DNA of 64,000 bases. Origin: Pseudovibrio sp. Ad37 (GTDB taxonomy: Bacteria > Pseudomonadota > Alphaproteobacteria > Rhizobiales > Stappiaceae). Below are positions 1-64,000 of the stretch, piece by piece. The stretch covers positions 1 through 64,000 of the forward strand of contig NZ_LMCF01000215.1 in assembly GCF_001623075.1 (NCBI RefSeq). Reading direction: 5' to 3'. The position numbers were made by a program, and so were the translations under genes. Each line of letters opens with the position of its first letter. The stretch's first letter is position 1. The notes under the pieces were generated by a model that ran no database searches, was not told the origin of the DNA, and was given only the letters and a program-made list of their open reading frames with translations.

Positions 1-40
1 CAACCCGTTCACGTAATTCTATCGGATATGGCTTGCCCAT
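1..40 (-). CDS. IS630-family transposase, 5' end only (runs off the left edge)
   Basis: The minus strand starts with ATG at 40 and reads MGKPYPIELRERV before the window ends. This matches the usual N-terminus of IS630-family (Tc1/mariner-like) transposases, which begin with a helix-turn-helix. A good ribosome binding site, GGAGG, lies four bases before the ATG. The flanking sequence up to about 124 would be the terminal part of the element. A TA dinucleotide at 125-126, just where the integrase reading frame becomes unlike its family, fits the TA target preference of IS630 elements. Only 13 codons are visible, so the family call is likely but not secure. Confidence 0.5.
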   Translation of the reverse strand, partial: MGKPYPIELRERV

Positions 41-73
41 GTGCCCTCCAAAAACAAGGATGGCAACATTGAA

Positions 74-268
74 TCACAAAAAGTTAAAATGAGAAACCTG
101 AATCAGATCTGGCGCAGCACGCTCTAGTGTGCGATATTGGACAATGAAGGTTTTATGCCCGGTTGGCGCCACCTGCAGCCCAAATCCTGAGAGCTTACCG
201 TCCCAGACGAAGTACTTCTTCGCTGTTGGCTTGGCTGCATCGACCGTCCGTTTCGTGACATTGGGCAT
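74..268 (-). pseudogene. Truncated tyrosine integrase (N-terminal arm-binding domain)
   Basis: From ATG at 268 the protein reads MPNVTKRTVDAAKPTAKKYF and continues through a WDGKLSGFGLQV segment to FIVQYRT. This is the DUF4102/arm-type DNA-binding domain at the start of phage and island tyrosine integrases. These are normally about 400 residues long. Here the family match ends after roughly 47 residues, followed by an unrelated tail and a stop, so the catalytic domain (R, H, R, Y) is missing. GGGAGAG precedes the chosen start; an in-frame start at 316 has no family support. The break at about 125 coincides with the presumed end of the IS630-like element, so insertion is the likely cause. An integrase remnant next to a tRNA 3' end marks the edge of a former genomic island. 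Confidence 0.7.
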
Positions 269-316
269 CAGACAAAACTCTCCCGCTGACGGCCCATGAC
301 AAGAGCCGCCCCACAT

Positions 317-718
317 GCGAAAATAGAAGTTAAAAGTATTCCCCGAATGCTGCTGTTTCTGACGGCCTGACAGCTTGTGACGACCTTTTGGGCTTCTCTA
401 ATGGCCCTGTGCAAAACACGGCCTCATCCCCTTACAGATCGCTTGCGCTATGCCTACCGTTTCTTGTCAGCATATTGTAAGCAAATGTACGAGTTTCGCA
501 GCGAAATGCAAGGTAGGCAGGAGCAAATAATTTTCTACAACTCATTGAATCATAGTACTGAATCGTAGTAGAGTGTAAGTGGACGTGAGTTGAAAATTGC
601 AACTTGCGATCAGGGGGGCGCCGGTTCGATCCCTGCTGCCGGCACCACTCTTCTTCTTGATTTATCAAGAGAATTTCAGAGCCTCACTCGAGAGGCTTTT
701 TGCTTTTCTGAAATGAGC
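317..718. other. Intergenic stretch at the island edge
   Basis: Besides the tRNA 3' end at 611-647 I see no gene here. Small open frames overlapping 377-668 lack ribosome binding sites, and one of them is simply the antisense of the tRNA fragment. Confidence 0.5.
611..647 (+). other. tRNA 3' end fragment, probable island attachment site
   Basis: The sequence has a T-arm (GGTTCGATCC), a 3' acceptor strand and CCA ending at 647. The matching 5' acceptor strand, expected to read GCCGGCA near 572, is absent, so this is not a whole tRNA gene. Integrative elements that use tRNA genes leave such a duplicated 3' end. The integrase remnant lies about 340 bases away on the side expected for the island interior (to the left). 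The tRNA species cannot be named with confidence. Confidence 0.6.
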
Positions 719-1366
719 TCACCCCTCCTCATCCAGATCAATCGGATCGCTGTCAAACGATAGCCCAGGGACGAGCACGACAGAACCACCCTCTTCATTC
801 CTTGCTGCCAGTGACAGATACAAGGTTCCCATGGATCCCACATCCATGATGGCGAAGAGGTAGGGGGTGTCGGGAGTTCCCATTCCGGTTGGGTGGTCCA
901 GGCGACCTGTTGCGAGGCCAACCAGTGCGGCTCCCCATGCTTTTAGAGTTTCGCGATCGCCGGCAACTTTTTGGACCCAGTTCTCAATGGTCTCAGGCAC
1001 ATCACCGCCATTCGCGATCAGCGAGAGCCAGTCGATTGCAGGCACTTCACCCAGATCTCCAACATGGCCACCAAAACCGATAGCTGGAAAAAGAAGCGGA
1101 TTCCATTTACTGAATTCCTCAGCAGCATTTTCAGCCTTATCACTGCTGCCTTTCTTCATGGCCTGCAATGCATCTTTTAGGCAACCGTTGAGATCTTTGC
1201 TGACGGTTTGTAGCTGCTTACGCAATTGAGCGATTGGGTCTTTCAACCAGTCTTTGTTGAGTTTGTATTCTACAGGGTCTTTCCCCTCGGGAAGAAGCAG
1301 CCCCACCAGAAGTCCAAACTCCAGAGTTGCAGCATCCAGCTCATCGGCTCCTATTATTTTTTTCAT
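719..1366 (-). CDS. Hypothetical protein (215 aa)
   Basis: I do not recognise this family. The protein has no signal peptide or clear membrane segment. It begins MKKIIGADELDAATLEFGLL, contains a charged helical stretch near residues 35-75 (PIAQLRKQL and similar), and ends in an acidic tail (DPIDLDEEG). A strong ribosome binding site, GTGAGGAG, precedes the ATG at 1366 by about six bases. The gene ends close to the tRNA-derived attachment site, so it is probably the first gene outside the former island, although it could belong to it. Function unknown. Confidence 0.7.
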   Translation of the reverse strand: MKKIIGADELDAATLEFGLLVGLLLPEGKDPVEYKLNKDWLKDPIAQLRKQLQTVSKDLNGCLKDALQAMKKGSSDKAENAAEEFSKWNPLLFPAIGFGGHVGDLGEVPAIDWLSLIANGGDVPETIENWVQKVAGDRETLKAWGAALVGLATGRLDHPTGMGTPDTPYLFAIMDVGSMGTLYLSLAARNEEGGSVVLVPGLSFDSDPIDLDEEG

Positions 1367-1592
1367 ACCAAACTCCTCACGGTATTTGCGTTAAAACACT
1401 TGTGAGGAATGACGAGAGCCTGGCGACTGCGTGAATATCTGGACTTGTAGAACTCAGTAGATGGTTAAGGAATGAGAAACCCATCAGCAAGTTGGCCCCT
1501 GATGAAGCCGTTAAAATTCTCATAGAACTTTCGGGCAGGGTTTAGGCATCGACTTACCTCAACTCCAACGGACAACGCTCAATACCTCATTT

Positions 1593-1623
1593 TATGGCTA
1601 TATGCTAATTACATATCGCCATA
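1593..1623. promoter_or_regulatory. 12-bp inverted repeat upstream of the 1663 gene
   Basis: TATGGCTATATG at 1593-1604 and CATATCGCCATA at 1612-1623 form an inverted repeat with 11 of 12 positions paired and a 7-base spacer. It lies 40 bases before the start codon at 1663, a position suitable for an operator or a leader hairpin. The regulator is unknown. Confidence 0.5.
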
Positions 1624-1662
1624 GGCACGACCGCATGCTCCCCCAGAACGAGGAGACCTGTA

Positions 1663-2001
1663 ATGAGCTTAGAGAACCCAAACACTAGTGAAGATGTAAA
1701 TGCGCTTGAAGGGATTATGAGCACCTATCATTCAGAAATCGCAGACAACACGATTTTGCTGGCAGAGCTGGCCAAACTGAAAGGTTTTCTGGAACACAGT
1801 GGCCAACATTCTCTCAAAGAGCGCGTACAGGTCTTTGACCATATTCTGGAAGAACTTCAGGAAAACTCCGGCGATCACCTTCGTATGACGGAAGAGAGCC
1901 CTCAACTGGATCACCACGAAGTAGAAGCCAACCGGCATCTGGATGAACAGGAAACCTTAAGAGACGCACTGAACAGGTTCGGCTCCCGCTACCTAAACTG
2001 A
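1663..2001 (+). CDS. Small hypothetical helical protein (112 aa)
   Basis: Not recognised. The protein is short, polar and acidic, with no signal peptide. Residues 12-65 (EGIMSTYHSEIADNTILLAE onward) and 85-105 have the spacing of amphipathic helices. The ATG at 1663 follows the ribosome binding site GAGGAGACCTGTA. An inverted repeat lies just upstream. It looks like a genuine small single gene of unknown role. Confidence 0.65.
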   Translation: MSLENPNTSEDVNALEGIMSTYHSEIADNTILLAELAKLKGFLEHSGQHSLKERVQVFDHILEELQENSGDHLRMTEESPQLDHHEVEANRHLDEQETLRDALNRFGSRYLN

Positions 2002-2066
2002 CTTCCAACGCAAAGCACTCAAAAGCATCGCCAATTAAGGAGTGCTGCGTACGCCCCAGCACGTAG

Positions 2067-2252
2067 CACGGCAGTCTTGACGGCAAAGTCGGCAGCCTCT
2101 GTGCTTATGGCGATGTAAATATTCTCACTCCAGACCTTGGCACATCCAAGCTGGCACAGGGCAACTGCGGTCACACAGTCATCGCAGACTTTGAGAAGTT
2201 CGAAGGCGAATTGCCAGAAGTCAAAGTCTTCACCGCTCCAAAGAACGGATAA
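2067..2252 (+). pseudogene. 3' remnant of a decayed gene
   Basis: An open frame of 61 codons follows a TAG stop at 2064-2066. It contains no ATG, GTG or TTG start before its last quarter, yet it reads like real protein (GSLCAYGDVNILTPDLGTSK and, further on, GNCGHTVIADFEKFEGELPE). It ends with TAA at 2250-2252 and is followed by a good terminator. The simplest reading is that the 5' part of a gene was lost. I do not recognise the family. Confidence 0.45.
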
Positions 2253-2275
2253 ATCAGGAACCAAATCAACATCGA

Positions 2276-2307
2276 AAAGGGTTGCCACGCGCAGCCCTTT
2301 TTTTTGC
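2276..2307 (+). terminator. Rho-independent terminator
   Basis: AGGGTTGC pairs with GCAGCCCT (one wobble) around a short loop and is followed by a run of eight T. It sits behind the gene remnant ending at 2252. Confidence 0.7.
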
Positions 2308-2432
2308 ACAATCCCAGCATTTTAGTCGATATTTAGGGCCGTCTATCAACTTTCAATAACTGCCATCACATAGCATTCAGGCTAGAAAACAAGAGTATGC
2401 TAGAACCATCTATGAAATAGTCTTGCGGGGAA

Positions 2433-2714
2433 ATGATGACAGAAAAACAGCAGAATACATCGGCCCATACCAAGGAAAAAATGGCGCGGCGCTATGACGA
2501 CGATCATGAGCACAAGCATGATAAAGATCGACAAGAGTATGAGCGCGGCCAGAAAAGCCATCCGGAAACCCAACATGGTGGAGATCCGGAGGGCCACAAA
2601 CACCCACACAAGCATCGCCCTGGGAAAAGTCATTCGGACGACGGCCACCACCATGCAAAAATGCATGACCATAAAGAGCACACCAGAGAGCATCATAAGA
2701 AAGACGAGCATTGA
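2433..2714 (+). CDS. Histidine-rich hydrophilic protein, possible metal binder (93 aa)
   Basis: About 20 of 93 residues are histidine, mostly as HxH, HHH and EHH clusters (DHEHKHDKD, HKHPHKHRP, DDGHHHAKMHDH), with many Asp, Glu and Lys between them. There is no signal peptide, so it would be cytoplasmic. Such composition is known from nickel, zinc or cobalt storage proteins, but no conserved domain is visible and the metal role is inference. ATG at 2433 or 2436 follows GGGG. A strong terminator lies 20 bases after the stop, which supports this strand over the hydrophobic antisense frame. Confidence 0.6.
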   Translation: MMTEKQQNTSAHTKEKMARRYDDDHEHKHDKDRQEYERGQKSHPETQHGGDPEGHKHPHKHRPGKSHSDDGHHHAKMHDHKEHTREHHKKDEH

Positions 2715-2735
2715 TCTCTGGCTATAGATTCTCAC

Positions 2736-2772
2736 AAAAACACCCCGACCATTTCTGATCGGGGTGTTTTTT
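2736..2772. terminator. Bidirectional terminator
   Basis: AAAAACACCCCGA pairs with TCGGGGTGTTTTT. T runs on both strands allow it to serve the convergent genes ending at 2714 and 2794. Confidence 0.85.
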
Positions 2773-2793
2773 ATTCTCAGATTGTCAGCTGTA

Positions 2794-4227
2794 TCAGCTA
2801 CCCAGCAGACCGTTCAGTATCTCCCAGGCACCGGCCAACGGAGCCATAAACCGCGTGGCCAAGGTCAAAAAATTCAACCAAACTAATACAACAAAGTAGT
2901 TCAGCCATCCACCAAGCATCACCCAGACAACCGCCAGCGGAGCGACGATCCGCATGATCCATGTGAAGGCGCCCATCCACTTGAAGGTCAAAGATCCGTC
3001 GTTGCTCAACTCTTTGCCCATCTTCTCAAGCACAACCCAACCAGCAAACAGCGAGGTCAGAATACCACCGATTGGCAGGGTGTAGTTGTCAACCGCATAG
3101 ACCATCAGGTCGAAGAAGTTCATGTCGAACAGCTTGTACTCGCCCCAGACACCCAGAGCCAGTGAACATGGCACGCCGATCAGGAAGATCACAATGCCCA
3201 CCACAATAGCAGACCACTTGCGCTCAATGCCGTATTCCTCTGCAAAGTAAGCCACCGGAATAGCCAACAAAGAGATGGAAGAGGTCAGGGCTGCAATCAG
3301 CAACATAGCGAAGAAGATGATCTGAAACAGATAACCACCAATCATCTCGCCAAACACAGCTGGCAGAGTGATGAAGGTGAGGCCCGGACCTGCACCTGGA
3401 TCCATGCCGAAGGCAAATACAGCTGGCAGAACCAGCAGGCCACCCAGCACACCAACCAGCGCTGCTAGGAACACGACCCAGCAAGACGCATTCGGAATGT
3501 CTGCATCCTTATCCAGATAGGAACCGTAGGTGATCATCGCGCCCATACCCAGCGACAGACTGAAGAACGCCTGACCAAGAGCTGCACGTAGCATCTCGCC
3601 ATTCACCTGAGACCAGTCAGGCACGAGGAAGAACTCAATACCTTCCCAGGCACCCGGCAGGGTCACACTGCGCACCACCAGAACCATCAGGAGGATGAAC
3701 AGCAATGGCATCAGGACTTTAACGGAACGCTCAATACCCTGGGCCACACCTGCGATCACAATCCCCATGGTCAACACCATGAATGCACCATGATAGAAGA
3801 TTGGCTCCCATACAGCAGAGACCAGACCACCAAACTGGGCTTCCAAAAGCTCAGGCTGTGCAGATTCAATGGTGCCAGCGATACTCTTCACCAGATACGC
3901 GATCGTCCAGCCGCCAACAACGGAGTAGAAGGATAGGATCAGGAACCCCGTGATCACCCCAATTACACCCGTAACTGACCACAAGCGGCCACCCAGCGCG
4001 CGGAACGCACCAACAGGGTTCATCTTCGCTGAACGACCAATGGCAATCTCTGCCATGATCAGCGCTGCGCCGATGGTTGCCATGATGACAAGATAGACCA
4101 CCAGAAAGGCGCCACCGCCCTGTGTGCCTGCCAGGTATGGGAATTTCCAGATGTTACCAAGACCGACCGCAGACCCTGCGGCAGCCATAATGAAGCCGAA
4201 GCGGCTTCCCCATTGCTCACGTTTCAT
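2794..4227 (-). CDS. Sodium-dependent transporter, SNF/NSS family (first copy)
   Basis: This 477-residue inner-membrane protein belongs to the neurotransmitter:sodium symporter family (LeuT fold), which takes up amino acids or related compounds with Na+. The family signature GLGNIWKFPY is at residues 22-31 in TM1, preceded by AAAGSAV, and around 11-12 hydrophobic segments follow. The ATG at 4227 (MKREQWGSRFGF) matches the usual family start. The next gene on the same strand, ending at 4956, is a close paralogue, but several hundred bases and two terminators separate them, so each probably has its own promoter. The substrate cannot be read from the sequence. Confidence 0.92.
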   Translation of the reverse strand: MKREQWGSRFGFIMAAAGSAVGLGNIWKFPYLAGTQGGGAFLVVYLVIMATIGAALIMAEIAIGRSAKMNPVGAFRALGGRLWSVTGVIGVITGFLILSFYSVVGGWTIAYLVKSIAGTIESAQPELLEAQFGGLVSAVWEPIFYHGAFMVLTMGIVIAGVAQGIERSVKVLMPLLFILLMVLVVRSVTLPGAWEGIEFFLVPDWSQVNGEMLRAALGQAFFSLSLGMGAMITYGSYLDKDADIPNASCWVVFLAALVGVLGGLLVLPAVFAFGMDPGAGPGLTFITLPAVFGEMIGGYLFQIIFFAMLLIAALTSSISLLAIPVAYFAEEYGIERKWSAIVVGIVIFLIGVPCSLALGVWGEYKLFDMNFFDLMVYAVDNYTLPIGGILTSLFAGWVVLEKMGKELSNDGSLTFKWMGAFTWIMRIVAPLAVVWVMLGGWLNYFVVLVWLNFLTLATRFMAPLAGAWEILNGLLGS

Positions 4228-4661
4228 TTTTTGTTATTGCCAATCAACATGTGATGGTTTGTTTCAATCAAGCGCAAAAGCTTGAAATGAATTCGTTGTT
4301 CCAGCTCTTTTGATGAAATCTTTAGCCTTGTTGACCTGACAGATTGTCGCAGGTAATTTCCCTTACCTCAAAAAATATGCGTTTTTGACAGCTGCACTTA
4401 ATGGGCGAATTCAAAATATAGTCACATACACCCATAATTCACCATCAAACAATGAAACTAACTATAAAATACATATATATTGGCTGATCCTACCACTTAT
4501 TACGTTAACCACGCGACAGCAACGCAACTTCCTGCCACCACATCCAGCCCACAAGTTTTTTCGTCGCAGGCTCTGCTCACGCACCGCACCAACACAGTTC
4601 AGACACAAAAAAGCACCGCTCAAACGGTGCTTCTTTCTCTCGTTGGGACGGTGACAAGGCC
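4228..4661. other. Intergenic region upstream of the first SNF gene
   Basis: AT-rich, presumably holding the promoter of the 4227 gene. AGGTAA and TTACCT form a small inverted repeat at 4351-4368. A terminator at 4611-4632 closes the small gene to the right. I see no other gene. Confidence 0.4.
4611..4632 (-). terminator. Rho-independent terminator
   Basis: On the minus strand AAGCACCG and CGGTGCTT pair around a short loop, followed by TTTTTT. It lies 30 bases after the stop of the small frame at 4662-4847. Confidence 0.75.
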
Positions 4662-4847
4662 TTATTCCTGAGGCCAACGTCCCCTTACACTGCGATACCT
4701 GGCCTGCTTTTCCTCGTCCAGACATACCATCTCACGCGGCAATCTGGCATTCATGGAATGCACCCAATAGCGCTTCAGCTGCCTCAACATAACCCTGTTC
4801 CTTATCAAGACCATCTCGGGTGAAGGGACTATGCCCAACAGGTACAT
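4662..4847 (-). CDS. Possible small protein (61 aa), unknown
   Basis: A short basic frame (MYLLGIVPSPEMVLIRNRVM onward) starts at an ATG immediately behind GGGAGGAGA and stops just before a strong minus-strand terminator. That arrangement suggests a real transcription unit. The protein has no recognisable domain and the ribosome binding site is rather close to the ATG, so a gene remnant or a non-coding transcript are alternatives. Confidence 0.35.
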   Translation of the reverse strand: MYLLGIVPSPEMVLIRNRVMLRQLKRYWVHSMNARLPREMVCLDEEKQARYRSVRGRWPQE

Positions 4848-4907
4848 TCTCCTCCCTCTTCCGGCCCAGATTAAGTCAAACTACGGATGACCATAAAACA
4901 GCATTAA

Positions 4908-4936
4908 AAAAGGCCACCAAAACTGGCGGCCTTTTC
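4908..4936 (-). terminator. Terminator of the second SNF gene
   Basis: On the minus strand AAGGCCGCC pairs with GGTGGCCTT around AGTTTT, followed by a T run. It is 20 bases after the stop at 4956. Confidence 0.8.
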
Positions 4937-4955
4937 ATTGTTTTTGAGTGAAGCT

Positions 4956-6290
4956 TTATGCTCCGAAGATGGAATGGACCATCACCCAGATGATCGCAAG
5001 CGGTGCAACCACACGGCACATCCACTTCCATGCTGTCAGATAGGCAAACGGACGTTCACCGTTATTGGTCACTTCCGCAGCAAACTTGTCATAGCTCACC
5101 CAACCAGCAACCAGACAGGTCGCAATCGCGCCAAGTGGCAGGAAGTAGTTGTCAGTGAGGTAGCCAAGGAATTCGAAGAAATTCAGCTCGAAGAATGTGA
5201 TATCACCCCACACGCCCAGCGCCAGAGAACTTGGAACACCAAACAGGAAGATCACAATGCCAACCCAGATGGTGGCCGCCTTACGACCAACATTGAACTC
5301 TTCGCAAATGAACGCAACCACGACCTGCAGCAAGGAGATTGCTGAGGTGATCGCAGCCACAAACAGCAGCACGAAGAAACAAAGCTGAATAAACATGCCA
5401 AATGGCAGTTCAGCAAAGATCGCTGGCAGTGTGATGAAGGTCAATCCCGGGCCTGCAGCCGGATCCATGTTGAACGCGAACACAGCTGGCAAAATAAGGA
5501 AACCAGCCAGAACCGCGACCAGAAGATCAAGACCAACGACCCATAGCGATGCGTTTGGAATGCTCTCTTTGTTACCCAGATAAGAACCATAGGTGATCAA
5601 AGCACCCATACCCAGAGACAGCGTGAAGAACGCCTGCCCCAGAGCTGCGGCAACCATGTCCGCATTCAGATGAGACCAGTCAGGAACGAGGAAGTACTCA
5701 ACACCTGCCATTGCCCCATCAAGGGTCAGAGACCGGATAACCAGCAAAGCCAGCAGAACAAACAAAAGAGGCATCATGATCTTCGATGCCTTTTCAATGC
5801 CGCCGGTAATACCGTTGATCACGATCAGCACGCCAATCGCCATAAAGGCTGCGTGATAAATGATCGGCTCAACCGCGTTTGACACAAGAGCATCAAAGTG
5901 TCCCTTAAACTCCGCATCGGAGTAACCGGAAAATGCACCAGTGATTGTCTTAACCACGTAGGCAATGGTCCAGCCACCAACAACGGAATAAAACGAGAGA
6001 ATAAGAAACGCGGTCAAAACCGCCATGAGACCAAAAATTGACCAGCCTGCACCGCCAACACGTCTGAACGCGCTGAACGGATTGGCCTGAGCATGACGTC
6101 CCAGCGCAATCTCCGCGATCATCACGCACACGCCGATCGCGATCAAAAACGCAACATAGACAACGAGGAATGCCCCGCCGCCTTCCGCGCCAACCAAATA
6201 TGGAAATTTCCAGATATTACCTAACCCAACCGCTGAACCTGCAGCAGCCAGAATGAAGCCGATACGACTTCCCCAATGCTCTCGTTGCAT
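4956..6290 (-). CDS. Sodium-dependent transporter, SNF/NSS family (second copy)
   Basis: This 444-residue paralogue of the gene at 2794-4227 carries the same GLGNIWKFPY signature at residues 22-31 and the same multi-span membrane profile. I place the start at the ATG at 6290 (MQREHWGSRIGF) because it aligns with the start of the neighbour; an upstream in-frame start at 6341 would add 17 residues unlike the family. The predicted role is Na+-coupled uptake of amino acids or similar solutes. The two tandem copies have diverged (for example LAGTQGGGA against LVGAEGGGA), which suggests different substrates. Three copies of a GTAGTATTGATT-like element lie upstream. Confidence 0.92.
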   Translation of the reverse strand: MQREHWGSRIGFILAAAGSAVGLGNIWKFPYLVGAEGGGAFLVVYVAFLIAIGVCVMIAEIALGRHAQANPFSAFRRVGGAGWSIFGLMAVLTAFLILSFYSVVGGWTIAYVVKTITGAFSGYSDAEFKGHFDALVSNAVEPIIYHAAFMAIGVLIVINGITGGIEKASKIMMPLLFVLLALLVIRSLTLDGAMAGVEYFLVPDWSHLNADMVAAALGQAFFTLSLGMGALITYGSYLGNKESIPNASLWVVGLDLLVAVLAGFLILPAVFAFNMDPAAGPGLTFITLPAIFAELPFGMFIQLCFFVLLFVAAITSAISLLQVVVAFICEEFNVGRKAATIWVGIVIFLFGVPSSLALGVWGDITFFELNFFEFLGYLTDNYFLPLGAIATCLVAGWVSYDKFAAEVTNNGERPFAYLTAWKWMCRVVAPLAIIWVMVHSIFGA

Positions 6291-6448
6291 GTGACCTAAG
6301 CCATTCTTGTTGATTTTGCTTAAGTGTATTTTTGAAATCAACTTTCACAAGTTGCCCGATTCTAGCAATATAACGCTAGAGATACACCCCTTTTATGCAA
6401 CAGAGTTTCTCATATATGACCATCAGGTGTCACGATACCTATAAAAGT

Positions 6449-6538
6449 GTAATACTGATTACTACGCGGCATTTGGTGAGATTAACTCAACAATATAAGT
6501 AGTATTGATTACTTTAGACATGCAGCAATCAATACTAC
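6449..6538. promoter_or_regulatory. Repeated GTARTAYTGATT elements upstream of the SNF gene
   Basis: GTAATACTGATTAC at 6449-6462 and GTAGTATTGATTAC at 6499-6512 are direct repeats 50 bases apart. AATCAATACTAC at 6527-6538 is a perfect 12-base inverted partner of 6499-6510 with a 16-base spacer. This looks like an operator array for the transporter that starts at 6290. Confidence 0.5.
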
Positions 6539-6556
6539 CAGTGATATATCTTATAC

Positions 6557-6934
6557 TCAATTACACTTAGCACAAGAGTTCGGCCAAAGTGTCGTATTGC
6601 AAAGAGACTGGATGTTGCTGACAATTGCATCCGCACCAACAGCTTTTGCACTCTGACAAGCACCGTTTGCATTGCCCACGGACAACTTGCCATTGGAGAC
6701 AACGGACAGCGGAAAGCTCATGTTGGTGCGTTGATAAACCAGCGAGTTCTGACCGCACTTGATCATCGGCATTGGGCCGTCTGCATTGCTTCCATCCGCA
6801 TACAGCACATCACCGCGATTACAGTACTGTGTCATGGGCGGAGTAACCTGGTTGGAACTCCCCTGAGCATAGCCTTCAGAGGCAACCATGAAAGGAACGG
6901 CCAATAGAAGGCCGAGACACAAAAAGTTACGCAT
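6557..6934 (-). CDS. Secreted cysteine-containing protein, unknown (125 aa)
   Basis: The N-terminus is a classical signal peptide (MRNFLCLGLLLAVPFMVASE, cleavage after AYA at about residue 24). The mature part of about 100 residues has six cysteines, including CNRGD, CGQN and a terminal CAKCN, which suggests disulfides in the periplasm or outside the cell. GAAGGAAG lies just before the ATG. I do not recognise the family. Confidence 0.7.
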   Translation of the reverse strand: MRNFLCLGLLLAVPFMVASEGYAQGSSNQVTPPMTQYCNRGDVLYADGSNADGPMPMIKCGQNSLVYQRTNMSFPLSVVSNGKLSVGNANGACQSAKAVGADAIVSNIQSLCNTTLWPNSCAKCN

Positions 6935-7020
6935 TTTTCTTCCTTCTTGTTTGGTCCCACCCTTACAAAATCATGGCAGGACACTGATAAGGACGAAACA
7001 TCCGCACAGATGTGAAAGAA

Positions 7021-7049
7021 AAGGCTGCTGAGCCAAACCCAGCAGCCTT
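7021..7049 (-). terminator. Terminator behind the nitronate monooxygenase gene
   Basis: AAGGCTGCTG pairs with CAGCAGCCTT; on the minus strand TTTTCTTT follows. Confidence 0.8.
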
Positions 7050-7111
7050 GTAATATGTATCAATATCGAACTGGCTTGTGAGCTAACACGCAAACCAAAC
7101 GCAAGACCTGC

Positions 7112-8101
7112 TTACTCAGCAGGCTCCAGTGCAGAAGCTTGCGCCGTCACCGCTTTGCAAGCCGCATCATACTCTGACGACAACCGTGCAACCAGATCGC
7201 CAGTGCTGCCAATGGTTTTCACTGCGCCAATGCCCTGACCGCAGCCCCAAATCTCTTTCCAGCTCTTCGGCTTACCCTTGTCAGCACTGTGAAAGTCCAT
7301 GGTCTTCAGATCGCCTTCTGGCAGATTACTAGGATCCATACCTGCTTGCTCGATGGATGGCTTCAGATAGTTGCCATGCACACCGGTAAACAGGTTGGAA
7401 TACACGATATCCTCTGCACCGCTATCAACGATCATCTGCTTATAGGCCTGCTGAGCATTTGCTTCCTCAGTCGCAATAAACGCAGACCCGATGTAAGCCA
7501 GATCAGCACCCATCACCTGCGATGCAAGAATAGACTTGCCAGTACTGATACTGCCTGAAAGCAGAAGCGGGCCATCATACCACTCACGGATTTCCTGAAT
7601 AAGCGCAAACGGCGATGTTGTGCCTGCATGGCCACCAGCACCAGCAGCAACAGCAATCAGACCATCAGCACCCTTCTCAACCGCCTTATGCGCATGGGTG
7701 TTGGTAATGATGTCATGCAGCACGATGCCGCCGTAAGAATGAACCGCATCAAACACCTCTGGGCGCGCACCAAGAGAGGTAATCACGATTGGCACCTTGT
7801 ACTTCACGCAAAGCTCAACATCATGCTGCAGACGATCATTGGAGCGATGCACAATCTGGTTTACAGCAAACGGAGCTGACGGTTTGTCAGGATTAGCCGC
7901 ATCATAAGCTGCCAGCTCTTCTGTAATCTGGATCAGCCACTCTTCCAGCTTTTCCTGCGGGCGAGCATTAAGCGCTGGGAAGGAACCAACAATCCCTGCC
8001 TTACACTGTGCAATCACAAGGTCTGGATTGCTGATGATAAACAAAGGACTGCCAACAACTGGCAGGCGCAACTTATTCTTCAAAATATCCGGCAAAGCCA
8101 T
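7112..8101 (-). CDS. Nitronate monooxygenase (2-nitropropane dioxygenase family)
   Basis: This FMN-dependent TIM-barrel enzyme oxidises alkyl nitronates such as propionate 3-nitronate. The family pattern is clear: LRLPVVGSPLFIIS near the start, the glycine-rich GAGGHAGT at about residues 155-162, and LLSGSISTGKS followed by GADLAYIGSAF for FMN phosphate binding. Length 329 is normal. I prefer ATG at 8101 (ten bases after GGGAG) over the GTG at 8110, whose spacing would be only one base. It lies about 50 bases downstream of an HxlR-type regulator on the same strand and probably shares its transcript. Confidence 0.9.
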   Translation of the reverse strand: MALPDILKNKLRLPVVGSPLFIISNPDLVIAQCKAGIVGSFPALNARPQEKLEEWLIQITEELAAYDAANPDKPSAPFAVNQIVHRSNDRLQHDVELCVKYKVPIVITSLGARPEVFDAVHSYGGIVLHDIITNTHAHKAVEKGADGLIAVAAGAGGHAGTTSPFALIQEIREWYDGPLLLSGSISTGKSILASQVMGADLAYIGSAFIATEEANAQQAYKQMIVDSGAEDIVYSNLFTGVHGNYLKPSIEQAGMDPSNLPEGDLKTMDFHSADKGKPKSWKEIWGCGQGIGAVKTIGSTGDLVARLSSEYDAACKAVTAQASALEPAE

Positions 8102-8151
8102 TTCAAACACACTCCCTTACAATTCAATCTGCTGCCTGTTTGATCACAACA

Positions 8152-8685
8152 TCAGGCAGCATCACCTCTCCGGCGCTTCAATCTCTCCTGAATGTCCTGC
8201 ATCATCTCGCCACTTTGGTCATCAACCAGCGCCAGAACATCCCGGGCACTCAATTCTCTGTAGTCTTGCGAAAGCACACGCACATCACGCACGGGCTCTC
8301 CGCTTTGTTTGTCCAGCAATTCCAGCCTCGGCCCACCTTCGCGGGCTTCCCAGCGCTCACTCCATTGGTGCAGCGCAATCATCACCGGGTAAAAGTCCAT
8401 GCCCTTCTCGGTGAGAAGATAGACCGTTCCGCGCTTGTCCTGCTGGTCTTGCTCCTTACGCAGCAAACCCGCTTGCACCAGACGCCGCAAACGATCTGTC
8501 AGTACACTGGTGGAGATCTGCAAATGCCCCTGAAAGTCATCAAAGCGCTTGATGCCCTGAAACTGGCACCTCAGAATAAGCAGGATCCAGGGATCCCCCA
8601 TCTGCTCGATCGCTTGAGCAACCGCGCAGTCAACACCTGCAAAGCTTCGTCGCGCTCCACTCATTCCCGGCTCCGGCACTTTCAA
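8152..8685 (-). CDS. HxlR-family transcriptional regulator
   Basis: This 177-residue protein has the MarR-like winged helix of the HxlR family at about residues 17-105: CAVAQAIEQMGDPWILLILR, then RFDDFQGHLQISTSVLTDRL and the wing around GTVYLLTEKG. The early CAVAQ cysteine is typical, and in several HxlR members it senses electrophiles or oxidants. A C-terminal extension of about 65 residues is charged. It lies just upstream of the nitronate monooxygenase on the same strand and probably controls it. The ligand is unknown. Confidence 0.88.
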   Translation of the reverse strand: MKVPEPGMSGARRSFAGVDCAVAQAIEQMGDPWILLILRCQFQGIKRFDDFQGHLQISTSVLTDRLRRLVQAGLLRKEQDQQDKRGTVYLLTEKGMDFYPVMIALHQWSERWEAREGGPRLELLDKQSGEPVRDVRVLSQDYRELSARDVLALVDDQSGEMMQDIQERLKRRRGDAA

Positions 8686-8752
8686 TTTAACTTCGTTTAA
8701 AGAAGCTATTTCCAGTTTACCTAATGGGCAACCTAGCTCTTTGGCCTAGTCT

Positions 8753-9022
8753 TCAACCGAACCACTGAGTCTTTTTCAAAACCTCTGCACAGCACCAAAA
8801 TCGCTCTGGGTTGCCGCATTCAGTAGGGTCTCAGCAAACAGCCAATCTGTGTGCGAGCATTTCGCCCCGCCACTTACTAACTTCGCTTAAGAGCTGGTTC
8901 ATACAGACGGCACACTGGCGGAACTTCTCACAGAGGAAAACAACAATGCATTCACTCATTTCTTTGGTATTCGTGGCAAAGAAATGCAGGTGAATAACGC
9001 AAAGATCCTGGAAACAGCCTGA
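8753..9022 (+). pseudogene. Decayed gene, C-terminal part readable
   Basis: From GAG at 8891 to TGA at 9020-9022 the plus strand reads ELVHTDGTLAELLTEE and ends KEMQVNNAKILETA, which looks like real protein but has no start. The same frame upstream of an in-frame TAA (8888-8890) also reads plausibly back to a TAG near 8752. The segment is followed by a terminator. The TDGTLxxLL motif vaguely recalls chorismate-lyase-like proteins, but this is not firm. Confidence 0.4.
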
Positions 9023-9046
9023 AGCATCAGGCAATTCCAAAACAAA

Positions 9047-9074
9047 AGGCTTGGGTGCTCACACATCCAAGCCT
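9047..9074. terminator. Bidirectional terminator
   Basis: AGGCTTGGGTG pairs with CATCCAAGCCT (one wobble). It is followed by a T-rich stretch on each strand and lies between the decayed gene and ompW. Confidence 0.7.
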
Positions 9075-9099
9075 AACTTTTTAAGCCACCAAAACCCGC

Positions 9100-9777
9100 T
9101 TAGAAACGATAGGTGATACCAGCACCAACCAGCCAGGGATTCAGCTCAGCTGTGCCCTTCAGCTTGTTACTGCCAACTTTCACGTCAAAGTCTGGCTCAA
9201 GGAACAGCTTCTTGACGTCAAGGTTTACACCCCAGTTGTCATCAATCATGTAATCGAAACCAACCTGAAGCGCTGCACCAAATGTGTTTTCAATATCAAG
9301 ATCATCAACATCGTTGGCATCTTGATTATAGAAAATCGTGTAGTTCACGCCCGCACCGATATAAGGCTTGAAAGCGCCAAAGTTGGTGAAATGATACTGC
9401 AAAGTCAAAGTTGGCGGCAGGATCCATGTGTCTCCGACATCGGTACCAGCAAGAGCACCATCACCATCTACGTTTGCCCACGTCGTTCCCAAAATAAGCT
9501 CAGCAGCAATATTTTCAGTGAAGTAATAGGTGATATCCAGTTCGGGCACCACTGTGTTGGAATAGGACAGATCAGACCCTGAGACACCGTTGACATGACC
9601 TTCATCCATAGGGATCACACCCAGAGCGCGCACACGGATCTGCCAAGGGCTCTTCTCAGATGCAGCCGCAGCAACGATATCTTCCTGTGGCACAGGCATA
9701 TCTGCCGCCAGAACTTGACCAGCAGGCACCACCATCGCAGCAGTGACCATAAGGCCCATCACCCTTTTCAAACTCAT
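9100..9777 (-). CDS. ompW: OmpW-family outer membrane protein
   Basis: A small eight-stranded beta-barrel of the outer membrane, 225 residues. ATG at 9777 follows GGAGGTGGAG and begins a signal peptide (MSLKRVMGLMVTAAMVVPAG, cleavage after VLA). The mature protein has the OmpW landmarks: SPWQIRVRALGVIP, PELDITYYFTENIAAELILG, LPPTLTLQYHF, FKPYIGAGVNYT, and the C-terminal aromatic ending ITYRF needed for barrel assembly. An in-frame ATG at 9795 would overlap the ribosome binding site, so it is less likely. OmpW proteins form narrow hydrophobic channels; the transported compound is unknown here. Confidence 0.9.
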   Translation of the reverse strand: MSLKRVMGLMVTAAMVVPAGQVLAADMPVPQEDIVAAAASEKSPWQIRVRALGVIPMDEGHVNGVSGSDLSYSNTVVPELDITYYFTENIAAELILGTTWANVDGDGALAGTDVGDTWILPPTLTLQYHFTNFGAFKPYIGAGVNYTIFYNQDANDVDDLDIENTFGAALQVGFDYMIDDNWGVNLDVKKLFLEPDFDVKVGSNKLKGTAELNPWLVGAGITYRF

Positions 9778-10241
9778 CTCCACCTCCAGTTGCATAAGCG
9801 AGCTTTACACTTATCCAATTATTGAGAGTGGAGCACATGAGCATTGAGGTGCATCAAACCAGCATTGATAATATAAGTACTATTTATAATAGTAATTTTG
9901 CCGGATAAGAAATGTGAAATGTTGATTTCAAATAGACATTTCCTGCAAGAAAACTAGCACAATCGCCCGAACACAACAAGGCTAAGGAAACTCTCACCAC
10001 TTCATTTCATTATAATAATTGATATGTAACCCGTACAACAATGCCTCCTATCATTACAATCACCAGCTGAAAACACACAGGCTTCCCTCACTCCAACGTT
10101 TGTCACTGCGCCCAGAACCCGCTATGAAGTGGAGACTTCGTGTAGGCAGATCCGTAAGGCACACACCTTCCTTGCAACATCTGGCTCTGACCGAAGTCTC
10201 TTCAGTTTTAAGTCTACCGGGTTTTGTGAGTGGGGGAATAA
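9778..10241. other. Intergenic region between ompW and anmK
   Basis: This divergent region should hold both promoters. TACTAT at 9878-9883 and ATAGTA at 9889-9894 form a short palindrome about 100 bases upstream of ompW. AATATAAGTACTATT at 9870-9884 matches 14 of 15 bases of a sequence upstream of the second SNF gene (6492-6506). No gene seen. Confidence 0.4.
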
Positions 10242-11384
10242 ATGGCTGCGCAGTGGTGCATCGGTCTGATGACCGGAACGGTAATGGACGGCAACGTCGA
10301 CATCGCCATGCTGAAAACCGATGGACAAACCATCGAAGAGTTCGGCCCTTACACACTGGCAAGTTATCCCCCTGAAACCAATCAGCTGATCGCCGAAGCC
10401 ATGGCCGCCGCTCAGGACTGGAATTTCGCATCCGAGGAACCTGAAATTTTCTCACGAGCGGAGAAAGCACTCAGCGAGGGACAAGCCCACGCAATTTCAC
10501 ATTTCCTTTCAAAAAACTCCATTTCAACGCAAAATATTGCGTTAATCGGTTTTCACGGCCAAACCGTCCTGCACCGAGCCCCCAAAGGCGGCCAAAAAGG
10601 CGCAACCCGCCAACTCGGTGACGGCCAGTTCATCGCCGATATGCTCGATATTCCAGTGATTTACGACTTCAGAACGCAAGATATCGAAGCAGGTGGACAA
10701 GGCGCACCCCTCGCAGCCATCTACCATCAGGCCCTCTTAAGAAGTGCAGGTCTATCCGACAATCCAACGGACACAGCAATTCTGAACCTCGGCGGCGTCG
10801 CCAACATCTCGTGGTGGAACGGGCATAACACCCTGATTGCCTTCGACACAGGCCCGGCCAATGCGCCTATAAACGACTGGATCAGCTCCCATAATCGTGG
10901 CGACATGGACCGCGAAGGCCTTATCGCAGCCAGCGGACAAGTGGACGAAGACCGCCTCAAAACGCTGCTGGACCACCCTTACCTCACAGCCCCGTTCCCA
11001 AAATCTCTCGACCGCAACAGCTTCACAAAAGACATGGCAACCGGCCTTTCTCTGCAAGACGGCGCAGCAACACTCACTGCATTTTCAGCCAGCGCAGTCG
11101 GCAAAGGGTTGGACATGCTACCAAAACGCCCGGCCTGCCTGGTAGCATGCGGTGGAGGACGCAAAAACCCGCAGCTTCTGAAAGAGATCGAAGCACGGGC
11201 AAACGTAAAAATCATTCAGGCAGAGGAACTTGGCTGGCGCGGTGATGCAGTGGAGGCCGAATGCTTCGCCTTCCTCGCCGCCAGATGCGATCTCAATTTG
11301 CCGATCAGCTTTCCGGGAACCACAGGCGTTCCAACAGCTATGTCAGGTGGCACCAAGGCGCTTCCACACCAACACACCAGCTAA
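10242..11384 (+). CDS. anmK: Anhydro-N-acetylmuramic acid kinase
   Basis: AnmK converts 1,6-anhydro-N-acetylmuramic acid from cell-wall turnover to MurNAc-6-phosphate. The 380-residue protein has the ASKHA kinase pattern: the phosphate-binding loop [10 protein letters not shown] at residues 8-17, [12 protein letters not shown] near 103, [11 protein letters not shown] near 180, [12 protein letters not shown], and [10 protein letters not shown] near 303. The loop reads TVMDGN where many homologues have TSLDGV, a variation I would expect within alphaproteobacteria. GGGGGA precedes the ATG. The gene stands alone, with a hairpin after its stop. Confidence 0.93.
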
Positions 11385-11837
11385 ACAGCCGTACCAGAAG
11401 TAAAAAGGTGGGAGCCCTTGCCGCCGCGCAAGAGCTCCCACCGACCTCTTGTTTAAAGCTCAAAAGGTCTCAACTTCAAATATCTATAAGAAAAGGTAGG
11501 CAGTATATTCTGGTCGCAACATTGTAGATAATTGATATCTTGAAAGAATTTCAACTATCTGCAACACAATCAACATACTCGAAAGTTATTTTAACAAAAA
11601 CCCCTCCAAACAACCAAAACAACAACTGTTGCAATTCAGTACCTTGATGTTTATTCGAACACAAACAAGTAGTATTGCACAAATACACAACACAATACTT
11701 ATAGGGTCTATGTATTTTTTACAGTAAAAACGGGCAAGGCATGTGCTAATCCATTGGCAATCCCACGAGAAGCGACATAAAGGCAGTTTGAATTTTCCCA
11801 AAGTCATGCTACCTCCTTTTTGAGGGAGGAGCCGTCT
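11385..11837. other. Intergenic region between anmK and nadK
   Basis: GGTGGGAGC (11407-11415) and GCTCCCACC (11434-11442) form a nine-base-pair hairpin with an inner CTTGC/GCAAG pairing. It has no T run, so it is only a weak terminator candidate. The rest is AT-rich. AAGTAGTATTG at 11667-11677 also occurs upstream of the second SNF gene. No gene seen. Confidence 0.4.
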
Positions 11838-12614
11838 TTGAAGAGAAGAACTATCAACCGCATTGCCTTTGCTTCCAGCGATACGCCAGAAGCACTTGCT
11901 GCACGCCAAGCTCTTGAAAAGATGTACGGATCTGCCTCGCAAGACGATGCGGACGTCATCGTCGCGCTCGGCGGCGACGGAGTTATGCTCTCTTATCTAC
12001 ATAAGTTTATGAACAAAGGCATGCCGATCTACGGCATGAATCGCGGTTCAGTCGGCTTTCTCATGAACGAGTACAAAACCGACGGTTTGATCGAACGCCT
12101 TGAAAAAGCAGAGATAACGCCTCTCCATCCACTCAACATTGAAGCTGTCGACAAAGACGGAAACGAGTTCACCGCCCGCGCAATCAATGAAGTGTCTTTC
12201 CTGCGCAAATCCCATCAGGCTGCGAAACTTCGCATCTCCGTTGATGGACGCGTCCGCATGGAAGAGCTGGCATGCGATGGTATCATTATCTCTACTCCCC
12301 AGGGCAGCACAGCTTATAACCTGTCAGCTCATGGCCCAATCCTGCCGATTGACGCTCCCCTGATGGCACTTACACCCATCAGTGCCTTCCGCCCAAGACG
12401 CTGGCGCGGTGCCCTGCTCTCCACGCAGAATACCGTTAAAATTGAAGTGCTTGAGGCAGATAAGCGCCCGGTCAACGCAGCAGCTGATCACCGTGAGTTC
12501 CGAAATGTTATCAGCACGACAATCTATCAGGATGCAACAGCTCAAAGCTGCATCATGTTTGATAATGAACACAGCTGGGACGAACGTATCCTCTCTGAGA
12601 TGTTTAAGTACTAA
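11838..12614 (+). CDS. nadK: NAD kinase
   Basis: NAD kinase phosphorylates NAD to NADP. The 258-residue protein has the diagnostic GGDG motif at residues 45-48 (VIVALGGDGVML), GMNRGSVGFLMNE, the NE motif in AINEVSF, and DGIIISTPQGSTAYNLSAHGP for nucleotide binding. I choose the TTG at 11838 because GGGAGGAG lies seven bases before it. The upstream TTG at 11820 would overlap that ribosome binding site. Rare TTG initiation may keep expression low. Confidence 0.93.
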   Translation: MKRRTINRIAFASSDTPEALAARQALEKMYGSASQDDADVIVALGGDGVMLSYLHKFMNKGMPIYGMNRGSVGFLMNEYKTDGLIERLEKAEITPLHPLNIEAVDKDGNEFTARAINEVSFLRKSHQAAKLRISVDGRVRMEELACDGIIISTPQGSTAYNLSAHGPILPIDAPLMALTPISAFRPRRWRGALLSTQNTVKIEVLEADKRPVNAAADHREFRNVISTTIYQDATAQSCIMFDNEHSWDERILSEMFKY

Positions 12615-12763
12615 GACACAACCTGTTGATGCTGTGGCCACAGCTAAATATGCTACAAGAAGCAACTTCGGATTGGAATTGCTCGTAAAATAGTTAGATA
12701 TTATTTCGAATTCGAAATATAATCGTGCCTACAGCAATGCAGGCTCAGGAATTACGCAGGACA

Positions 12764-13279
12764 ATGGCTTCTTTAACTGGTTCAGATAAATCTTCTCAGG
12801 AACGCATCCGCGTTCCAAACGACCTTTCCAAAAAAGTCCGGAAGATGTCGACCATTGAAGCTGCCAAATTCGATCCAGTCAAAGCAGCTGAAGAAGCCAT
12901 CGAGAAACTTTCTGACAAGTTCGAAAGTTGGATGGGGTCGGAAGTTGATTGCCTGAAAGAAACCCATCAGGCAGCACAAAGCGCTGATTTTACAGAGGAA
13001 ACCTACGACGCATTATTCCGCTGCGCCCACGACATCAAAGGCCAGGCGGAAACTCTGGGCTTCCCACTGATTGGCCGTGTTGCAAACAACCTGACACTGC
13101 TGCTCGTCGCAGCCAGAACACAAGAGAGTTTCCCGAAAGAGCTCATCTCTCAGCACGTAAGCGCAATCAATGCAATGATTTCTGAAGATGCTCGCGATGA
13201 TACCAATCGGCTTGGTGTCGCGCTTGTGACAAGGCTGGAAGAAGCAAGCGCACCGCTCACGGAACTCGTCGACAGCTAA
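12764..13279 (+). CDS. Hpt-domain protein (phosphotransfer protein)
   Basis: This 171-residue soluble protein has an Hpt domain in its second half. The phosphoacceptor is His89 in CAHDIKGQAETLGF, the Hpt consensus. A helix before it (SDKFESWMGSEVDCLKETHQ) and one after it (IGRVANNLTLLLVAARTQ) complete the four-helix bundle. The N-terminus (residues 1-35) is basic and disordered. Such proteins pass phosphate between histidine kinases and response regulators; no partner kinase is in the window. ATG at 12764 follows GCAGGACA; a GTG at 12725 is an alternative start. Confidence 0.8.
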   Translation: MASLTGSDKSSQERIRVPNDLSKKVRKMSTIEAAKFDPVKAAEEAIEKLSDKFESWMGSEVDCLKETHQAAQSADFTEETYDALFRCAHDIKGQAETLGFPLIGRVANNLTLLLVAARTQESFPKELISQHVSAINAMISEDARDDTNRLGVALVTRLEEASAPLTELVDS

Positions 13280-13300
13280 TCAGGCAATAAGCTGAATACC

Positions 13301-14440
13301 TTAAGCAACGTCGCCCAGCATTTCAGCAACACGAGTACGTGCACTTGCGCGCGCCGCCTCATTGGAGAGGCGATGCAACAAGTCTTGCAGATCTCCCAGG
13401 TCCTCAATACCCAGCTCATCTTCCAGTGCAATCAGATCACCCGCAACAATACGTGACTTAGACCAATGGTCGATCTGCATGTTTTCGACCCGCTGCCAGC
13501 TGGCAATGCACTCCTGGAAAAGCGCATGCGTGCGATCAGGCAAGCCAGCAGCTGACAAGACACGGCGCAGCGAAGCACCAAATGGCGTCGCCAATGCGTC
13601 AAACACCTGATCCTCATCATAATCAGATAAGCGAGCCAACGAGCTTGTAAGCAGGTTAAAGCAACCGGTTACTGCTGAACGAAGCAAAAGAACGCTTGTC
13701 ATCTGAGCGGAAACAACCAGATGTTCAACAAGCCCGTGCAGCTCTTTGTCAGAGGCACTCCAGGCCAGTGAAATCGTGGAACGATCCTGCGCATCAGCGA
13801 CCAGTTGCTCGGGAGCACGCATATTCCTTGCACCAAGCACCTGCGGATGATCACCAAGACCTTCAGTGTAACGCCGCAGCATCATATGTCGGATTTGCAA
13901 GGGAACATCATCACGAGACATCAGAGCATCTTTCACGTCCCGGCTTTCACCAAACCGCGCAACAACACGCTCCATGCTATTGGGTGTGATCTCTGCTTTC
14001 TCATTTGCAAGCAAAGCAACACAGGCCTCTTCGCAAGCAACTTCACAGATAGCAGCAGACAAACCCACGGTAATTTCAGGCCGGCTGGCGACTGCAACAC
14101 AACGCTGAGTGGAGCCTGTCGCAACAAGATCCACCAGCTCACCTTCTGGAATAGTCGTCACACCAGAAAGCAAAGGCAGCGCAACTTCATCTTCGTCCAC
14201 GAGCAAAGCAGAAATGATGTGAGAAGGAACAATCTTTGCAGCGCCAAAGGCTTCTGCAAGGGCGATCCGAACCGTAACATCACGATCATCAAGCAGGAAG
14301 GTCAATGCCGCCTCTGCTTCGCTGTACTCAGAGCTTTCAAGTTCAGAGTACAAGAAAGCACGCACCAAAGCACCAGCCGCCTGTGCGCGACTTCCACTTG
14401 GCGCATACTGCACCCAATTCAGAAAACTCTTGATAATCAT
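13301..14440 (-). CDS. DUF2336 domain-containing protein
   Basis: This 379-residue protein matches the DUF2336 family, found almost only in alphaproteobacteria. Residues 1-230 look like HEAT-type helical repeats: SEAEAALTFLLDDRDVTVRIALAEAFGA and PLLSGVTTIPEGELVDLVATGS both give the paired-helix rhythm. The C-terminal third is also helical (LEDELGIEDLGDLQDLLHRL). No catalytic motif or signal peptide is visible. Its exact role is not established. It converges on the Hpt gene with only about 20 bases between the stops. Confidence 0.85.
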   Translation of the reverse strand: MIIKSFLNWVQYAPSGSRAQAAGALVRAFLYSELESSEYSEAEAALTFLLDDRDVTVRIALAEAFGAAKIVPSHIISALLVDEDEVALPLLSGVTTIPEGELVDLVATGSTQRCVAVASRPEITVGLSAAICEVACEEACVALLANEKAEITPNSMERVVARFGESRDVKDALMSRDDVPLQIRHMMLRRYTEGLGDHPQVLGARNMRAPEQLVADAQDRSTISLAWSASDKELHGLVEHLVVSAQMTSVLLLRSAVTGCFNLLTSSLARLSDYDEDQVFDALATPFGASLRRVLSAAGLPDRTHALFQECIASWQRVENMQIDHWSKSRIVAGDLIALEDELGIEDLGDLQDLLHRLSNEAARASARTRVAEMLGDVA

Positions 14441-14585
14441 GGCACTCAGAAACCTGTATCCACCAACTATGGGTAGAAATAATTAATCATAATTCTTAAG
14501 GCTTCGTTCACCGCATCCGCAGTTTCTCGTAAAACTTGTTTTTTGAAAGATTAGAGCAGCAAGAAACACCTGTAAGTCACAGGTT

Positions 14586-15548
14586 CTAGACCTTCTTACT
14601 TAAGGACTTTCCACTTGCTTGGGACGGCGCAAGAAATTTGGTCAGGTCCAAAGGTGCACCAGATGGTCGCGCAACTGGTTTTGGCGCAACAAACTGTTGG
14701 CTAATTGATTCCTGAACCTCAACACCGGATCGCTTCGTCTCACTCACAGCTTTGGACGCAGTTAATGCTGCCGCTTCATCAGTCCGAAACAGGGACTGAA
14801 AAGGAGCCTCATCTTTATCAACCGTCGTCGCACGCCATGCTGTCAGAATACGACTTTCAACGCGATGGCTGTCAATCGGCTTAGTGATCGGCCCCTTACG
14901 CACACCAACTGCCAGACGGTCTGAACCAGCAATCGTTTCATTAAAGCGCCCAACCAGGCGGTCATGCACATCACTAACAGTCCGTGCCTGTCCATCCTTG
15001 TTGTAAAATACAGCCTTATTGGACCGCGCTTGCAGCGGAAACAGGTCCGCAGCCGGGTGCTCTGGTCGGTCCTGAGCAGCATTCAAAAGCCGTAGACTAC
15101 CATTCACCCCAAGAAAATGCGCAAGATACAGTTCACCAGCAGACGGATCCCGCCCCAGATTTGAGGAAAGCCCGGAGGCGTTATCTTTCGCCAAAGCACC
15201 GGCAACAAGCGAAGAGATATCAGGGTCATAACGCAGATCCAGAAGCTGTTGCTTCAGGTGGTTGTTATCGACGCGGTATTTGCCATTTGCATCAACACGA
15301 ATGTGCTGCGCATAGTCTTGCAAACCCAATTCTTCGCCATTTTTCTTCAGCGTCTCAAGCCAGGTGGACTCGATGAATTGAAAAAGCCCTGAGGCAGAGG
15401 AGGTTTTAGCTTTGGCGTTCGGGTCAAAGGAAGATTCACGGGCAGCCGCTTGCAGCAGAAAGTCAAAAGACGTACCTGTTTTGGAACTGGCCTTTTGAAA
15501 AGCCGATTCAATACGCCCTGCAATGGAAGGATCGCCTGCAACCTTCAC
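14586..15548 (-). CDS. Lytic transglycosylase (SLT domain) protein
   Basis: This is a 320-residue soluble-type transglycosylase. The catalytic glutamate is probably Glu38 in AAARESSFDPNAKAK, followed by TSSASGLFQFIESTW, the classic SLT motif I-II arrangement, and GELYLAHFLGVNG near residue 140. Such enzymes cut peptidoglycan, often to let flagella, pili or secretion systems through the wall. There is no obvious signal peptide, so export may use another route. The start is GTG at 15548. The last 90 residues are low-complexity linker with prolines and serines. Confidence 0.85.
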   Translation of the reverse strand: MKVAGDPSIAGRIESAFQKASSKTGTSFDFLLQAAARESSFDPNAKAKTSSASGLFQFIESTWLETLKKNGEELGLQDYAQHIRVDANGKYRVDNNHLKQQLLDLRYDPDISSLVAGALAKDNASGLSSNLGRDPSAGELYLAHFLGVNGSLRLLNAAQDRPEHPAADLFPLQARSNKAVFYNKDGQARTVSDVHDRLVGRFNETIAGSDRLAVGVRKGPITKPIDSHRVESRILTAWRATTVDKDEAPFQSLFRTDEAAALTASKAVSETKRSGVEVQESISQQFVAPKPVARPSGAPLDLTKFLAPSQASGKSLSKKV

Positions 15549-15732
15549 GAGAATCTGCCCCCTATGATACTATTAGTTAATATCCCTTAATATTAGTTAA
15601 CAAATAGTTAAATTTTAATTTTACCCTACTGAACTCACTGAGTTATTTGAGTTAAAACAGATTTTTCGCCTATCCTGTTCTCTACGAATTATGCATTACA
15701 ATTCAATTTCTGATTGGATTCGGAGAAAAGCA

Positions 15733-16419
15733 ATGAACTGCCTGCTGAGCGCGATGGCTTCAACATTCGATAAGACGGAAGAGCTGAAAGCTCTGAGGAA
15801 TGTATCATTCGCCATCCTGGCAGAAAAGCCCGTCAGCGAGTTCGAGCCTTATGGCCCGCCAAACACTCTGGCAGAGCTGGGCAAACACCACGATCTCTAC
15901 CTCATGCTGAACGAACCATCAGAGAGCACGATCCTCTCAACGCTCAAGCCCTATGCTCATGTGAAGCCAAGAGGCGTCATTCCAACCTTCATCAAGTCTC
16001 GGGCCGATATTGAACGTTTGCACGCAATACTTTCAGTCTTTGAGGCCGAACACGCATTGCAGGATTGCATAATGAAGATCATTCCTGAACTTGGCAGATA
16101 TCCTGTGGCGTTTCACAACCTCATGAACCTCTCCGACACCAGTCCGCGCCTAACCGCGCTGACATGGAATGAAGAGGCGCTGAAAGAGGCACTGGATGCA
16201 AAACAGTCCAGAGATCAAAACAGAAGTTTGCTACCACCATTTCAATATGCACAAACACAATGCCTGTTTGCTGCAAAATCGGCTCATCTGATTGCTCTGG
16301 ATACGGCACCAATCGCAGCACTCGAGGATCTGGAAAAATCAGTAGCACTCGGCTTTACCGGCATGAACGCAAACACGACTGAAGACGCACAACAGATACA
16401 ACAGGTATTTTCGAGATAA
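15733..16419 (+). CDS. Divergent HpcH/HpaI (citrate lyase beta-like) family protein
   Basis: The 228-residue protein has the outline of CitE-like CoA-ester lyases: a PRGVIPTFIKS segment, IIPELGRYP where the family has the metal-binding IPxxE glutamate, QCLFAAKSAHLIALDTAPIA (family: AArAagi.aIDtp), and ALGFTGMNA near the end. The usual GxxD that supplies the second metal ligand is replaced by WNEEALKEAL, and the protein is about 50 residues shorter than typical members. It may have lost the usual chemistry. ATG at 15733 follows GGAG by seven bases; an upstream in-frame start at 15691 lacks one. Confidence 0.65.
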   Translation: MNCLLSAMASTFDKTEELKALRNVSFAILAEKPVSEFEPYGPPNTLAELGKHHDLYLMLNEPSESTILSTLKPYAHVKPRGVIPTFIKSRADIERLHAILSVFEAEHALQDCIMKIIPELGRYPVAFHNLMNLSDTSPRLTALTWNEEALKEALDAKQSRDQNRSLLPPFQYAQTQCLFAAKSAHLIALDTAPIAALEDLEKSVALGFTGMNANTTEDAQQIQQVFSR

Positions 16420-16425
16420 GAAAAG

Positions 16426-16441
16426 GGGCGCCTAAGCGCCC
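16426..16441 (-). terminator. Terminator of the flavin reductase operon
   Basis: GGGCGC and GCGCCC pair around a four-base loop; on the minus strand CTTTTCTT follows, five bases past the stop at 16446. Confidence 0.65.
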
Positions 16442-16445
16442 GCCA

Positions 16446-17057
16446 TCATGCTTTTTCTGGAAGAACTGGCCGGTCCATCTGAAATACAGAATCAACCACC
16501 GAGTAATCCATATAACCCAACCGGGCCAAGGGCTTCATTTTCGCCACATTGAGCATGCCGTTTTCGAGCACACTCTCGTCGATATGCACACCAACAACCT
16601 GACCCAGTATAAGCCAGCTGTTGGTCTCATTTCCGTCAATATCGACCAGACGCTGCACATTGACCAGCTTACATTCCAACGCAGTTTTTGCTTCTAAAAC
16701 ACGTGGAGCCTTGATCAATTTGGATGGCTCTGCCGTTAAACCGGAAAGCTCGAACTCATCAACATCAGAACCAACCATTGCAGAGGACAGGTTCATCGCA
16801 TCTGCGAGTTCCAACGTGGCTTGGTTGCAGACAAACTCGCCAGTTTCTTCAATGTTGCGAACAGAGTCTTTGTAACCGCTGGAACCAATCACAACCATCG
16901 GCGGTGTATCACACACCGCATTGAAGAAGCTGTACGGAGCCAAATTGCGCACACCGTCTTTAGAGACGGTAGAAACCCAGCCAATCGGACGAGGCACAAC
17001 AACAGCCTTGAATGGATTGTGGGGCAATCCATGCGGCTTATTCGCTTCATAAAACAT
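16446..17057 (-). CDS. Flavin reductase family protein (FMN-binding split barrel)
   Basis: This 203-residue protein of the flavin reductase-like family uses NAD(P)H to reduce FMN or acts as an FMN-bound oxidoreductase. It shows the typical N-terminus PFKAVVVPRPIGWVSTVSKDG and NLAPYSFFNAVCDTPPMVVI, which line the flavin site, then GEFVCNQATLELADAMN. A clear ribosome binding site, GAGGTAAGTAT, precedes the ATG at 17057. The gene starts 16 bases after the nitroreductase stop, so the two form a flavin-enzyme operon. Pairing with a nitroreductase suggests reduction of nitro or quinone compounds, but this is inference. Confidence 0.88.
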   Translation of the reverse strand: MFYEANKPHGLPHNPFKAVVVPRPIGWVSTVSKDGVRNLAPYSFFNAVCDTPPMVVIGSSGYKDSVRNIEETGEFVCNQATLELADAMNLSSAMVGSDVDEFELSGLTAEPSKLIKAPRVLEAKTALECKLVNVQRLVDIDGNETNSWLILGQVVGVHIDESVLENGMLNVAKMKPLARLGYMDYSVVDSVFQMDRPVLPEKA

Positions 17058-17073
17058 ATACTTACCTCAACTC

Positions 17074-17679
17074 CTACGCATCAACACCGGAAAGAGAACT
17101 TTCAAAATATTCAGTCAATCGGGCAACATCAGGCCGAGGGCGCTCACTCGGAACAATGCTAGCGCTTCCGATATGAATGAAGCCTGCAAACCGCTCCCCA
17201 TCACGAGCGCCAAGATAGGCAGCTGCCTCATCATCAAAAGCATACCACTCAGAGAGCCACTGGCCTGCAAAACCCATTGAAAAGCAGGCATTGAGGAGCG
17301 AAACACAAACCGCCCCAACAGCAAGCTCCTGCTCCCAGACCGGAACTTTATGTTCCCGGTTTGGAGAAGACAAAACGCCAATAACCAACGGCGCACGCTT
17401 GAATCGCTCCAGCTCCATTGCCTTGGTGTTCTCACCAAGGGAGCCCTGACGTTTTTCTGCAATTTCAGCAAGCTTTAGACCGATAGGATCAGCCTGTGAA
17501 TTGTCATAGATAATATACCGCCAAGGAGAAATTTTTCCGTGATCTGGAACACGGCAGGCCATTTCAAGAAGCTCTGAAATTTGTGCTTGATTGGGACCAG
17601 GATGCACGAGCGTTGCAGCGAGATGGGAGCGACGAGTTTTGAGAAAACTCTTCAGTTCTGGAAGGTCTTTAGTTTCCAC
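17074..17679 (-). CDS. Nitroreductase family protein
   Basis: This 201-residue FMN enzyme resembles the short YdjA-type nitroreductases. FMN-contacting segments are visible: FLKTRRSHLAATLV (Arg-Arg-Ser near residue 17), CRVPDHGKISPWRYIIY near 44-60, and AGQWLSEWYAFDDEAAAYLG with GFIHIG near the C-terminus. It would reduce nitro groups or quinones with NAD(P)H. It is the first gene of a two-gene operon with the flavin reductase at 16446-17057. Confidence 0.88.
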   Translation of the reverse strand: METKDLPELKSFLKTRRSHLAATLVHPGPNQAQISELLEMACRVPDHGKISPWRYIIYDNSQADPIGLKLAEIAEKRQGSLGENTKAMELERFKRAPLVIGVLSSPNREHKVPVWEQELAVGAVCVSLLNACFSMGFAGQWLSEWYAFDDEAAAYLGARDGERFAGFIHIGSASIVPSERPRPDVARLTEYFESSLSGVDA

Positions 17680-17938
17680 GGTCTCGATTCTTTTCAGGAT
17701 TTCAACGATTAAAGCTACGCAATAGTCCTATACAGAATATCAACTGTGTCAATTAAAGGATGGTCTTGCCCCATTCTTGCCACATTGACTACCAATCCCC
17801 AACCCACTTAGTAAAAATTTATAAAACACTTCCAAATCACAGTTTGTCACTGTAATCTGATTTCACTCGATCGGGTGTCGGTTTTGTATTTACTGTCGCA
17901 CACGGGTAACACTTTCTGAAGTAGTAGCGAGAGCACAC

Positions 17939-19024
17939 GTGAAGTTAGAGCGGATATCGACGTTCAGCAAAGCGCTACAACGCGCAGCAACCGCCACAGC
18001 ATTTTGTGCTGGATTGGCCTTGCTTGGAAACGCCGCTCAGGCTGCAGGTCCTATTCCTGTTTCCAAACCTGCTTTGCCATTCTCTAAAGAAGTGCTGGAC
18101 TTGGGCGCAAAGCCAGACAAGACCATCGCACCTCCTATCAGCTATGATCCGCTCAGCGGTTATCAGGGACAATCCCTTGCACCAACAATGGGTACGAGCT
18201 TTTTGCCGTATGCTCCCCCATCTGTAGGCGCAGAGCAGGCACCTGTCGGCGCACAGCCTGTCCTTTATCTGGTAGCAAAGCTGGCTGAGGGAACACCAAA
18301 CCTCACACGCGGCTTGAAATGGCGTGTCTACTCTTCAAAAGAAAATGATGACGGATCTTTGACTATGGTTGCGTCCTCTCAAGATCAGGACGCAGAATTC
18401 CGCCTCGATCCGGGTACTTACCTCGTTCACACCTCTTTTGGCAAAGTCACTGCAACCACTCGCTATGAACTTAAAAGCGGTGTGAAGACAGGAACAATCA
18501 TCCTGAATGCAGGTGGCATTCGTCTGGACGCTGCTCTGGGTAATGATCAACAGATGCCACGCAAAGATGTGCGCTTTAACATCTACGATATGACTTACGA
18601 CACCACGGGCAACCGCGGTCTCATTGCATCTGGCATCAAGCCGGGCGAGCTGGTTCCAGTGAGCGCAGGCACCTACCATATTGAAAGCCGCTACGGCGAT
18701 GTCAACGCTGTCGTACGCGCAGATATTCACGTTCAGGCAGGCAAGCTGACCGAAGCAACCCTTTACCATCAGGCAGGCAACATCACGCTGAAACTGGTAA
18801 GCGTCAAGAACAAAACATCTTTGGCCAACACGTCTTGGACGATCCTCTCTCCAGGCGGCGACACCGTTGCAAGCGGCAATGGCGCATTCCTTGACCTCAC
18901 CCTAGCAGCCGGAACCTATACGGTTATGGCGCGCAACAATGGTGAGATGTATCGCGAAGAGTTCACGGTCAATCCAAGCGTAAACAATGTGGAAGTGGAA
19001 GTGCTTGCAGAAAACCCTCTGTAA
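17939..19024 (+). CDS. Secreted protein with three beta-sandwich repeats, unknown function
   Basis: The 361-residue protein starts with GTG at 17939 and has a long signal peptide (ALQRAATATAFCAGLALLGN, cleavage near AQA at residue 35). A proline-rich stretch follows to about residue 105. Three similar modules come next, each with a xAGTY or PGTY turn: FRLDPGTYLVHTSFGKV at about 148, VPVSAGTYHIESRYGDV at about 239, LTLAAGTYTVMARNNGE at about 322. This resembles carboxypeptidase-regulatory-like or Ig-like folds. I expect a periplasmic or surface protein. Neighbours give no clue. A strong terminator follows. Confidence 0.75.
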   Translation: MKLERISTFSKALQRAATATAFCAGLALLGNAAQAAGPIPVSKPALPFSKEVLDLGAKPDKTIAPPISYDPLSGYQGQSLAPTMGTSFLPYAPPSVGAEQAPVGAQPVLYLVAKLAEGTPNLTRGLKWRVYSSKENDDGSLTMVASSQDQDAEFRLDPGTYLVHTSFGKVTATTRYELKSGVKTGTIILNAGGIRLDAALGNDQQMPRKDVRFNIYDMTYDTTGNRGLIASGIKPGELVPVSAGTYHIESRYGDVNAVVRADIHVQAGKLTEATLYHQAGNITLKLVSVKNKTSLANTSWTILSPGGDTVASGNGAFLDLTLAAGTYTVMARNNGEMYREEFTVNPSVNNVEVEVLAENPL

Positions 19025-19049
19025 GGCTTGCACAAGATTAAGAATGACC

Positions 19050-19071
19050 AAGGCGCCTCACTCGGCGCCTT
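19050..19071 (+). terminator. Rho-independent terminator
   Basis: AAGGCGCC pairs with GGCGCCTT around TCACTC, followed by TTTTTATT. Confidence 0.9.
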
Positions 19072-19140
19072 TTTTATTGGTTTACGCACACGTTAAGGAG
19101 GAGGCCCTACGGGAGAAAAAAGGTTTCCGCCCTTGGCGTC

Positions 19141-19958
19141 TCAACACAATCCCGCAAACTCATAACAGTTTGCCTGAAGTTCATCCATCATTTCTCTCTG
19201 GCTCTCGCATCCCTCTAAAACCTCAAAGGAAATAGGAGAGCCAATCCGCGCAAGAATGGTTTGTCCCAGAATGCTCTTAAATTCGCGGATGAGAAGCGAC
19301 AATCGTAAACTCAGGGAAAAGCGACTGACCATGTGGAACAATGCCGAGTTCTGCCCCTCAAAATAAACTGGCAACACCGTTGCTCGCGCATTTCGAATGA
19401 GCTTGGCACTTAACGTCTTCCAAGGAAGCTCCTCAGCCCTGCCAAACGGCTTAGCAGCTGTAGCAACTCCACCTCCTGGAAAGATCACAATCACCAGCCC
19501 TTCCCGTAGCAGTCTAAGGGCTTCCTGCCGTGTTTTCAAGTTGGTCCGCAAGGCTTCTTCGGTTTCTTCAAAATCTACCGGTAAGGCAAAATGCCTGATC
19601 TCAGGCACCTTCACCAGCTCGTTATTGATCAGCACGCGATAAGGACGGTTCAGCTGCTCAGCAAGTGAAAGGATCGCAATGCCACTGCAATACCGTAGGG
19701 ATGGTTTGCAATCAGCACCAAAGGCTTTCCATCTAGATCAGAGGGCGGCCAGTCGTGTCCAGAACATTCCACACACAGGTCAATCTGATCCAGCAGATCT
19801 CGCCAAAGCGCTCGATCAGAAACTGAGAAGCCTGTTCGCCAGCCCTCATAAAGGTTCAGCAGCGCTCGTCTGCCAGAAAGACCTTCAATGCCGCGAATAA
19901 GCCACCGCTTCAATAAAGGATGATTATTATTGGCATAGCTCAAATCGGCGTAGTTCAC
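19141..19958 (-). pseudogene. Lysophospholipid acyltransferase (PlsC-like), frameshifted
   Basis: Two minus-strand frames together make one acyltransferase. The first (from 19958) reads to LVLIANHPYGI, the acceptor motif with the catalytic histidine, then falls into an out-of-frame tail and stops at 19650. The second frame continues correctly as AILSLAEQLNRPYRVLINNE and goes on through VIFPGGGVATAAKPFGRAEE, the family's third motif. Around 19686-19692 five bases stand where six are expected, so one base is missing between GGTATT and GGCATT. The lost segment includes the HxxxxD region. There is no slippery homopolymer, so decay or an assembly error is more likely than programmed frameshifting. 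Confidence 0.8.
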
Positions 19959-20056
19959 GACATCCTCACTTCACATAACTCATTTTCATCTGAGCGGGTT
20001 TTGTAAGCTTTCGCAAACTTACGTGAAGTTTAGGCGACAGTGAGGCCAAAAAGAAA

Positions 20057-20088
20057 AAGGCTGGCAACAGAAACCTGCAGCCAGCCTT
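20057..20088 (-). terminator. Terminator of thrS
   Basis: AAGGCTGGC and GCCAGCCTT pair; on the minus strand TTTCTTTTT follows. It is 25 bases past the thrS stop. Confidence 0.85.
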
Positions 20089-20112
20089 CAAAATTTCACT
20101 CAGTCGAAAAGA

Positions 20113-22059
20113 TCAGGAAGCCTGCTCTTTCAGGTCTGGAGCTGCTGCTTCATCAGTAAGGCTTGCCACCGCCTCATCCAATGTCATTGATGTTTGATTA
20201 CGCGAACCAAGACGACGGATGCTCACTGTCTTCTCTTCTGCTTCACGCTTACCAACTGCAATAATCACTGGGATCTTGGCATGAGAATGCTCACGAACTT
20301 TGTAGTTGATCTTCTCATTACGAAGATCCAGCTCACCGCGCAAACCAGCTTTTTTCAGCGCCGCATGCACTTCTTTTGCATAATCATCTGCATCAGAGGT
20401 GATTGCTGCCACAACGAAGTGCTGAGGTGTCAGCCACAACGGGAAATGACCAGCAAAGTTCTCAATGAGGATGCCGAGGAAGCGTTCCAAAGAACCACAG
20501 ATCGCGCGGTGAATCATCACCGGCTGCTTCTTCTCGCCATCGCTATCGACATAGAACGCACCAAAGCGCTCTGGCAAGGTGAAATCGACCTGAGTGGTAC
20601 CGCACTGCCATTCACGACCAATAGCATCACGCAAAGTGTACTCAAACTTAGGACCGTAGAACGCACCCTCGCCTTCAAGAATGCCTGTCTTGATCTTGCC
20701 GCCAGAGTTCGCTTCGATCTCCTTCAGCACTTCTCCCATCACAGCTTCAGCGTGATCCCAGACTTCATCAGAACCAACACGCTTTTCAGGACGGGTTGAG
20801 AGCTTCACAACAATCTCTTCAAACCCGAAGTCCTTGTAGACGGACATAATCAGATCGTTGATCTTGTGGCATTCCGCAGCCATCTGTTCTTCAGTACAGA
20901 ACACATGCGCATCATCCTGCGTAAACGCGCGAACGCGCATCAGACCATGCAACGCACCGGATGGCTCATAGCGGGAAACCGCACCGAATTCAGCCATACG
21001 CAGTGGCAGATCACGATAGGACTTCAGGCCGTGCTTGAAGATCTGGACGTGACCAGGACAGTTCATCGGCTTAATTGCAAAGACGCGGTGGTCTTCGGTC
21101 TCAGTCGCAAACATGTTCTCACGGTACCATTCCCAATGACCGGAAGTCTCCCAGAGCGACTTATCCAGAATCTGAGGTGCATTCACTTCCTGATAATCAT
21201 CAGCAAGACGGCGACGCATGTAGTTGGTCAGGTTCTGGAACAGCTGCCAGCCCTTGTGATGCCAGAAGACAACACCCGGACCTTCCTCCTGGAAGTGGTA
21301 CAGATCCATTTCGCGGCCAAGTTTACGGTGGTCGCGCTTTTCAGCTTCCTCAAGCATATGGAGGTAAGCTTTCAGGTCTTTCTCATTGGACCATGCAGTA
21401 CCATAGATGCGGGTCAGCATTTCATTGTTGGAATCGCCGCGCCAGTAAGCACCAGCAACAGTCATCAACTTGAATGCCTGACCGACCTGGCCAGTGGATG
21501 CCATATGCGGACCACGGCAAAGATCCAGCCAGTCACCCTGCTTATAGATCTTAACAGTCTGATCTTCAGGAATCGCATCAACAAGCTCAACCTTGTAATC
21601 TTCACCCTTGGAAGCAAAGTATTCCTTCGCTTCGTCGCGGCTCCAGATTTCCTTGGTAAACTTCGCATTGCGCTGAATGATCTGCTGCATCTTCTTTTCG
21701 ATTTTTGGCAGATCTTCAGGTGTGAATGGCGTTTCACGCTTAAAGTCGTAATAAAAACCGTTCTCGATAACAGGGCCGATTGTAACCTGTGTATCAGGCC
21801 ACAGCTCCTGCACAGCTTCTGCCATCACGTGCGCCGCATCGTGGCGGATCAATTCCAGCGCACGAGGGTCATCGCGAGTAACAAATTCAATCGCAGCACT
21901 TGCTGGAATAGGATCAGAAAGATCGCGCAGCTCACCGTCAATCGCGACGGCAACAGCTTTCTTCAAGAGAGATTTAGAAATGCTCCCCGCAACGTCAGCT
22001 CCGGTGGAACCAGCGTCATATTCGCGAACGGAATTGTCAGGGAAAGTCAATTGCAGCAT
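20113..22059 (-). CDS. thrS: Threonine--tRNA ligase
   Basis: Cytoplasmic class II synthetase that charges tRNA-Thr, 648 residues. Order of domains: TGS ([20 protein letters not shown]), the editing domain with [16 protein letters not shown] near residue 77, the catalytic core with [15 protein letters not shown] and [29 protein letters not shown] and [17 protein letters not shown], then the anticodon-binding domain from about 545 ([11 protein letters not shown]). The Cys and His zinc ligands of the core are present. I choose ATG at 22059 (after GGAGACTTGAT); an upstream TTG at 22089 adds ten residues without support. Confidence 0.97.
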
Positions 22060-22358
22060 ATCAAGTCTCCAGCTCACTCCTGCAAACAAGGCAGGTAAGC
22101 GGTTTGGTGTTAATCATGGATTGCCTGAATAAACAATTCTTGAAGACGCGTCCAGATGATTTTAAGCGCACCCAACTCTGTTTTCCTCGGGAGAGATCAC
22201 CTAATCGACAGGTTACACACCTTGAATTACCACTGGTTAGCAAGGGTTTAGCTAGCCTTCCCCCTCCCCACTCCTCATACTGTTTGCAACAACAGGATTC
22301 GCAAACTCCATCACAAGGAATGCATGACGCACACTCTACCAGCAACCAGGAGCTGAGC

Positions 22359-23699
22359 ATGACGACGCCAAAGCCAAAGCTCTACTTTGATTTGACCACC
22401 TTGAGGCAGAACCGCTCTACCTCATTACAGGCGAATGGCGTCACCAGAACACTCTATGAAACAGCCAGACGCTTTTATAAGGATGACCTTGAAGTCACCT
22501 TCATCTGCCATGACGCCCGAACAAACGAATATGTGAGTGTGCAAGCCGATCCTCTGTTTAAAGATGATGACCTTAACCCTGCATATCTGCCCGACTTGCT
22601 GGGCGCTCCTGTAAAAACATTCCATCTTGAAAAATACAGGAACCGCAAAATCAAAGGACTATTTCACAGGTTGCGGCATACATTGCGCTCACATGCGGAT
22701 GAAACCATCGGAGCTTATGATGGAGAAGCGCTTGGAGATCCACTCTCCGACATTGATGCTCCTTTCCTTTCATTAGGAAACCTGGAAGAAGCCCGGCGTT
22801 TGACTGAATATGTGAAGAGCCGCGCACCATATGTACCAGTCTATGTCATGATCCATGACATATCTCCTTTGCGTCTCAACGACCCTGAAGAAGACCTCGG
22901 CGCAAAACTTTGGCTGGAACATCTAAGGCGAACTGTCACTACAAGACCGCACGTTCTGGCAAACTCTGAGTATACGAGAAGCGATCTGCTGAAATTCCTG
23001 GCAGAGCAGAAACTCCCATCCCCTCAGAGCACAAGCGTGGTACATTTGGCTCATGAATTTCAGGAAACAGAGCCGATCTACCCGCTCAGACAACGCCCGG
23101 AGAATGGTTTTTTTTTGCTGTTAGGTGACATTAGATACCGAAAAAATGCGAAGCTGGTTTTTGACGCTTACTTGCACATTCTGGAGCACAACGAAGATAC
23201 CCCGCTGCCACAGCTCATATGCGCAGGCGCAATTCCAAATGGCGCCTTTGCAAGCCTCAACAAAGATCAGCAATATACGGCTATTGGCAAGTACGTGACG
23301 ATTGTCCAATCGCCCTCGCAAGCCGAGCTCACCGCCCTTTACAAAGAAGCAATTGCGTTGGTGTATCCGAGCTTGTTTGAAGGATACGGCCTGCCCGTCG
23401 GCGAAGCTCTTTGGATGGGGACACCTGTGCTTGCCTCAAATGCGACCTCTATTCCAGAAGTTGGTGGTGATCATTGCCGATATTTCGACCCGCACAACGC
23501 TGAGGAACTGGCCGCCCTGATCCAATCAACATTAAAAACCAAGGACGCTTTACGCGCAGAACTCCCCTTAAGGGCTGAGCTCCGGCAATGGCAGAATGTT
23601 AAAGAGGATATCTGGCAGGCTATTCAAAGCCACAGCACATCACCGGACAAGCGATCATCCGGCTCAGAGAGCATCCCACAAAAACTGGAAGAGACTTAA
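22359..23699 (+). CDS. Glycosyltransferase family 4 protein
   Basis: This 446-residue GT-B fold enzyme transfers a sugar from a nucleotide donor. The N-terminal half is variable (KLYFDLTTLRQNRSTSLQAN). The C-terminal half has the GT4 donor-site pattern: GFFLLLGDIRYRKNAKLV near residue 250, then ALVYPSLFEGYGLPVGEALW with the E-x7-E pair, and GTPVLASNATSIPEVGGD. ATG at 22359 follows AGGAGCTGAGC; the long open stretch back to 22104 has no ribosome binding site and no family similarity. Its acceptor is unknown. It diverges from thrS and overlaps the stop of the convergent ASCH gene by a few bases. Confidence 0.87.
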   Translation: MTTPKPKLYFDLTTLRQNRSTSLQANGVTRTLYETARRFYKDDLEVTFICHDARTNEYVSVQADPLFKDDDLNPAYLPDLLGAPVKTFHLEKYRNRKIKGLFHRLRHTLRSHADETIGAYDGEALGDPLSDIDAPFLSLGNLEEARRLTEYVKSRAPYVPVYVMIHDISPLRLNDPEEDLGAKLWLEHLRRTVTTRPHVLANSEYTRSDLLKFLAEQKLPSPQSTSVVHLAHEFQETEPIYPLRQRPENGFFLLLGDIRYRKNAKLVFDAYLHILEHNEDTPLPQLICAGAIPNGAFASLNKDQQYTAIGKYVTIVQSPSQAELTALYKEAIALVYPSLFEGYGLPVGEALWMGTPVLASNATSIPEVGGDHCRYFDPHNAEELAALIQSTLKTKDALRAELPLRAELRQWQNVKEDIWQAIQSHSTSPDKRSSGSESIPQKLEET

Positions 23700-24118
23700 T
23701 TCGGCTTAGCTTGATCGCGTTCGAAGATCTTTACCAGCTGGAAATACTCACAAACCAACTTCATATCTTGAGCAAAGACACCGTTCCGCTCAAAATATTC
23801 ACGATGCGCGTCCTGCCAAAATTCAAGGCTAAGATCGCCTTCACCTTCCAGCACAGCCCAAATTTCATCAATCTCGTCGAACTGGCGCACATCAACAGTA
23901 ACCATCTCAATGACGCAAGCGGCTTGCCCCTTACCATCAAGAATAACGAACTGATCACCCGGCTGAGGAAGCGGCTCCCCTTCTTTCTCATAGGAAAGCA
24001 GATCGCCACAGGTAGCCGTCTTTGTTCCATTCAGAACAAGCTCAAGCAAGCTGTCAGCAAGGTCAGGGCTGTCGCCAAAAGCATAACTTGGGAGGTCTTC
24101 AAAACCTTCAATAGACAT
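23696..24118 (-). CDS. ASCH domain-containing protein
   Basis: This 140-residue soluble protein belongs to the ASCH superfamily, related to PUA-type RNA-binding folds. The family hallmarks are LVLNGTKTATCGDLLSYEKE (the GxKxxT-like loop), PQPGDQFVILDGKGQAACVIE, and GDLSLEFWQDAHREYFER near residue 95. ASCH proteins are thought to bind RNA or modified nucleosides, and some act as amidohydrolases; which applies here is not known. The gene converges on the glycosyltransferase with overlapping stop regions. Confidence 0.88.
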   Translation of the reverse strand: MSIEGFEDLPSYAFGDSPDLADSLLELVLNGTKTATCGDLLSYEKEGEPLPQPGDQFVILDGKGQAACVIEMVTVDVRQFDEIDEIWAVLEGEGDLSLEFWQDAHREYFERNGVFAQDMKLVCEYFQLVKIFERDQAKPN

Positions 24119-24157
24119 GCATCTCTACCGTAACAAACTGATTTTATGAAAGAAAGA

Positions 24158-24242
24158 TGGTGGAGGAGGTTGGATTCGAACCAACGTAGGCATAGCCAGC
24201 GGATTTACAGTCCGCCCCCTTTAGCCACTCGGGCACTCCTCC
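24158..24242 (-). tRNA. tRNA-Tyr (GTA)
   Basis: The minus strand folds into a tRNA with a long variable arm: acceptor GGAGGAG pairs with CTCCTCC, the anticodon GTA (24206-24208) sits in the loop ACTGTAAAT, the T-arm is GGTTCGAATCC, and CCA is encoded at the 3' end. GTA specifies tyrosine, and the type II variable arm agrees. Confidence 0.97.
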
Positions 24243-24592
24243 GTCGCATTGGCCAAGTTGGCCGCGCCGTGTGAGGACGGGTTATCTTCATTTGAGCCCC
24301 TCTTGTCAACGCTCCTTTGAAATTTGGGTTAGGAAAACATAGGAAAAAACGTTTTTGGCCCTCAATCTGTGAACAACACGCCTCTAGGCAGCTCTCACAT
24401 AGGCATAATCACGTATTCCGCACACAAAAATTTCATGAATTTCAACACCGGCAGATAGCTTTTCATTAAGCCAAGAACCCGGAACCACTGCAAGTTGCTG
24501 GACGCAACTCTACATTAAGCCATTATCTTCAAACGAAATTATGAGTTTCTGTATTGGAGTGCACACCACACTGATCATCCAAAGGTATTCAA
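24243..24592. other. Intergenic region upstream of the 24593 gene
   Basis: Contains the presumed tRNA-Tyr promoter (minus strand) and the promoter of the secreted-protein genes. I see no gene or clear repeat. Confidence 0.4.
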
Positions 24593-24892
24593 ATGAGCAG
24601 GCACTGGCTTTTCACATATCTTGTCGTCATGGGGTTTGCGCTCACGTCTGGAGCGCGTCCTGCTCACGCTCAGATATCTATTGAACCCTCTCTTGGAACC
24701 TCTGGAACTGTCGAACCAGAACCAGATAATGCAGAAGAAGACCCATCCATGATGAGCGGTATGCCGGAATACCAAATGAGCAATCCGCACGACATGCCGG
24801 CACCATCCGAACCGACGACTGATCCAACCGCTACTGACAATGAGCAAAGCGAGAATGACAAAGGAAGTTTTTGGTCGCAGTTCTTTCAGTAG
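24593..24892 (+). CDS. Small secreted acidic protein, unknown (99 aa)
   Basis: A signal peptide (YLVVMGFALTSGARPAHA) is followed by an acidic, proline-rich, probably disordered chain (TVEPEPDNAEEDP) with several Met-containing segments, ending in SFWSQFFQ. The start has only a weak ribosome binding site (AAAGG). It lies 48 bases before another secreted protein, so the two may be cotranscribed. No known family. Confidence 0.6.
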   Translation: MSRHWLFTYLVVMGFALTSGARPAHAQISIEPSLGTSGTVEPEPDNAEEDPSMMSGMPEYQMSNPHDMPAPSEPTTDPTATDNEQSENDKGSFWSQFFQ

Positions 24893-24940
24893 CCTTTGAA
24901 CTCAATCAAACAGCGGCAAGAATGAAAACAGGATAACCCA

Positions 24941-25495
24941 ATGAAACCCTTAGCAATCCTGAGCGCAAGCGCAGTCTTGTTCATTCATTCATCTGGTCTG
25001 GTCGCAGTTGCACAGGTTACGGGAGATGGCCCGCCCGTCCCAACCAGCAAAAGCCTCCAAAGCGACATCCACACACTCGCAGAAACTGGAAGTGGCGCTT
25101 CCGCTGCAAAAGCCGCCGAGCAATGGTTAGGGAAATCATTGAATTTCGCCTGGACTATTACAAAGGAAGGCGCAGAGGCAATTGAAGAGAAGTTCACGAC
25201 CTTCATCTGCAACAGTGAAGCACTCGCCTGGAACACCACCTCCAAACTTGGCAAGAGCAAAGGATCTGCAACCTATACCGTGCAGCAGATCACACCGGAA
25301 ATTACTCAAATCTCTTGGAAGGATAATCCGCAGGAATCCAATCTCGGGTGGGTTTGGACATTAGATGCTGCCAGCGGAAAAGCATACGGTGTTGTTATCA
25401 ACTCACAGCCCTATGAAAACCTCTCCATTGAAGGAGAGTTCGCGGTTTTGCCAGTCCTCACTGAAGAAGAGAAAAACGAGTTCACCTGCCCTTAG
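24941..25495 (+). CDS. Secreted protein, possibly lipocalin/MoaF-like (184 aa)
   Basis: A signal peptide (cleavage after VAVAQ, about residue 25) leads into a mature domain of about 155 residues. The stretch ATYTVQQITPEITQISWKDN followed by GWVWTLDAASGKAYGVV resembles the beta strands of MoaF-like small barrel proteins, but similarity by eye is weak. Two cysteines (FICNSE and the C-terminal FTCP) could form a disulfide. It probably shares a transcript with the small secreted protein just upstream. Function unknown. Confidence 0.6.
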   Translation: MKPLAILSASAVLFIHSSGLVAVAQVTGDGPPVPTSKSLQSDIHTLAETGSGASAAKAAEQWLGKSLNFAWTITKEGAEAIEEKFTTFICNSEALAWNTTSKLGKSKGSATYTVQQITPEITQISWKDNPQESNLGWVWTLDAASGKAYGVVINSQPYENLSIEGEFAVLPVLTEEEKNEFTCP

Positions 25496-25510
25496 CAACA
25501 GGAACGGTTT

Positions 25511-25864
25511 CTAGTCCGGCAGATCAAAGCGCGTCTTGGGGTCAATATGGTGTCCAGTCCAGTGCCCATAGCGCCAGGGCAGATACCATCTGGAATGCTC
25601 GGGCAGACTTGCAGGCACAGGATCATACCCGCTGGCTCCATATGGGTTACAACGGATGATCCGTGATAACCCAATCCAACCACCACGCCAAAAGCCGAAA
25701 CGCACCATCGCCTCAGCTGTATAATGTGAGCAGGAAGGCTGATAACGGCACGCACGCCCGAGTATCAACGACAAACTGTGTTGGTAAATCCAAATAAGCC
25801 CGATCCCAACCCGCGCCATCAGGCTGGCAGGCCTCACTTTGGGGAGCGGTTCGGGCTTACACAT
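25511..25864 (-). CDS. yidD: Membrane protein insertion efficiency factor YidD
   Basis: YidD is a small inner-face membrane-associated protein that helps YidC insert membrane proteins. The 117-residue protein has the full signature: IGLIWIYQHSLSLILGRACR, then YQPSCSHYTAEAM and GWIGLSRIIRCNPYGASGYDPVP, including the conserved Cys residues. The gene begins 11 bases after the stop of the NifU-like gene on the same strand, so they are likely cotranscribed. Confidence 0.95.
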   Translation of the reverse strand: MCKPEPLPKVRPASLMARVGIGLIWIYQHSLSLILGRACRYQPSCSHYTAEAMVRFGFWRGGWIGLSRIIRCNPYGASGYDPVPASLPEHSRWYLPWRYGHWTGHHIDPKTRFDLPD

Positions 25865-25875
25865 TTCAGTTGGCC

Positions 25876-26310
25876 TTAAACAACGGTAGCTTCAACATCA
25901 TCAAGCGCTTTCACCAGGGCTTCAAACGCAAGCATGGTGGACGCATGACGCGCTTTATAATCGCGCACCGGTTCAAGGAAGGACAGATCAGCAAAACGAC
26001 CATTCGGCGGTGGTCCACTTTCCTTCAACATCGCATGGAGCTGCGCATAAGCCTCCCGAATTTCAGAGGGTGAAGCCCCAATAACATGTTGGCCTAATAT
26101 AGAGGCTGATGCTTGCCCAAGCGCGCACGCTTTCACGTCCTGCGCAAATGAGGTTATTAGACCATCGGCTACACAAACCTCAACGCTCACCGTCGAACCA
26201 CAAAGCCGCGAGTGTGCTTTTGCCTGAGCTTGCGGGGCATCGAGATGTCCCAACAAAGGGATATTCCCTGCAAACTCAAGGATCTTAGTATTGTAAATGT
26301 CGTCCAACAT
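25876..26310 (-). CDS. NifU-like (IscU N-terminal) iron-sulfur scaffold protein
   Basis: This 144-residue protein has the NifU/IscU N-terminal fold. It begins LDDIYNTKILEFAGNIP and has three cysteines at the scaffold positions: SRLCGSTVSVEV, DGLITSFAQDVKACALGQAS, with the first Cys in LCGS and a later one in KACALG. The third ligand is less clear, so it may carry a cluster only weakly. This stand-alone form upstream of yidD and divergent from folE is common in Rhizobiales; its exact target is not established. Confidence 0.85.
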   Translation of the reverse strand: MLDDIYNTKILEFAGNIPLLGHLDAPQAQAKAHSRLCGSTVSVEVCVADGLITSFAQDVKACALGQASASILGQHVIGASPSEIREAYAQLHAMLKESGPPPNGRFADLSFLEPVRDYKARHASTMLAFEALVKALDDVEATVV

Positions 26311-26725
26311 GCAAAACTCTGGCTACTATTCTGACACTCGCTTTATAACTTAAAGCGACCTTGGATCACTCAGTAGTAAGGGAAGACCCTTTCCTAACCA
26401 AGACATCTATCTTATATAGGTGGTGCTGCCGAGACCTTGCTAGAGGTCAAAAGCGGAATATCGCAATCTAGCACACATTACCTAGAAGAAACCATAGGTG
26501 CCAATTTATTGGCTGTCTAAACGGGTTGTCGTAGTTTATACCCTGCGCCATACTCGCATCTCCTAAGGTAAGCTATAGATTTGCGTATGACAATGGGAAG
26601 AGCCTGACTGAAAACAGGCCGACAAAAATAGTTGTTGCGCAGGAACCTATGGCGGGTTCAGTGTTTTTTTAAGAGAAGTATGTCTTAAATTACACTCATC
26701 GACTGCGTATTGTTGGAGACATAAT
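26311..26725. promoter_or_regulatory. Long folE leader with hairpins and a terminator-like element
   Basis: No protein gene fits here. Three hairpins can be drawn: GACCT/AGGTC at 26434-26449, GCCTG/CAGGC at 26602-26619, and GAACC/GGTTC at 26643-26659, the last followed by seven T (26664-26670). The folE start is only 55 bases further on. The region could be an attenuated folE leader or a separate small RNA. THF-II riboswitches are known in alphaproteobacterial folE leaders; I could not match their consensus by eye. Confidence 0.45.
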
Positions 26726-27358
26726 ATGGACGCTGTTTTGAGACCGGTTACAGAGACCGATCCCACGGCTACAGAAGACAACAAGCTCCCCAACCGCCCT
26801 AGCCGGGCTGAAGCTGAGGCTGCTGCACGCGTACTTCTTCAATGGATCGGTGATGACACCGAACGTGAAGGACTGCTGGATACACCAAAACGCGTGGTAA
26901 AAGCCTACGAAGATCTCTTCTCTGGATACAAAGAAGATCCTCGCGAGCACTTGGAACGAACCTTCGAAGAAGTCGGCGGGTACAATGATATTGTGCTGCT
27001 GAAAGATATCTCTTTCACTTCTTTCTGTGAGCATCATGTGCTGCCGTTCACCGGAAAAGCGCATATCGCTTATTATCCAGATCATGCTGTGGTCGGCCTG
27101 TCCAAGATCGCACGTGTTGTAGAAATTTACGCACGTCGCCTTCAGACACAGGAACATCTGACCGTTCAGATCGCAACGGCATTGGAAAAGTATCTGGCTC
27201 CACGTGGCGTCGCCGTCATGATTGAGGCAGAACACCAGTGCATGTCCATGCGTGGCATTCAAAAACAGGGTGTATCAACCCTCACCAACCGGTTCTCCGG
27301 TGTTTTTGAAGATAACGCATCTGAGCAGGTACGCTTTATGACAATGGTCCGTTCGTAA
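26726..27358 (+). CDS. folE: GTP cyclohydrolase I
   Basis: FolE converts GTP to dihydroneopterin triphosphate, the first step of tetrahydrofolate synthesis. The 210-residue protein has the zinc site [20 protein letters not shown] (Cys and His-His near residues 98-101) and the second zinc cysteine in [12 protein letters not shown], plus [20 protein letters not shown]. An N-terminal extension of about 25 residues is typical. The ATG follows GGAGACATAAT. hisI starts 35 bases downstream, so a folE-hisI transcript is likely. Confidence 0.96.
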
Positions 27359-27392
27359 GCTCGGGCCATTCATCACAAAATTCGAGCATTTC

Positions 27393-27863
27393 ATGTCGAC
27401 GAATATTAAAGCCGACGGCTTCGCGCCGCGTGCTGACAAGAAAACAATTGAGCTGGGCGATGAGCTCTGCCCAAAATTTGATGATAACGGCCTGATCGCA
27501 GCTGCAGTCACAGATTTCGAGAGCGGTGAGCTACTCATGGTGGGCTATATGAACACTGAGAGCCTGCGTCGCACCATTGAAACTGGCGAGGCTTGGTACT
27601 GGAGTCGCTCCAGACAGGAATACTGGAATAAGGGCGGCACCTCTGGCCAGGTACAGGAAGTCATTGAAATCCGGACAGATTGCGATCAGGACGCCATATG
27701 GCTGCGTGTCAAAGTTCATGGAAATGGAGCAACATGCCACGTTGGCTATCGTTCCTGTTTCTTCCGCAAAGTGAACTCAAATGACACAGATGATGTTTGG
27801 CTGGAGAAGACGGAAGTCGCTCCGGTATATGACCCCCAAGAAGTTTACGGGAAAAAACAGTAG
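27393..27863 (+). CDS. hisI: Phosphoribosyl-AMP cyclohydrolase
   Basis: HisI opens the purine ring of phosphoribosyl-AMP in histidine synthesis. The 156-residue protein carries [20 protein letters not shown], the substrate loop [18 protein letters not shown], the metal-binding DCDQDA and the C-terminal [11 protein letters not shown] with its cysteine ligands. It is a stand-alone HisI without the HisE domain, as usual in alphaproteobacteria. It lies close behind folE. Confidence 0.95.
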
Positions 27864-27967
27864 GTTTCGCTGTGCCCCGATTCAGTCTTTTTATAGGTTT
27901 AAATAGCATAGTTACCCCAAGGTAATTTTGATTATTCAACCGTTGAAAGACAGTCGGGGAGATAGCA

Positions 27968-28975
27968 GTGCTGCAAAATCTACCTCTGTGGCCAAACAGC
28001 AAACAGTCTGTAGAAGAAGAACCTGAGACACCACCCACCACACCTGAGCCAGAGATCACACCAGGTATCGGATTGGCTCTGGGCGGTGGTGCGGCTCGTG
28101 GTTGGGCGCATATTGGCGTACTCAAAGCCCTTTCAGAAGCAGGCATTCAGCCGGACTTTATAGCTGGCACGTCCATTGGCGCTGTTGTCGGCGGCTGTTA
28201 TCTCTGTGGCAAGCTGGACCGACTCGAAGAGTGGGTTGTGTCGCTTTCTCGCCGCCGGGTCTTCAGCATGGTCGACCTTTCCTTCGGCGGTTCCGGCCTT
28301 ATCTCAGGCAAAAAAGTCCTTTCCTTGTTCGAAGACCATTTCGGTGGAATCATGATCGAGGATCTGGATCGACCATTTGCAGCCGTTGCGACGGAGCTGG
28401 GCACGGGACACGAAATCTGGTTGAAGAAGGGTCCACTCACACAAGCTATGCGGTGTTCCACCTCCCTCCCCGGCGTGTTCGAGCCGGTCGCATATGGTGG
28501 CCGCTGGCTGGTGGATGGCGCGTTGGTCAATCCAATCCCGGTTTCCGTCTGCCGTGCGATGGGCGCACGAGCTGTGATCGCGGTCAACCTCAACTCCGAC
28601 ACATTCGGTCGAGGCTCTACGGTTGTCCATGAACTGCCCCCAATCCCGAAAGATATGATTCCAGAGATTGATAGCAAGTTACAGAAAGATCCGGGCGGGG
28701 CAATCAAACGAGTGCTGCGACGCCAAATATTCGGCGGGAAGCCAAAAGGATTGCCGGGCATCTCCGGCGTAATGATGGACAGCTACAACATCATTCAGGA
28801 TAGAATTGGACGCTCACGTCTTGCAGGTGATCCACCAGACAACATTCTGACACTACGCCTTTCACACCTGGGTCTGTTCGACTTCCATCGTGGTGAAGAG
28901 GCAATTCGCGTCGGGTATGAAACCACTTGCCGTGCGCTTCCAGAACTCCATCAACTGGCAGAAGTACAGCCTTGA
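27968..28975 (+). CDS. Patatin-like phospholipase (RssA-type)
   Basis: This 335-residue serine acyl hydrolase uses a Ser-Asp dyad. The oxyanion loop GIGLALGGGAARGWAHIG is at residues 33-50, the nucleophile Ser69 is in GTSIG, and the catalytic aspartate is Asp183 in WLVDGALVNP. It starts with GTG at 27968 after GGGGAGATAGCA. The first 30 residues are acidic and proline-rich. It would hydrolyse lipids or act as a regulator at the membrane; the substrate is unknown. It stands about 100 bases after hisI. Confidence 0.92.
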   Translation: MLQNLPLWPNSKQSVEEEPETPPTTPEPEITPGIGLALGGGAARGWAHIGVLKALSEAGIQPDFIAGTSIGAVVGGCYLCGKLDRLEEWVVSLSRRRVFSMVDLSFGGSGLISGKKVLSLFEDHFGGIMIEDLDRPFAAVATELGTGHEIWLKKGPLTQAMRCSTSLPGVFEPVAYGGRWLVDGALVNPIPVSVCRAMGARAVIAVNLNSDTFGRGSTVVHELPPIPKDMIPEIDSKLQKDPGGAIKRVLRRQIFGGKPKGLPGISGVMMDSYNIIQDRIGRSRLAGDPPDNILTLRLSHLGLFDFHRGEEAIRVGYETTCRALPELHQLAEVQP

Positions 28976-29074
28976 CGCAGTGCTCTGAACACCGATGCCA
29001 ACAACAATGATTTGATGGGAACTAGCTAGGATTGGAACTGCTGTGCCCTAAAAGCACAGCAGCTAAAGCACAGA

Positions 29075-29506
29075 TCATACGGCCTGAATGTAACTCCGCA
29101 TGTCGTCCGCTTCACGCTCAACCTGAGCGATACGGAACTTCACGATATCACCGATTGAGACCAATCCGATAAGCTTACCGTCTTCCACGACTGGCATATG
29201 CCGGAACCGCCCTTCAGTCATACGCGCCATGACACCGTTCACGGAATCCATCTCGTTACAGACGGCAACCTCTTTGGTCATGTAATCGCTGACAGGCTGT
29301 GCAAGCGCGTCAGTACCTTCCATCGAAATTGCCTGAACCACATCACGCTCCGACACGATCCCAACAATCACACCCGGCTTATCACACAACACAATTGCAC
29401 CTACGCGGCGACCACAAAGGCTTGCGCAAATCTCGCTTAAACTACGTGTACTCGGCTCCGTAAAAACGTCTCGCCCTTTGCCGTTCAATATGGCAGCAAC
29501 TGTCAT
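29075..29506 (-). CDS. CBS-domain protein
   Basis: This 143-residue protein is almost entirely a pair of CBS domains that form one Bateman module. The first ends in GVIVGIVSERDVVQAIS (about residues 45-61) and the second in GKLIGLVSIGDIVKFRI (about 109-125), the strand-helix signature of CBS repeats. Such modules bind AMP, ATP or similar nucleotides. The protein is stand-alone with no effector domain. A strong ribosome binding site, GAGGAGG, precedes the ATG. Confidence 0.93.
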   Translation of the reverse strand: MTVAAILNGKGRDVFTEPSTRSLSEICASLCGRRVGAIVLCDKPGVIVGIVSERDVVQAISMEGTDALAQPVSDYMTKEVAVCNEMDSVNGVMARMTEGRFRHMPVVEDGKLIGLVSIGDIVKFRIAQVEREADDMRSYIQAV

Positions 29507-29670
29507 GGCGACCTCCTCGTTTGTTTATGTCATCCTTCTTTCTCAGAGAAAAAAGAGGAAGAGAACAAATCTAACCCTACGGCATCATGACACAAAAAAA
29601 CAATGCTTGCCTAGTCACCAACTTAGGTGCTGTTAACATATGTAGTTAGCTAACTATTAAACCCCTCACT

Positions 29671-30441
29671 TCAACGCGGTTTAATCGGATCCAATAGTGG
29701 GAATAGGATCAAACCAGCGACAAATCCACCTACGTGAGCTTGCCAAGCAATACTAACGCCCTCACCCGCAATTGGCGCAGACCACATACCAAACAGGAAG
29801 TTCAAGCCAAACCAAACCAGAATAAAGGTAAGGACACGGCGATCGCTCAACGCCTCCATCAAAGGTCGAGCAGGCACAGAATAGGCTGCATTATCATGCC
29901 GCCGAAACGAGCTCATCGGACCACCAGCTTCAAAGATAAAGCGTAAGGAAGCTGCCATCTGTCCTGAGACCGCCGCCGAGGCACCGATCACTGGGATACT
30001 CTGCCCCCAGTTTGTAGCAAGGTGAGCTCCTGCGCCAGCAACAGCGCAAACAGCCGAGAGCAGCAGAAAACGGGTCGCACCAAAACGTCGTGCAACAGCA
30101 CTCCCGAACACTGCCATCCAAAGCACATTGAAACCTACATGCTGCACGCTACCATGCAAAAACCCGTAGGTCAGAAAACTCCAGATCGCCGACACGGTTT
30201 CTCCTGGCCAAGAATATTCAGCCATAAAACCACTAAGATATCGGACAGGCCAGAACGCAAACAAAAGCAGCGTCTGCAAATCTGCATTGGGCGTCAACAC
30301 ATAGGCACGAACCAGATGTATCCCAATAAAGATCAGAGACAGCCCAACAACCACGGTTGGCAGATTGAACATCGGCTCCCGCGCTGGTCTCTGAAGGTCG
30401 GGGCCGTGAGGTGCCAGATGGTCTTCATTGGATTGGTTCAT
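29671..30441 (-). CDS. Rhomboid family intramembrane serine protease
   Basis: This 256-residue protein has six or so membrane segments. The catalytic serine is Ser155 in VIGASAAVSG and the catalytic histidine is His236 in AWQAHVGGFVAG, each inside a predicted helix. The HGSVQHVGFNVLWM segment near residue 96 supplies the conserved His and Asn of the oxyanion pocket. A cytoplasmic N-terminal tail of about 25 residues precedes TM1. It cleaves transmembrane proteins; the target is unknown. Confidence 0.93.
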   Translation of the reverse strand: MNQSNEDHLAPHGPDLQRPAREPMFNLPTVVVGLSLIFIGIHLVRAYVLTPNADLQTLLLFAFWPVRYLSGFMAEYSWPGETVSAIWSFLTYGFLHGSVQHVGFNVLWMAVFGSAVARRFGATRFLLLSAVCAVAGAGAHLATNWGQSIPVIGASAAVSGQMAASLRFIFEAGGPMSSFRRHDNAAYSVPARPLMEALSDRRVLTFILVWFGLNFLFGMWSAPIAGEGVSIAWQAHVGGFVAGLILFPLLDPIKPR

Positions 30442-30907
30442 TTTATTACAGATCCAAAATTATTGTCCCATTTTGAACTAAGACAACTTGGCACACTTCG
30501 CAAGGCTTGCCGCAAAATGTGAGGATCAAATGAAAACAATAAACCGCCAGCACTCCCCCAAGCGCTGACGGTTTATCGGAGCTTCTCCCCGTTAGGCGTT
30601 TGATTTCCCGACTTTTTATCAACACACGAAATGCTGAAAACTAAGGTTTACCGCCAACAATAGCTCAATTCTTAGGGCCTCAAGGGTTCAGGCGAGGCAA
30701 CTGCAACCAAGATTATACAAGCCGCCCAACAGCACAACTTAAACTCTTTGTTAAAGTTAATATTTTATTAAATTTTTATGATATTTCTAACTTGGCACGC
30801 TCCATGCTTATTCCCCACCATAGACCAGCGGATAGTTAAAGTTGTCCATAAAAAGGACACTGACCCCAATGGGAAAACCCAATAAGCGGACTGGGGAAGG
30901 CGGGAAT
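30442..30907. other. Intergenic region between rhomboid and PAS genes
   Basis: A strong hairpin lies at 30539-30576: ATAAACCG pairs with CGGTTTAT, then a C/A mismatch, then CAGC pairs with GCTG, with a C-rich loop. It has no T run on the plus strand. The rest is AT-rich with a probable promoter near 30770. No gene seen. Confidence 0.4.
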
Positions 30908-31597
30908 ATGAAGCACGGCGCATCACGGATACTCTTCGAATACTGGGACGAAATTCGGGCTGAGCGACCAGCTCCCGACCGTGGCGATATTCAACCTTCC
31001 GCAATCAAAAGTGTTTTGGGTGATACGTTCATTCTGGAACTGGCACAGCAGAACAATTTTAGGTTCCGTCTTGCAGGGACACGATTGTGTTCCCTGTTCT
31101 GCCGTGAACTGAAAGGCCGTAGTTTTCTTGACGGTTGGGATGAGAAAGACCAGCAAGCCGTCACAGCCATGCTCTCCGCCATAACACAGGATGGCGCTGC
31201 AGCCGTGATCAGCTTCACGGGCACAACTGAAATGGGCCAGTCAGTAGATCTGGAACTCCTGCTCCTACCGATCCGCGTTCAGGGTGAAGGTTGTACGCGT
31301 ATTCTTGGCTGTATGGCACCACTCAAGCGTCCATTCTGGCTCGGTGTTCAGGCAATCTCCAAGCAAAAAGTCAACAGCCTGAGGTTGATCTGGCCAGATG
31401 AAGACGCACCTCTCTTCAGTGACGAAAATGACTGCGTCCCACATTTTGGAACCCCAACGCATCGCGCTGTTAGCTCAATGGAACCAAGAGTTAGCCGTGG
31501 AACTCACTTGCAACGATCAGCAGTACCAAAAGCTGTCGAAATTCCAAACAGCCGACAGGTAGGACACCTGCGAGTTGTTGATGGAGGCAAAATATAA
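30908..31597 (+). CDS. PAS_5-family (DUF1488-neighbour type) sensor-like protein
   Basis: The 229-residue protein matches the PAS_5 family common in Rhizobiales. It starts MKHGASRILFEYWDEIRAER, then a PAS core: ILELAQQNNFRFRLAGTRLC and SFTGTTEMGQSVDLELLLLP. No kinase or output domain follows, and the C-terminal 60 residues are linker-like. I choose ATG at 30908 because GGGGAAGGCGGG precedes it and it matches the family start; an earlier ATG at 30869 is possible. Function unestablished, possibly a regulator. Confidence 0.75.
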   Translation: MKHGASRILFEYWDEIRAERPAPDRGDIQPSAIKSVLGDTFILELAQQNNFRFRLAGTRLCSLFCRELKGRSFLDGWDEKDQQAVTAMLSAITQDGAAAVISFTGTTEMGQSVDLELLLLPIRVQGEGCTRILGCMAPLKRPFWLGVQAISKQKVNSLRLIWPDEDAPLFSDENDCVPHFGTPTHRAVSSMEPRVSRGTHLQRSAVPKAVEIPNSRQVGHLRVVDGGKI

Positions 31598-31702
31598 ACC
31601 TGTAGTCCGCACCACAGTTACCATTCTGTTAACCTTGTTTTCCTAGGGTGTCACCCAAGTTTCTTACTAGTCAATAATTGCGTATTCGGGATTCCTAGGA
31701 AA

Positions 31703-32338
31703 ATGGCAGGGCGCATAGCGACCAACAGAATTGCTGCACTAGCAGCAAAGGCACCTGACAGACGCCGTTTTTCTCGCGTTGAAATCAACGTGCTGGGCCG
31801 CTTCATGCTGGAAAACCGGCGTGAGTATCCCTGCCAGGTCGTCAATATGTCTCCTGGTGGCGCCGCCTTTATCTCTCCGGTAATGGGTGAAGTTGGCGAG
31901 CGCGTGGTCGCTTATCTTGATCACATTGGTCGCGTTGAAGGAAAGATCGTCCGCGAGATTGATGGCGGCTTTGCAATGACGCTCAATGCCAGTGCACGTA
32001 AGCGCGACAAGCTGGCTTCCGTCCTGACTTGGCTGGCAAACAAAGACGAGCTTAATCTGCCAGAAGATCGCAGATTTGACCGCTTCACTCCAAAGAACCC
32101 GATTACGAAGATCATTTTGCCGGACGGCAGAGAATACGCCTGCCGCATTGTGGATGTCTCTCTCTCTGGCGCAGCACTCAAGACAGATGTACGCCCAGCA
32201 CTTGGAACACCAATCACGCTTGGTAAGATGCGTGCACGGATCATTCGCCACTTTGAAGAAGGTGTCGCAGTCGAATTCGCCACCGTCCAGAATAAGGAAC
32301 TGCTGGAGCACCATATCTCCAACGCTGAAAAGCGCTAA
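31703..32338 (+). CDS. Tandem PilZ-domain protein (possible c-di-GMP receptor)
   Basis: The 211-residue protein carries two PilZ-type beta barrels. The first has DRRRFSRVEINV at residues 19-30, the RxxxR c-di-GMP motif, followed by VNMSPGGAAF, the D/NxSxxG motif. The second has EDRRFDRF at about 120 and VDVSLSGAAL at about 152. Both motifs look intact or nearly so, so ligand binding is plausible at both. There are no membrane segments. With the GGDEF-EAL protein at 54415 it suggests c-di-GMP signalling in this organism. Confidence 0.9.
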   Translation: MAGRIATNRIAALAAKAPDRRRFSRVEINVLGRFMLENRREYPCQVVNMSPGGAAFISPVMGEVGERVVAYLDHIGRVEGKIVREIDGGFAMTLNASARKRDKLASVLTWLANKDELNLPEDRRFDRFTPKNPITKIILPDGREYACRIVDVSLSGAALKTDVRPALGTPITLGKMRARIIRHFEEGVAVEFATVQNKELLEHHISNAEKR

Positions 32339-32706
32339 GCTCAGCCAGACCGATTCCCGTCTTATCAACGGTTAAGCCTCAGCTTTTCGATAAATTTATA
32401 AAAAAATATTCGCAGTGAGAATTACATGCAACAGACACAGCTTCGCATCTCAGCTCTCTAATTAACTGTAATTAAACCATAAAACTTTCGTTAGGTCTCA
32501 TCAGAAACTCCAGATTCCTGCGGAGTCTTAGAGTGATTACAATTTGAATTAATATTGATTCTCATTTTCTGAAACATTAATTTAATTAATATTCAATCTT
32601 GACTTAAATACTGATTAATTTTGACTAAATACTGACTTTAAAGATTATAACCAAATAAAAGTGCGCGAAGGAAAGTAGAGCCTGCCATGATTGGAGGGCG
32701 CTACTT
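32339..32706. other. AT-rich intergenic region with direct repeats
   Basis: Very AT-rich. TTGACTTAAATACTGA (32599-32614) and TTGACTAAATACTGA (32621-32635) are near-identical direct repeats 22 bases apart, about 70-110 bases upstream of the next start codon. Copies of AATTAATATT also occur. No gene seen. Confidence 0.45.
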
Positions 32707-33327
32707 GTGTTTGAGTATAAGCTGTTCGCGAAAAGTGTTTTGGGAGTCGCATTGGGCGGGCTAATCAGCCTGTCTCACGCTCATGCCGAGCAAGTTCCAG
32801 GACGCTTTATGCCGGTTATCGGACAAGCCAGTGCCCCCGTTGGTCATATTGAATTTTGTCAAAACTACCCGCAACAGTGCCGCTACGGTACCAACACGCC
32901 GTTGGTTGTCCGCTTGACCAAAGAGCGCTGGCAGGAATTGCTGGATGTAAACGCCTCAATCAACACACAAGTTCGCCCGCTAACAGACGAGCAACTGTTC
33001 GGAGTGCCTGAATACTGGACATACCCGCAAGGTGCTGGTGATTGCGAAGAGTACGTTCTGGAAAAACAGCGGCAACTCATTGCTTTGGGCTGGCCGCCAA
33101 GCTCCCTGCTCATAACGGTCGTGAAAGACCTGAGTAACGGCGGGCACGCTGTCTTAAGCGTGCGCACTGATCAGGGAGATCTCATTCTCGACAATCAGAT
33201 CTCTTCAATCTTGCCTTGGTATTCAACCCCATACCGCTATGTGAAACGCCAGTCCGCTCGCCATGCTTCTGCCTGGTCTGCTATTTCGGATAAACGCGTC
33301 ACCACCGTTGCAAGTATTCCAGAATAA
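32707..33327 (+). CDS. Bacterial transglutaminase-like cysteine peptidase (BTLCP)
   Basis: This exported 206-residue protein has a signal peptide (LGVALGGLISLSHAHA). The catalytic triad of the papain-like fold is visible: Cys113 in GAGDCEEYVLEK, His147 in NGGHAVLSV and Asp162 in LILDNQ. It starts with GTG at 32707, about eight bases after GGAGGG. Related periplasmic proteases (LapG type) act on adhesins under c-di-GMP control, but this gene lacks a neighbouring adhesin or LapD, so the role is inference. Confidence 0.92.
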   Translation: MFEYKLFAKSVLGVALGGLISLSHAHAEQVPGRFMPVIGQASAPVGHIEFCQNYPQQCRYGTNTPLVVRLTKERWQELLDVNASINTQVRPLTDEQLFGVPEYWTYPQGAGDCEEYVLEKQRQLIALGWPPSSLLITVVKDLSNGGHAVLSVRTDQGDLILDNQISSILPWYSTPYRYVKRQSARHASAWSAISDKRVTTVASIPE

Positions 33328-33353
33328 AGCTGCCAAGGTCTTGGCAAACAACA

Positions 33354-33377
33354 AAGCCGCGGAAAATGCCGCGGCTT
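33354..33377. terminator. Bidirectional terminator
   Basis: AAGCCGCGG pairs with CCGCGGCTT around AAAATG, followed by TGTTTTGTTTT on the plus strand. It serves convergent genes ending at 33327 and 33405. Confidence 0.85.
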
Positions 33378-33404
33378 GTTTTGTTTTCAAAAATCGTGAT
33401 GGCT

Positions 33405-33932
33405 TCAGAGTTCAACCAGCTGCTCTTTAAAGCGCTGTGCATTCATCACGTAGCCATCTGCTGAGCGGATAAGCATGGCCTGTGCTTCATCATCCAACTC
33501 ACGAACCACCTTCCCCGGCATTCCCACAACCAGAGAACCATCTGGAATAACCTTGCCTTCAGGAACCAGTGCATTGGCGCCGATAATACAGCCCTTACCA
33601 ATTTTAGCACCGTTCAGGATTGTCGCGCCCATTCCAATAAGCGAGCCTTCCCCCACAGTGCATCCATGCAAAATCGCCTTGTGACCAACCGTACAGTTTG
33701 CCCCAACAATCAGCGGATACCCCAAATCTGTATGAAGAACCGATCCGTCTTGAATGTTGGACCGCGCACCAATATGGATAAGCTCATTGTCACCGCGCAA
33801 AACAGCGCCAAACCAAATATTCGCTTCTTCATCCAGCTGCACATGCCCAATCAGACTTGCACATGGCGCGACCCAGTAGTTTCCATTTTCAGGAACATTA
33901 GGGCTTCTGTCTCCAAGCTTATAAAAAGGCAC
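33405..33932 (-). CDS. Gamma-carbonic anhydrase-like hexapeptide protein
   Basis: The 175-residue protein is a left-handed beta-helix with many I/V/L-G-x-x-x-x hexapeptide repeats. Landmarks are [51 protein letters not shown] and [15 protein letters not shown]. The zinc-binding histidines lie in the [12 protein letters not shown] segments. It belongs to the YrdA/PaaY group of gamma-carbonic anhydrase relatives, for which activity varies. Soluble, trimeric by family. Confidence 0.92.
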
Positions 33933-33987
33933 AAGGTTCTCCTAGATTGCACAAATCAAATCCCGCGCAATCTAGCATATGGCTTGC

Positions 33988-34302
33988 TCAAAGTGCCAAG
34001 AGAAAACTCAAAACAAACGTACCGGAAAGAATGCTCCACATAGCGGTGAGCCCTCCCGCGGCGGCCAGCATCTTGGGGCTAAATGACTCCCGATAATAAC
34101 CCTGGATCGCATTGCGCATAAATATAAAAGGACCAGCAACAAGCCATAACCCGACGACAATAAGCCAGGACAACGGCCCTTTCATCTCAGCAAAAAATCG
34201 CGGGGGCTCCCCAGTCACCAAGTGATAGAAGCTACCCAGAATTCCTGCAGTCACAAAACCAGAAGCCGCTATAAACGCGGCCAACAACAAATCGCCCAGC
34301 AT
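33988..34302 (-). CDS. Small membrane protein, unknown (104 aa)
   Basis: Three predicted membrane helices are visible: LLLAAFIAASGFVTAGILGS, LSWLIVVGLWLVAGPFIF and LTAMWSILSGTFVLSFLLAL, with a short loop holding YHLVTGEPPRF. It resembles a small uncharacterised Rhizobiales family (DUF6949-like) from memory only. The neighbouring gamma-carbonic anhydrase-like gene is 55 bases away on the same strand. Confidence 0.7.
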   Translation of the reverse strand: MLGDLLLAAFIAASGFVTAGILGSFYHLVTGEPPRFFAEMKGPLSWLIVVGLWLVAGPFIFMRNAIQGYYRESFSPKMLAAAGGLTAMWSILSGTFVLSFLLAL

Positions 34303-34512
34303 GCACTTCCCCCATTCTCAGCTGGCTCAATCCAGCTCAAACGCGTTACTGTGCAGTTGAAAGCAATTCCTATGCCGCGTGCTATCCTCGAGTTAACCTC
34401 CTGTTAATATTTACATATGAAATCCGCATAGGAAATTAAGGCAGGAGAACAAACTCCATCCCGTTTCAATTCAGGACGCCCACAGCCTTCAAGAGTCTCA
34501 TTTTGATGCAAA

Positions 34513-34535
34513 AAGGGCCCCAAAACGGAGCCCTT
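34513..34535 (-). terminator. Terminator behind the DUF3126 gene
   Basis: On the minus strand AAGGGCTCC pairs with GGGGCCCTT around GTTTT, followed by TTTTT. Confidence 0.8.
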
Positions 34536-34562
34536 CAAATCAATCAGATTTTGCGTGAAGCC

Positions 34563-34778
34563 TTAGAGGCCTTCCACGTCAATATCAAGGATAGCCATCT
34601 GGAAGTTCCAGCTCAGTTCGCCATCTTCCTCGTCGCGGAAGATAACGCCAAGAAACTCATCCTTGATATAAACTTCTGCGGAATCATCTTTACGAGGACG
34701 CGCACGCACTTCAAGTTCTGGCGACTTGAAAGTATTGCGCATGTAGGTTTGCACCTTACGAATTTCATCAGGCTTCAC
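34563..34778 (-). CDS. DUF3126 family protein
   Basis: A 71-residue soluble protein matching the small DUF3126 family of alphaproteobacteria (MKPDEIRKVQTYMRNTF, PRKDDSAEVYIKDEFLGVIF, SWNFQMAILDIDVE). It lies about 80 bases downstream of cysE on the same strand, an arrangement that recurs in this group. Function unknown; the link to cysteine synthesis is by position only. Confidence 0.9.
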   Translation of the reverse strand: MKPDEIRKVQTYMRNTFKSPELEVRARPRKDDSAEVYIKDEFLGVIFRDEEDGELSWNFQMAILDIDVEGL

Positions 34779-34860
34779 AGCCGTCTCCTTACCAATTTCA
34801 CTTCAAACTTGGGGCACAAACTATACAAGTTTATCGTCCTGCCAACCCTAGGAAACTAGC

Positions 34861-35709
34861 TTATCCTTGTTTGTTTTGCGAGGAAAGTCCTTGACCTTGA
34901 CCGATCATTTGATCCATGGCACGAGCCGGCTGGTCGCAACCAGCTTCACCCACAACCTTGGCAGGAACACCCGCCACAGTCGTGCACGGATCAACGTCTT
35001 TAAGAACCACAGATCCTGCTGCAACACGTGAGCAATGGCCAATTTCCAGATTGCCTAGAACTTTAGCACCTGCACCAATCAGCACGCCCTGACGGATCTT
35101 CGGATGACGGTCGCCAGAGACCTTGCCCGTACCACCAAGTGTCACACCTTGCAGAATAGAGACATCGTCTTCAATCACAGCAGTTCCGCCAACCACAATG
35201 CCGGTACCGTGGTCAAAGAAAACGCCACGCCCGATTGGAACCTGAGGATGAATATCCATCTGGAACACTTCAGAGCAACGGCTTTGCAGGTAAAGCGCAA
35301 AATCCTCTCGCCCCTGCTTCCACAACCAGTTGGCTAACCGGTGTGTCTGCAGCGCATGGAACCCTTTGAAATAAAGCAAAGGTTCCAGGAATCGGTCACA
35401 GGCAGGATCACGATCAAAAACAGCACCCAAATCAACACGGAAGGCCTGAACAATATCAGGAGCCTGATCCAGTACATCCAGATAAGTCTGGCGGATAAGA
35501 GAAGAAGAGACAACCACATGGCCTAGCCGGTCAGCCACACGATGAACAATCGCTTCCTCTAGAGAAGAGTGGTTCAGCACTGTCTCGTAAACAAAAGACG
35601 CAAGTGCTGGCTCAGAGCTGGCCATCGCCTGGGCTTCGGCTTTCACGCGATCCCAAACAGGATCATGCGATGCGAACTCCTTGGGGCTACTTGAAGAAAA
35701 TTGCACCAT
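34861..35709 (-). CDS. cysE: Serine O-acetyltransferase
   Basis: CysE makes O-acetylserine from serine and acetyl-CoA, the first step of cysteine synthesis. The 282-residue protein has the helical N-terminal domain (DPVWDRVKAEAQAMASSEPA) and a left-handed beta-helix with FDHGTGIVVGGTAVIEDDV and LIGAGAKVLGNLEIGHCSRV, then VPAKVVG. The catalytic Asp-His pair lies in the DIHPQ and FDHGTG segments. The C-terminal tail, the part that normally docks in cysteine synthase, differs from the usual ending in Ile: it ends NKQG. Confidence 0.95.
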   Translation of the reverse strand: MVQFSSSSPKEFASHDPVWDRVKAEAQAMASSEPALASFVYETVLNHSSLEEAIVHRVADRLGHVVVSSSLIRQTYLDVLDQAPDIVQAFRVDLGAVFDRDPACDRFLEPLLYFKGFHALQTHRLANWLWKQGREDFALYLQSRCSEVFQMDIHPQVPIGRGVFFDHGTGIVVGGTAVIEDDVSILQGVTLGGTGKVSGDRHPKIRQGVLIGAGAKVLGNLEIGHCSRVAAGSVVLKDVDPCTTVAGVPAKVVGEAGCDQPARAMDQMIGQGQGLSSQNKQG

Positions 35710-35914
35710 GAAAGAGCGTTCCTTTATGGATAGGACCTATTCAACCTTACATAGGTGCAGACTGTCTCGATCCAAGCCCCACCCACTCACTATGAATTAT
35801 CCGCCTATAGTACATCACGCAGTATTGCCATTAGAGAAAGCGCGTACCAAACCTGCATAGGTAATTAGAAAGTGAGCCTACATTTCTTTCAAAAACCAGA
35901 AACTGGTTCTAATT

Positions 35915-36787
35915 TTAAGCTGCCGCTTGGTACTCTTTTAAAAATGGCATGATCGCAGCAGTGAAAATATCATTCACATCGCCTGCCACCATATGACCAG
36001 CTTCTTTCACATCTGTGAATTGTGCATGGGGAACCAATGCGAGAAATTCATCTACATGGCTCTGTTTCACAAGCTCTGATGCCGCTCCACGAACAAGCAT
36101 ACTCGGCACTTTGAGATTAGCCGCCGCCTCCAACAGCTCACTCTGCACCTTGTCTTTCAAATCAGCACGATCAGCGTGATGCATGATAAAGCGAGGGTCC
36201 CAGTGCCAGCGATAGCGGCCATTTTCCCGTAAACGCAGGTTTTTCGAAAGGCCATCTAATGTCTTAGGGCGCTTTCGATGCGGAAGATAAGAGGCAATCA
36301 TATCCGCCGCTTCTTCAACGCTGCCAAACCCGTCCTCGACCTTTTCAGCCATAAACGACAGGATCTTACTCACTCCGCCTTCATCTAGGCGCGGGGTTAC
36401 GTCAACCAGAATAACGCCAGCCAACACACCTGGACGCAAAGCACCCTCAGCCAGAATAGACGCAAGACCACCTAATGAGGCACCGATCGCAATTGGCTTG
36501 AAACCGGTTTCCTCATAGATTTGCGAAGCAGCTGCAGCAACATCTGCGCCGAAGTCAGAAAAGAAGTACTTCTCCCCTTCAACCCACGCACTGTCACCGT
36601 GCCCACGCATATCAAGACAGAACGCCTGCATACCTGCATTGGCGATCATCTCAGCAGTCTTGCCCCACGAATGTCTCGTCTGCCCGCCACCATGCATCAT
36701 CATCACCGGCTGGCCTTTTGAGCCGAACCGGTCTGCAACAATGCGGTTACCATCGGCTCCGATAAATTCGTGGGTGCCTCTATTCAT
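35915..36787 (-). CDS. Alpha/beta hydrolase (second of a coupled pair)
   Basis: This 290-residue alpha/beta-hydrolase has the nucleophile Ser104 in IGASLGG, an HGGG oxyanion segment near residue 32, and the catalytic histidine in KEAGHMVAGD near 264. FCLDMRGHGDSAW is typical of the fold. It starts within the stop of the upstream hydrolase gene (ATGA, 36784-36787), so translation of the two is coupled. The substrate is unknown; possible roles include ester or lactone hydrolysis. Confidence 0.88.
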   Translation of the reverse strand: MNRGTHEFIGADGNRIVADRFGSKGQPVMMMHGGGQTRHSWGKTAEMIANAGMQAFCLDMRGHGDSAWVEGEKYFFSDFGADVAAAASQIYEETGFKPIAIGASLGGLASILAEGALRPGVLAGVILVDVTPRLDEGGVSKILSFMAEKVEDGFGSVEEAADMIASYLPHRKRPKTLDGLSKNLRLRENGRYRWHWDPRFIMHHADRADLKDKVQSELLEAAANLKVPSMLVRGAASELVKQSHVDEFLALVPHAQFTDVKEAGHMVAGDVNDIFTAAIMPFLKEYQAAA

Positions 36788-37536
36788 GAAAATTGCTCCA
36801 AAAACTCTAATGTGCCTTTTTTAAAAATCTTGTCGCCAACAGCGGTCATATGGTCCCGGTTGGTAATCTCCAAATAACTTGCATTCGGCATAAGATCAGC
36901 AAGCGCCTTTGGATCACCGGCCACGTCATCGTTTGTACCAACAGCAACAAGTGTCGGCGCCGTAATCTTAGATACCATATCCTCAGAAATAGGCTTCCGG
37001 GCTGACTGCATACACGCAGCAAGCGCACGCCGGTCTGATTTGGTCTGCTCTGCAAAGGCTCTGAAGGCACGACCGGTCCGGTCTTTCACATCAGAGATCT
37101 TGTCGGCTAACAGCCCTTCAATGATTGGCTCAGGATTACCAACACCAGAAATCAACCCATACCCCATCCCGCCAAGCGACAGCGAGCGCACCCGGTCCGG
37201 TGCTTGCAGCGCACAAAACGCAGAAATGCGGGTGCCCATGGAATAGCCAAGCAAATCCGCCTTATCGATATAGAGATGATCCAGCAGTTTCAGCGCATCT
37301 TCGGCCATAACCGGAGCGCCATAATCCTCTGCATTGTAGTACTTGTAGCTTTCACCATGACCACGATTATCAATCGCAATCACACGGCGGCCATCCTTCA
37401 CCAACAAATCAACCCAGCCAGGATACACCCAGTTGACGAACTTGTTGGATGCGAATCCGTGGATCAGCAGGATCGGGTCGCCCTCTCCTTCATCAAGATA
37501 AGCGATAGGGTGATCATTATTATTGAATATTGGCAT
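36784..37536 (-). CDS. Alpha/beta hydrolase (first of a coupled pair)
   Basis: This 250-residue alpha/beta-hydrolase has the nucleophile Ser99 in LGYSMGT, the LLIHGFAS segment near residue 24 and the catalytic histidine in NRDHMTAVG near 229. IAIDNRGHGES is the usual strand-loop. It differs clearly from its downstream partner, so the pair is not a simple duplication. The ATGA overlap indicates a two-gene operon read leftwards. Substrate unknown. Confidence 0.88.
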   Translation of the reverse strand: MPIFNNNDHPIAYLDEGEGDPILLIHGFASNKFVNWVYPGWVDLLVKDGRRVIAIDNRGHGESYKYYNAEDYGAPVMAEDALKLLDHLYIDKADLLGYSMGTRISAFCALQAPDRVRSLSLGGMGYGLISGVGNPEPIIEGLLADKISDVKDRTGRAFRAFAEQTKSDRRALAACMQSARKPISEDMVSKITAPTLVAVGTNDDVAGDPKALADLMPNASYLEITNRDHMTAVGDKIFKKGTLEFLEQFS

Positions 37537-37826
37537 ATTACCTAACGTTTACGTAAAGGAAAACTATGGGGTCATGGGAGGGTAAATGTAAGGGTGGAGA
37601 AAGAAAAGGCCAAAGAACTATCAATTTGGACTAGTCCATCAACTATTCACAGAGGCTGAGACAACACCAGTTCCGCGGTAAAACCTCGGTCCTAGGTGAA
37701 AAAACGCAGTACAGTTGTGGACCGCATCGATCTCGAGGCAATCAATCAGCGAGAAAAACTGTCTTTTTAACCAGAACCAATTTAATGTCGGCGGCAAATT
37801 TTTGTTCCATGGAGCTTGGCGAAAAA

Positions 37827-38072
37827 ATGGCCGGTAAAGTCGTACCCCACTTTCACAACACCAATGGCGTTGACGCCATTAAAATCGGCGCCAAAGAATT
37901 TATGTGCATTGGCGCACGCCCCCCACAGGACCACCCACACGTATTCCTCGACATGGGTGCTGATGACAACATAATCTGCCCATACTGCTCAACGCTTTAC
38001 CACTACGATGCTGCACTCGGTTCTGCAGAATCTAATCCGGCTGACTGCGCCTGGGCACCTGATGCGGCCTAA
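37827..38072 (+). CDS. Zinc-finger (CHCC type) protein, NDUFS6-like
   Basis: This 81-residue protein matches the zf-CHCC family, related to the NDUFS6 subunit of complex I. Zinc ligands are Cys27 in KEFMCIG, a histidine in QDHPHVF (36 or 38), and Cys51 and Cys54 in CPYCSTLYHY. The start MAGKVVPHF fits the family better than an in-frame ATG at 37785. Alphaproteobacterial complex I contains such a subunit, so that role is likely although no nuo genes are nearby. Confidence 0.88.
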   Translation: MAGKVVPHFHNTNGVDAIKIGAKEFMCIGARPPQDHPHVFLDMGADDNIICPYCSTLYHYDAALGSAESNPADCAWAPDAA

Positions 38073-38117
38073 CAACCGTGTCATCTGATCGATAAAACGA
38101 ATAAACCGTAATCACAT

Positions 38118-38152
38118 TGCTTTGCCTAATACCGATAACCTCAGGCAAAGCA
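38118..38152. other. Perfect 10-bp inverted repeat upstream of the FAD monooxygenase
   Basis: TGCTTTGCCT (38118-38127) and AGGCAAAGCA (38143-38152) pair perfectly with a 15-base loop, ending 18 bases before the next start codon. There is no T run, so an operator or leader hairpin is as likely as a terminator. Confidence 0.6.
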
Positions 38153-38170
38153 CGGCAGGCAAGCTGCGTA

Positions 38171-39370
38171 ATGATACCAAAAAATATTGCTATCGCAGGA
38201 GCCGGGATCGCCGGACTTACAGCTGCGTTATACCTTGCCCGTAAGGGCCATAGTGTTTTCCTGTTCGACGCTGCCCCAGAGCTTTCCGAAGTCGGCGCGG
38301 GAATTCAGCTATCTCCCAATGCAATGAGATGCTTGCAGGCTCTTGGCTTAGGCCCTGCACTCATGTCCAGAGCCGTCTCTCCGGCCAGCGTCAATATACG
38401 CTCCGGCCAGGATGGGTCTCAACTTGCAACCGTTCCGCTTGGCCGCATTGCTGAAGACCGCTATGGCGCGCCATACTATGTGATCCACCGGGCAGATCTG
38501 CAACAGCTGTTATTGGAAGCTGTCCAGAACACACCGGAAGTCACTCTGCGGCTGGATACTAAGGTAGAATCCGCCGAAATCAACGGTAACACTGTCACGC
38601 TCAAGGGAGCGGCTTTCTCAGAAGCTCTTGCAGGTATACCGGATCAGTTTGACCTGCTTATCGGCGCCGACGGTGTCCGTTCAAGCATCCGCCAGACCAC
38701 ATTGGGTGGCGCACCTGCCAAACACACCGGTTTCGTAGCCTACAGAGCAACAGCAGAGCCGCCGTTCAATCTGGAACCTCTCCTAAGCACCTCGGGCCTG
38801 TGGCTCGCTCGTGACGCTCATCTGGTTCAGTATCCAGTAAAGAATGGCAAGCTGCTCAACATCGTCGCCATCACGAGGGAAGACTGGGAAGAAGACAGCT
38901 GGTCCCATCCGGTTGGCAGTGATCATGTCCGCAAGCACTTTCGCAACTGGGCTCCAGAGGCCTTGCGTCTGGTCTACCTGCCGGAAACATGGACCCGATG
39001 GTCATTGTGCGAGGTCGACACCCGCCCTGCATGGACACAGGGCCCTGTGACACTTATCGGCGACGCCGCCCACGCGATCCTGCCATTTTCAGCTCAAGGC
39101 GCTGCAATGGCAATCGAAGATGCTGCAGTCCTGTCCAAAATGGTCGACAAACACGGCGCAACACCGCAGGCCCTGCAAGCCTATGAGACTGCCCGCCGTC
39201 CACGCATTGAGAAAATGAGCAAGCTCGTTAAGTGGAATGACTGGGTCTACCATATGGGCTTCCCTCTTCGTATTGCACGAGATCTCGTCATGCGGTCCAA
39301 CACCCCAAGTCAGCTTCTTGATCGGTTTAACTGGATCTATGAATGGACGCCGGAAGACCATACCGACTAA
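38171..39370 (+). CDS. FAD-dependent monooxygenase (salicylate hydroxylase-like)
   Basis: This 399-residue flavoprotein has the dinucleotide-binding GAGIAG at residues 9-14, the DG motif region in IGADGVRSSIRQTT, and GDAAHAILPFSAQGAAMAIE near residue 300, which binds the FAD phosphates. PYYVIHRADLQQ is typical of group A aromatic hydroxylases. It would hydroxylate an aromatic ring with NAD(P)H and O2; the substrate is unclear. I choose ATG at 38171 (MIPKNIAIAGAG). It stands alone between a hairpin and a dispersed repeat. Confidence 0.9.
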   Translation: MIPKNIAIAGAGIAGLTAALYLARKGHSVFLFDAAPELSEVGAGIQLSPNAMRCLQALGLGPALMSRAVSPASVNIRSGQDGSQLATVPLGRIAEDRYGAPYYVIHRADLQQLLLEAVQNTPEVTLRLDTKVESAEINGNTVTLKGAAFSEALAGIPDQFDLLIGADGVRSSIRQTTLGGAPAKHTGFVAYRATAEPPFNLEPLLSTSGLWLARDAHLVQYPVKNGKLLNIVAITREDWEEDSWSHPVGSDHVRKHFRNWAPEALRLVYLPETWTRWSLCEVDTRPAWTQGPVTLIGDAAHAILPFSAQGAAMAIEDAAVLSKMVDKHGATPQALQAYETARRPRIEKMSKLVKWNDWVYHMGFPLRIARDLVMRSNTPSQLLDRFNWIYEWTPEDHTD

Positions 39371-39375
39371 AAACT

Positions 39376-39480
39376 GATACATGTTCCCGAAAAGTGGGTC
39401 CGGTTTTCGGGTAAGAATGCGCATAAGAATAAGCAGCTATAGCTTGGCGCGTGAATGCAGATGAACGCGGCACGCTTTGG
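39376..39480. repeat. Dispersed Rhizobiales-type intergenic repeat
   Basis: CCCGAAAA (39386-39393) and TTTTCGGG (39404-39411) form a hairpin around GTGGGTCCGG, the core of a repeat very common between genes in Rhizobiales. A second half follows with AGCTTGGCGCG and GCGGCACGCTTT, which resembles the other arm of that repeat. The call rests on recognition of the pattern; no second copy is seen in the window. Confidence 0.55.
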
Positions 39481-39518
39481 CTGTCAAAGCCACCCATATT
39501 TCAGGAATACAGAAAGCC

Positions 39519-40259
39519 ATGACCAATAAGATCATCACAGCGGGATATGTCGTTATTGGCGATGAAATCCTGTCTGGCCGCACCAAAGATAAAAACATCG
39601 GCTTTCTGGCAAGCTATCTCACGGATATCGGCATCGACCTGTCTGAAGTGCGTGTCGTGCCTGACGTGGAAGAAAAGATCGTCGAAGCCGTCAACGCTCT
39701 ACGCGCAGAATACACCTACGTGTTCACATCCGGCGGGATCGGCCCGACACACGATGACATCACAGCAGATGCCATCGCAAAGGCTTTCGGTGTCTCAATT
39801 GATCTGGACCCACGCGCTTACAAGCTTCTGGAAGATCACTACGGCGCTGAGAACTTTACCCCTGCCCGCAAGCGCATGGCCCGTCTTCCTGAGGGAGCCG
39901 ACCTGATTGAAAACAAGGTGTCCATCGCACCCGGTTTCAGAATGGAAAACGTGCACGTCATGGCAGGCGTACCAGCCATCATGCAATCCATGGTCGATGC
40001 CATCGCACCAACGCTGAAAACCAGTCAAAAGATGCTTTCTGTGACTATTGAAGCCACTCTTCCTGAGAGTCGCATTGCCACAGACCTAGGGGAAATCCAG
40101 AAAAACTTCCCCGAAACCTCAATTGGCTCCTATCCGCAGTCAAAAGATGGAGTATTTTCCACACAGGTTGTTGTGCGATCTAGGTCAAATGATGTACTGG
40201 AACAGGCCAGTGAAGCCGTCCGAGCAGCCGTAGAAGCTGCAAAGACAAAATTTCTTTGA
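39519..40259 (+). CDS. CinA-like molybdopterin-binding domain protein
   Basis: This 246-residue protein matches the N-terminal domain of CinA (competence/damage-inducible protein A): [32 protein letters not shown] near residue 80, and [13 protein letters not shown] near 147. The C-terminal nicotinamide-nucleotide amidase domain of full CinA is absent. The activity of the single-domain form is not well defined, possibly a pyrophosphatase. ATG at 39519 follows CAGGAATACAGAAAGCC. gpt starts ten bases downstream, so the two may be one operon. Confidence 0.88.
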
Positions 40260-40269
40260 AAGAAGACAC

Positions 40270-40773
40270 ATGGATAATCAGCAGCAATCCAAAGCATTCC
40301 CGGTCTCTTGGGACCAATTCCACCGCGATTGCCGTGCCCTCTCTTGGCGCCTCGCCGACAAAGGCGAATTTACAGCGATTGTAGCCATCACACGTGGTGG
40401 TCTTGTTCCAGCTGGCATTATTGCGCGCGAATTGGGTGTTCGCACCATCGAAACAGTTTGCATTGCATCTTACCACGACTACGACGATCAGGGCGAGTTG
40501 AAGGTCATCAAGCCAATCGACCCGAAAGTGGTCGGCTCTGAAGGCGGTGAAGGCATTCTCATCATCGACGATCTGGTCGACACCGGTAAGACTGCAAAAG
40601 TTGTTCGCGAAATGCTGCCAAAAGCACACTTTGCAACCGTCTACGCCAAGCCAATGGGCCGCGATCTGGCTGATACCATTGTGACTGAAGTCTCTCAGGA
40701 TACCTGGGTGTACTTCCCATGGGATCTGGGCATGCAGTTCCAGCCGCCAATCTCTAAAGATACCGCAGGCTAA
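40270..40773 (+). CDS. gpt: Xanthine phosphoribosyltransferase
   Basis: Gpt salvages xanthine and guanine to their monophosphates with PRPP. The 167-residue protein has the PRPP-binding motif [13 protein letters not shown] near residues 98-110, the [16 protein letters not shown] segment near 40, and WVYFPWD near 149, which contacts the base. Length and motifs match bacterial Gpt. It follows the CinA-like gene closely and is closed by a good terminator. Confidence 0.95.
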
Positions 40774-40804
40774 TCAGCCCGCCGGAATTCTGCATAAGAG
40801 TTTC

Positions 40805-40835
40805 AAAAGCCTCGGCCTCACCGCCGGGGCTTTTT
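40805..40835 (+). terminator. Terminator behind gpt
   Basis: AAAAGCC and GGCTTTTT flank a CGGC/GCCG inner stem, followed by a T run. Confidence 0.85.
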
Positions 40836-41471
40836 CCGTTCATAAGCCGGTAATGATTCAACCTTCACGAATGCATTTTGGCAGCACTAGACGAAGCGAT
40901 GAATAACATCGGACTAGCGGCTATCTTAGACAATCTTATCCCCCTTGCTCAAATGTGCCCTCATACTAACTCTATGCCCACGTGACGGGCTGCTGGCGGA
41001 CCGTCCGTCAGCGTGTCGTGGGCTGGGTGGGGCTTTTGAGAGAGGTAACGCATCTTTCAAAGGTCCGGTGGAACCGATTTTCAGACGTGACTGCATGGTC
41101 TGAGAGGAAGGGCCCAAGCTTGAGGGGCATCACGCAGTGGCATTTACTGGTCAGAGCAATAAATGTCAGGGACAGCGGACCTGTTTAGGCCGGGAAACTT
41201 GCCAAAGCAAAGCTGTTGTCTTTCCAGGAAACTGGCTATCGTGTCTTTCAGGATAAGAGGCGATGTTGTCCATATCAAAATGCCCGGGCAAGGCGCGTAG
41301 CCAATGCCAAAGACTCATTTCTAACAAGTAGCGCAGGCGTTGCCTGCCGCCTTGCTCATCCCGACCTTCGGGAACTCTGGTCCAACACTGCATAGGAGGC
41401 TATGCGGTGCTTATCGTGCAGGTGTACACGCATCATCAGATACCATGCTATTCGTTAGGCTCTCGCTTGCC
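40836..41471. other. Gene-poor region between gpt and sfsA, with a long hairpin
   Basis: A large imperfect hairpin spans 40977-41022: CCCACG pairs with CGTGGG and CTGGCGGAC pairs with GTCCGTCAG around one base. Small frames on the minus strand (40926-41117 and 41166-41393) lack ribosome binding sites and family similarity. It could be a decayed gene or a non-coding RNA; nothing specific is supported. Confidence 0.4.
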
Positions 41472-42176
41472 TTAACACCGCACCTCGATGACCCGATCAG
41501 CAATGATCTCATCAGTATCCAGCCGGCATCCAATCGCGTAGACTTCAACACCTGCCTTTACAGCCGCATCAAAAGCCTCACCATATTTCGGGTCAATATC
41601 ACGGGCCAAAACAAGCGCATCGCAATCATCACGCTGGATCAGAAACACCATAGCAGAACGATGGCCTTCCCGGACCATATCAGCAAGCTCATCCAGATGC
41701 TTTGCCCCACGCACGGTGACAGCATCAGGAAACTCTGCGACACCATTTTCGCGGGCCAGCGTAACGTTCTTCACCTCAACATAGGTGCGCTTGTCGCCCT
41801 CACCTTCCAGCAGAATATCGATACGGGAGTTCTTGCCGTACTTCACTTCACGGCGCAGCTTCTCATAACCGACAAGCTCAGGAATACGCCCTGCTTCAAT
41901 CGCCTCTTCGACCAGGCCATTCGGACGGCTGGTATTGATACCCACCATCGCACCGTCAATCTCGAGCATTTCCCAGGAGTATTTCAACTTGCGTTTCGGA
42001 TCATTATTAGGCGTCAACCAGACCTTAATGCCCGGATCTTTCAAGCCCATCATGGAGCCCGAGTTGGCACAGTGCGCTGTGATTTCAGCACCGCCATCAT
42101 CGAGGGTAACATCAGCCAGAAACCGTTTGTAACGCTTAATCAGCCGGCCAGTGACCAGCGGTACATCAAATCGCAT
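41472..42176 (-). CDS. sfsA: SfsA family DNA-binding protein
   Basis: SfsA is a nucleic-acid-binding protein once linked to sugar fermentation stimulation. The 234-residue protein has the family segments VTGRLIKRYKRFLADVTLDD, AHCANSGSMMGL, KYGKNSRIDILLEG, YVEVKNVTLAREN and FPDAVTVRGAKHLDEL, the last two resembling nuclease-like active sites. Length is normal. It is followed on the same strand by no close gene and preceded by trkH at 42200, 24 bases away, so an operon with trkH is possible. Confidence 0.95.
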   Translation of the reverse strand: MRFDVPLVTGRLIKRYKRFLADVTLDDGGAEITAHCANSGSMMGLKDPGIKVWLTPNNDPKRKLKYSWEMLEIDGAMVGINTSRPNGLVEEAIEAGRIPELVGYEKLRREVKYGKNSRIDILLEGEGDKRTYVEVKNVTLARENGVAEFPDAVTVRGAKHLDELADMVREGHRSAMVFLIQRDDCDALVLARDIDPKYGEAFDAAVKAGVEVYAIGCRLDTDEIIADRVIEVRC

Positions 42177-42199
42177 AGCGACCTTCCAAATTACTCAGA

Positions 42200-43654
42200 T
42201 TATTTGGACCAGAAATCAGGATCCAGAAGAATAAGAACCGTGAACAGTTCCAGACGCCCCAGCAACATCGCGGCGCACAAGATCCATTTCACCGGATCAG
42301 GCAGCGCCGCAAAGTTGCCAGATGGCCCGATCATGGTGCCAAGGCCCGGGCCAACGTTACCAACGGATGTCGCGGCGGCAGACACAGCGGTCACCAGATC
42401 CAGATGGAACAGGGACAGGATCAACGTCAGAATACCAACTGTACCGATGTAAACCACAAGGAACGCAAGAACGGAGAACGTCAGTTCTGGTGTCAGGTGC
42501 GTGTTACCATAGCTCACAGAGATCACGCGGTTAGGCCGCACCATCCGCCGCATATGCGCAATCACGGTTCCGAAGAACACAAGAAAACGGAAGACCTTGA
42601 TGCCGCCCGTTGTCGAGCCTGTACAGCCACCAACAAACTTGAGCAGGAACGCAAGACCGATCACCGGAGCTCCCCAAGCGGTGTAATCCCCCATGGCATA
42701 GCCAGTACCCGTCACCACAGAAATCACGTTAAACGCGGATTGCAGGATCGCACTACCAAAACTATCTGCATTGCCAGAAGTGCCGAGATAAATCGTCAGA
42801 GCAAGAGAAATCAAACCCACAAGCCACAGAAACGCACGTACCTGCGGATCCCGCCACAGCAACATCGGCTGACCGCGTAGCCCCTGAATGATCAACACGA
42901 ACGGCAGCGCGCCCACAATCATGAAAACAACTGCAATCCAGCCAGTCACCGGATTGGTGAAGTACCCAAAGGAATTGTCATGCGTAGAGTAACCACCCGT
43001 CGCAATTGTTGTGAGACCATGGTTGAACGCATCAAACATCGTCATGCCGGAGAACCAGTAAAGCACAATGCAAAGACTGGTCAGAAGCAGATACGTCAAA
43101 CTGATCAGGCGGATCAATTCAATGGAACGGCTGACAATCTTTTCGCTTTGATCGGAGCTTTCTGTCTGAAACAGCTGCATTCCACCAATGCGCAGAAACG
43201 GTAAAAGCACGATCGCCATAACAACGATGCCAACACCGCCCATCCACTGCATCAACGAACGCCACACAAGCAGCCCCGGCGGAAGTGAATCAAGACCCGT
43301 CAGCACAGTAGAGCCGGTGGTGGTGAATCCCGACACTGCCTCAAACGCAGCATCGACATACGCAATACCCAGCCACAAAAACGGCAGAGCTCCAAACGCG
43401 GGCAACGAGACCCAGCATAAAGTTGTCAGGATAAAGGTCTGGCGCGTATCCAACCCGTCACGCAGCGCACCACCCATGGCCACGATAAGCAACATGCCAA
43501 CCAGACCGGTAATTAACGCTGAAATAATAAAGGCTTGCCAGTCAGCATTACGCGACACAACATCCACAAATGCAGGGACGAGCATGGCAGCAGCGAGGCC
43601 GACATAAAGGTACCCAAGCACACTTAAAACCGGTCGTATGGAAACCAACATCAA
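42200..43654 (-). CDS. trkH: TrkH family potassium transport membrane subunit (copy 1)
   Basis: TrkH forms the K+ pore of the Trk system with TrkA; 484 residues and about ten hydrophobic segments. Filter-loop regions are visible: SGFTTTGSTVLTGLD near residue 110, TTIATGGYSTHD near 215-225, TGTGYAMGDYTAWG near 320 and TSVGNVGPGLG near 435. The start MMLVSIRPVLSVLGYL fits the family. A second trkH-like gene lies upstream on the same strand (43886-45328), giving a tandem pair. No trkA is in the window. Confidence 0.93.
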   Translation of the reverse strand: MMLVSIRPVLSVLGYLYVGLAAAMLVPAFVDVVSRNADWQAFIISALITGLVGMLLIVAMGGALRDGLDTRQTFILTTLCWVSLPAFGALPFLWLGIAYVDAAFEAVSGFTTTGSTVLTGLDSLPPGLLVWRSLMQWMGGVGIVVMAIVLLPFLRIGGMQLFQTESSDQSEKIVSRSIELIRLISLTYLLLTSLCIVLYWFSGMTMFDAFNHGLTTIATGGYSTHDNSFGYFTNPVTGWIAVVFMIVGALPFVLIIQGLRGQPMLLWRDPQVRAFLWLVGLISLALTIYLGTSGNADSFGSAILQSAFNVISVVTGTGYAMGDYTAWGAPVIGLAFLLKFVGGCTGSTTGGIKVFRFLVFFGTVIAHMRRMVRPNRVISVSYGNTHLTPELTFSVLAFLVVYIGTVGILTLILSLFHLDLVTAVSAAATSVGNVGPGLGTMIGPSGNFAALPDPVKWILCAAMLLGRLELFTVLILLDPDFWSK

Positions 43655-43885
43655 TCCGCCGATATAAAATCCAATTTAACCCGCCCGCTAGTCACATGTT
43701 GTCCCTTAACGGACGAGATTGGAACGGTATGCTCTCAAACATTTATGAAGCATTGGTTTTAGGCCACTTAGTGATATCTGGCAATTGAATTAATCGGGCA
43801 ACTACCTATTCACACAACAAGAATGAAACCGAACAGCCCAAACATGCTCAATGCACGAAATCCCTAGTCTTTCAGGGACGTAGCG

Positions 43886-45328
43886 TCAACGCCAGAATTG
43901 AGGGTTAAACAACACCAGCACCGTAAAAAGTTCCAATCTCCCCAGCAACATTGCCGCAGAAAGCACAATCTTCGCACTATTGGGGATGTCGGCAAAGTTT
44001 CCGATAGGGCCAACAACATCACCAAGTCCTGGGCCGACATTAGAAACCGCAGTCGTCGCTGCGCTCATAGCAGTCACTAGATCCAGACCAAGTCCACCAA
44101 GAATGACAGTAATCAGCCCCACAGTGGCCATATAGACCACTAAAAACGCAAGAACCGAAAACGCCAGTTCAGGTGTGATCTTTGTATCGCCATACCGGAC
44201 AGGAACCACCTGATCAGGCCGGATCATCTTATTCATGTACGCACGAACAGTGCCAAAGAACACGATAAACCGGAAAATCTTGATGCCACCACTGGTCGAG
44301 CCTGTACAGCCACCAATAAACGTCAGCATCAGGAAGAAGCCCATCATCGGCGGGCCCCACGCCGTGTAATCACCAAGTCCATAGCCCGTTGTGGTGATGA
44401 TTGAAATCACCACAAACAGCGCTTCAACCACAGCACGGCCAAACGTGAACTTGTTCTCAATACCGAGATACAGAGCAGTCAAACTGGAGAGGACAATGAT
44501 AAGTAAAATAAAGACCCGCGCCTGAGGGTCCTGCAGAAGTGCTTTCGGATTCTTGGTCAAGGATTTGATCAGTACAACGAACGGCAAACCCGAAGCCAGC
44601 ATAAAGACCACAGCCACCCATTCCGCGGCTGTACTCTCAAAATATGCAAAGGATGCATCGTGGGTGGAAAATCCACCAGAGGACAACGTCGTCATTGCAT
44701 GGTTCACCGCATCAAACAACGACATGCCAGAAAACACATAAAGGATCATGCAGGTCAGCGTCAGCATGATGTAGACGCCACCAATCAAGCGCGTCAGATC
44801 CGTCGCACGGGCAACAATCTTCTCTCCGCGATCAGAACTTTCTGTCCGAAACAGCTGCATCCCGCCAATACGCAACAAAGGCATGAGCAAGATCGCCATA
44901 ACGATGATGCCTACACCGCCGATCCACTGGGTCAATGAACGCCAGAACAACAAACCCGGAGGCATTCCATCCAGACCAATCAGAACCGTGGAACCTGTGG
45001 TCGTAAACCCAGACACGCTCTCAAAAAAAGCGTTCTCGAAACCGATCCCAAGGCTGAGAAAGGGCAGAGCGCCACAGACTGGCATCACAATCCAGGACGC
45101 TGTTGTCAACAAAAACGCCTGACGAATGGTGAGATGCTCAAGTTTGTAATTAGCAGTAGAAACAGCAAGCAGCAGGCCAAGCAAACCAACAAACAGAGAA
45201 GAGAGTGCAAACGCAATCCAGTCGGGATTGCTGAAGTAAATGTCCAGCAATGCAGGCGCCAGCATCAAAATGGCCAGCCCAACCAGAAAATATCCAAGCA
45301 CCCGTAATACGGGACCCACCAGTGCCAT
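43886..45328 (-). CDS. trkH: TrkH family potassium transport membrane subunit (copy 2)
   Basis: Paralogue of the gene at 42200-43654 with the same membrane plan and filter loops: SGFTTTGSTVLIGLDG, TTLSSGGFSTHD, TTTGYGLGDYTAWG and TAVSNVGPGLGD. I start it at ATG 45328 (MALVGPVLRVLGYFLVG), which aligns with its neighbour; in-frame starts at 45340 and 45391 exist. The copies differ at the second loop (SSGG here, ATGG in copy 1), which may change ion affinity or regulation. About 230 bases separate the genes, so separate promoters are possible. Confidence 0.92.
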   Translation of the reverse strand: MALVGPVLRVLGYFLVGLAILMLAPALLDIYFSNPDWIAFALSSLFVGLLGLLLAVSTANYKLEHLTIRQAFLLTTASWIVMPVCGALPFLSLGIGFENAFFESVSGFTTTGSTVLIGLDGMPPGLLFWRSLTQWIGGVGIIVMAILLMPLLRIGGMQLFRTESSDRGEKIVARATDLTRLIGGVYIMLTLTCMILYVFSGMSLFDAVNHAMTTLSSGGFSTHDASFAYFESTAAEWVAVVFMLASGLPFVVLIKSLTKNPKALLQDPQARVFILLIIVLSSLTALYLGIENKFTFGRAVVEALFVVISIITTTGYGLGDYTAWGPPMMGFFLMLTFIGGCTGSTSGGIKIFRFIVFFGTVRAYMNKMIRPDQVVPVRYGDTKITPELAFSVLAFLVVYMATVGLITVILGGLGLDLVTAMSAATTAVSNVGPGLGDVVGPIGNFADIPNSAKIVLSAAMLLGRLELFTVLVLFNPQFWR

Positions 45329-46328
45329 AATATCTCTCATTTCAAGATGGGCTTCGCCTCTGGCGAGTGCACCAACACGCTTTAATCTCAAATCCTACAG
45401 AAACTCGGTTAAACTTCTCAGCAAACAGACATAACAAATCGGTCCGATGATTTTTGAGGTTACTGGGAAGTGAAAATTTGAAGGCTCATGACGAGCCCGC
45501 AGATAAGTTCGGCAGGATGGATCGCCTATCTACGCCAAAAGTAGAGGTCAGCCAAGTTTTTTCTTATCCGGAATGTTCTCACTTCGGCAAAGTGCTTAGC
45601 CATCGCGGTACAATTTCACCGAGCGTATAGCCAACTTTGTGTCTGCAAAGTCCAACTTAAATTCGGAAAAACACTTGTATTACAAGTTCCCACAGCGCTG
45701 CGACAATACTACCTATAAGTCATTCTACCGCGACAGGATGTGATCCTCAGATCACGTTTTTCATTAGCCTTAACACCCGTTCAAAGTGAATTAATTTCAT
45801 TATACTGTTGTTTTAAATAAGACATTGCAACCTGAAATTTTACAGCACCTAAAAACAAGTCAAATCAACAAAATCAATTAGGTAGATCATATTGTCGCAG
45901 TTTTTCGCCTTATAGATTTCATCAATGACGCGATAGACTCATACGATTTTATTTAAGCTGCGTCCTTCTGCAAGTTCTCGCTGAACACCGTAAGCTTCCC
46001 TACGTCATTTTAGGTAGGGGCCTTTCGGAACTGAAGAACAGGGGAAGGGTATTCATGGTCTGAATTTGTGGTTTGCACGGTCTCTTGAAAAGACCTTGGA
46101 ACCCGGAAGGAAAGTTACAGCGAGTTTGAAGCCGCTGACGCAGTTGCACTTTAACATCTCCCATTAAGCTGCAACTCAAAACCCGAAAATCCTGACGGTT
46201 CCAACTTCTCCCAGCAAACCAGAAATCAAGGCCATGACGTGAGATGCCTTCATCAGCTTCGCTCACCAAGCAAGCACCATGAAGCCACACTCTCCTTTCT
46301 CCCGTCAGTTTTATGGAGAATGGCTGTT
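45329..46328. other. Long intergenic region and leader of the DUF3360 gene
   Basis: One kilobase without a convincing gene. It holds CTGCGACAATAC at 45698-45709 (also upstream of the OFA gene), a GTGATC/GATCAC palindrome with a short T run at 45740-45761, and the shared ATAGA element at 45912-45948. About 380 bases of possible untranslated leader follow to the start at 46329. A small minus-strand frame at 46000-46290 has no support. Confidence 0.45.
45912..45948 (+). promoter_or_regulatory. Shared LysR-type operator candidate (DUF3360 promoter)
   Basis: ATAGA at 45912-45916, a second ATAGA exactly 21 bases later at 45933-45937, then seven bases and GATT at 45945. The same spacing occurs at 48114 and 51125. 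ATC and GAT around the middle make a dyad typical of LysR sites. Confidence 0.65.
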
Positions 46329-47846
46329 ATGCTTCAGCAGACAGACAAGCACGAAGAATCCTATAGCGAGGCACACAAGCCTGCGAGTGAGTTCGAACAA
46401 CGGTCTGATTATCTGGACCACGAACTCCAGATCATGAAACCACGTCGTTGGAGTCTCAACCTGCCGGGCCGCGACTTCCGTTTTGAAATAGAAGATTTTG
46501 TTCCGGCAATTGCAGGAACAATCGGCATCTCTGTGATGTACTCTGCGGTTATGACTGCATGGGCAACTGGCCTCACAGCAAAATGGCCACACGTCAATCT
46601 TGGTGCAGAATGGATCATTGAAGTGGTCCGCGTTGAGATGCTCATCCCTGCCCTGCTCTTCTGCATCATCGGGTCTGGTTTCCTCAACCCACGCGCAAAC
46701 CTTGCAGGCAACCATGGTCCAATGATCCCACTCATTGGCTCTATTGCTCTTGCAGGCGCGCACCCTCTAGCACTAGCAGCACTCGTCTGTGTCTTCGGCT
46801 TGCTCCTCAGCTACTTTAAAGGCGGCTCTCGTCTGGTAAACCTGACAAGCCAGGGCGTTGCTGGCGGCTTGCTCGTGTTCCTTGGCTTCATGGGGGCAAA
46901 GGGGCAAATCACATCCCTCTTCAGCTGGGCTGGCGGTCTGCAGGCCAAGCATGACCTTGCTTACAGCCTCTCTTACGTCGCTCTGGCAATCTTTGCAGTC
47001 AACATCGTGCTCTACGCCTTCCTCGCCAAGGTCGGTAAGCGCTGGCTCGCAATTCCAGCTTGCTCCGTCGTCGCGGTTGTTCTGGCTCTCGCACTCGGCG
47101 CAGGTGTTGACCTTCAGTTCACCACAGCTCCTGGTCTGCCAAACATGAACCCATGGTACTGGTGGGGGTCTACTGAGACTGGCTGGCAGCTTGGCATCCC
47201 TAGCTTCAACCACTTCGTTGCATCTCTGCCTTGGGCAATTCTGGCAGTTGCAATGTGGTCCCCGGATTTCCTCGGCCACCGTATCTTCCAGGAACTCAAC
47301 TACCCAAAGAACACTGATAAAGTTCTGATGGATGTTGATGACACCATGACCGGCTGCTCCCTGCGTCAGTTCACCGGTACATTCTTCGGCGGTGGTAACA
47401 TCACATCTTCCTGGGGCACATATATGATCCCGGCAGCGATCGCAAAGCGTCCGATCCCTGCTGGCGCAATCCTGCTTGGCGCACTGTGCATCGTTATCGC
47501 AACCATCGGCTACCCAATGGACGTAGCAGTATGGCAGCCAGTGATGTCCTGTGCTCTTCTGGTTGGCGTGTTCTTACCACTTCTGGAAGCTGGCCTGCAG
47601 ATGGTGAAATCCAGCAACGACACCAATTCCGCTGGTATCTGTATATTCGCAGCCATCGTGACCAACCCTGTTCTGGCATGGGCAATCACCATGTTCCTCG
47701 ACAACAATGGTCTCATTGGTGACAAGGAACGTGCGGAACGCCTGAGCTTTGCAGACCGCATCATCATTCCAGCAGGTGCAGTGATCATCTGTACTCTGGC
47801 AATGGCTGCAGTTGGCATGCTTCCAGGTATTCCAGCTCTCCTGTAA
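46329..47846 (+). CDS. DUF3360 family membrane permease
   Basis: This 505-residue membrane protein matches the DUF3360 family, known mainly from Vibrio and other marine bacteria. It starts with a hydrophilic tail (HKPASEFEQRSDYLDHELQI) and NLPGRDFRFEIEDFVPA, then about a dozen hydrophobic segments with SGFLNPRANLAGNHGPMIPL, LPNMNPWYWWGSTETGW, WSPDFLGHRIF, GGGNITSSWGTY and a C-terminal GMLPGIPALL. The overall plan resembles NCS2/SulP-type anion or purine permeases, but its substrate is not established. ATG at 46329 lies ten bases after GGAG. Expression probably responds to the LysR gene at 50195. Confidence 0.9.
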   Translation: MLQQTDKHEESYSEAHKPASEFEQRSDYLDHELQIMKPRRWSLNLPGRDFRFEIEDFVPAIAGTIGISVMYSAVMTAWATGLTAKWPHVNLGAEWIIEVVRVEMLIPALLFCIIGSGFLNPRANLAGNHGPMIPLIGSIALAGAHPLALAALVCVFGLLLSYFKGGSRLVNLTSQGVAGGLLVFLGFMGAKGQITSLFSWAGGLQAKHDLAYSLSYVALAIFAVNIVLYAFLAKVGKRWLAIPACSVVAVVLALALGAGVDLQFTTAPGLPNMNPWYWWGSTETGWQLGIPSFNHFVASLPWAILAVAMWSPDFLGHRIFQELNYPKNTDKVLMDVDDTMTGCSLRQFTGTFFGGGNITSSWGTYMIPAAIAKRPIPAGAILLGALCIVIATIGYPMDVAVWQPVMSCALLVGVFLPLLEAGLQMVKSSNDTNSAGICIFAAIVTNPVLAWAITMFLDNNGLIGDKERAERLSFADRIIIPAGAVIICTLAMAAVGMLPGIPALL

Positions 47847-47866
47847 GCTGAACCGCACCACATTCC

Positions 47867-47898
47867 AAAAAGCGCATCGCCCAGCGGTGCGCTTTTTT
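47867..47898 (+). terminator. Terminator behind the DUF3360 gene
   Basis: AAAAAGCGCA pairs with TGCGCTTTTT, followed by further T. It separates the permease from the OFA transporter. Confidence 0.85.
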
Positions 47899-48339
47899 CG
47901 TTTCTGCAAGCACTGCGACAATACGCACCTGAGTAAAACTTGACGTCAGTAACACACAGTACGGATGACAAACTCACACCCATCTGGCATATTCGTAAGC
48001 ACCAAGCAGCGCTACTCATCTGATATTTCAAAATAAATCAGAGCGTGCAAAATTTTTCAATGCACCAGCCTCTGCTTTCGACCTTTCTCTTCCCTCCACA
48101 AACCCGCGCTGTAATAGATTACATCTATAACGCGATAGACGCTGGCGATTTCAACTCACCATGTGTTAGATGCAGACTCAACGTATGGATGCAGGCTTCC
48201 TCCCTCTCGCCTGCCTCCTAGGCGCATTCCCGAAATGGGGCTCGATTTTCGGAAAACAGAATGTAGTCGCAACAAAAGATCGAGGCAGTTTGCCGGGCGA
48301 GGCAATGCAAACTGCTTTGATTGCTCTAGGGGTTTGCTG
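47899..48339. other. Intergenic region upstream of the OFA transporter
   Basis: Contains CTGCGACAATAC at 47913-47924 and the shared ATAGA element at 48114-48150, then about 190 bases of leader. The open frame that extends back to 48163 has no ribosome binding site and is not part of the protein family. No other gene seen. Confidence 0.5.
48114..48150 (+). promoter_or_regulatory. Shared LysR-type operator candidate (OFA promoter)
   Basis: ATAGA at 48114-48118 and again at 48135-48139 (21-base phase), then seven bases and GATT at 48147. CTAT and ATAG flank AACGCG here, forming a LysR-like dyad. Confidence 0.7.
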
Positions 48340-50118
48340 ATGTTTAAAATACCAAGCTTTATGCTGAAAGACGCGATCGTAGCCAAGCCGGGCTTCAATC
48401 GTTGGCTCGTTCCACCGACTTCCATTGCAATTCACCTCTGCATCGGTTCTGCCTATGCATGGAGTATCTACAATCCGGCACTTGTCAGAGAAATCGGCGG
48501 CATAGCACCAGCAGCTGAAGATTGGTCTCTCAGCTCTGTGGTCTGGATCTTCTCAGTCGCAATTCTATTTCTTGGCCTGTCTGCCGCTGTTGCAGGCAAA
48601 TGGCTTGAGAAAGTTGGTCCACGCTGCGTTGGCACAACAGCTGCCTTCTGCTGGGGCGGTGGTTACATCATCGGCTCAATTGGCATCATGACGCACCAGC
48701 TCTGGCTGCTGTATCTGGGGTACGGTGTCATTGGTGGCTGTGGCCTCGGTCTTGGGTATGTTTCACCTGTCTCTACCCTGATCCGCTGGTATCCTGACCG
48801 CCGAGGTCTGGCAACCGGTATGGCCATTATGGGTTTTGGCGGCGGTGCAATCATCGCAGTTCCACTGAAAAGCTGGCTTCTGAACCTTTACGCCAAAGCG
48901 CCTGACTATCTTGGCCCACTCGCTGACGTGCAAACAACCGTAGAAAACGGCGTACGCTACGTACAGGTTGCAAGCCAAAAGCTGGAAGCCATCGTCGTAA
49001 GCGCATCTCAAGCAGAAGCAGCCTTTGACAGTGCCCAAGCAGGCGTATACCTCGCAGGCACAGGCAACACCGGCGCAGCATCAACCTTCCTCACACTGGG
49101 TATCGTCTACTTCTTCGTGATGATCCTGGCATCTTTCGCCTACCGCATTCCTGCACCAGGCTGGAAACCAGAAGGTTGGGAACCACCACAAGAAGATCCA
49201 GTCAAACAGGGTCTAATCACTCGCAACCACGTGCACATCGATACAGCTCTGCGTACACCGCAGTTCTACCAGCTCTGGATCGTGCTTTGCTTCAACGTGA
49301 CAGCTGGGATCGGTGTGATCTCCGTTTCCAAAACCATGATCTACGAGATCTTCGGCAACAGCATGCCAACCATCGTGGATGGAGCCTTCACCGCAACCTA
49401 CGTCTTGATGATCTCTGTCTTCAACGCCATGGGCCGCCTTGGTTGGTCCACTCTTTCTGACTATATTGGCCGCAAGAACACCTACACTGTATTCTTCGTG
49501 CTGGGCTCTTTTCTATACCTCTCCATTCCGTTCATCGCAGCTGAAGCAGGTGCTAGCCCCTCCGTGATGTGGCTGGTGATGTTCTACGCAGCCACCATGA
49601 CCATCTTCACCATGTATGGCGGTGGCTTCGCTACAATTCCCGCCTATCTGGCAGATATCTTCGGCACCAAATTCGTCGGCGGTATCCATGGTCGCCTGCT
49701 CACCGCATGGTCTGCAGCAGGTGTAGCTGGTCCGTTCCTCATCACATTCCTGCGCGAACGGTCTGTAAACACCAAAATCCATGAGCTTGCAGAAAAGGTT
49801 GATCCAGCCGTATTCCTTCAGACCTTCGGTGAAGGCAAGGAGAAACTGGCTGAGCTCATCGCAGCAAAATCCATCTCTGTCTCAAGACTGATGGAAGTGG
49901 CTCCGGAAGGCACAGTTGATCCAACTCCGAGCCTCTACAACAACACAATGTATGTGATGGCTGGTTTGCTCGTCGCGGCACTCGTCTCCAACCTTCTCAT
50001 GAAGCCAGTCCACCCGAAGTATCATATGGCTGAGGACGCACTGGGCGAAGGAGAAGCCACAACAACAAAACCGGCGGCATCTGGCAAACAAACATCTGCA
50101 CCAATGCCTGCTGAATAA
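48340..50118 (+). CDS. OFA-family MFS transporter (oxalate/formate antiporter type)
   Basis: This 592-residue major facilitator protein belongs to the OFA family. It shows FNRWLVPPTSIAIHLCIGSA, YAWSIYNPALVREIG and GKWLEKVGPRCVG near the start, RWYPDRRGLATGMAIMGFGG near residue 150 and GRLGWSTLSDYIGRKNTYTV in the second half, the MFS inter-helix motifs. A long hydrophilic insert (about 195-250) and a C-terminal tail of about 60 residues are unusual. OFA members move oxalate, formate, lactate or similar anions; the substrate here is unproven. ATG at 48340 follows AGGGG. The regulator at 50195 is adjacent. Confidence 0.88.
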   Translation: MFKIPSFMLKDAIVAKPGFNRWLVPPTSIAIHLCIGSAYAWSIYNPALVREIGGIAPAAEDWSLSSVVWIFSVAILFLGLSAAVAGKWLEKVGPRCVGTTAAFCWGGGYIIGSIGIMTHQLWLLYLGYGVIGGCGLGLGYVSPVSTLIRWYPDRRGLATGMAIMGFGGGAIIAVPLKSWLLNLYAKAPDYLGPLADVQTTVENGVRYVQVASQKLEAIVVSASQAEAAFDSAQAGVYLAGTGNTGAASTFLTLGIVYFFVMILASFAYRIPAPGWKPEGWEPPQEDPVKQGLITRNHVHIDTALRTPQFYQLWIVLCFNVTAGIGVISVSKTMIYEIFGNSMPTIVDGAFTATYVLMISVFNAMGRLGWSTLSDYIGRKNTYTVFFVLGSFLYLSIPFIAAEAGASPSVMWLVMFYAATMTIFTMYGGGFATIPAYLADIFGTKFVGGIHGRLLTAWSAAGVAGPFLITFLRERSVNTKIHELAEKVDPAVFLQTFGEGKEKLAELIAAKSISVSRLMEVAPEGTVDPTPSLYNNTMYVMAGLLVAALVSNLLMKPVHPKYHMAEDALGEGEATTTKPAASGKQTSAPMPAE

Positions 50119-50137
50119 AAAGCAAACCCAAACAACT

Positions 50138-50165
50138 AAGCCCGCGAACATCGCGGGCTTTTTTT
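50138..50165 (+). terminator. Terminator behind the OFA transporter
   Basis: AAGCCCGCGA pairs with TCGCGGGCTT around ACA, followed by TTTTT. Confidence 0.9.
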
Positions 50166-50194
50166 ATGAGCAACTCGAAAGCAATGCTACTTTG

Positions 50195-51097
50195 CTAATC
50201 AGTCTGCTCTGGTATCAGCGGCTTCTTATACTGAGCGGCGCAATCTGCTAGGGATGTGATAATCGCAGGCTCCAGCTCACGCTTTGTCATCACCATACCA
50301 ATACTGTGCGAAACAACTGGCTTAATCAGGGGTACGGAAACAATCCCTGCCCTAAGCGACAAGGCAGAAAACTCCGGCAAAATCGCGCAATACCCCGCAC
50401 GGATAAACCCGCCAAGCGACGGGATTGTCTCTGCCTCGATCTCGGGGTCCAACTCAACACCGAGGAAGCGAAGCGTGCTATCTACCATCAACCGATTTTG
50501 CAAGTTCGGCGAAAGCGCCACCATCGCCCCGGCATTCACAGCCGTCTCCCATTCCACTGCGTCTATCCCTTGCAGGCGATGCCCCGCAGGCATGAACAGA
50601 CGATAGTCTTCCTCATAAAGTGTGAAGCTGCTGTGCTTCTTTGCATCGCTGAATTGAGTGTACGTAATGCCCGCATCGATCTGATAATCCTCCAGAGCCT
50701 TATGGATTTCGTCATGGCTCATCAATTGGATCGTCGCATGTGCATGCGGGTGGCTCTTCTTCAAATCCAGAATAAGGGAGGCTGTCGCAACATCGGCAGA
50801 CGGAATAACGCCGATATTGACTTTGCCAAACACCTCAGCACTCTTGCCCGCAACCTCGTTCCGCAAACTGTTGCAGTCCGCAAGCACCTTCTTCGCCCAG
50901 ACAAGAATGCGCTCCCCTTCCACCGTAAGTCCATGAAACTTCTTGCCGCGCTCAATAATGGGAACGCCCAGCTCAATCTCCAACTGGCGAATTCGGCCCG
51001 ACAACGTTGGCTGCGTCACATTACAAGCCGCGGCAGCACGCGTAAAATGCCGCTCTTGAGCCAGTGTAACGAGGTATTGTAACTGCCGAATATCCAA
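50195..51097 (-). CDS. LysR-family transcriptional regulator
   Basis: This 300-residue LysR protein has a winged helix-turn-helix at residues 1-60 (MDIRQLQYLVTLAQERHFTR, CNVTQPTLSGRIRQLEIELG) and a periplasmic-binding-protein-like effector domain from about 90. The N-terminus closely resembles the LysR regulators found beside NAD-dependent formate dehydrogenase operons in alphaproteobacteria, which would fit an OFA (formate/oxalate) transporter next door. It is convergent with that transporter and carries a matching operator candidate at 51125-51157, 28 bases before its own start, so autoregulation is likely. Confidence 0.92.
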   Translation of the reverse strand: MDIRQLQYLVTLAQERHFTRAAAACNVTQPTLSGRIRQLEIELGVPIIERGKKFHGLTVEGERILVWAKKVLADCNSLRNEVAGKSAEVFGKVNIGVIPSADVATASLILDLKKSHPHAHATIQLMSHDEIHKALEDYQIDAGITYTQFSDAKKHSSFTLYEEDYRLFMPAGHRLQGIDAVEWETAVNAGAMVALSPNLQNRLMVDSTLRFLGVELDPEIEAETIPSLGGFIRAGYCAILPEFSALSLRAGIVSVPLIKPVVSHSIGMVMTKRELEPAIITSLADCAAQYKKPLIPEQTD

Positions 51098-51124
51098 GGA
51101 CGATCACCCTTCACACAACGCTTG

Positions 51125-51157
51125 ATAGAAACGCCCTATAACACAATAGAGCAATCA
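51125..51157. promoter_or_regulatory. Shared LysR-type operator candidate (own promoter)
   Basis: ATAGA at 51125-51129 and at 51146-51150, again exactly 21 bases apart, then seven bases and GAT. CTATAACACAATAG in the middle is a dyad close to the CTATAACGCGATAG of the OFA promoter. It lies 28-60 bases before the LysR start codon. Confidence 0.65.
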
Positions 51158-51345
51158 GATCAGAATGGGCACGGACACTAGCATCTGTTTTCTCAAAGAA
51201 AAGCAAAACAAATACGCTGCGTACTTACGCCACAGGAATATCAGAGTGACCTTTTCACAGGGTTTCCAGTGCGAACCATGACTTGGCCACATTGCCTCTC
51301 TTATCTGCCACTCTCAGTTTCCAGTGATTTGCAATCGGACCTTCC

Positions 51346-52089
51346 ATGGCAAAAATCATTTCGCGTCCACTCCTTTGGGCATTCGGCACAGCCTTTTTCG
51401 TTATGCTGGCAGTCTTCGCCACGTACTTACTCTTGCCCTATGATCTGCCCGGCTCCGCAAACCTCACAAAAGTTAAAGATGAGCGCCTGCCAGCCCTGCG
51501 CGCAGATCTGACCTTCAAAGGAATGACCTTGGGAAACCCCGTTTTCCTGCGTGTCTTTAAAGAAGAAAGCCGGCTGGAAGCATGGATCCGGTCTGGCAAA
51601 ACCTATCAACCCTACAAATCATGGGAGATTTGCAAATACTCTGGTGATCTGGGGCCAAAGCTGAAAGAAGGTGACGGTCAGTCTCCTGAGGGCTTTTACA
51701 ATGTGTCAGCTAGACAATTGAACCCGAACAGCAGATATCACCTCTCCTTCAATCTCGGTTTCCCGAACGCCTTTGACCAGTCACTGGACCGCACCGGTTC
51801 CTACCTGATGGTCCACGGCAACTGCCTCTCCATCGGCTGCTACGCCATGACCAACCAACATATCGAGGAAATTTACCTGCTCGTGGAAGCTGCCCTTCAG
51901 AACGGGCAAGGCACTGTCCCAGTCCACATCTTCCCCTTTGAGATGACAGAGGAAAACCTCAGCAAGCACGCCAACTCAAACTGGCTGAACTTCTGGCGCA
52001 ACCTCAAACAGGGCTACGACCTCTTCGAAGAAAACCGCATACCACCAGCAGTCTCCGCTCAAGAAGGCGAATACCAGTTTACTATCTAA
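51346..52089 (+). CDS. L,D-transpeptidase family protein (YkuD/YafK type)
   Basis: This 247-residue protein has a membrane anchor or signal (residues 8-30, LLWAFGTAFFVMLAVFATYL). The YkuD-type catalytic motif is HGNCLSIGCYAM with His157 and the nucleophile Cys165. SPEGFYNVSARQLNPNSRYH is the preceding YafK-like segment. Such enzymes crosslink peptidoglycan or attach or release Braun-type lipoprotein in the periplasm. It ends just before tRNA-Leu on the other strand. Confidence 0.93.
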   Translation: MAKIISRPLLWAFGTAFFVMLAVFATYLLLPYDLPGSANLTKVKDERLPALRADLTFKGMTLGNPVFLRVFKEESRLEAWIRSGKTYQPYKSWEICKYSGDLGPKLKEGDGQSPEGFYNVSARQLNPNSRYHLSFNLGFPNAFDQSLDRTGSYLMVHGNCLSIGCYAMTNQHIEEIYLLVEAALQNGQGTVPVHIFPFEMTEENLSKHANSNWLNFWRNLKQGYDLFEENRIPPAVSAQEGEYQFTI

Positions 52090-52108
52090 GTTTTTTGGGA
52101 AAGTAATT

Positions 52109-52193
52109 TGGTGCGGACGGCGGGACTCGAACCCGCAAGCCCAAGGGCGGCAGATTTTAAGTCTGCTGTGTATACCAATTCCACCACGACCGC
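52109..52193 (-). tRNA. tRNA-Leu (TAA)
   Basis: The minus strand gives a type II tRNA: acceptor GCGGTCG with CGTCCGC, the D-loop TGGAATTGGTATACAC, anticodon loop ACTTAAAAT with TAA, a long variable arm, T-arm GGTTCGAGTCC and encoded CCA. The acceptor stem has a T-T mismatch at pair 5-68. TAA decodes UUA leucine codons. Confidence 0.95.
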
Positions 52194-52570
52194 TTGCAGG
52201 CACCTGAGTACACGAGCAAACCACTTTCGTGCAAGTGCCTCTTTTCCGTTATCCAAGAAGTTCCTGTGGCTTATCCCGGATTAAGCACCTCAAAAAATCG
52301 ATAGACTCCCAATAGGAACCACGGAATACAACGGCTTCACAAAATGCGTGCGCAGTTAAGGATCTGACCTTCTTTTTTCTCTACACCTTTCAAAAATACC
52401 CGATATAAGTGGGGAAACACCAGATTACTCCCTAGAATGCCCCTAAAAAAATAGGAGAAGCTTCTACGGAGAAGCAGGGCTTGCGATCAAGCATAACGGC
52501 ATTTTACAGTTCCTCATGATGTAATCTGCGTTCGTCCCTGCGCGAAACGGAACAAGGAAAAAACGGGAAA
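52194..52570. other. Intergenic region upstream of map
   Basis: Presumably holds the promoter of map. It contains no clear repeat or gene. Confidence 0.4.
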
Positions 52571-53416
52571 ATGATCGACTACGTAGACGCTGCCAACGCG
52601 CCCCTGAAAAATACCGGCCAGATCAAGATCTACAGCCAGGAAGATTTTGAAGGTATGCGCAAAGCAAGCCAGATGACTGCACAGTGCCTCGACGCACTTG
52701 TGCCGCTGGTGCAACCGGGCGTCACAACGCAGGAAATTGACGACTTCGTTTTCAAGTTTGGTAAAGAGCGCGGCGGCGTTCCGGCAACACTGAACTATCG
52801 TGGCTTCAGCAAGTCCTGCTGCACGTCCATCAACCGCGTCATCTGTCACGGTATCCCTGATTCAAAAAAGAAGCTGAAAGAAGGTGACATCGTCAACATC
52901 GACGTCACCTACATCGTTGATGGCTGGCACGGCGACAGTTCCCGCATGTATCCCGTTGGCAAACTCAAGCCTGCAGCCAAGCGCCTCATCGAAGTCACTC
53001 ACGAATCTTTGATGCGTGCTTTGGAAGCTGCTAAGCCGGGCAACACCACAGGTGATATTGGTCATGCGATCCAGGAATACGTAGAATCAGAGCGCTGTTC
53101 CGTTGTCCGTGATTTTTGCGGTCACGGCGTAGGCAAACTGTTCCACGACATGCCGAACATTTTGCATTACGGCCAGAAAGGTTCTGGTATCGAGCTCAAG
53201 CCGGGCATGATTTTCACAATTGAACCAATGGTAAATCTGGGACGACCAGATGTGAAAGTGCTGAAAGACGGCTGGACGGCTGAAACCAAAGACAAATCCC
53301 TGTCTGCTCAGTTTGAACATTCCATCGGCATCACCTCTACAGGCTGTGAAGTTTTTACAGAGTCACCAGCAGGCCTGTTCAACCCAATGGAACCGGAAGC
53401 CGGAGCCGCTGCTTAG
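52571..53416 (+). CDS. map: Methionine aminopeptidase, type I
   Basis: Map removes the initiator methionine from new proteins. The 281-residue protein has the five metal ligands in the usual order: NIDVTYIVDGWHGDSSR (two Asp), FCGHGVGKLFHDMPN (His), MIFTIEPMVNLG (Glu) and QFEHSIGITSTG (Glu). The ATG follows GGGAAA. It is directly followed by radC, 22 bases away. Confidence 0.97.
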   Translation: MIDYVDAANAPLKNTGQIKIYSQEDFEGMRKASQMTAQCLDALVPLVQPGVTTQEIDDFVFKFGKERGGVPATLNYRGFSKSCCTSINRVICHGIPDSKKKLKEGDIVNIDVTYIVDGWHGDSSRMYPVGKLKPAAKRLIEVTHESLMRALEAAKPGNTTGDIGHAIQEYVESERCSVVRDFCGHGVGKLFHDMPNILHYGQKGSGIELKPGMIFTIEPMVNLGRPDVKVLKDGWTAETKDKSLSAQFEHSIGITSTGCEVFTESPAGLFNPMEPEAGAAA

Positions 53417-53438
53417 CCGCACCAAGTAAGGAGGGGGA

Positions 53439-54266
53439 ATGAAACAAACCAGTTTCGGGTTTCATGAGGTAACTCCCTCTCCTCAGGAGCAGGCACCCAC
53501 CGTGCCTGCACTCCAGAGCCATATCCCTCTGGACGAACCGGCAACTCTCCCGGTTCCGCCCTCTGCTAAACAGAGTAAATCCCCTAAGCCAGCCGCCAAA
53601 CACTATCACGGTCATCGTGCACGCTTGCGTGAACGGTTTGAGGAAACCGGCCTGGACGGCCTCCAGTCCTATGAATTGCTAGAGATGCTCCTCTTCTCCT
53701 CCATCAAACAGGGCGACACCAAACCACTGGCAAAAGCGCTGCTGGCTCAGTTCGGCTCCTTCGCGCAAGTTCTTGCAGCTCCAAGACAACGGCTGGAAGA
53801 GGTTCCCGGTTGTGGGCCACGCACAGCAAGTTTTATCAAAGAAATGCAGGCCGCATCCATTCTCTACGCTAAAGCACAGGTTGTAGAGCGCGACCCCCTC
53901 TCCTCCTGGAGCAAAGTTCTGGAATACGTTCGCGCAGCTATGGCGCACAACGACAAAGAAGAATTCCGCATCCTGTTTCTGGACAAAAAGAACCGCCTCA
54001 TCGCAGATGAAGTCCAGCAGACCGGAACAGTTGACCACACGCCCGTTTATCCGCGCGAAGTTACAAAACGGGCATTGGAATTGTCAGCCTGCGCGGTCAT
54101 TCTAGTCCACAACCACCCTTCTGGCGACCCAACACCATCCCGTCAAGATATTGAAATGACGACGAAAATCTCAAACACACTGGAACCACTAGGGATAGTG
54201 CTGCACGATCACATCATCATAGCCGGCTCAGGTCACGTCAGTTTCAGAGGCCTTCAACTCATCTAA
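53439..54266 (+). CDS. radC: RadC family protein (JAMM/MPN domain)
   Basis: This 275-residue protein carries the N-terminal helix-hairpin-helix region ([20 protein letters not shown]) and the RadC JAMM domain with [18 protein letters not shown], the His-x-His-x10-Asp zinc site, near residue 223. ATG at 53439 follows GGAGGGGG. The family was named for DNA repair, but its biochemical role is uncertain. It is probably cotranscribed with map. Confidence 0.95.
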
Positions 54267-54414
54267 GCTATCCCCAGCAGCAGAACTCCATTCACATAAA
54301 TTTCCCAAGTGATCGATAAAACACGTCGGTTGTACAGGCTCACTCAAGCAAAATCTCCGAACATAAGCATGGGCAAGTGCGTTTGCGCATACAATCAAGA
54401 GTTTTAAAGGCAGC

Positions 54415-56748
54415 ATGAGTAAATTGCCGATGGCGGGACAACCGAGTTCGAAAACTCCCATGACTTCAGCAGTGTTGGGCAGTACTTTCGGCAATACGAT
54501 TACACGAGGCAAGAAAATCGGAGCCCGCATGATGGCTCTGTTGATCCTGTGTGTTGTAGCTGCAGCTTTGGCTGTTGGGTATCTGGCGTTCTACTGGTCA
54601 ACCCAGCGTGCGCTCGACTTTGAGGTCGATAAAGAAGTTCGCCTCGTACAGAGCAACCTCAAAGTGTTCCGCAATGGGCTCGCAAATGAAGCAGAGCGCA
54701 TCGCCATCTCAAACAAGGCATACGCTTCTGTTCTTTCAGAAGAAACCAACATCCTGCTGGATGAGGATCTGACACCGACCCCAAGCACACGGGGTGATCG
54801 CGATATCTTCGTCATCCTCAACAAGGATATGAAACCGCTTTACACCTACCGCCGCGATCTGCCATGGCACAGCGAAGTCTTTGAAGATCAGCTTCGCGGC
54901 CAGCTTGATGCCACACTGTCTGAGCTGGAAACACGGGCCAACACGAAGCAAACCCAGTTCCGTGTGCCAGAACCACTGCGCAGCCACGCCCCTCTGGCAT
55001 TGAGCTTGCGCGATGTTGTTCTGGTTGATGGTGCAATCGGCCTCGCCACAGTTGCTGCAATCACTCCGTCAACAGCACCGCCAAAAGGTATGCCAACAGT
55101 TGCCGGTTATCTGCTTTGGGTACGATCACTGGACATCCGGTCCATCAGATCCTTTGAAGAATCAACTGGCTTGTCGGAAATGTTCATCACCACGAACAAA
55201 CCAAAAGCCGACTTCCAGCGCGTATCCCTGCCATTGCTCCGCCGCAATGGTGAGATCATCGCCAACCTGAGCTGGAAAACCACCGCAGCCTCTGGCGCGA
55301 TCTACACCAACTCATCACCGTATTTTCTGGGAACCATCATCGCTATCTTGCTGATGACGATTCTCATTCTGCTCCGCTACATCAAGATGACAGACCGCAT
55401 CTTGCAAAATGAAGCAGATGCGACACATGCAGCACTCCATGACGCCTTGTGCGGGCTGCCCAACAGAACATGGTTCGAGATTTTTGCAGCTGACGTGCTG
55501 CGACGCGACCGACAAAAACAGCGTATTACTGGCATTGTATTTCTGGATCTGGACCATTTCAAACAGATCAACGACAGCTTGGGCCACTCCATCGGCGATG
55601 AAGTCATCAAACTCGTCGCCGAGCGCCTGAAAGTGTCGATCAACATGGAAGACCGGGTCGCGCGCGTCAGTGGAGATGAGTTCCTCATCGTACTGGCGCA
55701 CCGCACCAGCATGGATGAGATCATCGAAACCTGCATGTACATCGAGAAGATGCTCTCGGATGCCTTCAAGGTTGAGAAACACAAGATCCTGACTACAGCC
55801 AGCATGGGCGTCGCGCTATCTCCTGAGCATGGACACGATCTGACAGCGCTTTTGCGCCGAGCAGATATTGCACTCTATCAGGCAAAGAAACTGGGCCGTG
55901 GCCGTTATGTGCTCTTTGAAAAGGAGATGGAGGACACTCTTCAGATCTCCCGCGAAATCGAAGAGGATATCAAACGCGCGCTCAATGCCAACGAATTCCA
56001 GAACTACTACCAGCCTATCATGGACAACACCGGCAAGAACATTCTGGCAGCCGAGGCCCTTATTCGCTGGAACCATCCGAAAAAAGGTCTTTTGCCACCA
56101 GCTGCATTTTTGCCGGTAGCTGAAGAATCCATGCTCATCAATCGCATTGGTGAGTGGGTGCTGGAGAACGCGATCAAGGATGGCTCAACGCTGAATGACG
56201 TCACCATGTGCGTGAACGTCTCTCCAACCCAGTTGCGGCATCCGGAATTCCCTGAGCTGGTCAACACATTGCTGGAAAAGTACCAGCTGGAACCTAACCG
56301 TCTGGAACTGGAAGTTACCGAAGACGTTCTCATCAACTACTCAGAAACAGTGGTTGAAGTCATCGAGCGCCTTCGTAATCTCGGCGTAAAAATTGCGCTG
56401 GATGATTTTGGAACTGGCTTCTCATCTCTCAGCTACCTGCGCCGCGATCTGTTCGACAAAATCAAGATCGATCGTTCCTTCATCAATGGTGCCGTGACTG
56501 ATGCCAAAGCCAGAGAAATTTTGGCAAGCTCAATCACTCTTGGGCTTCGTCTTGGCATGGATGTGTGTGTTGAAGGCGTGGAAGAAGAAGAGCAGAAAGA
56601 ACTGCTGCTCACCATGGATTGCCCAATGATGCAGGGTTATCTGTTCTCCCGCCCAATCCCACTTGGCAAGTTCCGTCTATGGCGTGATGACAGGGATGAA
56701 GAAGTGGAACAGAAGCCACGCAAAATCAGAGTGGGCGCAGCAGAATAA
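54415..56748 (+). CDS. Membrane GGDEF-EAL protein with a periplasmic sensor domain
   Basis: This 777-residue protein has a TM helix at about 38-60, an extracytoplasmic CHASE4-like region (about 60-300), a second TM at about 305-325, a GGDEF domain (about 345-500) and an EAL domain (about 515-760). The cyclase motif is SGDEF (near 419), and the inhibitory I-site arginine is replaced (NMED instead of RxxD). The EAL domain looks intact: AEALIRW, VNVSPTQL, DDFGTGFSSLSYL, EGVEEEE and QGYLFSRPI. It may both make and degrade c-di-GMP or mainly degrade it. It stands alone. Confidence 0.93.
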   Translation: MSKLPMAGQPSSKTPMTSAVLGSTFGNTITRGKKIGARMMALLILCVVAAALAVGYLAFYWSTQRALDFEVDKEVRLVQSNLKVFRNGLANEAERIAISNKAYASVLSEETNILLDEDLTPTPSTRGDRDIFVILNKDMKPLYTYRRDLPWHSEVFEDQLRGQLDATLSELETRANTKQTQFRVPEPLRSHAPLALSLRDVVLVDGAIGLATVAAITPSTAPPKGMPTVAGYLLWVRSLDIRSIRSFEESTGLSEMFITTNKPKADFQRVSLPLLRRNGEIIANLSWKTTAASGAIYTNSSPYFLGTIIAILLMTILILLRYIKMTDRILQNEADATHAALHDALCGLPNRTWFEIFAADVLRRDRQKQRITGIVFLDLDHFKQINDSLGHSIGDEVIKLVAERLKVSINMEDRVARVSGDEFLIVLAHRTSMDEIIETCMYIEKMLSDAFKVEKHKILTTASMGVALSPEHGHDLTALLRRADIALYQAKKLGRGRYVLFEKEMEDTLQISREIEEDIKRALNANEFQNYYQPIMDNTGKNILAAEALIRWNHPKKGLLPPAAFLPVAEESMLINRIGEWVLENAIKDGSTLNDVTMCVNVSPTQLRHPEFPELVNTLLEKYQLEPNRLELEVTEDVLINYSETVVEVIERLRNLGVKIALDDFGTGFSSLSYLRRDLFDKIKIDRSFINGAVTDAKAREILASSITLGLRLGMDVCVEGVEEEEQKELLLTMDCPMMQGYLFSRPIPLGKFRLWRDDRDEEVEQKPRKIRVGAAE

Positions 56749-56781
56749 TCTGCGCCCTTCGCGATCGGCTGTCATCTCAAA

Positions 56782-57774
56782 CTAGTTTTCAGAAAAACTC
56801 TTCCAGAACGCAGCAAATGTCTCGCTGGTTTCCTGCTTGAAAGCAAAAGGCCGCTTGGCCGCTTCCTCCCAGCGCACACCGGAATTTTTCAGCACAGCAA
56901 CACCCTGTTGCCCAAACTGCATCTTAAGCTGGTCAACAAGCCAGGCCTTCACCTGATCACGGCGTTGAACCGCAAGACCACCATTATCGTGCAGCACAGA
57001 GTGATGTCTGTCGCTGGCCTCAATCAGCTCACTAAGGCCTCTGTTGTCCATTGCACTCAGCATCAACACAGGAACCTTCCAGTCCCCTCGCTTCGCACTC
57101 AAGCTCATAGCACCTTCCACATCCGCACGAGCACGGCTGGCAACGTCCCCCATATCAGCCTTGGTCACGCAGATAATGTCCGGCAGCTCCATGATGCCCG
57201 CCTTCATGAATTGAAGACTGTCACCAGATCCCGGCTGAATACAAAGCACGCAGGTATCAGCCACAAGAGCCACATCTGCCTCAGATTGGCCAATACCAAC
57301 ACTCTCCACGATCACACGGTCCATCACAGCCCGCATCACGATCACCGCAGCAATTGCATGCTCGGAGAGCCCGCCAAGCCGGTCTCGCGCCGCCATGGAA
57401 CGCACAAAAATCTTCTGATCTTCCGGATCTGTTGAAAGTCGTGTCCGGTCACCCAGCAACGATCCACCAGTCACCTGAGAAGAGGGATCAACCGCAATCA
57501 CACCAACGCTTTTATCCGCGCTGCGGTATTCCGAAATCATTGCATTTGTCAGGGTGGATTTCCCAACGCCGGGAGGTCCGGTCAGCGCGATCACATGCGC
57601 GATTGGGTTTTGCAACGCCTCATCTAGCAAAGAGATCAACTGAGGATGCCCCTCATAACTCTCGATAGCACTGAGCAAACGTGCAAGAGCTGGCTTCCCG
57701 CCAGCTCTCAGGTCTTCCAGATTGACAGGAGCCGACCGAGGCCAGCTCCTCCCCTTTTTCACAAAGCCACTCAC
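56782..57774 (-). CDS. meaB: MeaB/ArgK-family GTPase
   Basis: This 330-residue P-loop GTPase has GPPGVGKST at residues 66-74, the VGVIAVDPSSQVTGGSLLGD switch region, DRLGGLSEHAIAAV and VTKADMG as the base-recognition motif. MeaB normally protects methylmalonyl-CoA mutase. Here its GTG start overlaps the stop of ppdK (GTGA, 57771-57774), so it is translationally coupled to a pyruvate-phosphate dikinase gene. No mutase is in the window. Confidence 0.94.
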   Translation of the reverse strand: MSGFVKKGRSWPRSAPVNLEDLRAGGKPALARLLSAIESYEGHPQLISLLDEALQNPIAHVIALTGPPGVGKSTLTNAMISEYRSADKSVGVIAVDPSSQVTGGSLLGDRTRLSTDPEDQKIFVRSMAARDRLGGLSEHAIAAVIVMRAVMDRVIVESVGIGQSEADVALVADTCVLCIQPGSGDSLQFMKAGIMELPDIICVTKADMGDVASRARADVEGAMSLSAKRGDWKVPVLMLSAMDNRGLSELIEASDRHHSVLHDNGGLAVQRRDQVKAWLVDQLKMQFGQQGVAVLKNSGVRWEEAAKRPFAFKQETSETFAAFWKSFSEN

Positions 57775-60443
57775 CCCTTGTTCCGCTGTGCCAGCACTGC
57801 CTGAGCAGCAGCAAGACGCGCAACAGGAACACGGAACGGAGAACAGGACACGTAGTTCAAACCAACAGTTTCGCAGAAGGCGATGGAGGCTGGATCACCC
57901 CCATGTTCTCCGCAAATACCAAGTTTGATATCAGCTTTCGTCTTACGGCCATTCGTGGCTGCAAGCTTCACCAACTGGCCAACGCCGTCCACATCCAATG
58001 AGACGAACGGATCTTTCTCCATCACCTTCCGTTCCTGGTACTTGCCCAGGAAGGACGCGGCATCATCACGAGAGATACCAAAGGTGGTTTGCGTCAGATC
58101 GTTGGTGCCAAAAGAGAAGAACTCGGCAGACGCAGCAATCTCTTCAGAAAGCAGCGCGGCCCGTGGCAACTCAATCATGGTGCCAACAGAGTACTCAGGC
58201 TTTTCGCCCAGCTCCTTGGCCACAACTGCCGCTGTACCGTCAATGCTCTCGCGAACAATATCCAGCTCGCTCTTCAAGCCAACCAGCGGCACCATAATTT
58301 CAGGTGCCACCTTGCGGCCATGACGCTTGGAAACATCCAGCGCAGCTTCAAAGATAGCCCGTGCCTGCATCTCTGCAATTTCCGGATAGGAAATCAGCAA
58401 ACGGCAACCACGATTGCCGAGCATCGGATTGAACTCTTCCAGCTCTTCCGCACGCTCACGCAGCTCTTCCGGATCAATGTCCATCTGCTTGGCAACCTCA
58501 GCAATGTCCTCTTCCGTCTTAGGAAGGAATTCATGCAGTGGCGGATCAAGCAAACGAATGGTGACCGGACGATCAACCATCAGCTCAAAGATATCGATAA
58601 AGTCCTGACGCTGGATCGGAAGCAACTTCGCAAGCGCAGCTTTGCGTTCTTTCACCGTGTCAGACAAGATCATTTCACGCACCGCAAGGATACGTTCGCC
58701 TTCAAAGAACATGTGCTCGGTACGGCACAGGCCAATACCTTCAGCCCCAAAAGAAAGCGCAACTTTCACATCAGCAGGTGTTTCTGCATTGGTGCGAATG
58801 TTCATGCGGCGAATGTTATCAGCCCATTCCATCAGCTTTTTGAAATCACCGGAAAGCTCAGGCTCCTGCATTTGGACCTTGCCAGCAAGCACCTGGCCAT
58901 TGCCGCCATCAATGGTGATTGTATCACCCTTGCCAAAGCTGCGACCGTCGACCGTCATGACCTCATTACGGGCGTCAACACGAATGGTTCCAGCGCCAGC
59001 AACACAAGGTTTACCCATACCGCGCGCAACAACAGCCGCGTGACTGGTCATTCCGCCACGTGTTGTCAAAATGCCTTCCGCAGCATGCATGCCGTGAATG
59101 TCTTCAGGGCTGGTCTCTGTACGAACCAGAATAACAGAGCGGCCATTGGCCTTTTCTGTTTCAGCATCGTCAGAGTTGAACACGATCGCACCGCAGGCAG
59201 CACCCGGAGAAGCTGGCAGACCAACAGTCAGCTCATCCCGTTCGCTGGCAGGATCAATGGTCGGGTGCAGCAGCTGGTCCAGAGAAGACGGTGCAATGCT
59301 CGCAACGGCTTCTTCTTTGGTAATCAGACCGCTCTCAGCCATATCAACCGCAATCTTCAGCGCAGCTTTCAGCGTCCGCTTGCCGTTACGGGTCTGAAGC
59401 ATCCAAAGCTTGCCGTGCTCAACGGTAAACTCCAGATCCTGCATATCGCGGTAATGGGTCTCCAACCTGTCACAAACAGCCTGGAACTCCGCAAACACCT
59501 CAGGCATGGTCGCTTCAAGAGATGGTTTTTCGGAATGCGCCTCAATGCGGGCTTTCTCGGTGATATCCTGCGGCGTACGAATACCTGCAACAACATCTTC
59601 ACCCTGCGCGTTGATGAGGAACTCACCATAAAGCGCGTTTTCACCAGTGGACGGGTTACGGGTAAAGGCAACACCAGTCGCAGAGTTTTCGCCTGTGTTA
59701 CCAAACACCATCGCCTGCACGTTCACTGCAGTGCCCCAGTCCTCTGGGATTTCATGCAGGGCTCGGTAAGTTTTGGCCCGTGGGATCATCCAGCTCTTGA
59801 ACACGGCGCCAACGGCACCCCAGAGCTGCTCTTCAGGATCCTCAGGGAAAGGACGACCAAGCTCTTCTTCAACCTTGTCCTTATAAGCCGCGACGATCTG
59901 TTTCCAGTCGTCGCCGGTCAGGTCAGTATCAAGGGAGTAGTCGTGCTCGTCCTTGAAATCTTCCAGAATTTCTTCGAAGTGATCGTGGTCTACGTCCAAC
60001 ACCACATCAGAGTACATCTGGATGAAACGACGATAGCTGTCATAAGCAAACCGGTCATCGTTTGCATCTTTGGCCAGCGCTTCAACAGTCCGGTCATTGA
60101 GACCCAGATTCAGAACCGTATCCATCATACCCGGCATGGAAACACGGGCACCGGAACGCACAGACAACAGCAGCGGTTTGGTCGTGCTGTTGAACTTACG
60201 CTCTGTCAGCTCTTCAACAGCCGCAATGGCAGCATGAACCTGCTCTTTGAGCTCGGAAGGATACTGCTGACCTTCATCATAATAGTGCGTGCAAACTTGC
60301 GTTGTAATGGTAAAGCCGGGAGGGACAGGCAATCCTAGTCTGCTCATCTCGGCAAGGTTTGCACCCTTACCGCCCAGCAGCTCCTTCATAGAAGCATCGC
60401 CCTCGGTTTTGTTTTCTCCAAAGATGTAGACCCACTTGGTCAT
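57771..60443 (-). CDS. ppdK: Pyruvate, phosphate dikinase
   Basis: PPDK interconverts pyruvate, ATP and Pi with PEP, AMP and PPi. The 890-residue enzyme has the ATP-grasp N-terminal domain (LGGKGANLAEMSRLGLPVPP), the swivelling domain with the phosphorylated histidine in GGMTSHAAVVARGMGKPCVA near 455, and the C-terminal TIM barrel with FGTNDLTQTTFGISRDD and the cysteine in GICGEHGGDPAS. ATG at 60443 follows AAAGGGGGGTGTT; an upstream start at 60473 adds ten unlikely residues. Confidence 0.97.
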   Translation of the reverse strand: MTKWVYIFGENKTEGDASMKELLGGKGANLAEMSRLGLPVPPGFTITTQVCTHYYDEGQQYPSELKEQVHAAIAAVEELTERKFNSTTKPLLLSVRSGARVSMPGMMDTVLNLGLNDRTVEALAKDANDDRFAYDSYRRFIQMYSDVVLDVDHDHFEEILEDFKDEHDYSLDTDLTGDDWKQIVAAYKDKVEEELGRPFPEDPEEQLWGAVGAVFKSWMIPRAKTYRALHEIPEDWGTAVNVQAMVFGNTGENSATGVAFTRNPSTGENALYGEFLINAQGEDVVAGIRTPQDITEKARIEAHSEKPSLEATMPEVFAEFQAVCDRLETHYRDMQDLEFTVEHGKLWMLQTRNGKRTLKAALKIAVDMAESGLITKEEAVASIAPSSLDQLLHPTIDPASERDELTVGLPASPGAACGAIVFNSDDAETEKANGRSVILVRTETSPEDIHGMHAAEGILTTRGGMTSHAAVVARGMGKPCVAGAGTIRVDARNEVMTVDGRSFGKGDTITIDGGNGQVLAGKVQMQEPELSGDFKKLMEWADNIRRMNIRTNAETPADVKVALSFGAEGIGLCRTEHMFFEGERILAVREMILSDTVKERKAALAKLLPIQRQDFIDIFELMVDRPVTIRLLDPPLHEFLPKTEEDIAEVAKQMDIDPEELRERAEELEEFNPMLGNRGCRLLISYPEIAEMQARAIFEAALDVSKRHGRKVAPEIMVPLVGLKSELDIVRESIDGTAAVVAKELGEKPEYSVGTMIELPRAALLSEEIAASAEFFSFGTNDLTQTTFGISRDDAASFLGKYQERKVMEKDPFVSLDVDGVGQLVKLAATNGRKTKADIKLGICGEHGGDPASIAFCETVGLNYVSCSPFRVPVARLAAAQAVLAQRNKG

Positions 60444-60769
60444 AACACCCCCCTTTATTGAGTGAGACGACAACCAATCTCACTTGGAATTGCACCACTG
60501 CCCACTATCTGCAATGAACAGGGTCATTATAGCAAGAGACTCAGACCTCGACCTTAGTGTTATTGCGTAAATACTTCTGAATTCTTGAGAAATATCAATA
60601 TACTTACTTATCCGCAGATACTTGAAAAAATGTAGGTTCAATTGAAAGAATGTTCGGATACACTTAACAACATGCGGTGAGTTATCCGGCTGCTATAAAA
60701 ACGCCATTCTTCGCTACTAACAGATTGATGTAATATTGAGTCGCAATCGGCTCTCAATGAGAGACATAT
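60444..60769. other. Intergenic region between ppdK and the TPR gene
   Basis: Divergent region that must hold both promoters. It is AT-rich with no gene or strong repeat visible. Confidence 0.4.
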
Positions 60770-62587
60770 ATGACCCTGACAAGCTATTTTGCGCTGTTCC
60801 GCTCCAATTCTGCTTCTGCTCAGAACAATGGCCGTATGACCTATCATTCTGTTAATAAAAACAGATTCTCAAAAAGGGCTTTAATGGCCTCAGCGCTGGC
60901 GCTTGTTATGGTGAGCTCGCCATTAGTTCCCGCTCAAAGCGCGAAGGCAAATTCCCAGTCCTTACCGGCTGCAAGCTCCCTGTCAGGAAGTTACCTGTCA
61001 GGCAGAAGCGCCCTTCTTGCTCAGGATCTGGCCGCCGCGTCCAACTATTTCACCTCAGCTCTGCAGGGTGATCCGGATAATTTTTATATTCTCGACCGCG
61101 CATTTGTCACATCACTGGCAAACGGTAACGTCGAAAAAGCGCTCCCTCTGGCAAACCGCATTCTGGAAGAAGACAACGAGCACTTCCTTGCACAGCTGGC
61201 CGTTGCCGCACAGCGCATTCATGAAGGTGACTTCACCACCGAACTGCCAGATGCCGTCACACAAAACGTCAACCCGCTGTCCCGTCTGAGCTTTGCTCTT
61301 GTTTCAGCCTGGGTCAAAGCAGGTCAGGGCAAAACAGATGAGGCCATCGCAGATCTGACAAGCACCACCGGCGCCAAGTGGTTTGACCTCTTCATCAATT
61401 TCAACGCGGGCCTGCTGGCTGAATACAACAACAACCCGCATCAGGCCGCCGAGTTTTATAAGGCAGCCTACGAGATTGACCGCGGCGCCCTGCGCAACGC
61501 CATTTCCTACACCCATATGCTCGCCGCCTCCGGCAGACAGCAAGAAGCGCTGGACATCGTTGCCGAATATGAGCAACTCATTCCAGAACATCCGCTTCTT
61601 GTCACACTGAGAGAGAAGATTGAGAGCGGCGAGGTTATTGAATCCGTTGCTAAATCACCAGCTGAAGGGCTGGCGGAAGCCCTGCACGGTCTCGGTATCG
61701 CAGTCAGCAAAGAGGGCGAAGAGCTCTCCGCAAATTACCTGCAGCTCGCCACCTACCTCAATCCGAAGAACGATTCAGCCCTGATTGGTCTGGCCTCTTT
61801 ATTTGAGCAGCTTGGCGACAATGAACGCGCCATCGAATATCTGTCAGCGGTATCTGACGGTTCTCCAATGAAACGCGAAGCTGAAATCCAGATCGCGCTC
61901 CATTACAACATTCTGGACAATCTGGAAGAAGCCCGCGCACATCTGGAAAAGCTGGTGAAAGCAGACCCGAGTGATCTGGAAGCCATCACGTCTTTGGGCA
62001 ACGTGTTGCGCGGTCATTCCCTCTTTGAAGAGGCTGAAACCTCTTACAATCAGGGCCTGGATACCCTCAGCGAAATTCAGGCAAATCACTGGACGATTCT
62101 GTATTTCCGCGGCATCACCCGCGAACGTCAGGACAAGTGGGACGCTGCTGAAGAAGACTTCCGCGAAGCTCTGACCCTCAAGCCTGAACAGCCAATGATC
62201 CTGAACTACCTCGGCTACTCCCTGGTAGATCGCGGTCTGAAGCTGGATGAAGCGCAGAAGATGATTGAGCGCGCTGTTCGCCTGCGTCCAACCGATGGAT
62301 ACATCGTCGACAGCCTCGGCTGGGTTTACTATCGCCTGGGCCGTTATGAAGAAGCCGCTGAAAAACTGGAACGCGCTGTCGCTCTGCGTCCGCATGATCC
62401 AATCATCAACGATCATTTGGGCGATGCGTACTGGCAAGTTGGTCGCAAACTGGAAGCCCGCTACAAGTGGAACCACGCCCGCGACCTTGAGCCGGAACCA
62501 GAAGACCTGAAACGCATTCTCGATAAGATCGAAAATGGCATGGAAGATGCCGTTCCGGTCGTCGCAAGCTCTGCAGACAACAAATAG
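60770..62587 (+). CDS. Secreted TPR-repeat protein
   Basis: This 605-residue protein has a signal sequence (residues 36-60, RALMASALALVMVSSPLVPA, cleavage after SAKA) and then consists almost wholly of tetratricopeptide repeats. Clear TPR units include LEEARAHLEKLVKADPSDLE, WDAAEEDFREALTLKPEQPM, LDEAQKMIERAVRLRPTDGY and YEEAAEKLERAVALRPHDPI. TPRs mediate protein binding; in the periplasm, such proteins often serve outer-membrane assembly or secretion complexes. ATG at 60770 has GAGAG before it; ATG at 60836 is an alternative. It lies directly before ispE. Confidence 0.9.
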   Translation: MTLTSYFALFRSNSASAQNNGRMTYHSVNKNRFSKRALMASALALVMVSSPLVPAQSAKANSQSLPAASSLSGSYLSGRSALLAQDLAAASNYFTSALQGDPDNFYILDRAFVTSLANGNVEKALPLANRILEEDNEHFLAQLAVAAQRIHEGDFTTELPDAVTQNVNPLSRLSFALVSAWVKAGQGKTDEAIADLTSTTGAKWFDLFINFNAGLLAEYNNNPHQAAEFYKAAYEIDRGALRNAISYTHMLAASGRQQEALDIVAEYEQLIPEHPLLVTLREKIESGEVIESVAKSPAEGLAEALHGLGIAVSKEGEELSANYLQLATYLNPKNDSALIGLASLFEQLGDNERAIEYLSAVSDGSPMKREAEIQIALHYNILDNLEEARAHLEKLVKADPSDLEAITSLGNVLRGHSLFEEAETSYNQGLDTLSEIQANHWTILYFRGITRERQDKWDAAEEDFREALTLKPEQPMILNYLGYSLVDRGLKLDEAQKMIERAVRLRPTDGYIVDSLGWVYYRLGRYEEAAEKLERAVALRPHDPIINDHLGDAYWQVGRKLEARYKWNHARDLEPEPEDLKRILDKIENGMEDAVPVVASSADNK

Positions 62588-62606
62588 CTCATAACACGAT
62601 CATATT

Positions 62607-63491
62607 ATGATGACTTTGGAAGATACAAAGGCAGCACGGGTTGAGGAATTAGCCCGTGCCAAGGTGAACCTTGCCCTCCACATCACGGGTCAACGGGAAG
62701 ACGGCTACCACATGCTCGACAGCCTTGTGGTGTTCCCTGAAATCGGTGACCAGATCTCGGTTGAACCAGCCCCCGACCTTTCACTCCAGATCACTGGAGA
62801 GTTCTCTGCGAAGATACAGGGCGATCCTGCTGACAATCTGGTCATCAAAGCCGCAAACATGCTGGCAGAACATCTACCCTCCGCATCAGGAGTTCAGATA
62901 GAGCTCGAAAAATCGCTCCCCGTTGCAGCAGGCATCGGCGGCGGATCCGCAGATGCAGCCGCAATTCTGCGCGCGCTCACGAGGATCTGGGGCGTGTCTC
63001 CGTCTTCAACAGACCTTGCCGAACTTGCCCTGAGTCTCGGCGCTGATGTGCCTATGTGTCTGGAAGAAAAGCCTGCCCGCATTCGTGGCATAGGGGAGAT
63101 CATAGAACCGCTGACAGATCTCCCATCCGGCGCGATCGTTCTGGTCAACCCATTGATTGAGGTTTCCACTCCAGCCATTTTCCACGCGCTGGAAAAGAAA
63201 AACAACGCCCCGCTGCCGGAAATGCCGGAAGAGTTCGAGAGTATGAAAGCCCTCGCCAACTGGCTCAAAACCTGCCGCAATGACCTACAAAAACCAGCTA
63301 TCTCACAAGCACCAGAAATCTCTGAGGTCCTCGACCTGCTGGCCTCCCAGCCAGATACCCTCCTCGCCCGCATGTCCGGCTCCGGCGCCACCTGCTTTGC
63401 CCTTGTTGAAACCTTAGAAGCCGCCCAAGCCATAGCCTCTCACTTGCAGGAGGCACACATTGATTGGTGGGTTAAGGCGGCAAAGGTCTAA
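62607..63491 (+). CDS. ispE: 4-diphosphocytidyl-2-C-methyl-D-erythritol kinase
   Basis: IspE is a GHMP kinase of the MEP isoprenoid pathway. The 294-residue protein has RAKVNLALHITGQREDGYHM near residue 18, the ATP loop PVAAGIGGGSADAAAILRAL near 107, and the C-terminal MSGSGATCFALVE. It begins 20 bases after the TPR gene, so they may be cotranscribed. Either of two adjacent ATG codons (62607 or 62610) can start it. Confidence 0.95.
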   Translation: MMTLEDTKAARVEELARAKVNLALHITGQREDGYHMLDSLVVFPEIGDQISVEPAPDLSLQITGEFSAKIQGDPADNLVIKAANMLAEHLPSASGVQIELEKSLPVAAGIGGGSADAAAILRALTRIWGVSPSSTDLAELALSLGADVPMCLEEKPARIRGIGEIIEPLTDLPSGAIVLVNPLIEVSTPAIFHALEKKNNAPLPEMPEEFESMKALANWLKTCRNDLQKPAISQAPEISEVLDLLASQPDTLLARMSGSGATCFALVETLEAAQAIASHLQEAHIDWWVKAAKV

Positions 63492-63578
63492 AACGCAGGT
63501 AACATCCGATGATTTTAACAACTTATGAGAGAGTTGACCTGTCTGCACAATTGCTAATGACGAAAGCCACAACTAGTC

Positions 63579-63610
63579 TCTCCGAAATTGTATCATGCAT
63601 ATTTCGGAGA
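63579..63610 (+). promoter_or_regulatory. Hairpin covering the Hsp70 ribosome binding site
   Basis: TCTCCGAAAT (63579-63588) and ATTTCGGAGA (63601-63610) pair perfectly over ten bases with a 12-base loop. The GGAG used by the GTG start at 63616 lies inside the 3' arm, so folding would block translation. Confidence 0.6.
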
Positions 63611-63615
63611 ATACC

Positions 63616-64000
63616 GTGCCACATATTGGAATTGACCTAGGCACCACTAACTCACTTATTTCCGTCTTTGAAAATGGTGAGCCACACCTCATTAAAAACA
63701 GCGTTGGTACCTACCTGACACCATCCATTGTTAGCTTAGAAAAAGACACACTCCTGACTGGTGATTTGGCCAAGGCTCGCATGGTCACACATCCTCTGGA
63801 AACAGCAGCTGTTTTCAAACGCACTATGGGAGCTGACAAAGCCTATAAACTAGGAAAAAAACAGTTTACTGCTGTTGAACTCTCAGCTGCTGTTCTGCGC
63901 AGCCTTAAGGAAGATGCACAGAACGAATTGAAGGCGGAAATCTCTGATGTTGTCATTTCCGTACCAGCCTATTTCAACGAACTTCAGAGAAAAGCTGTCC
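63616..64000 (+). CDS. Hsp70-family chaperone, 5' part (runs off the right edge)
   Basis: The frame from GTG at 63616 reads PHIGIDLGTTNSLISVFENG, the phosphate-1 motif of Hsp70/DnaK, and continues with KNSVGTYLTPSIVSLEKD and VVISVPAYFNELQRKAV before the window ends (128 residues seen). The short N-terminus and sequence resemble HscC-type accessory Hsp70s rather than the main DnaK. GGAG lies seven bases before the GTG. An in-frame ATG at 63595 would place the start inside the hairpin loop and is less likely. ATPase chaperone function is expected. Confidence 0.85.
   Translation, partial: MPHIGIDLGTTNSLISVFENGEPHLIKNSVGTYLTPSIVSLEKDTLLTGDLAKARMVTHPLETAAVFKRTMGADKAYKLGKKQFTAVELSAAVLRSLKEDAQNELKAEISDVVISVPAYFNELQRKAV

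What the first reader, a model, noticed from the sequence alone, without database searches (positions are those of the whole stretch)
45912..51157. One spaced operator in three promoters links the DUF3360 permease, the OFA transporter and the LysR gene
At 45912, 48114 and 51125 the same element recurs: ATAGA, exactly 16 bases, ATAGA, exactly 7 bases, GAT. The conserved 21-base phase equals two DNA turns. The core reads ATCAATGACGCGATAG, ATCTATAACGCGATAG and CCCTATAACACAATAG. The three sites lie upstream of the permease, upstream of the OFA gene, and 28 bases before the LysR start. Three matches with identical spacing are very unlikely by chance. The likely reading is a LysR regulon that coordinates two unrelated transporters, perhaps for formate, oxalate or a related anion. 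I am not aware of a described DUF3360-OFA-LysR system.
Basis: partly seen in the sequence, partly recalled or inferred. Interest (0 to 1): 0.75.

Follow-up and report, generated by a model that had tools for sequence, protein, structure and literature searches.

The report
Formate-sensor operator recruited to transporters
In the marine bacterium Pseudovibrio, one regulator most likely controls two very different membrane transporters through a DNA switch that related bacteria use at their formate-burning genes, and gene neighbourhoods suggest that one transporter, from a family of unknown function, moves formate like the textbook channel FocA.

Summary
The element is real: three exact copies in the window, 0.02 expected at up to one mismatch, and no other exact copy of the slightly looser pattern in the 5.88 Mb Pseudovibrio genome. 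It is a LysR-type tetramer site, ATAG-N7-CTAT-N6-ATAG-N8-GAT. It stands before DUF3360 in 10 of 10 genomes with the LysR ortholog, before the OFA-like gene in 12 of 12 with the LysR or a divergent homologue, and beside lysR in 8 of 10. It is absent in three genomes that keep DUF3360 without LysR. The same site lies between lysR and fdsG (formate dehydrogenase) in 55 of 56 fds-linked relatives (12 or more of 15 positions; backwards control 1 of 56). So it is an FdsR-type operator moved to transporters; FdsR of Cupriavidus is formate-inducible (PMC7057948, passages). FocA fills DUF3360's slot in two genomes. Close DUF3360 homologues lie directly before pflB in 40 of 40 loci of one family, where E. 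coli has focA. The model is UraA/SLC26-like. Oxalate is unlikely. Binding, ligand and substrates are inferred. The third site also faces a divergent ldtF/dpaA-like gene.

The parts
45912..45947 (+). Operator 1 (ATAG-N7-CaAT-N6-ATAG-N8-GAT) upstream of the DUF3360 gene
   Evidence: present in 10 of 10 genomes with the LysR ortholog
45948..46083 (+). Conserved leader between operator 1 and the DUF3360 gene, role unknown
   Evidence: 88% mean column identity over a slightly longer stretch in 10 genomes; among fetched loci blastn matched only operator-bearing ones; no strong RNA fold, no Rfam match there at E up to 1
46329..47846 (+). DUF3360 (PF11840) membrane protein, candidate formate transporter
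   Evidence: Pfam 934.5 bits; pflB linkage of close homologues; FocA in the same slot in two relatives; UraA/SLC26-like fold
47867..47897 (+). Terminator-like hairpin after the DUF3360 gene
   Evidence: pattern match only
48114..48149 (+). Operator 2 upstream of the OFA-like gene
   Evidence: best-conserved 26-base window of its intergenic region (rank 1 of 304); present in 12 of 12 genomes with the LysR or its divergent homologue
48340..50118 (+). OFA-like MFS monocarboxylate transporter
   Evidence: MFS_1; nearest curated models SfMCT L-lactate transporter and 2A0111, both under cut-off; PDB relatives 6g9x and 8hpj
50138..50160 (+). Terminator-like hairpin after the OFA-like gene
   Evidence: pattern match only
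50195..51097 (-). LysR-type regulator of the FdsR kind (TTG start)
   Evidence: HTH_1 and LysR_substrate; kin outside the genus mostly beside fdsGBA, with the same operator there
51125..51160 (+). Operator 3 between lysR and the divergent ldtF/dpaA-like gene
   Evidence: present in 8 of 10 genomes with the LysR ortholog
51346..52089 (+). Divergent LdtF/DpaA/YafK-like gene, possible additional target of operator 3
   Evidence: NF040599 263.4 bits, under its 365-bit cut-off; YkuD domain above Pfam cut-off; orientation and 186-bp distance

Best explanation
The three elements are binding sites of the LysR-type regulator at 50195-51097, and they are the same kind of operator that its fds-linked kin (FdsR) have in front of formate dehydrogenase. 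Each site has four half-sites spaced 11, 10 and 11-12 bases on one face of the helix: a strong inverted repeat (ATAG-N7-CTAT) and a weaker pair (ATAG-N8-GAT). A LysR tetramer bound there, given its inducer (most likely formate), activates the DUF3360 gene and the OFA-like gene and limits lysR itself. The two products carry formate, or formate and a related fermentation acid, across the inner membrane; DUF3360 does the job of the FocA channel with a different, UraA/SLC26-like fold. Shown computationally: the sites, their conservation, their absence where LysR is absent, the same operator at fds promoters of relatives, the FocA/DUF3360 slot swap and the pflB linkage. Inferred: binding, ligand, sign of regulation and substrate.
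For: Three exact sites in the genome, all at this locus. A 51-position model over 16 genomes finds matches under E 1e-4 only at this locus. Sites are present in all 12 genomes with the LysR or its homologue and not in 3 genomes that keep DUF3360 but lack LysR and the OFA-like gene. In 73 non-Pseudovibrio loci of LysR relatives, matches of 12 or more of 15 number 96 in 42 kb of promoter zones and 8 in 1.06 Mb elsewhere; 55 of 56 fds loci have one between lysR and fdsG or upstream of fdsG, against 1 of 56 for the pattern read backwards. The Pseudovibrio-trained model R1 gives 9 matches under E 1 in 68 fetched loci, all at lysR-fdsG gaps, best 1.2e-6. FdsR of Cupriavidus necator is formate-inducible (PMC7057948, passages). 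LysR ortholog and FdsA-type dehydrogenase occur in the same 10 of 16 genomes. FocA takes the DUF3360 slot in G020 and G026. DUF3360 lies directly upstream of pflB in 40 of 40 newly fetched loci of one family, the place of focA in E. coli. Formate channels are known to be linked to pfl or fdh genes (PMC5525234, passages). All 16 genomes have pflB, and Pseudovibrio makes formate in mixed-acid fermentation (PMC3806328, passages).
Against: No binding, expression or transport data. The genome's own fds operon has another LysR (31% identical) and no clear operator (best 11 of 15 in the gap), so the window LysR probably does not control formate oxidation here. The MFS protein is closer to an L-lactate transporter model than to oxalate/formate models. 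In the 13 Pseudovibrio genomes with DUF3360 it lies on another contig than pflB or more than 0.7 Mb away. One close homologue (L209, 72%) is not beside pflB, nor are 11 distant ones (50-57%), so the family may not be uniform. The lysR site is missing in G014, G021, G020 and G026; no operator is seen before focA in G020. Marivibrio pairs an OFA-like gene with an FdsR-like LysR but has no operator there (best 10 of 15). The tree does not nest the Pseudovibrio regulators inside the fds-linked ones. Genus-level co-occurrences are few independent events. In PMC7057948 the formate-controlled promoter showed no significant induction in one set of constructs (passage).
Confidence: 0.67

Rival explanations
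1. The same LysR regulon, but for another monocarboxylate (L-lactate or pyruvate, perhaps bicarbonate) or for fermentation acids in general; formate is not the ligand, or not the only substrate.
For: Nearest curated model of the MFS protein is the L-lactate transporter SfMCT (312.8 bits, cut-off 320); the Marivibrio homologue passes it (323.2). Pseudovibrio makes lactate as well as formate (PMC3806328). SLC26-like folds hold several anions (one search lists chloride, bicarbonate, sulfate and oxalate complexes).
Against: The same operator at fds promoters of the LysR's kin, FocA in the DUF3360 slot and pflB linkage all point to formate.
Confidence: 0.2
2. The third operator mainly serves the divergent ldtF/dpaA-like gene, or both that gene and lysR, so the regulon reaches cell-wall remodelling.
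For: In the usual LysR layout (recalled) the strong repeat is next to lysR and the weak half faces the divergent target; site 3 fits this, 186 bp before 51346.
Against: G021 keeps the ldtF-like gene but has no site there (L129); a cell-wall amidase has no obvious link to formate.
Confidence: 0.3
3. The element is the site of another regulator (for example OxyR, whose site is built of ATAGnt repeats) and lysR is only a neighbour.
For: OxyR recognises four ATAGnt repeats in contiguous major grooves (PMC5002191 passages); the window LysR resembles OxyR (4x6g).
Against: Significant sites occur only at this locus and only in genomes that have this LysR, and again beside lysR-fdsG of its relatives in other genera.
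Confidence: 0.04

Closest known systems
FdsR (Cupriavidus necator; fdsR of Methylosinus) and the fds-linked LysR regulators of Alphaproteobacteria
   Same: Closest kin found by sequence and, computed here, the same operator layout; formate context
   Different: Those sit at fds genes; this one sits with two transporters, with no clear site at fds in its own genome
OxyR and CynR operators
   Same: Repeats of ATAGnt (OxyR) or ATAA-n7-TTAT (CynR), bound by two dimers (PMC5002191 passages)
   Different: Other regulators and genes
focA-pflB operon and FNT formate channels
   Same: DUF3360 takes the focA position before pflB and alternates with focA in the Pseudovibrio locus
   Different: DUF3360 is not an FNT by sequence and its model has another fold
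SfMCT L-lactate transporter and OxlT oxalate:formate antiporter
   Same: PDB relatives of the MFS protein (6g9x, 8hpj)
   Different: 592 residues against 420 and 427, with an extra segment around residues 182-249 in the alignment; below curated cut-offs
UraA/NAT and SLC26 transporters
   Same: Best fold matches of the DUF3360 model (7tak, 8opq, 5da0)
   Different: No PDB chain matched by a DUF3360 profile at E up to 1; query TM-scores 0.38-0.57 in the 50 rows listed

Membership tests
LysR-type regulators | N-terminal HTH_1 and C-terminal LysR substrate domain | tested here: met
LysR-type operator | Inverted repeat with T-N11-A core plus a second, weaker half | tested here: met
   T-N11-A in all three sites; arms ATAG/CTAT perfect in sites 2 and 3, CAAT in site 1; consensus
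LysR-type operator | Bound by the LysR protein | not testable with these tools
   needs gel shift or footprint
FdsR | Gene beside the fds operon | tested here: not met
   fds is on contig C168 with its own LysR
FdsR | Operator shared with fds promoters of fds-linked relatives | tested here: met
   55 of 56 fds loci at 12 or more of 15 positions, backwards control 1 of 56; R1 hits
FdsR | Nested among fds-linked regulators in a tree | tested here: inconclusive
   the next wider starred set has 9 Pseudovibrio rows, 5 fds-linked rows and 3 others, of which 2 are distant LysR of the same genome; long branches
FdsR | Responds to formate | not testable with these tools
   reported for C. necator FdsR (PMC7057948, passages)
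FNT/FocA | PF01226 domain in the DUF3360 protein | tested here: not met
   only DUF3360 found
Formate transporter by function (DUF3360) | Genomic linkage to pfl or a swap with focA | tested here: met
   40 of 40 loci before pflB; FocA in the slot in 2 genomes; but no pflB linkage in Pseudovibrio itself
Formate transporter by function (DUF3360) | Moves formate | not testable with these tools
   transport assay needed
OFA family (TIGR00890, TIGR04259) | Score above curated cut-off | tested here: not met
   167.7 of 374.85 and 115 of 335 bits
L-lactate MFS transporter (NF049980) | Score above curated cut-off | tested here: not met
   312.8 of 320 bits
UraA/SLC26-like fold (DUF3360) | Fold match of a confident model | tested here: met
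   pLDDT 83, pTM 0.82; best Foldseek E 8.2e-8, TM 0.57

The most novel reading that the evidence does not exclude
DUF3360 (PF11840) is a new, non-FNT family of formate transporters with a UraA/SLC26-like fold, the working counterpart of FocA beside pflB throughout the family surveyed here (probably Vibrionaceae). In Pseudovibrio an FdsR-type formate sensor and its operator were moved from formate dehydrogenase to control this transporter together with an MFS carboxylate carrier.
Probability: 0.6. Interest if true: 0.75.

Novelty: new variant of a known kind. Interest (0 to 1): 0.63.

Why it matters
A protein family with no assigned function gets a specific, cheap-to-test one: formate transport beside pyruvate formate-lyase. 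The work also gives an operator consensus for FdsR-type regulators across many Alphaproteobacteria (ATnG-N7-CnAT-N6-ATnG-N7-CnAT) and a case in which that sensor-operator pair moved from formate oxidation to transport.

Tried and rejected
Oxalate: TIGR03254 (oxc) is above its cut-off in 0 of 16 Pseudovibrio genomes.

A wider regulon in Pseudovibrio: R1 (51 positions, built from 21 sites of nine genomes, so matches at this locus are partly by construction) gave matches under E 1e-4 only at this locus; the best elsewhere has E 0.216. Only 150 of 229-678 first-look candidates per genome were scored, so weak sites could be missed.

The operator at fds in Pseudovibrio: none at 12 or more of 15 in L139-L149; best 11 in the L139 gap. 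L140-L149 hold little beyond fdsA, so only L139 tests the promoter.

A mistake I corrected: I first took the matches in fds-linked loci (104 at 12 or more in 1.10 Mb) for background. Rechecking their positions showed that 96 lie in the promoter zones; I raised the confidence for this reason (0.6 to 0.67, novel case 0.55 to 0.6). The pattern is nearly its own reverse complement, so many sites count twice in the 96.

A riboswitch in the DUF3360 leader: no Rfam match there, fold z-scores -1.61 to 0.51 in 6 sequences, 2 of 30 pairs with both sides changed. Not supported.

Naming the DUF3360-pflB family f53: searches of plasmid and phage records gave no name; that it is Vibrionaceae is my inference.

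Literature: DUF3360 in 0 papers, PF11840 in none of the 3 papers found. I had a vague, unverified recollection of the name FocX for a vibrio formate carrier; the search listed 10 papers, by titles and abstracts on other matters, chiefly a UPEC regulator. The library lacks most subscription papers and all preprints, so prior work cannot be excluded. Oh and Bowien 1999 on FdsR was seen only as a reference title, so I could not compare its FdsR sites.
Full report
Observation. ATAGA-N16-ATAGA-N7-GAT is present exactly at 45912, 48114 and 51125, all on the + strand; shuffles of the window give 0.02 matches at up to one mismatch. In the 5,875,058-base genome the looser ATAG-N17-ATAG-N8-GAT has three exact matches, these three; with one mismatch allowed there are 71 hits against 53 for the pattern read backwards. 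Confirmed, and not chance.

What the element is. Aligning 21 copies from nine genomes gives ATAGATTnCATCTATAACnCnATAGACTCnTnCGAT. Half-sites sit at offsets 0, 11, 21 and about 32, on one face of the helix. The first pair (ATAG-N7-CTAT) is a T-N11-A inverted repeat, the LysR-type box; the second pair is weaker. OxyR (four ATAGnt repeats) and CynR (ATAA-n7-TTAT) sites have a similar design (PMC5002191, passages).

Conservation and absence. The genus has 16 genomes held. Ten have the LysR ortholog (84-100% identity) and two a divergent homologue (42-48%; E at most 1e-40). The OFA-like gene occurs in the same 12 (E at most 1e-30). DUF3360 occurs in 13: the ten plus G016, G018 and G027. By direct scan and by profile, the operator stands before DUF3360 in 10 of 10 genomes with the LysR ortholog, before the OFA-like gene in 12 of 12, and beside lysR in 8 of 10 (not G014, G021; nor in G020, G026). 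G016, G018 and G027 have none near DUF3360 (G016: two matches of 12 of 15 more than 2 kb away, and best profile E 0.44; G018 and G027: no match). In the OFA-like promoter the operator is the best-conserved 26-base window (rank 1 of 304); it ranks 137 of 494 for DUF3360, where the leader is as conserved, and 14 of 194 for lysR.

The operator is an FdsR-type operator. A scan of genome contigs kept the best 80 of 146 confirmed relatives of the LysR. Outside Pseudovibrio, 56 of 72 lie in one locus (up to 8 kb flanks) with fdsG, fdsB or fdsA of formate dehydrogenase at over 40% identity, mostly directly downstream (the truncated L097 left out). Scoring the 15 fixed positions over 73 loci (72 plus L097) gives 96 matches of 12 or more in 42,173 bases of promoter zones (before lysR, and the lysR-fdsG gap or the stretch before fdsG) and 8 in 1,061,488 bases elsewhere. 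Of 56 fds loci, 55 have a match of 12 or more between lysR and fdsG or just upstream of fdsG (24 at 12, 18 at 13, 12 at 14, 1 at 15); the pattern read backwards reaches 12 in 1 of 56. The consensus is ATnG-N7-CnAT-N6-ATnG-N7-CnAT. Independently, the model built only from Pseudovibrio sites gives 9 matches under E 1 in 68 loci, all in lysR-fdsG gaps (best 1.2e-6, L054). This ties regulator and operator together across genera and ties both to formate.

The regulator. Methylosinus names the fds-linked gene fdsR (PMC3615186, table passage). FdsR of Cupriavidus necator gives formate-inducible expression, Km 130 uM, 4.5-fold (PMC7057948, passages), although in one set of constructs the formate promoter was not significantly induced. 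The tree neither nests nor excludes the Pseudovibrio regulators: the next wider starred set has 9 of them, 5 fds-linked rows and 3 others, two of those being distant LysR of the window genome. The window genome has an fds operon elsewhere with its own LysR, 31% identical, and no clear operator. FdsA-type dehydrogenases above cut-off occur in exactly the ten genomes with the LysR ortholog, but this may be one clade.

DUF3360. First, G020 and G026 lack DUF3360, and between the TrkH genes and the OFA-like gene they carry a FocA that passes TIGR04060 (376 and 371 bits, cut-off 290), though not the narrower PRK10805. In G026 an ATAGATTATATCTAT repeat lies upstream of it (E 0.02); none is seen in G020. 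Second, DUF3360 homologues at 69-76% identity occur in one family (f53, unnamed; I take it for Vibrionaceae; 61 genomes searched, 46 with a match at any identity). All 40 newly fetched loci have pflB directly downstream on the same strand, 137-370 bp away. Of six further loci at 70-74%, five do (L205-L208, L210, not L209). None of 11 loci at 50-57% does, nor do L134-L136. A broken copy (G519) and a 61% copy (G493) were not examined. PflB and PflA pass TIGR01255 and TIGR02493 (one protein each). In E. coli this is the place of focA (annotated region), and FNT channels are assigned by such linkage (PMC5525234, passages). Third, the AlphaFold2 model (pLDDT 83, pTM 0.82) matches UraA/NAT and SLC26 anion transporters (best E 8.2e-8, TM 0.57). 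In Vibrio cholerae VC1866 is called PFL (or PFL-activating enzyme; PMC2714520, passages) and VC1865 is a hypothetical gene repressed 9.6-fold by the sRNA VqmR (PMC6451090, passages); that VC1865 is DUF3360 is my inference.

The MFS protein. It is related to SfMCT and OxlT (6g9x, 8hpj) but under the curated cut-offs, nearest to the L-lactate model. Its substrate could be formate, lactate or both. Oxalate is unlikely. All 16 genomes have pflB; [quoted passage not shown] Six of the ten LysR genomes have no FNT transporter (G013, G015, G017, G021, G023, G025).

Mechanism. Terminator-like hairpins after DUF3360 and after the OFA-like gene (pattern matches) suggest separate units, each with its own operator. 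The likely mechanism is activation by an inducer-bound LysR tetramer at the two transporter promoters. At site 3 the strong repeat is next to lysR and the weak half faces the divergent ldtF/dpaA-like gene 186 bp on. Autorepression and activation of that gene are both possible; G021 keeps the gene without the site.

Verdict. Regulon and operator: well supported by comparison, binding untested. Formate: probable. DUF3360 as a FocA counterpart: probable and, in the open library searched, not found described; subscription papers and preprints were not searchable.

Noticed in passing
45948-46083: The stretch between operator 1 and the DUF3360 gene is highly conserved in the 10 genomes with the LysR ortholog and, among fetched loci, was matched only at operator-bearing ones; no strong RNA fold or Rfam match.
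   Followed up: partly
51346-52089: An LdtF/DpaA-like gene lies divergent to lysR and is faced by the third operator.
   Followed up: partly
L028-L096, lysR-fdsG gaps: A shared operator consensus ATnG-N7-CnAT-N6-ATnG-N7-CnAT precedes fdsG in 55 of 56 fds loci, a candidate FdsR operator across many Alphaproteobacteria and one Salinisphaera.
   Followed up: yes
L135 and L136 (G018, G027): LysR-less Pseudovibrio genomes carry DUF3360 about 3 kb from a YjjW-type activase and YjjI-type glycyl radical enzyme, with a P-type ATPase between.
   Followed up: partly
L065:5989-8885: Marivibrio halodurans has an OFA-like gene (67%) directly before an FdsR-like regulator (42%), without the operator.
   Followed up: partly
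L210 (G375): FocA and DUF3360 lie side by side, divergent, next to pflB, so the two can coexist.
   Followed up: no
L211-L221 and L297: A second DUF3360 group (about 50-57% identity) occurs away from pflB, for example in Pseudoalteromonas; its role is unknown.
   Followed up: no
42200-45391: Two adjacent TrkH-type potassium uptake genes lie upstream of DUF3360 and also flank the FocA version of the locus.
   Followed up: no
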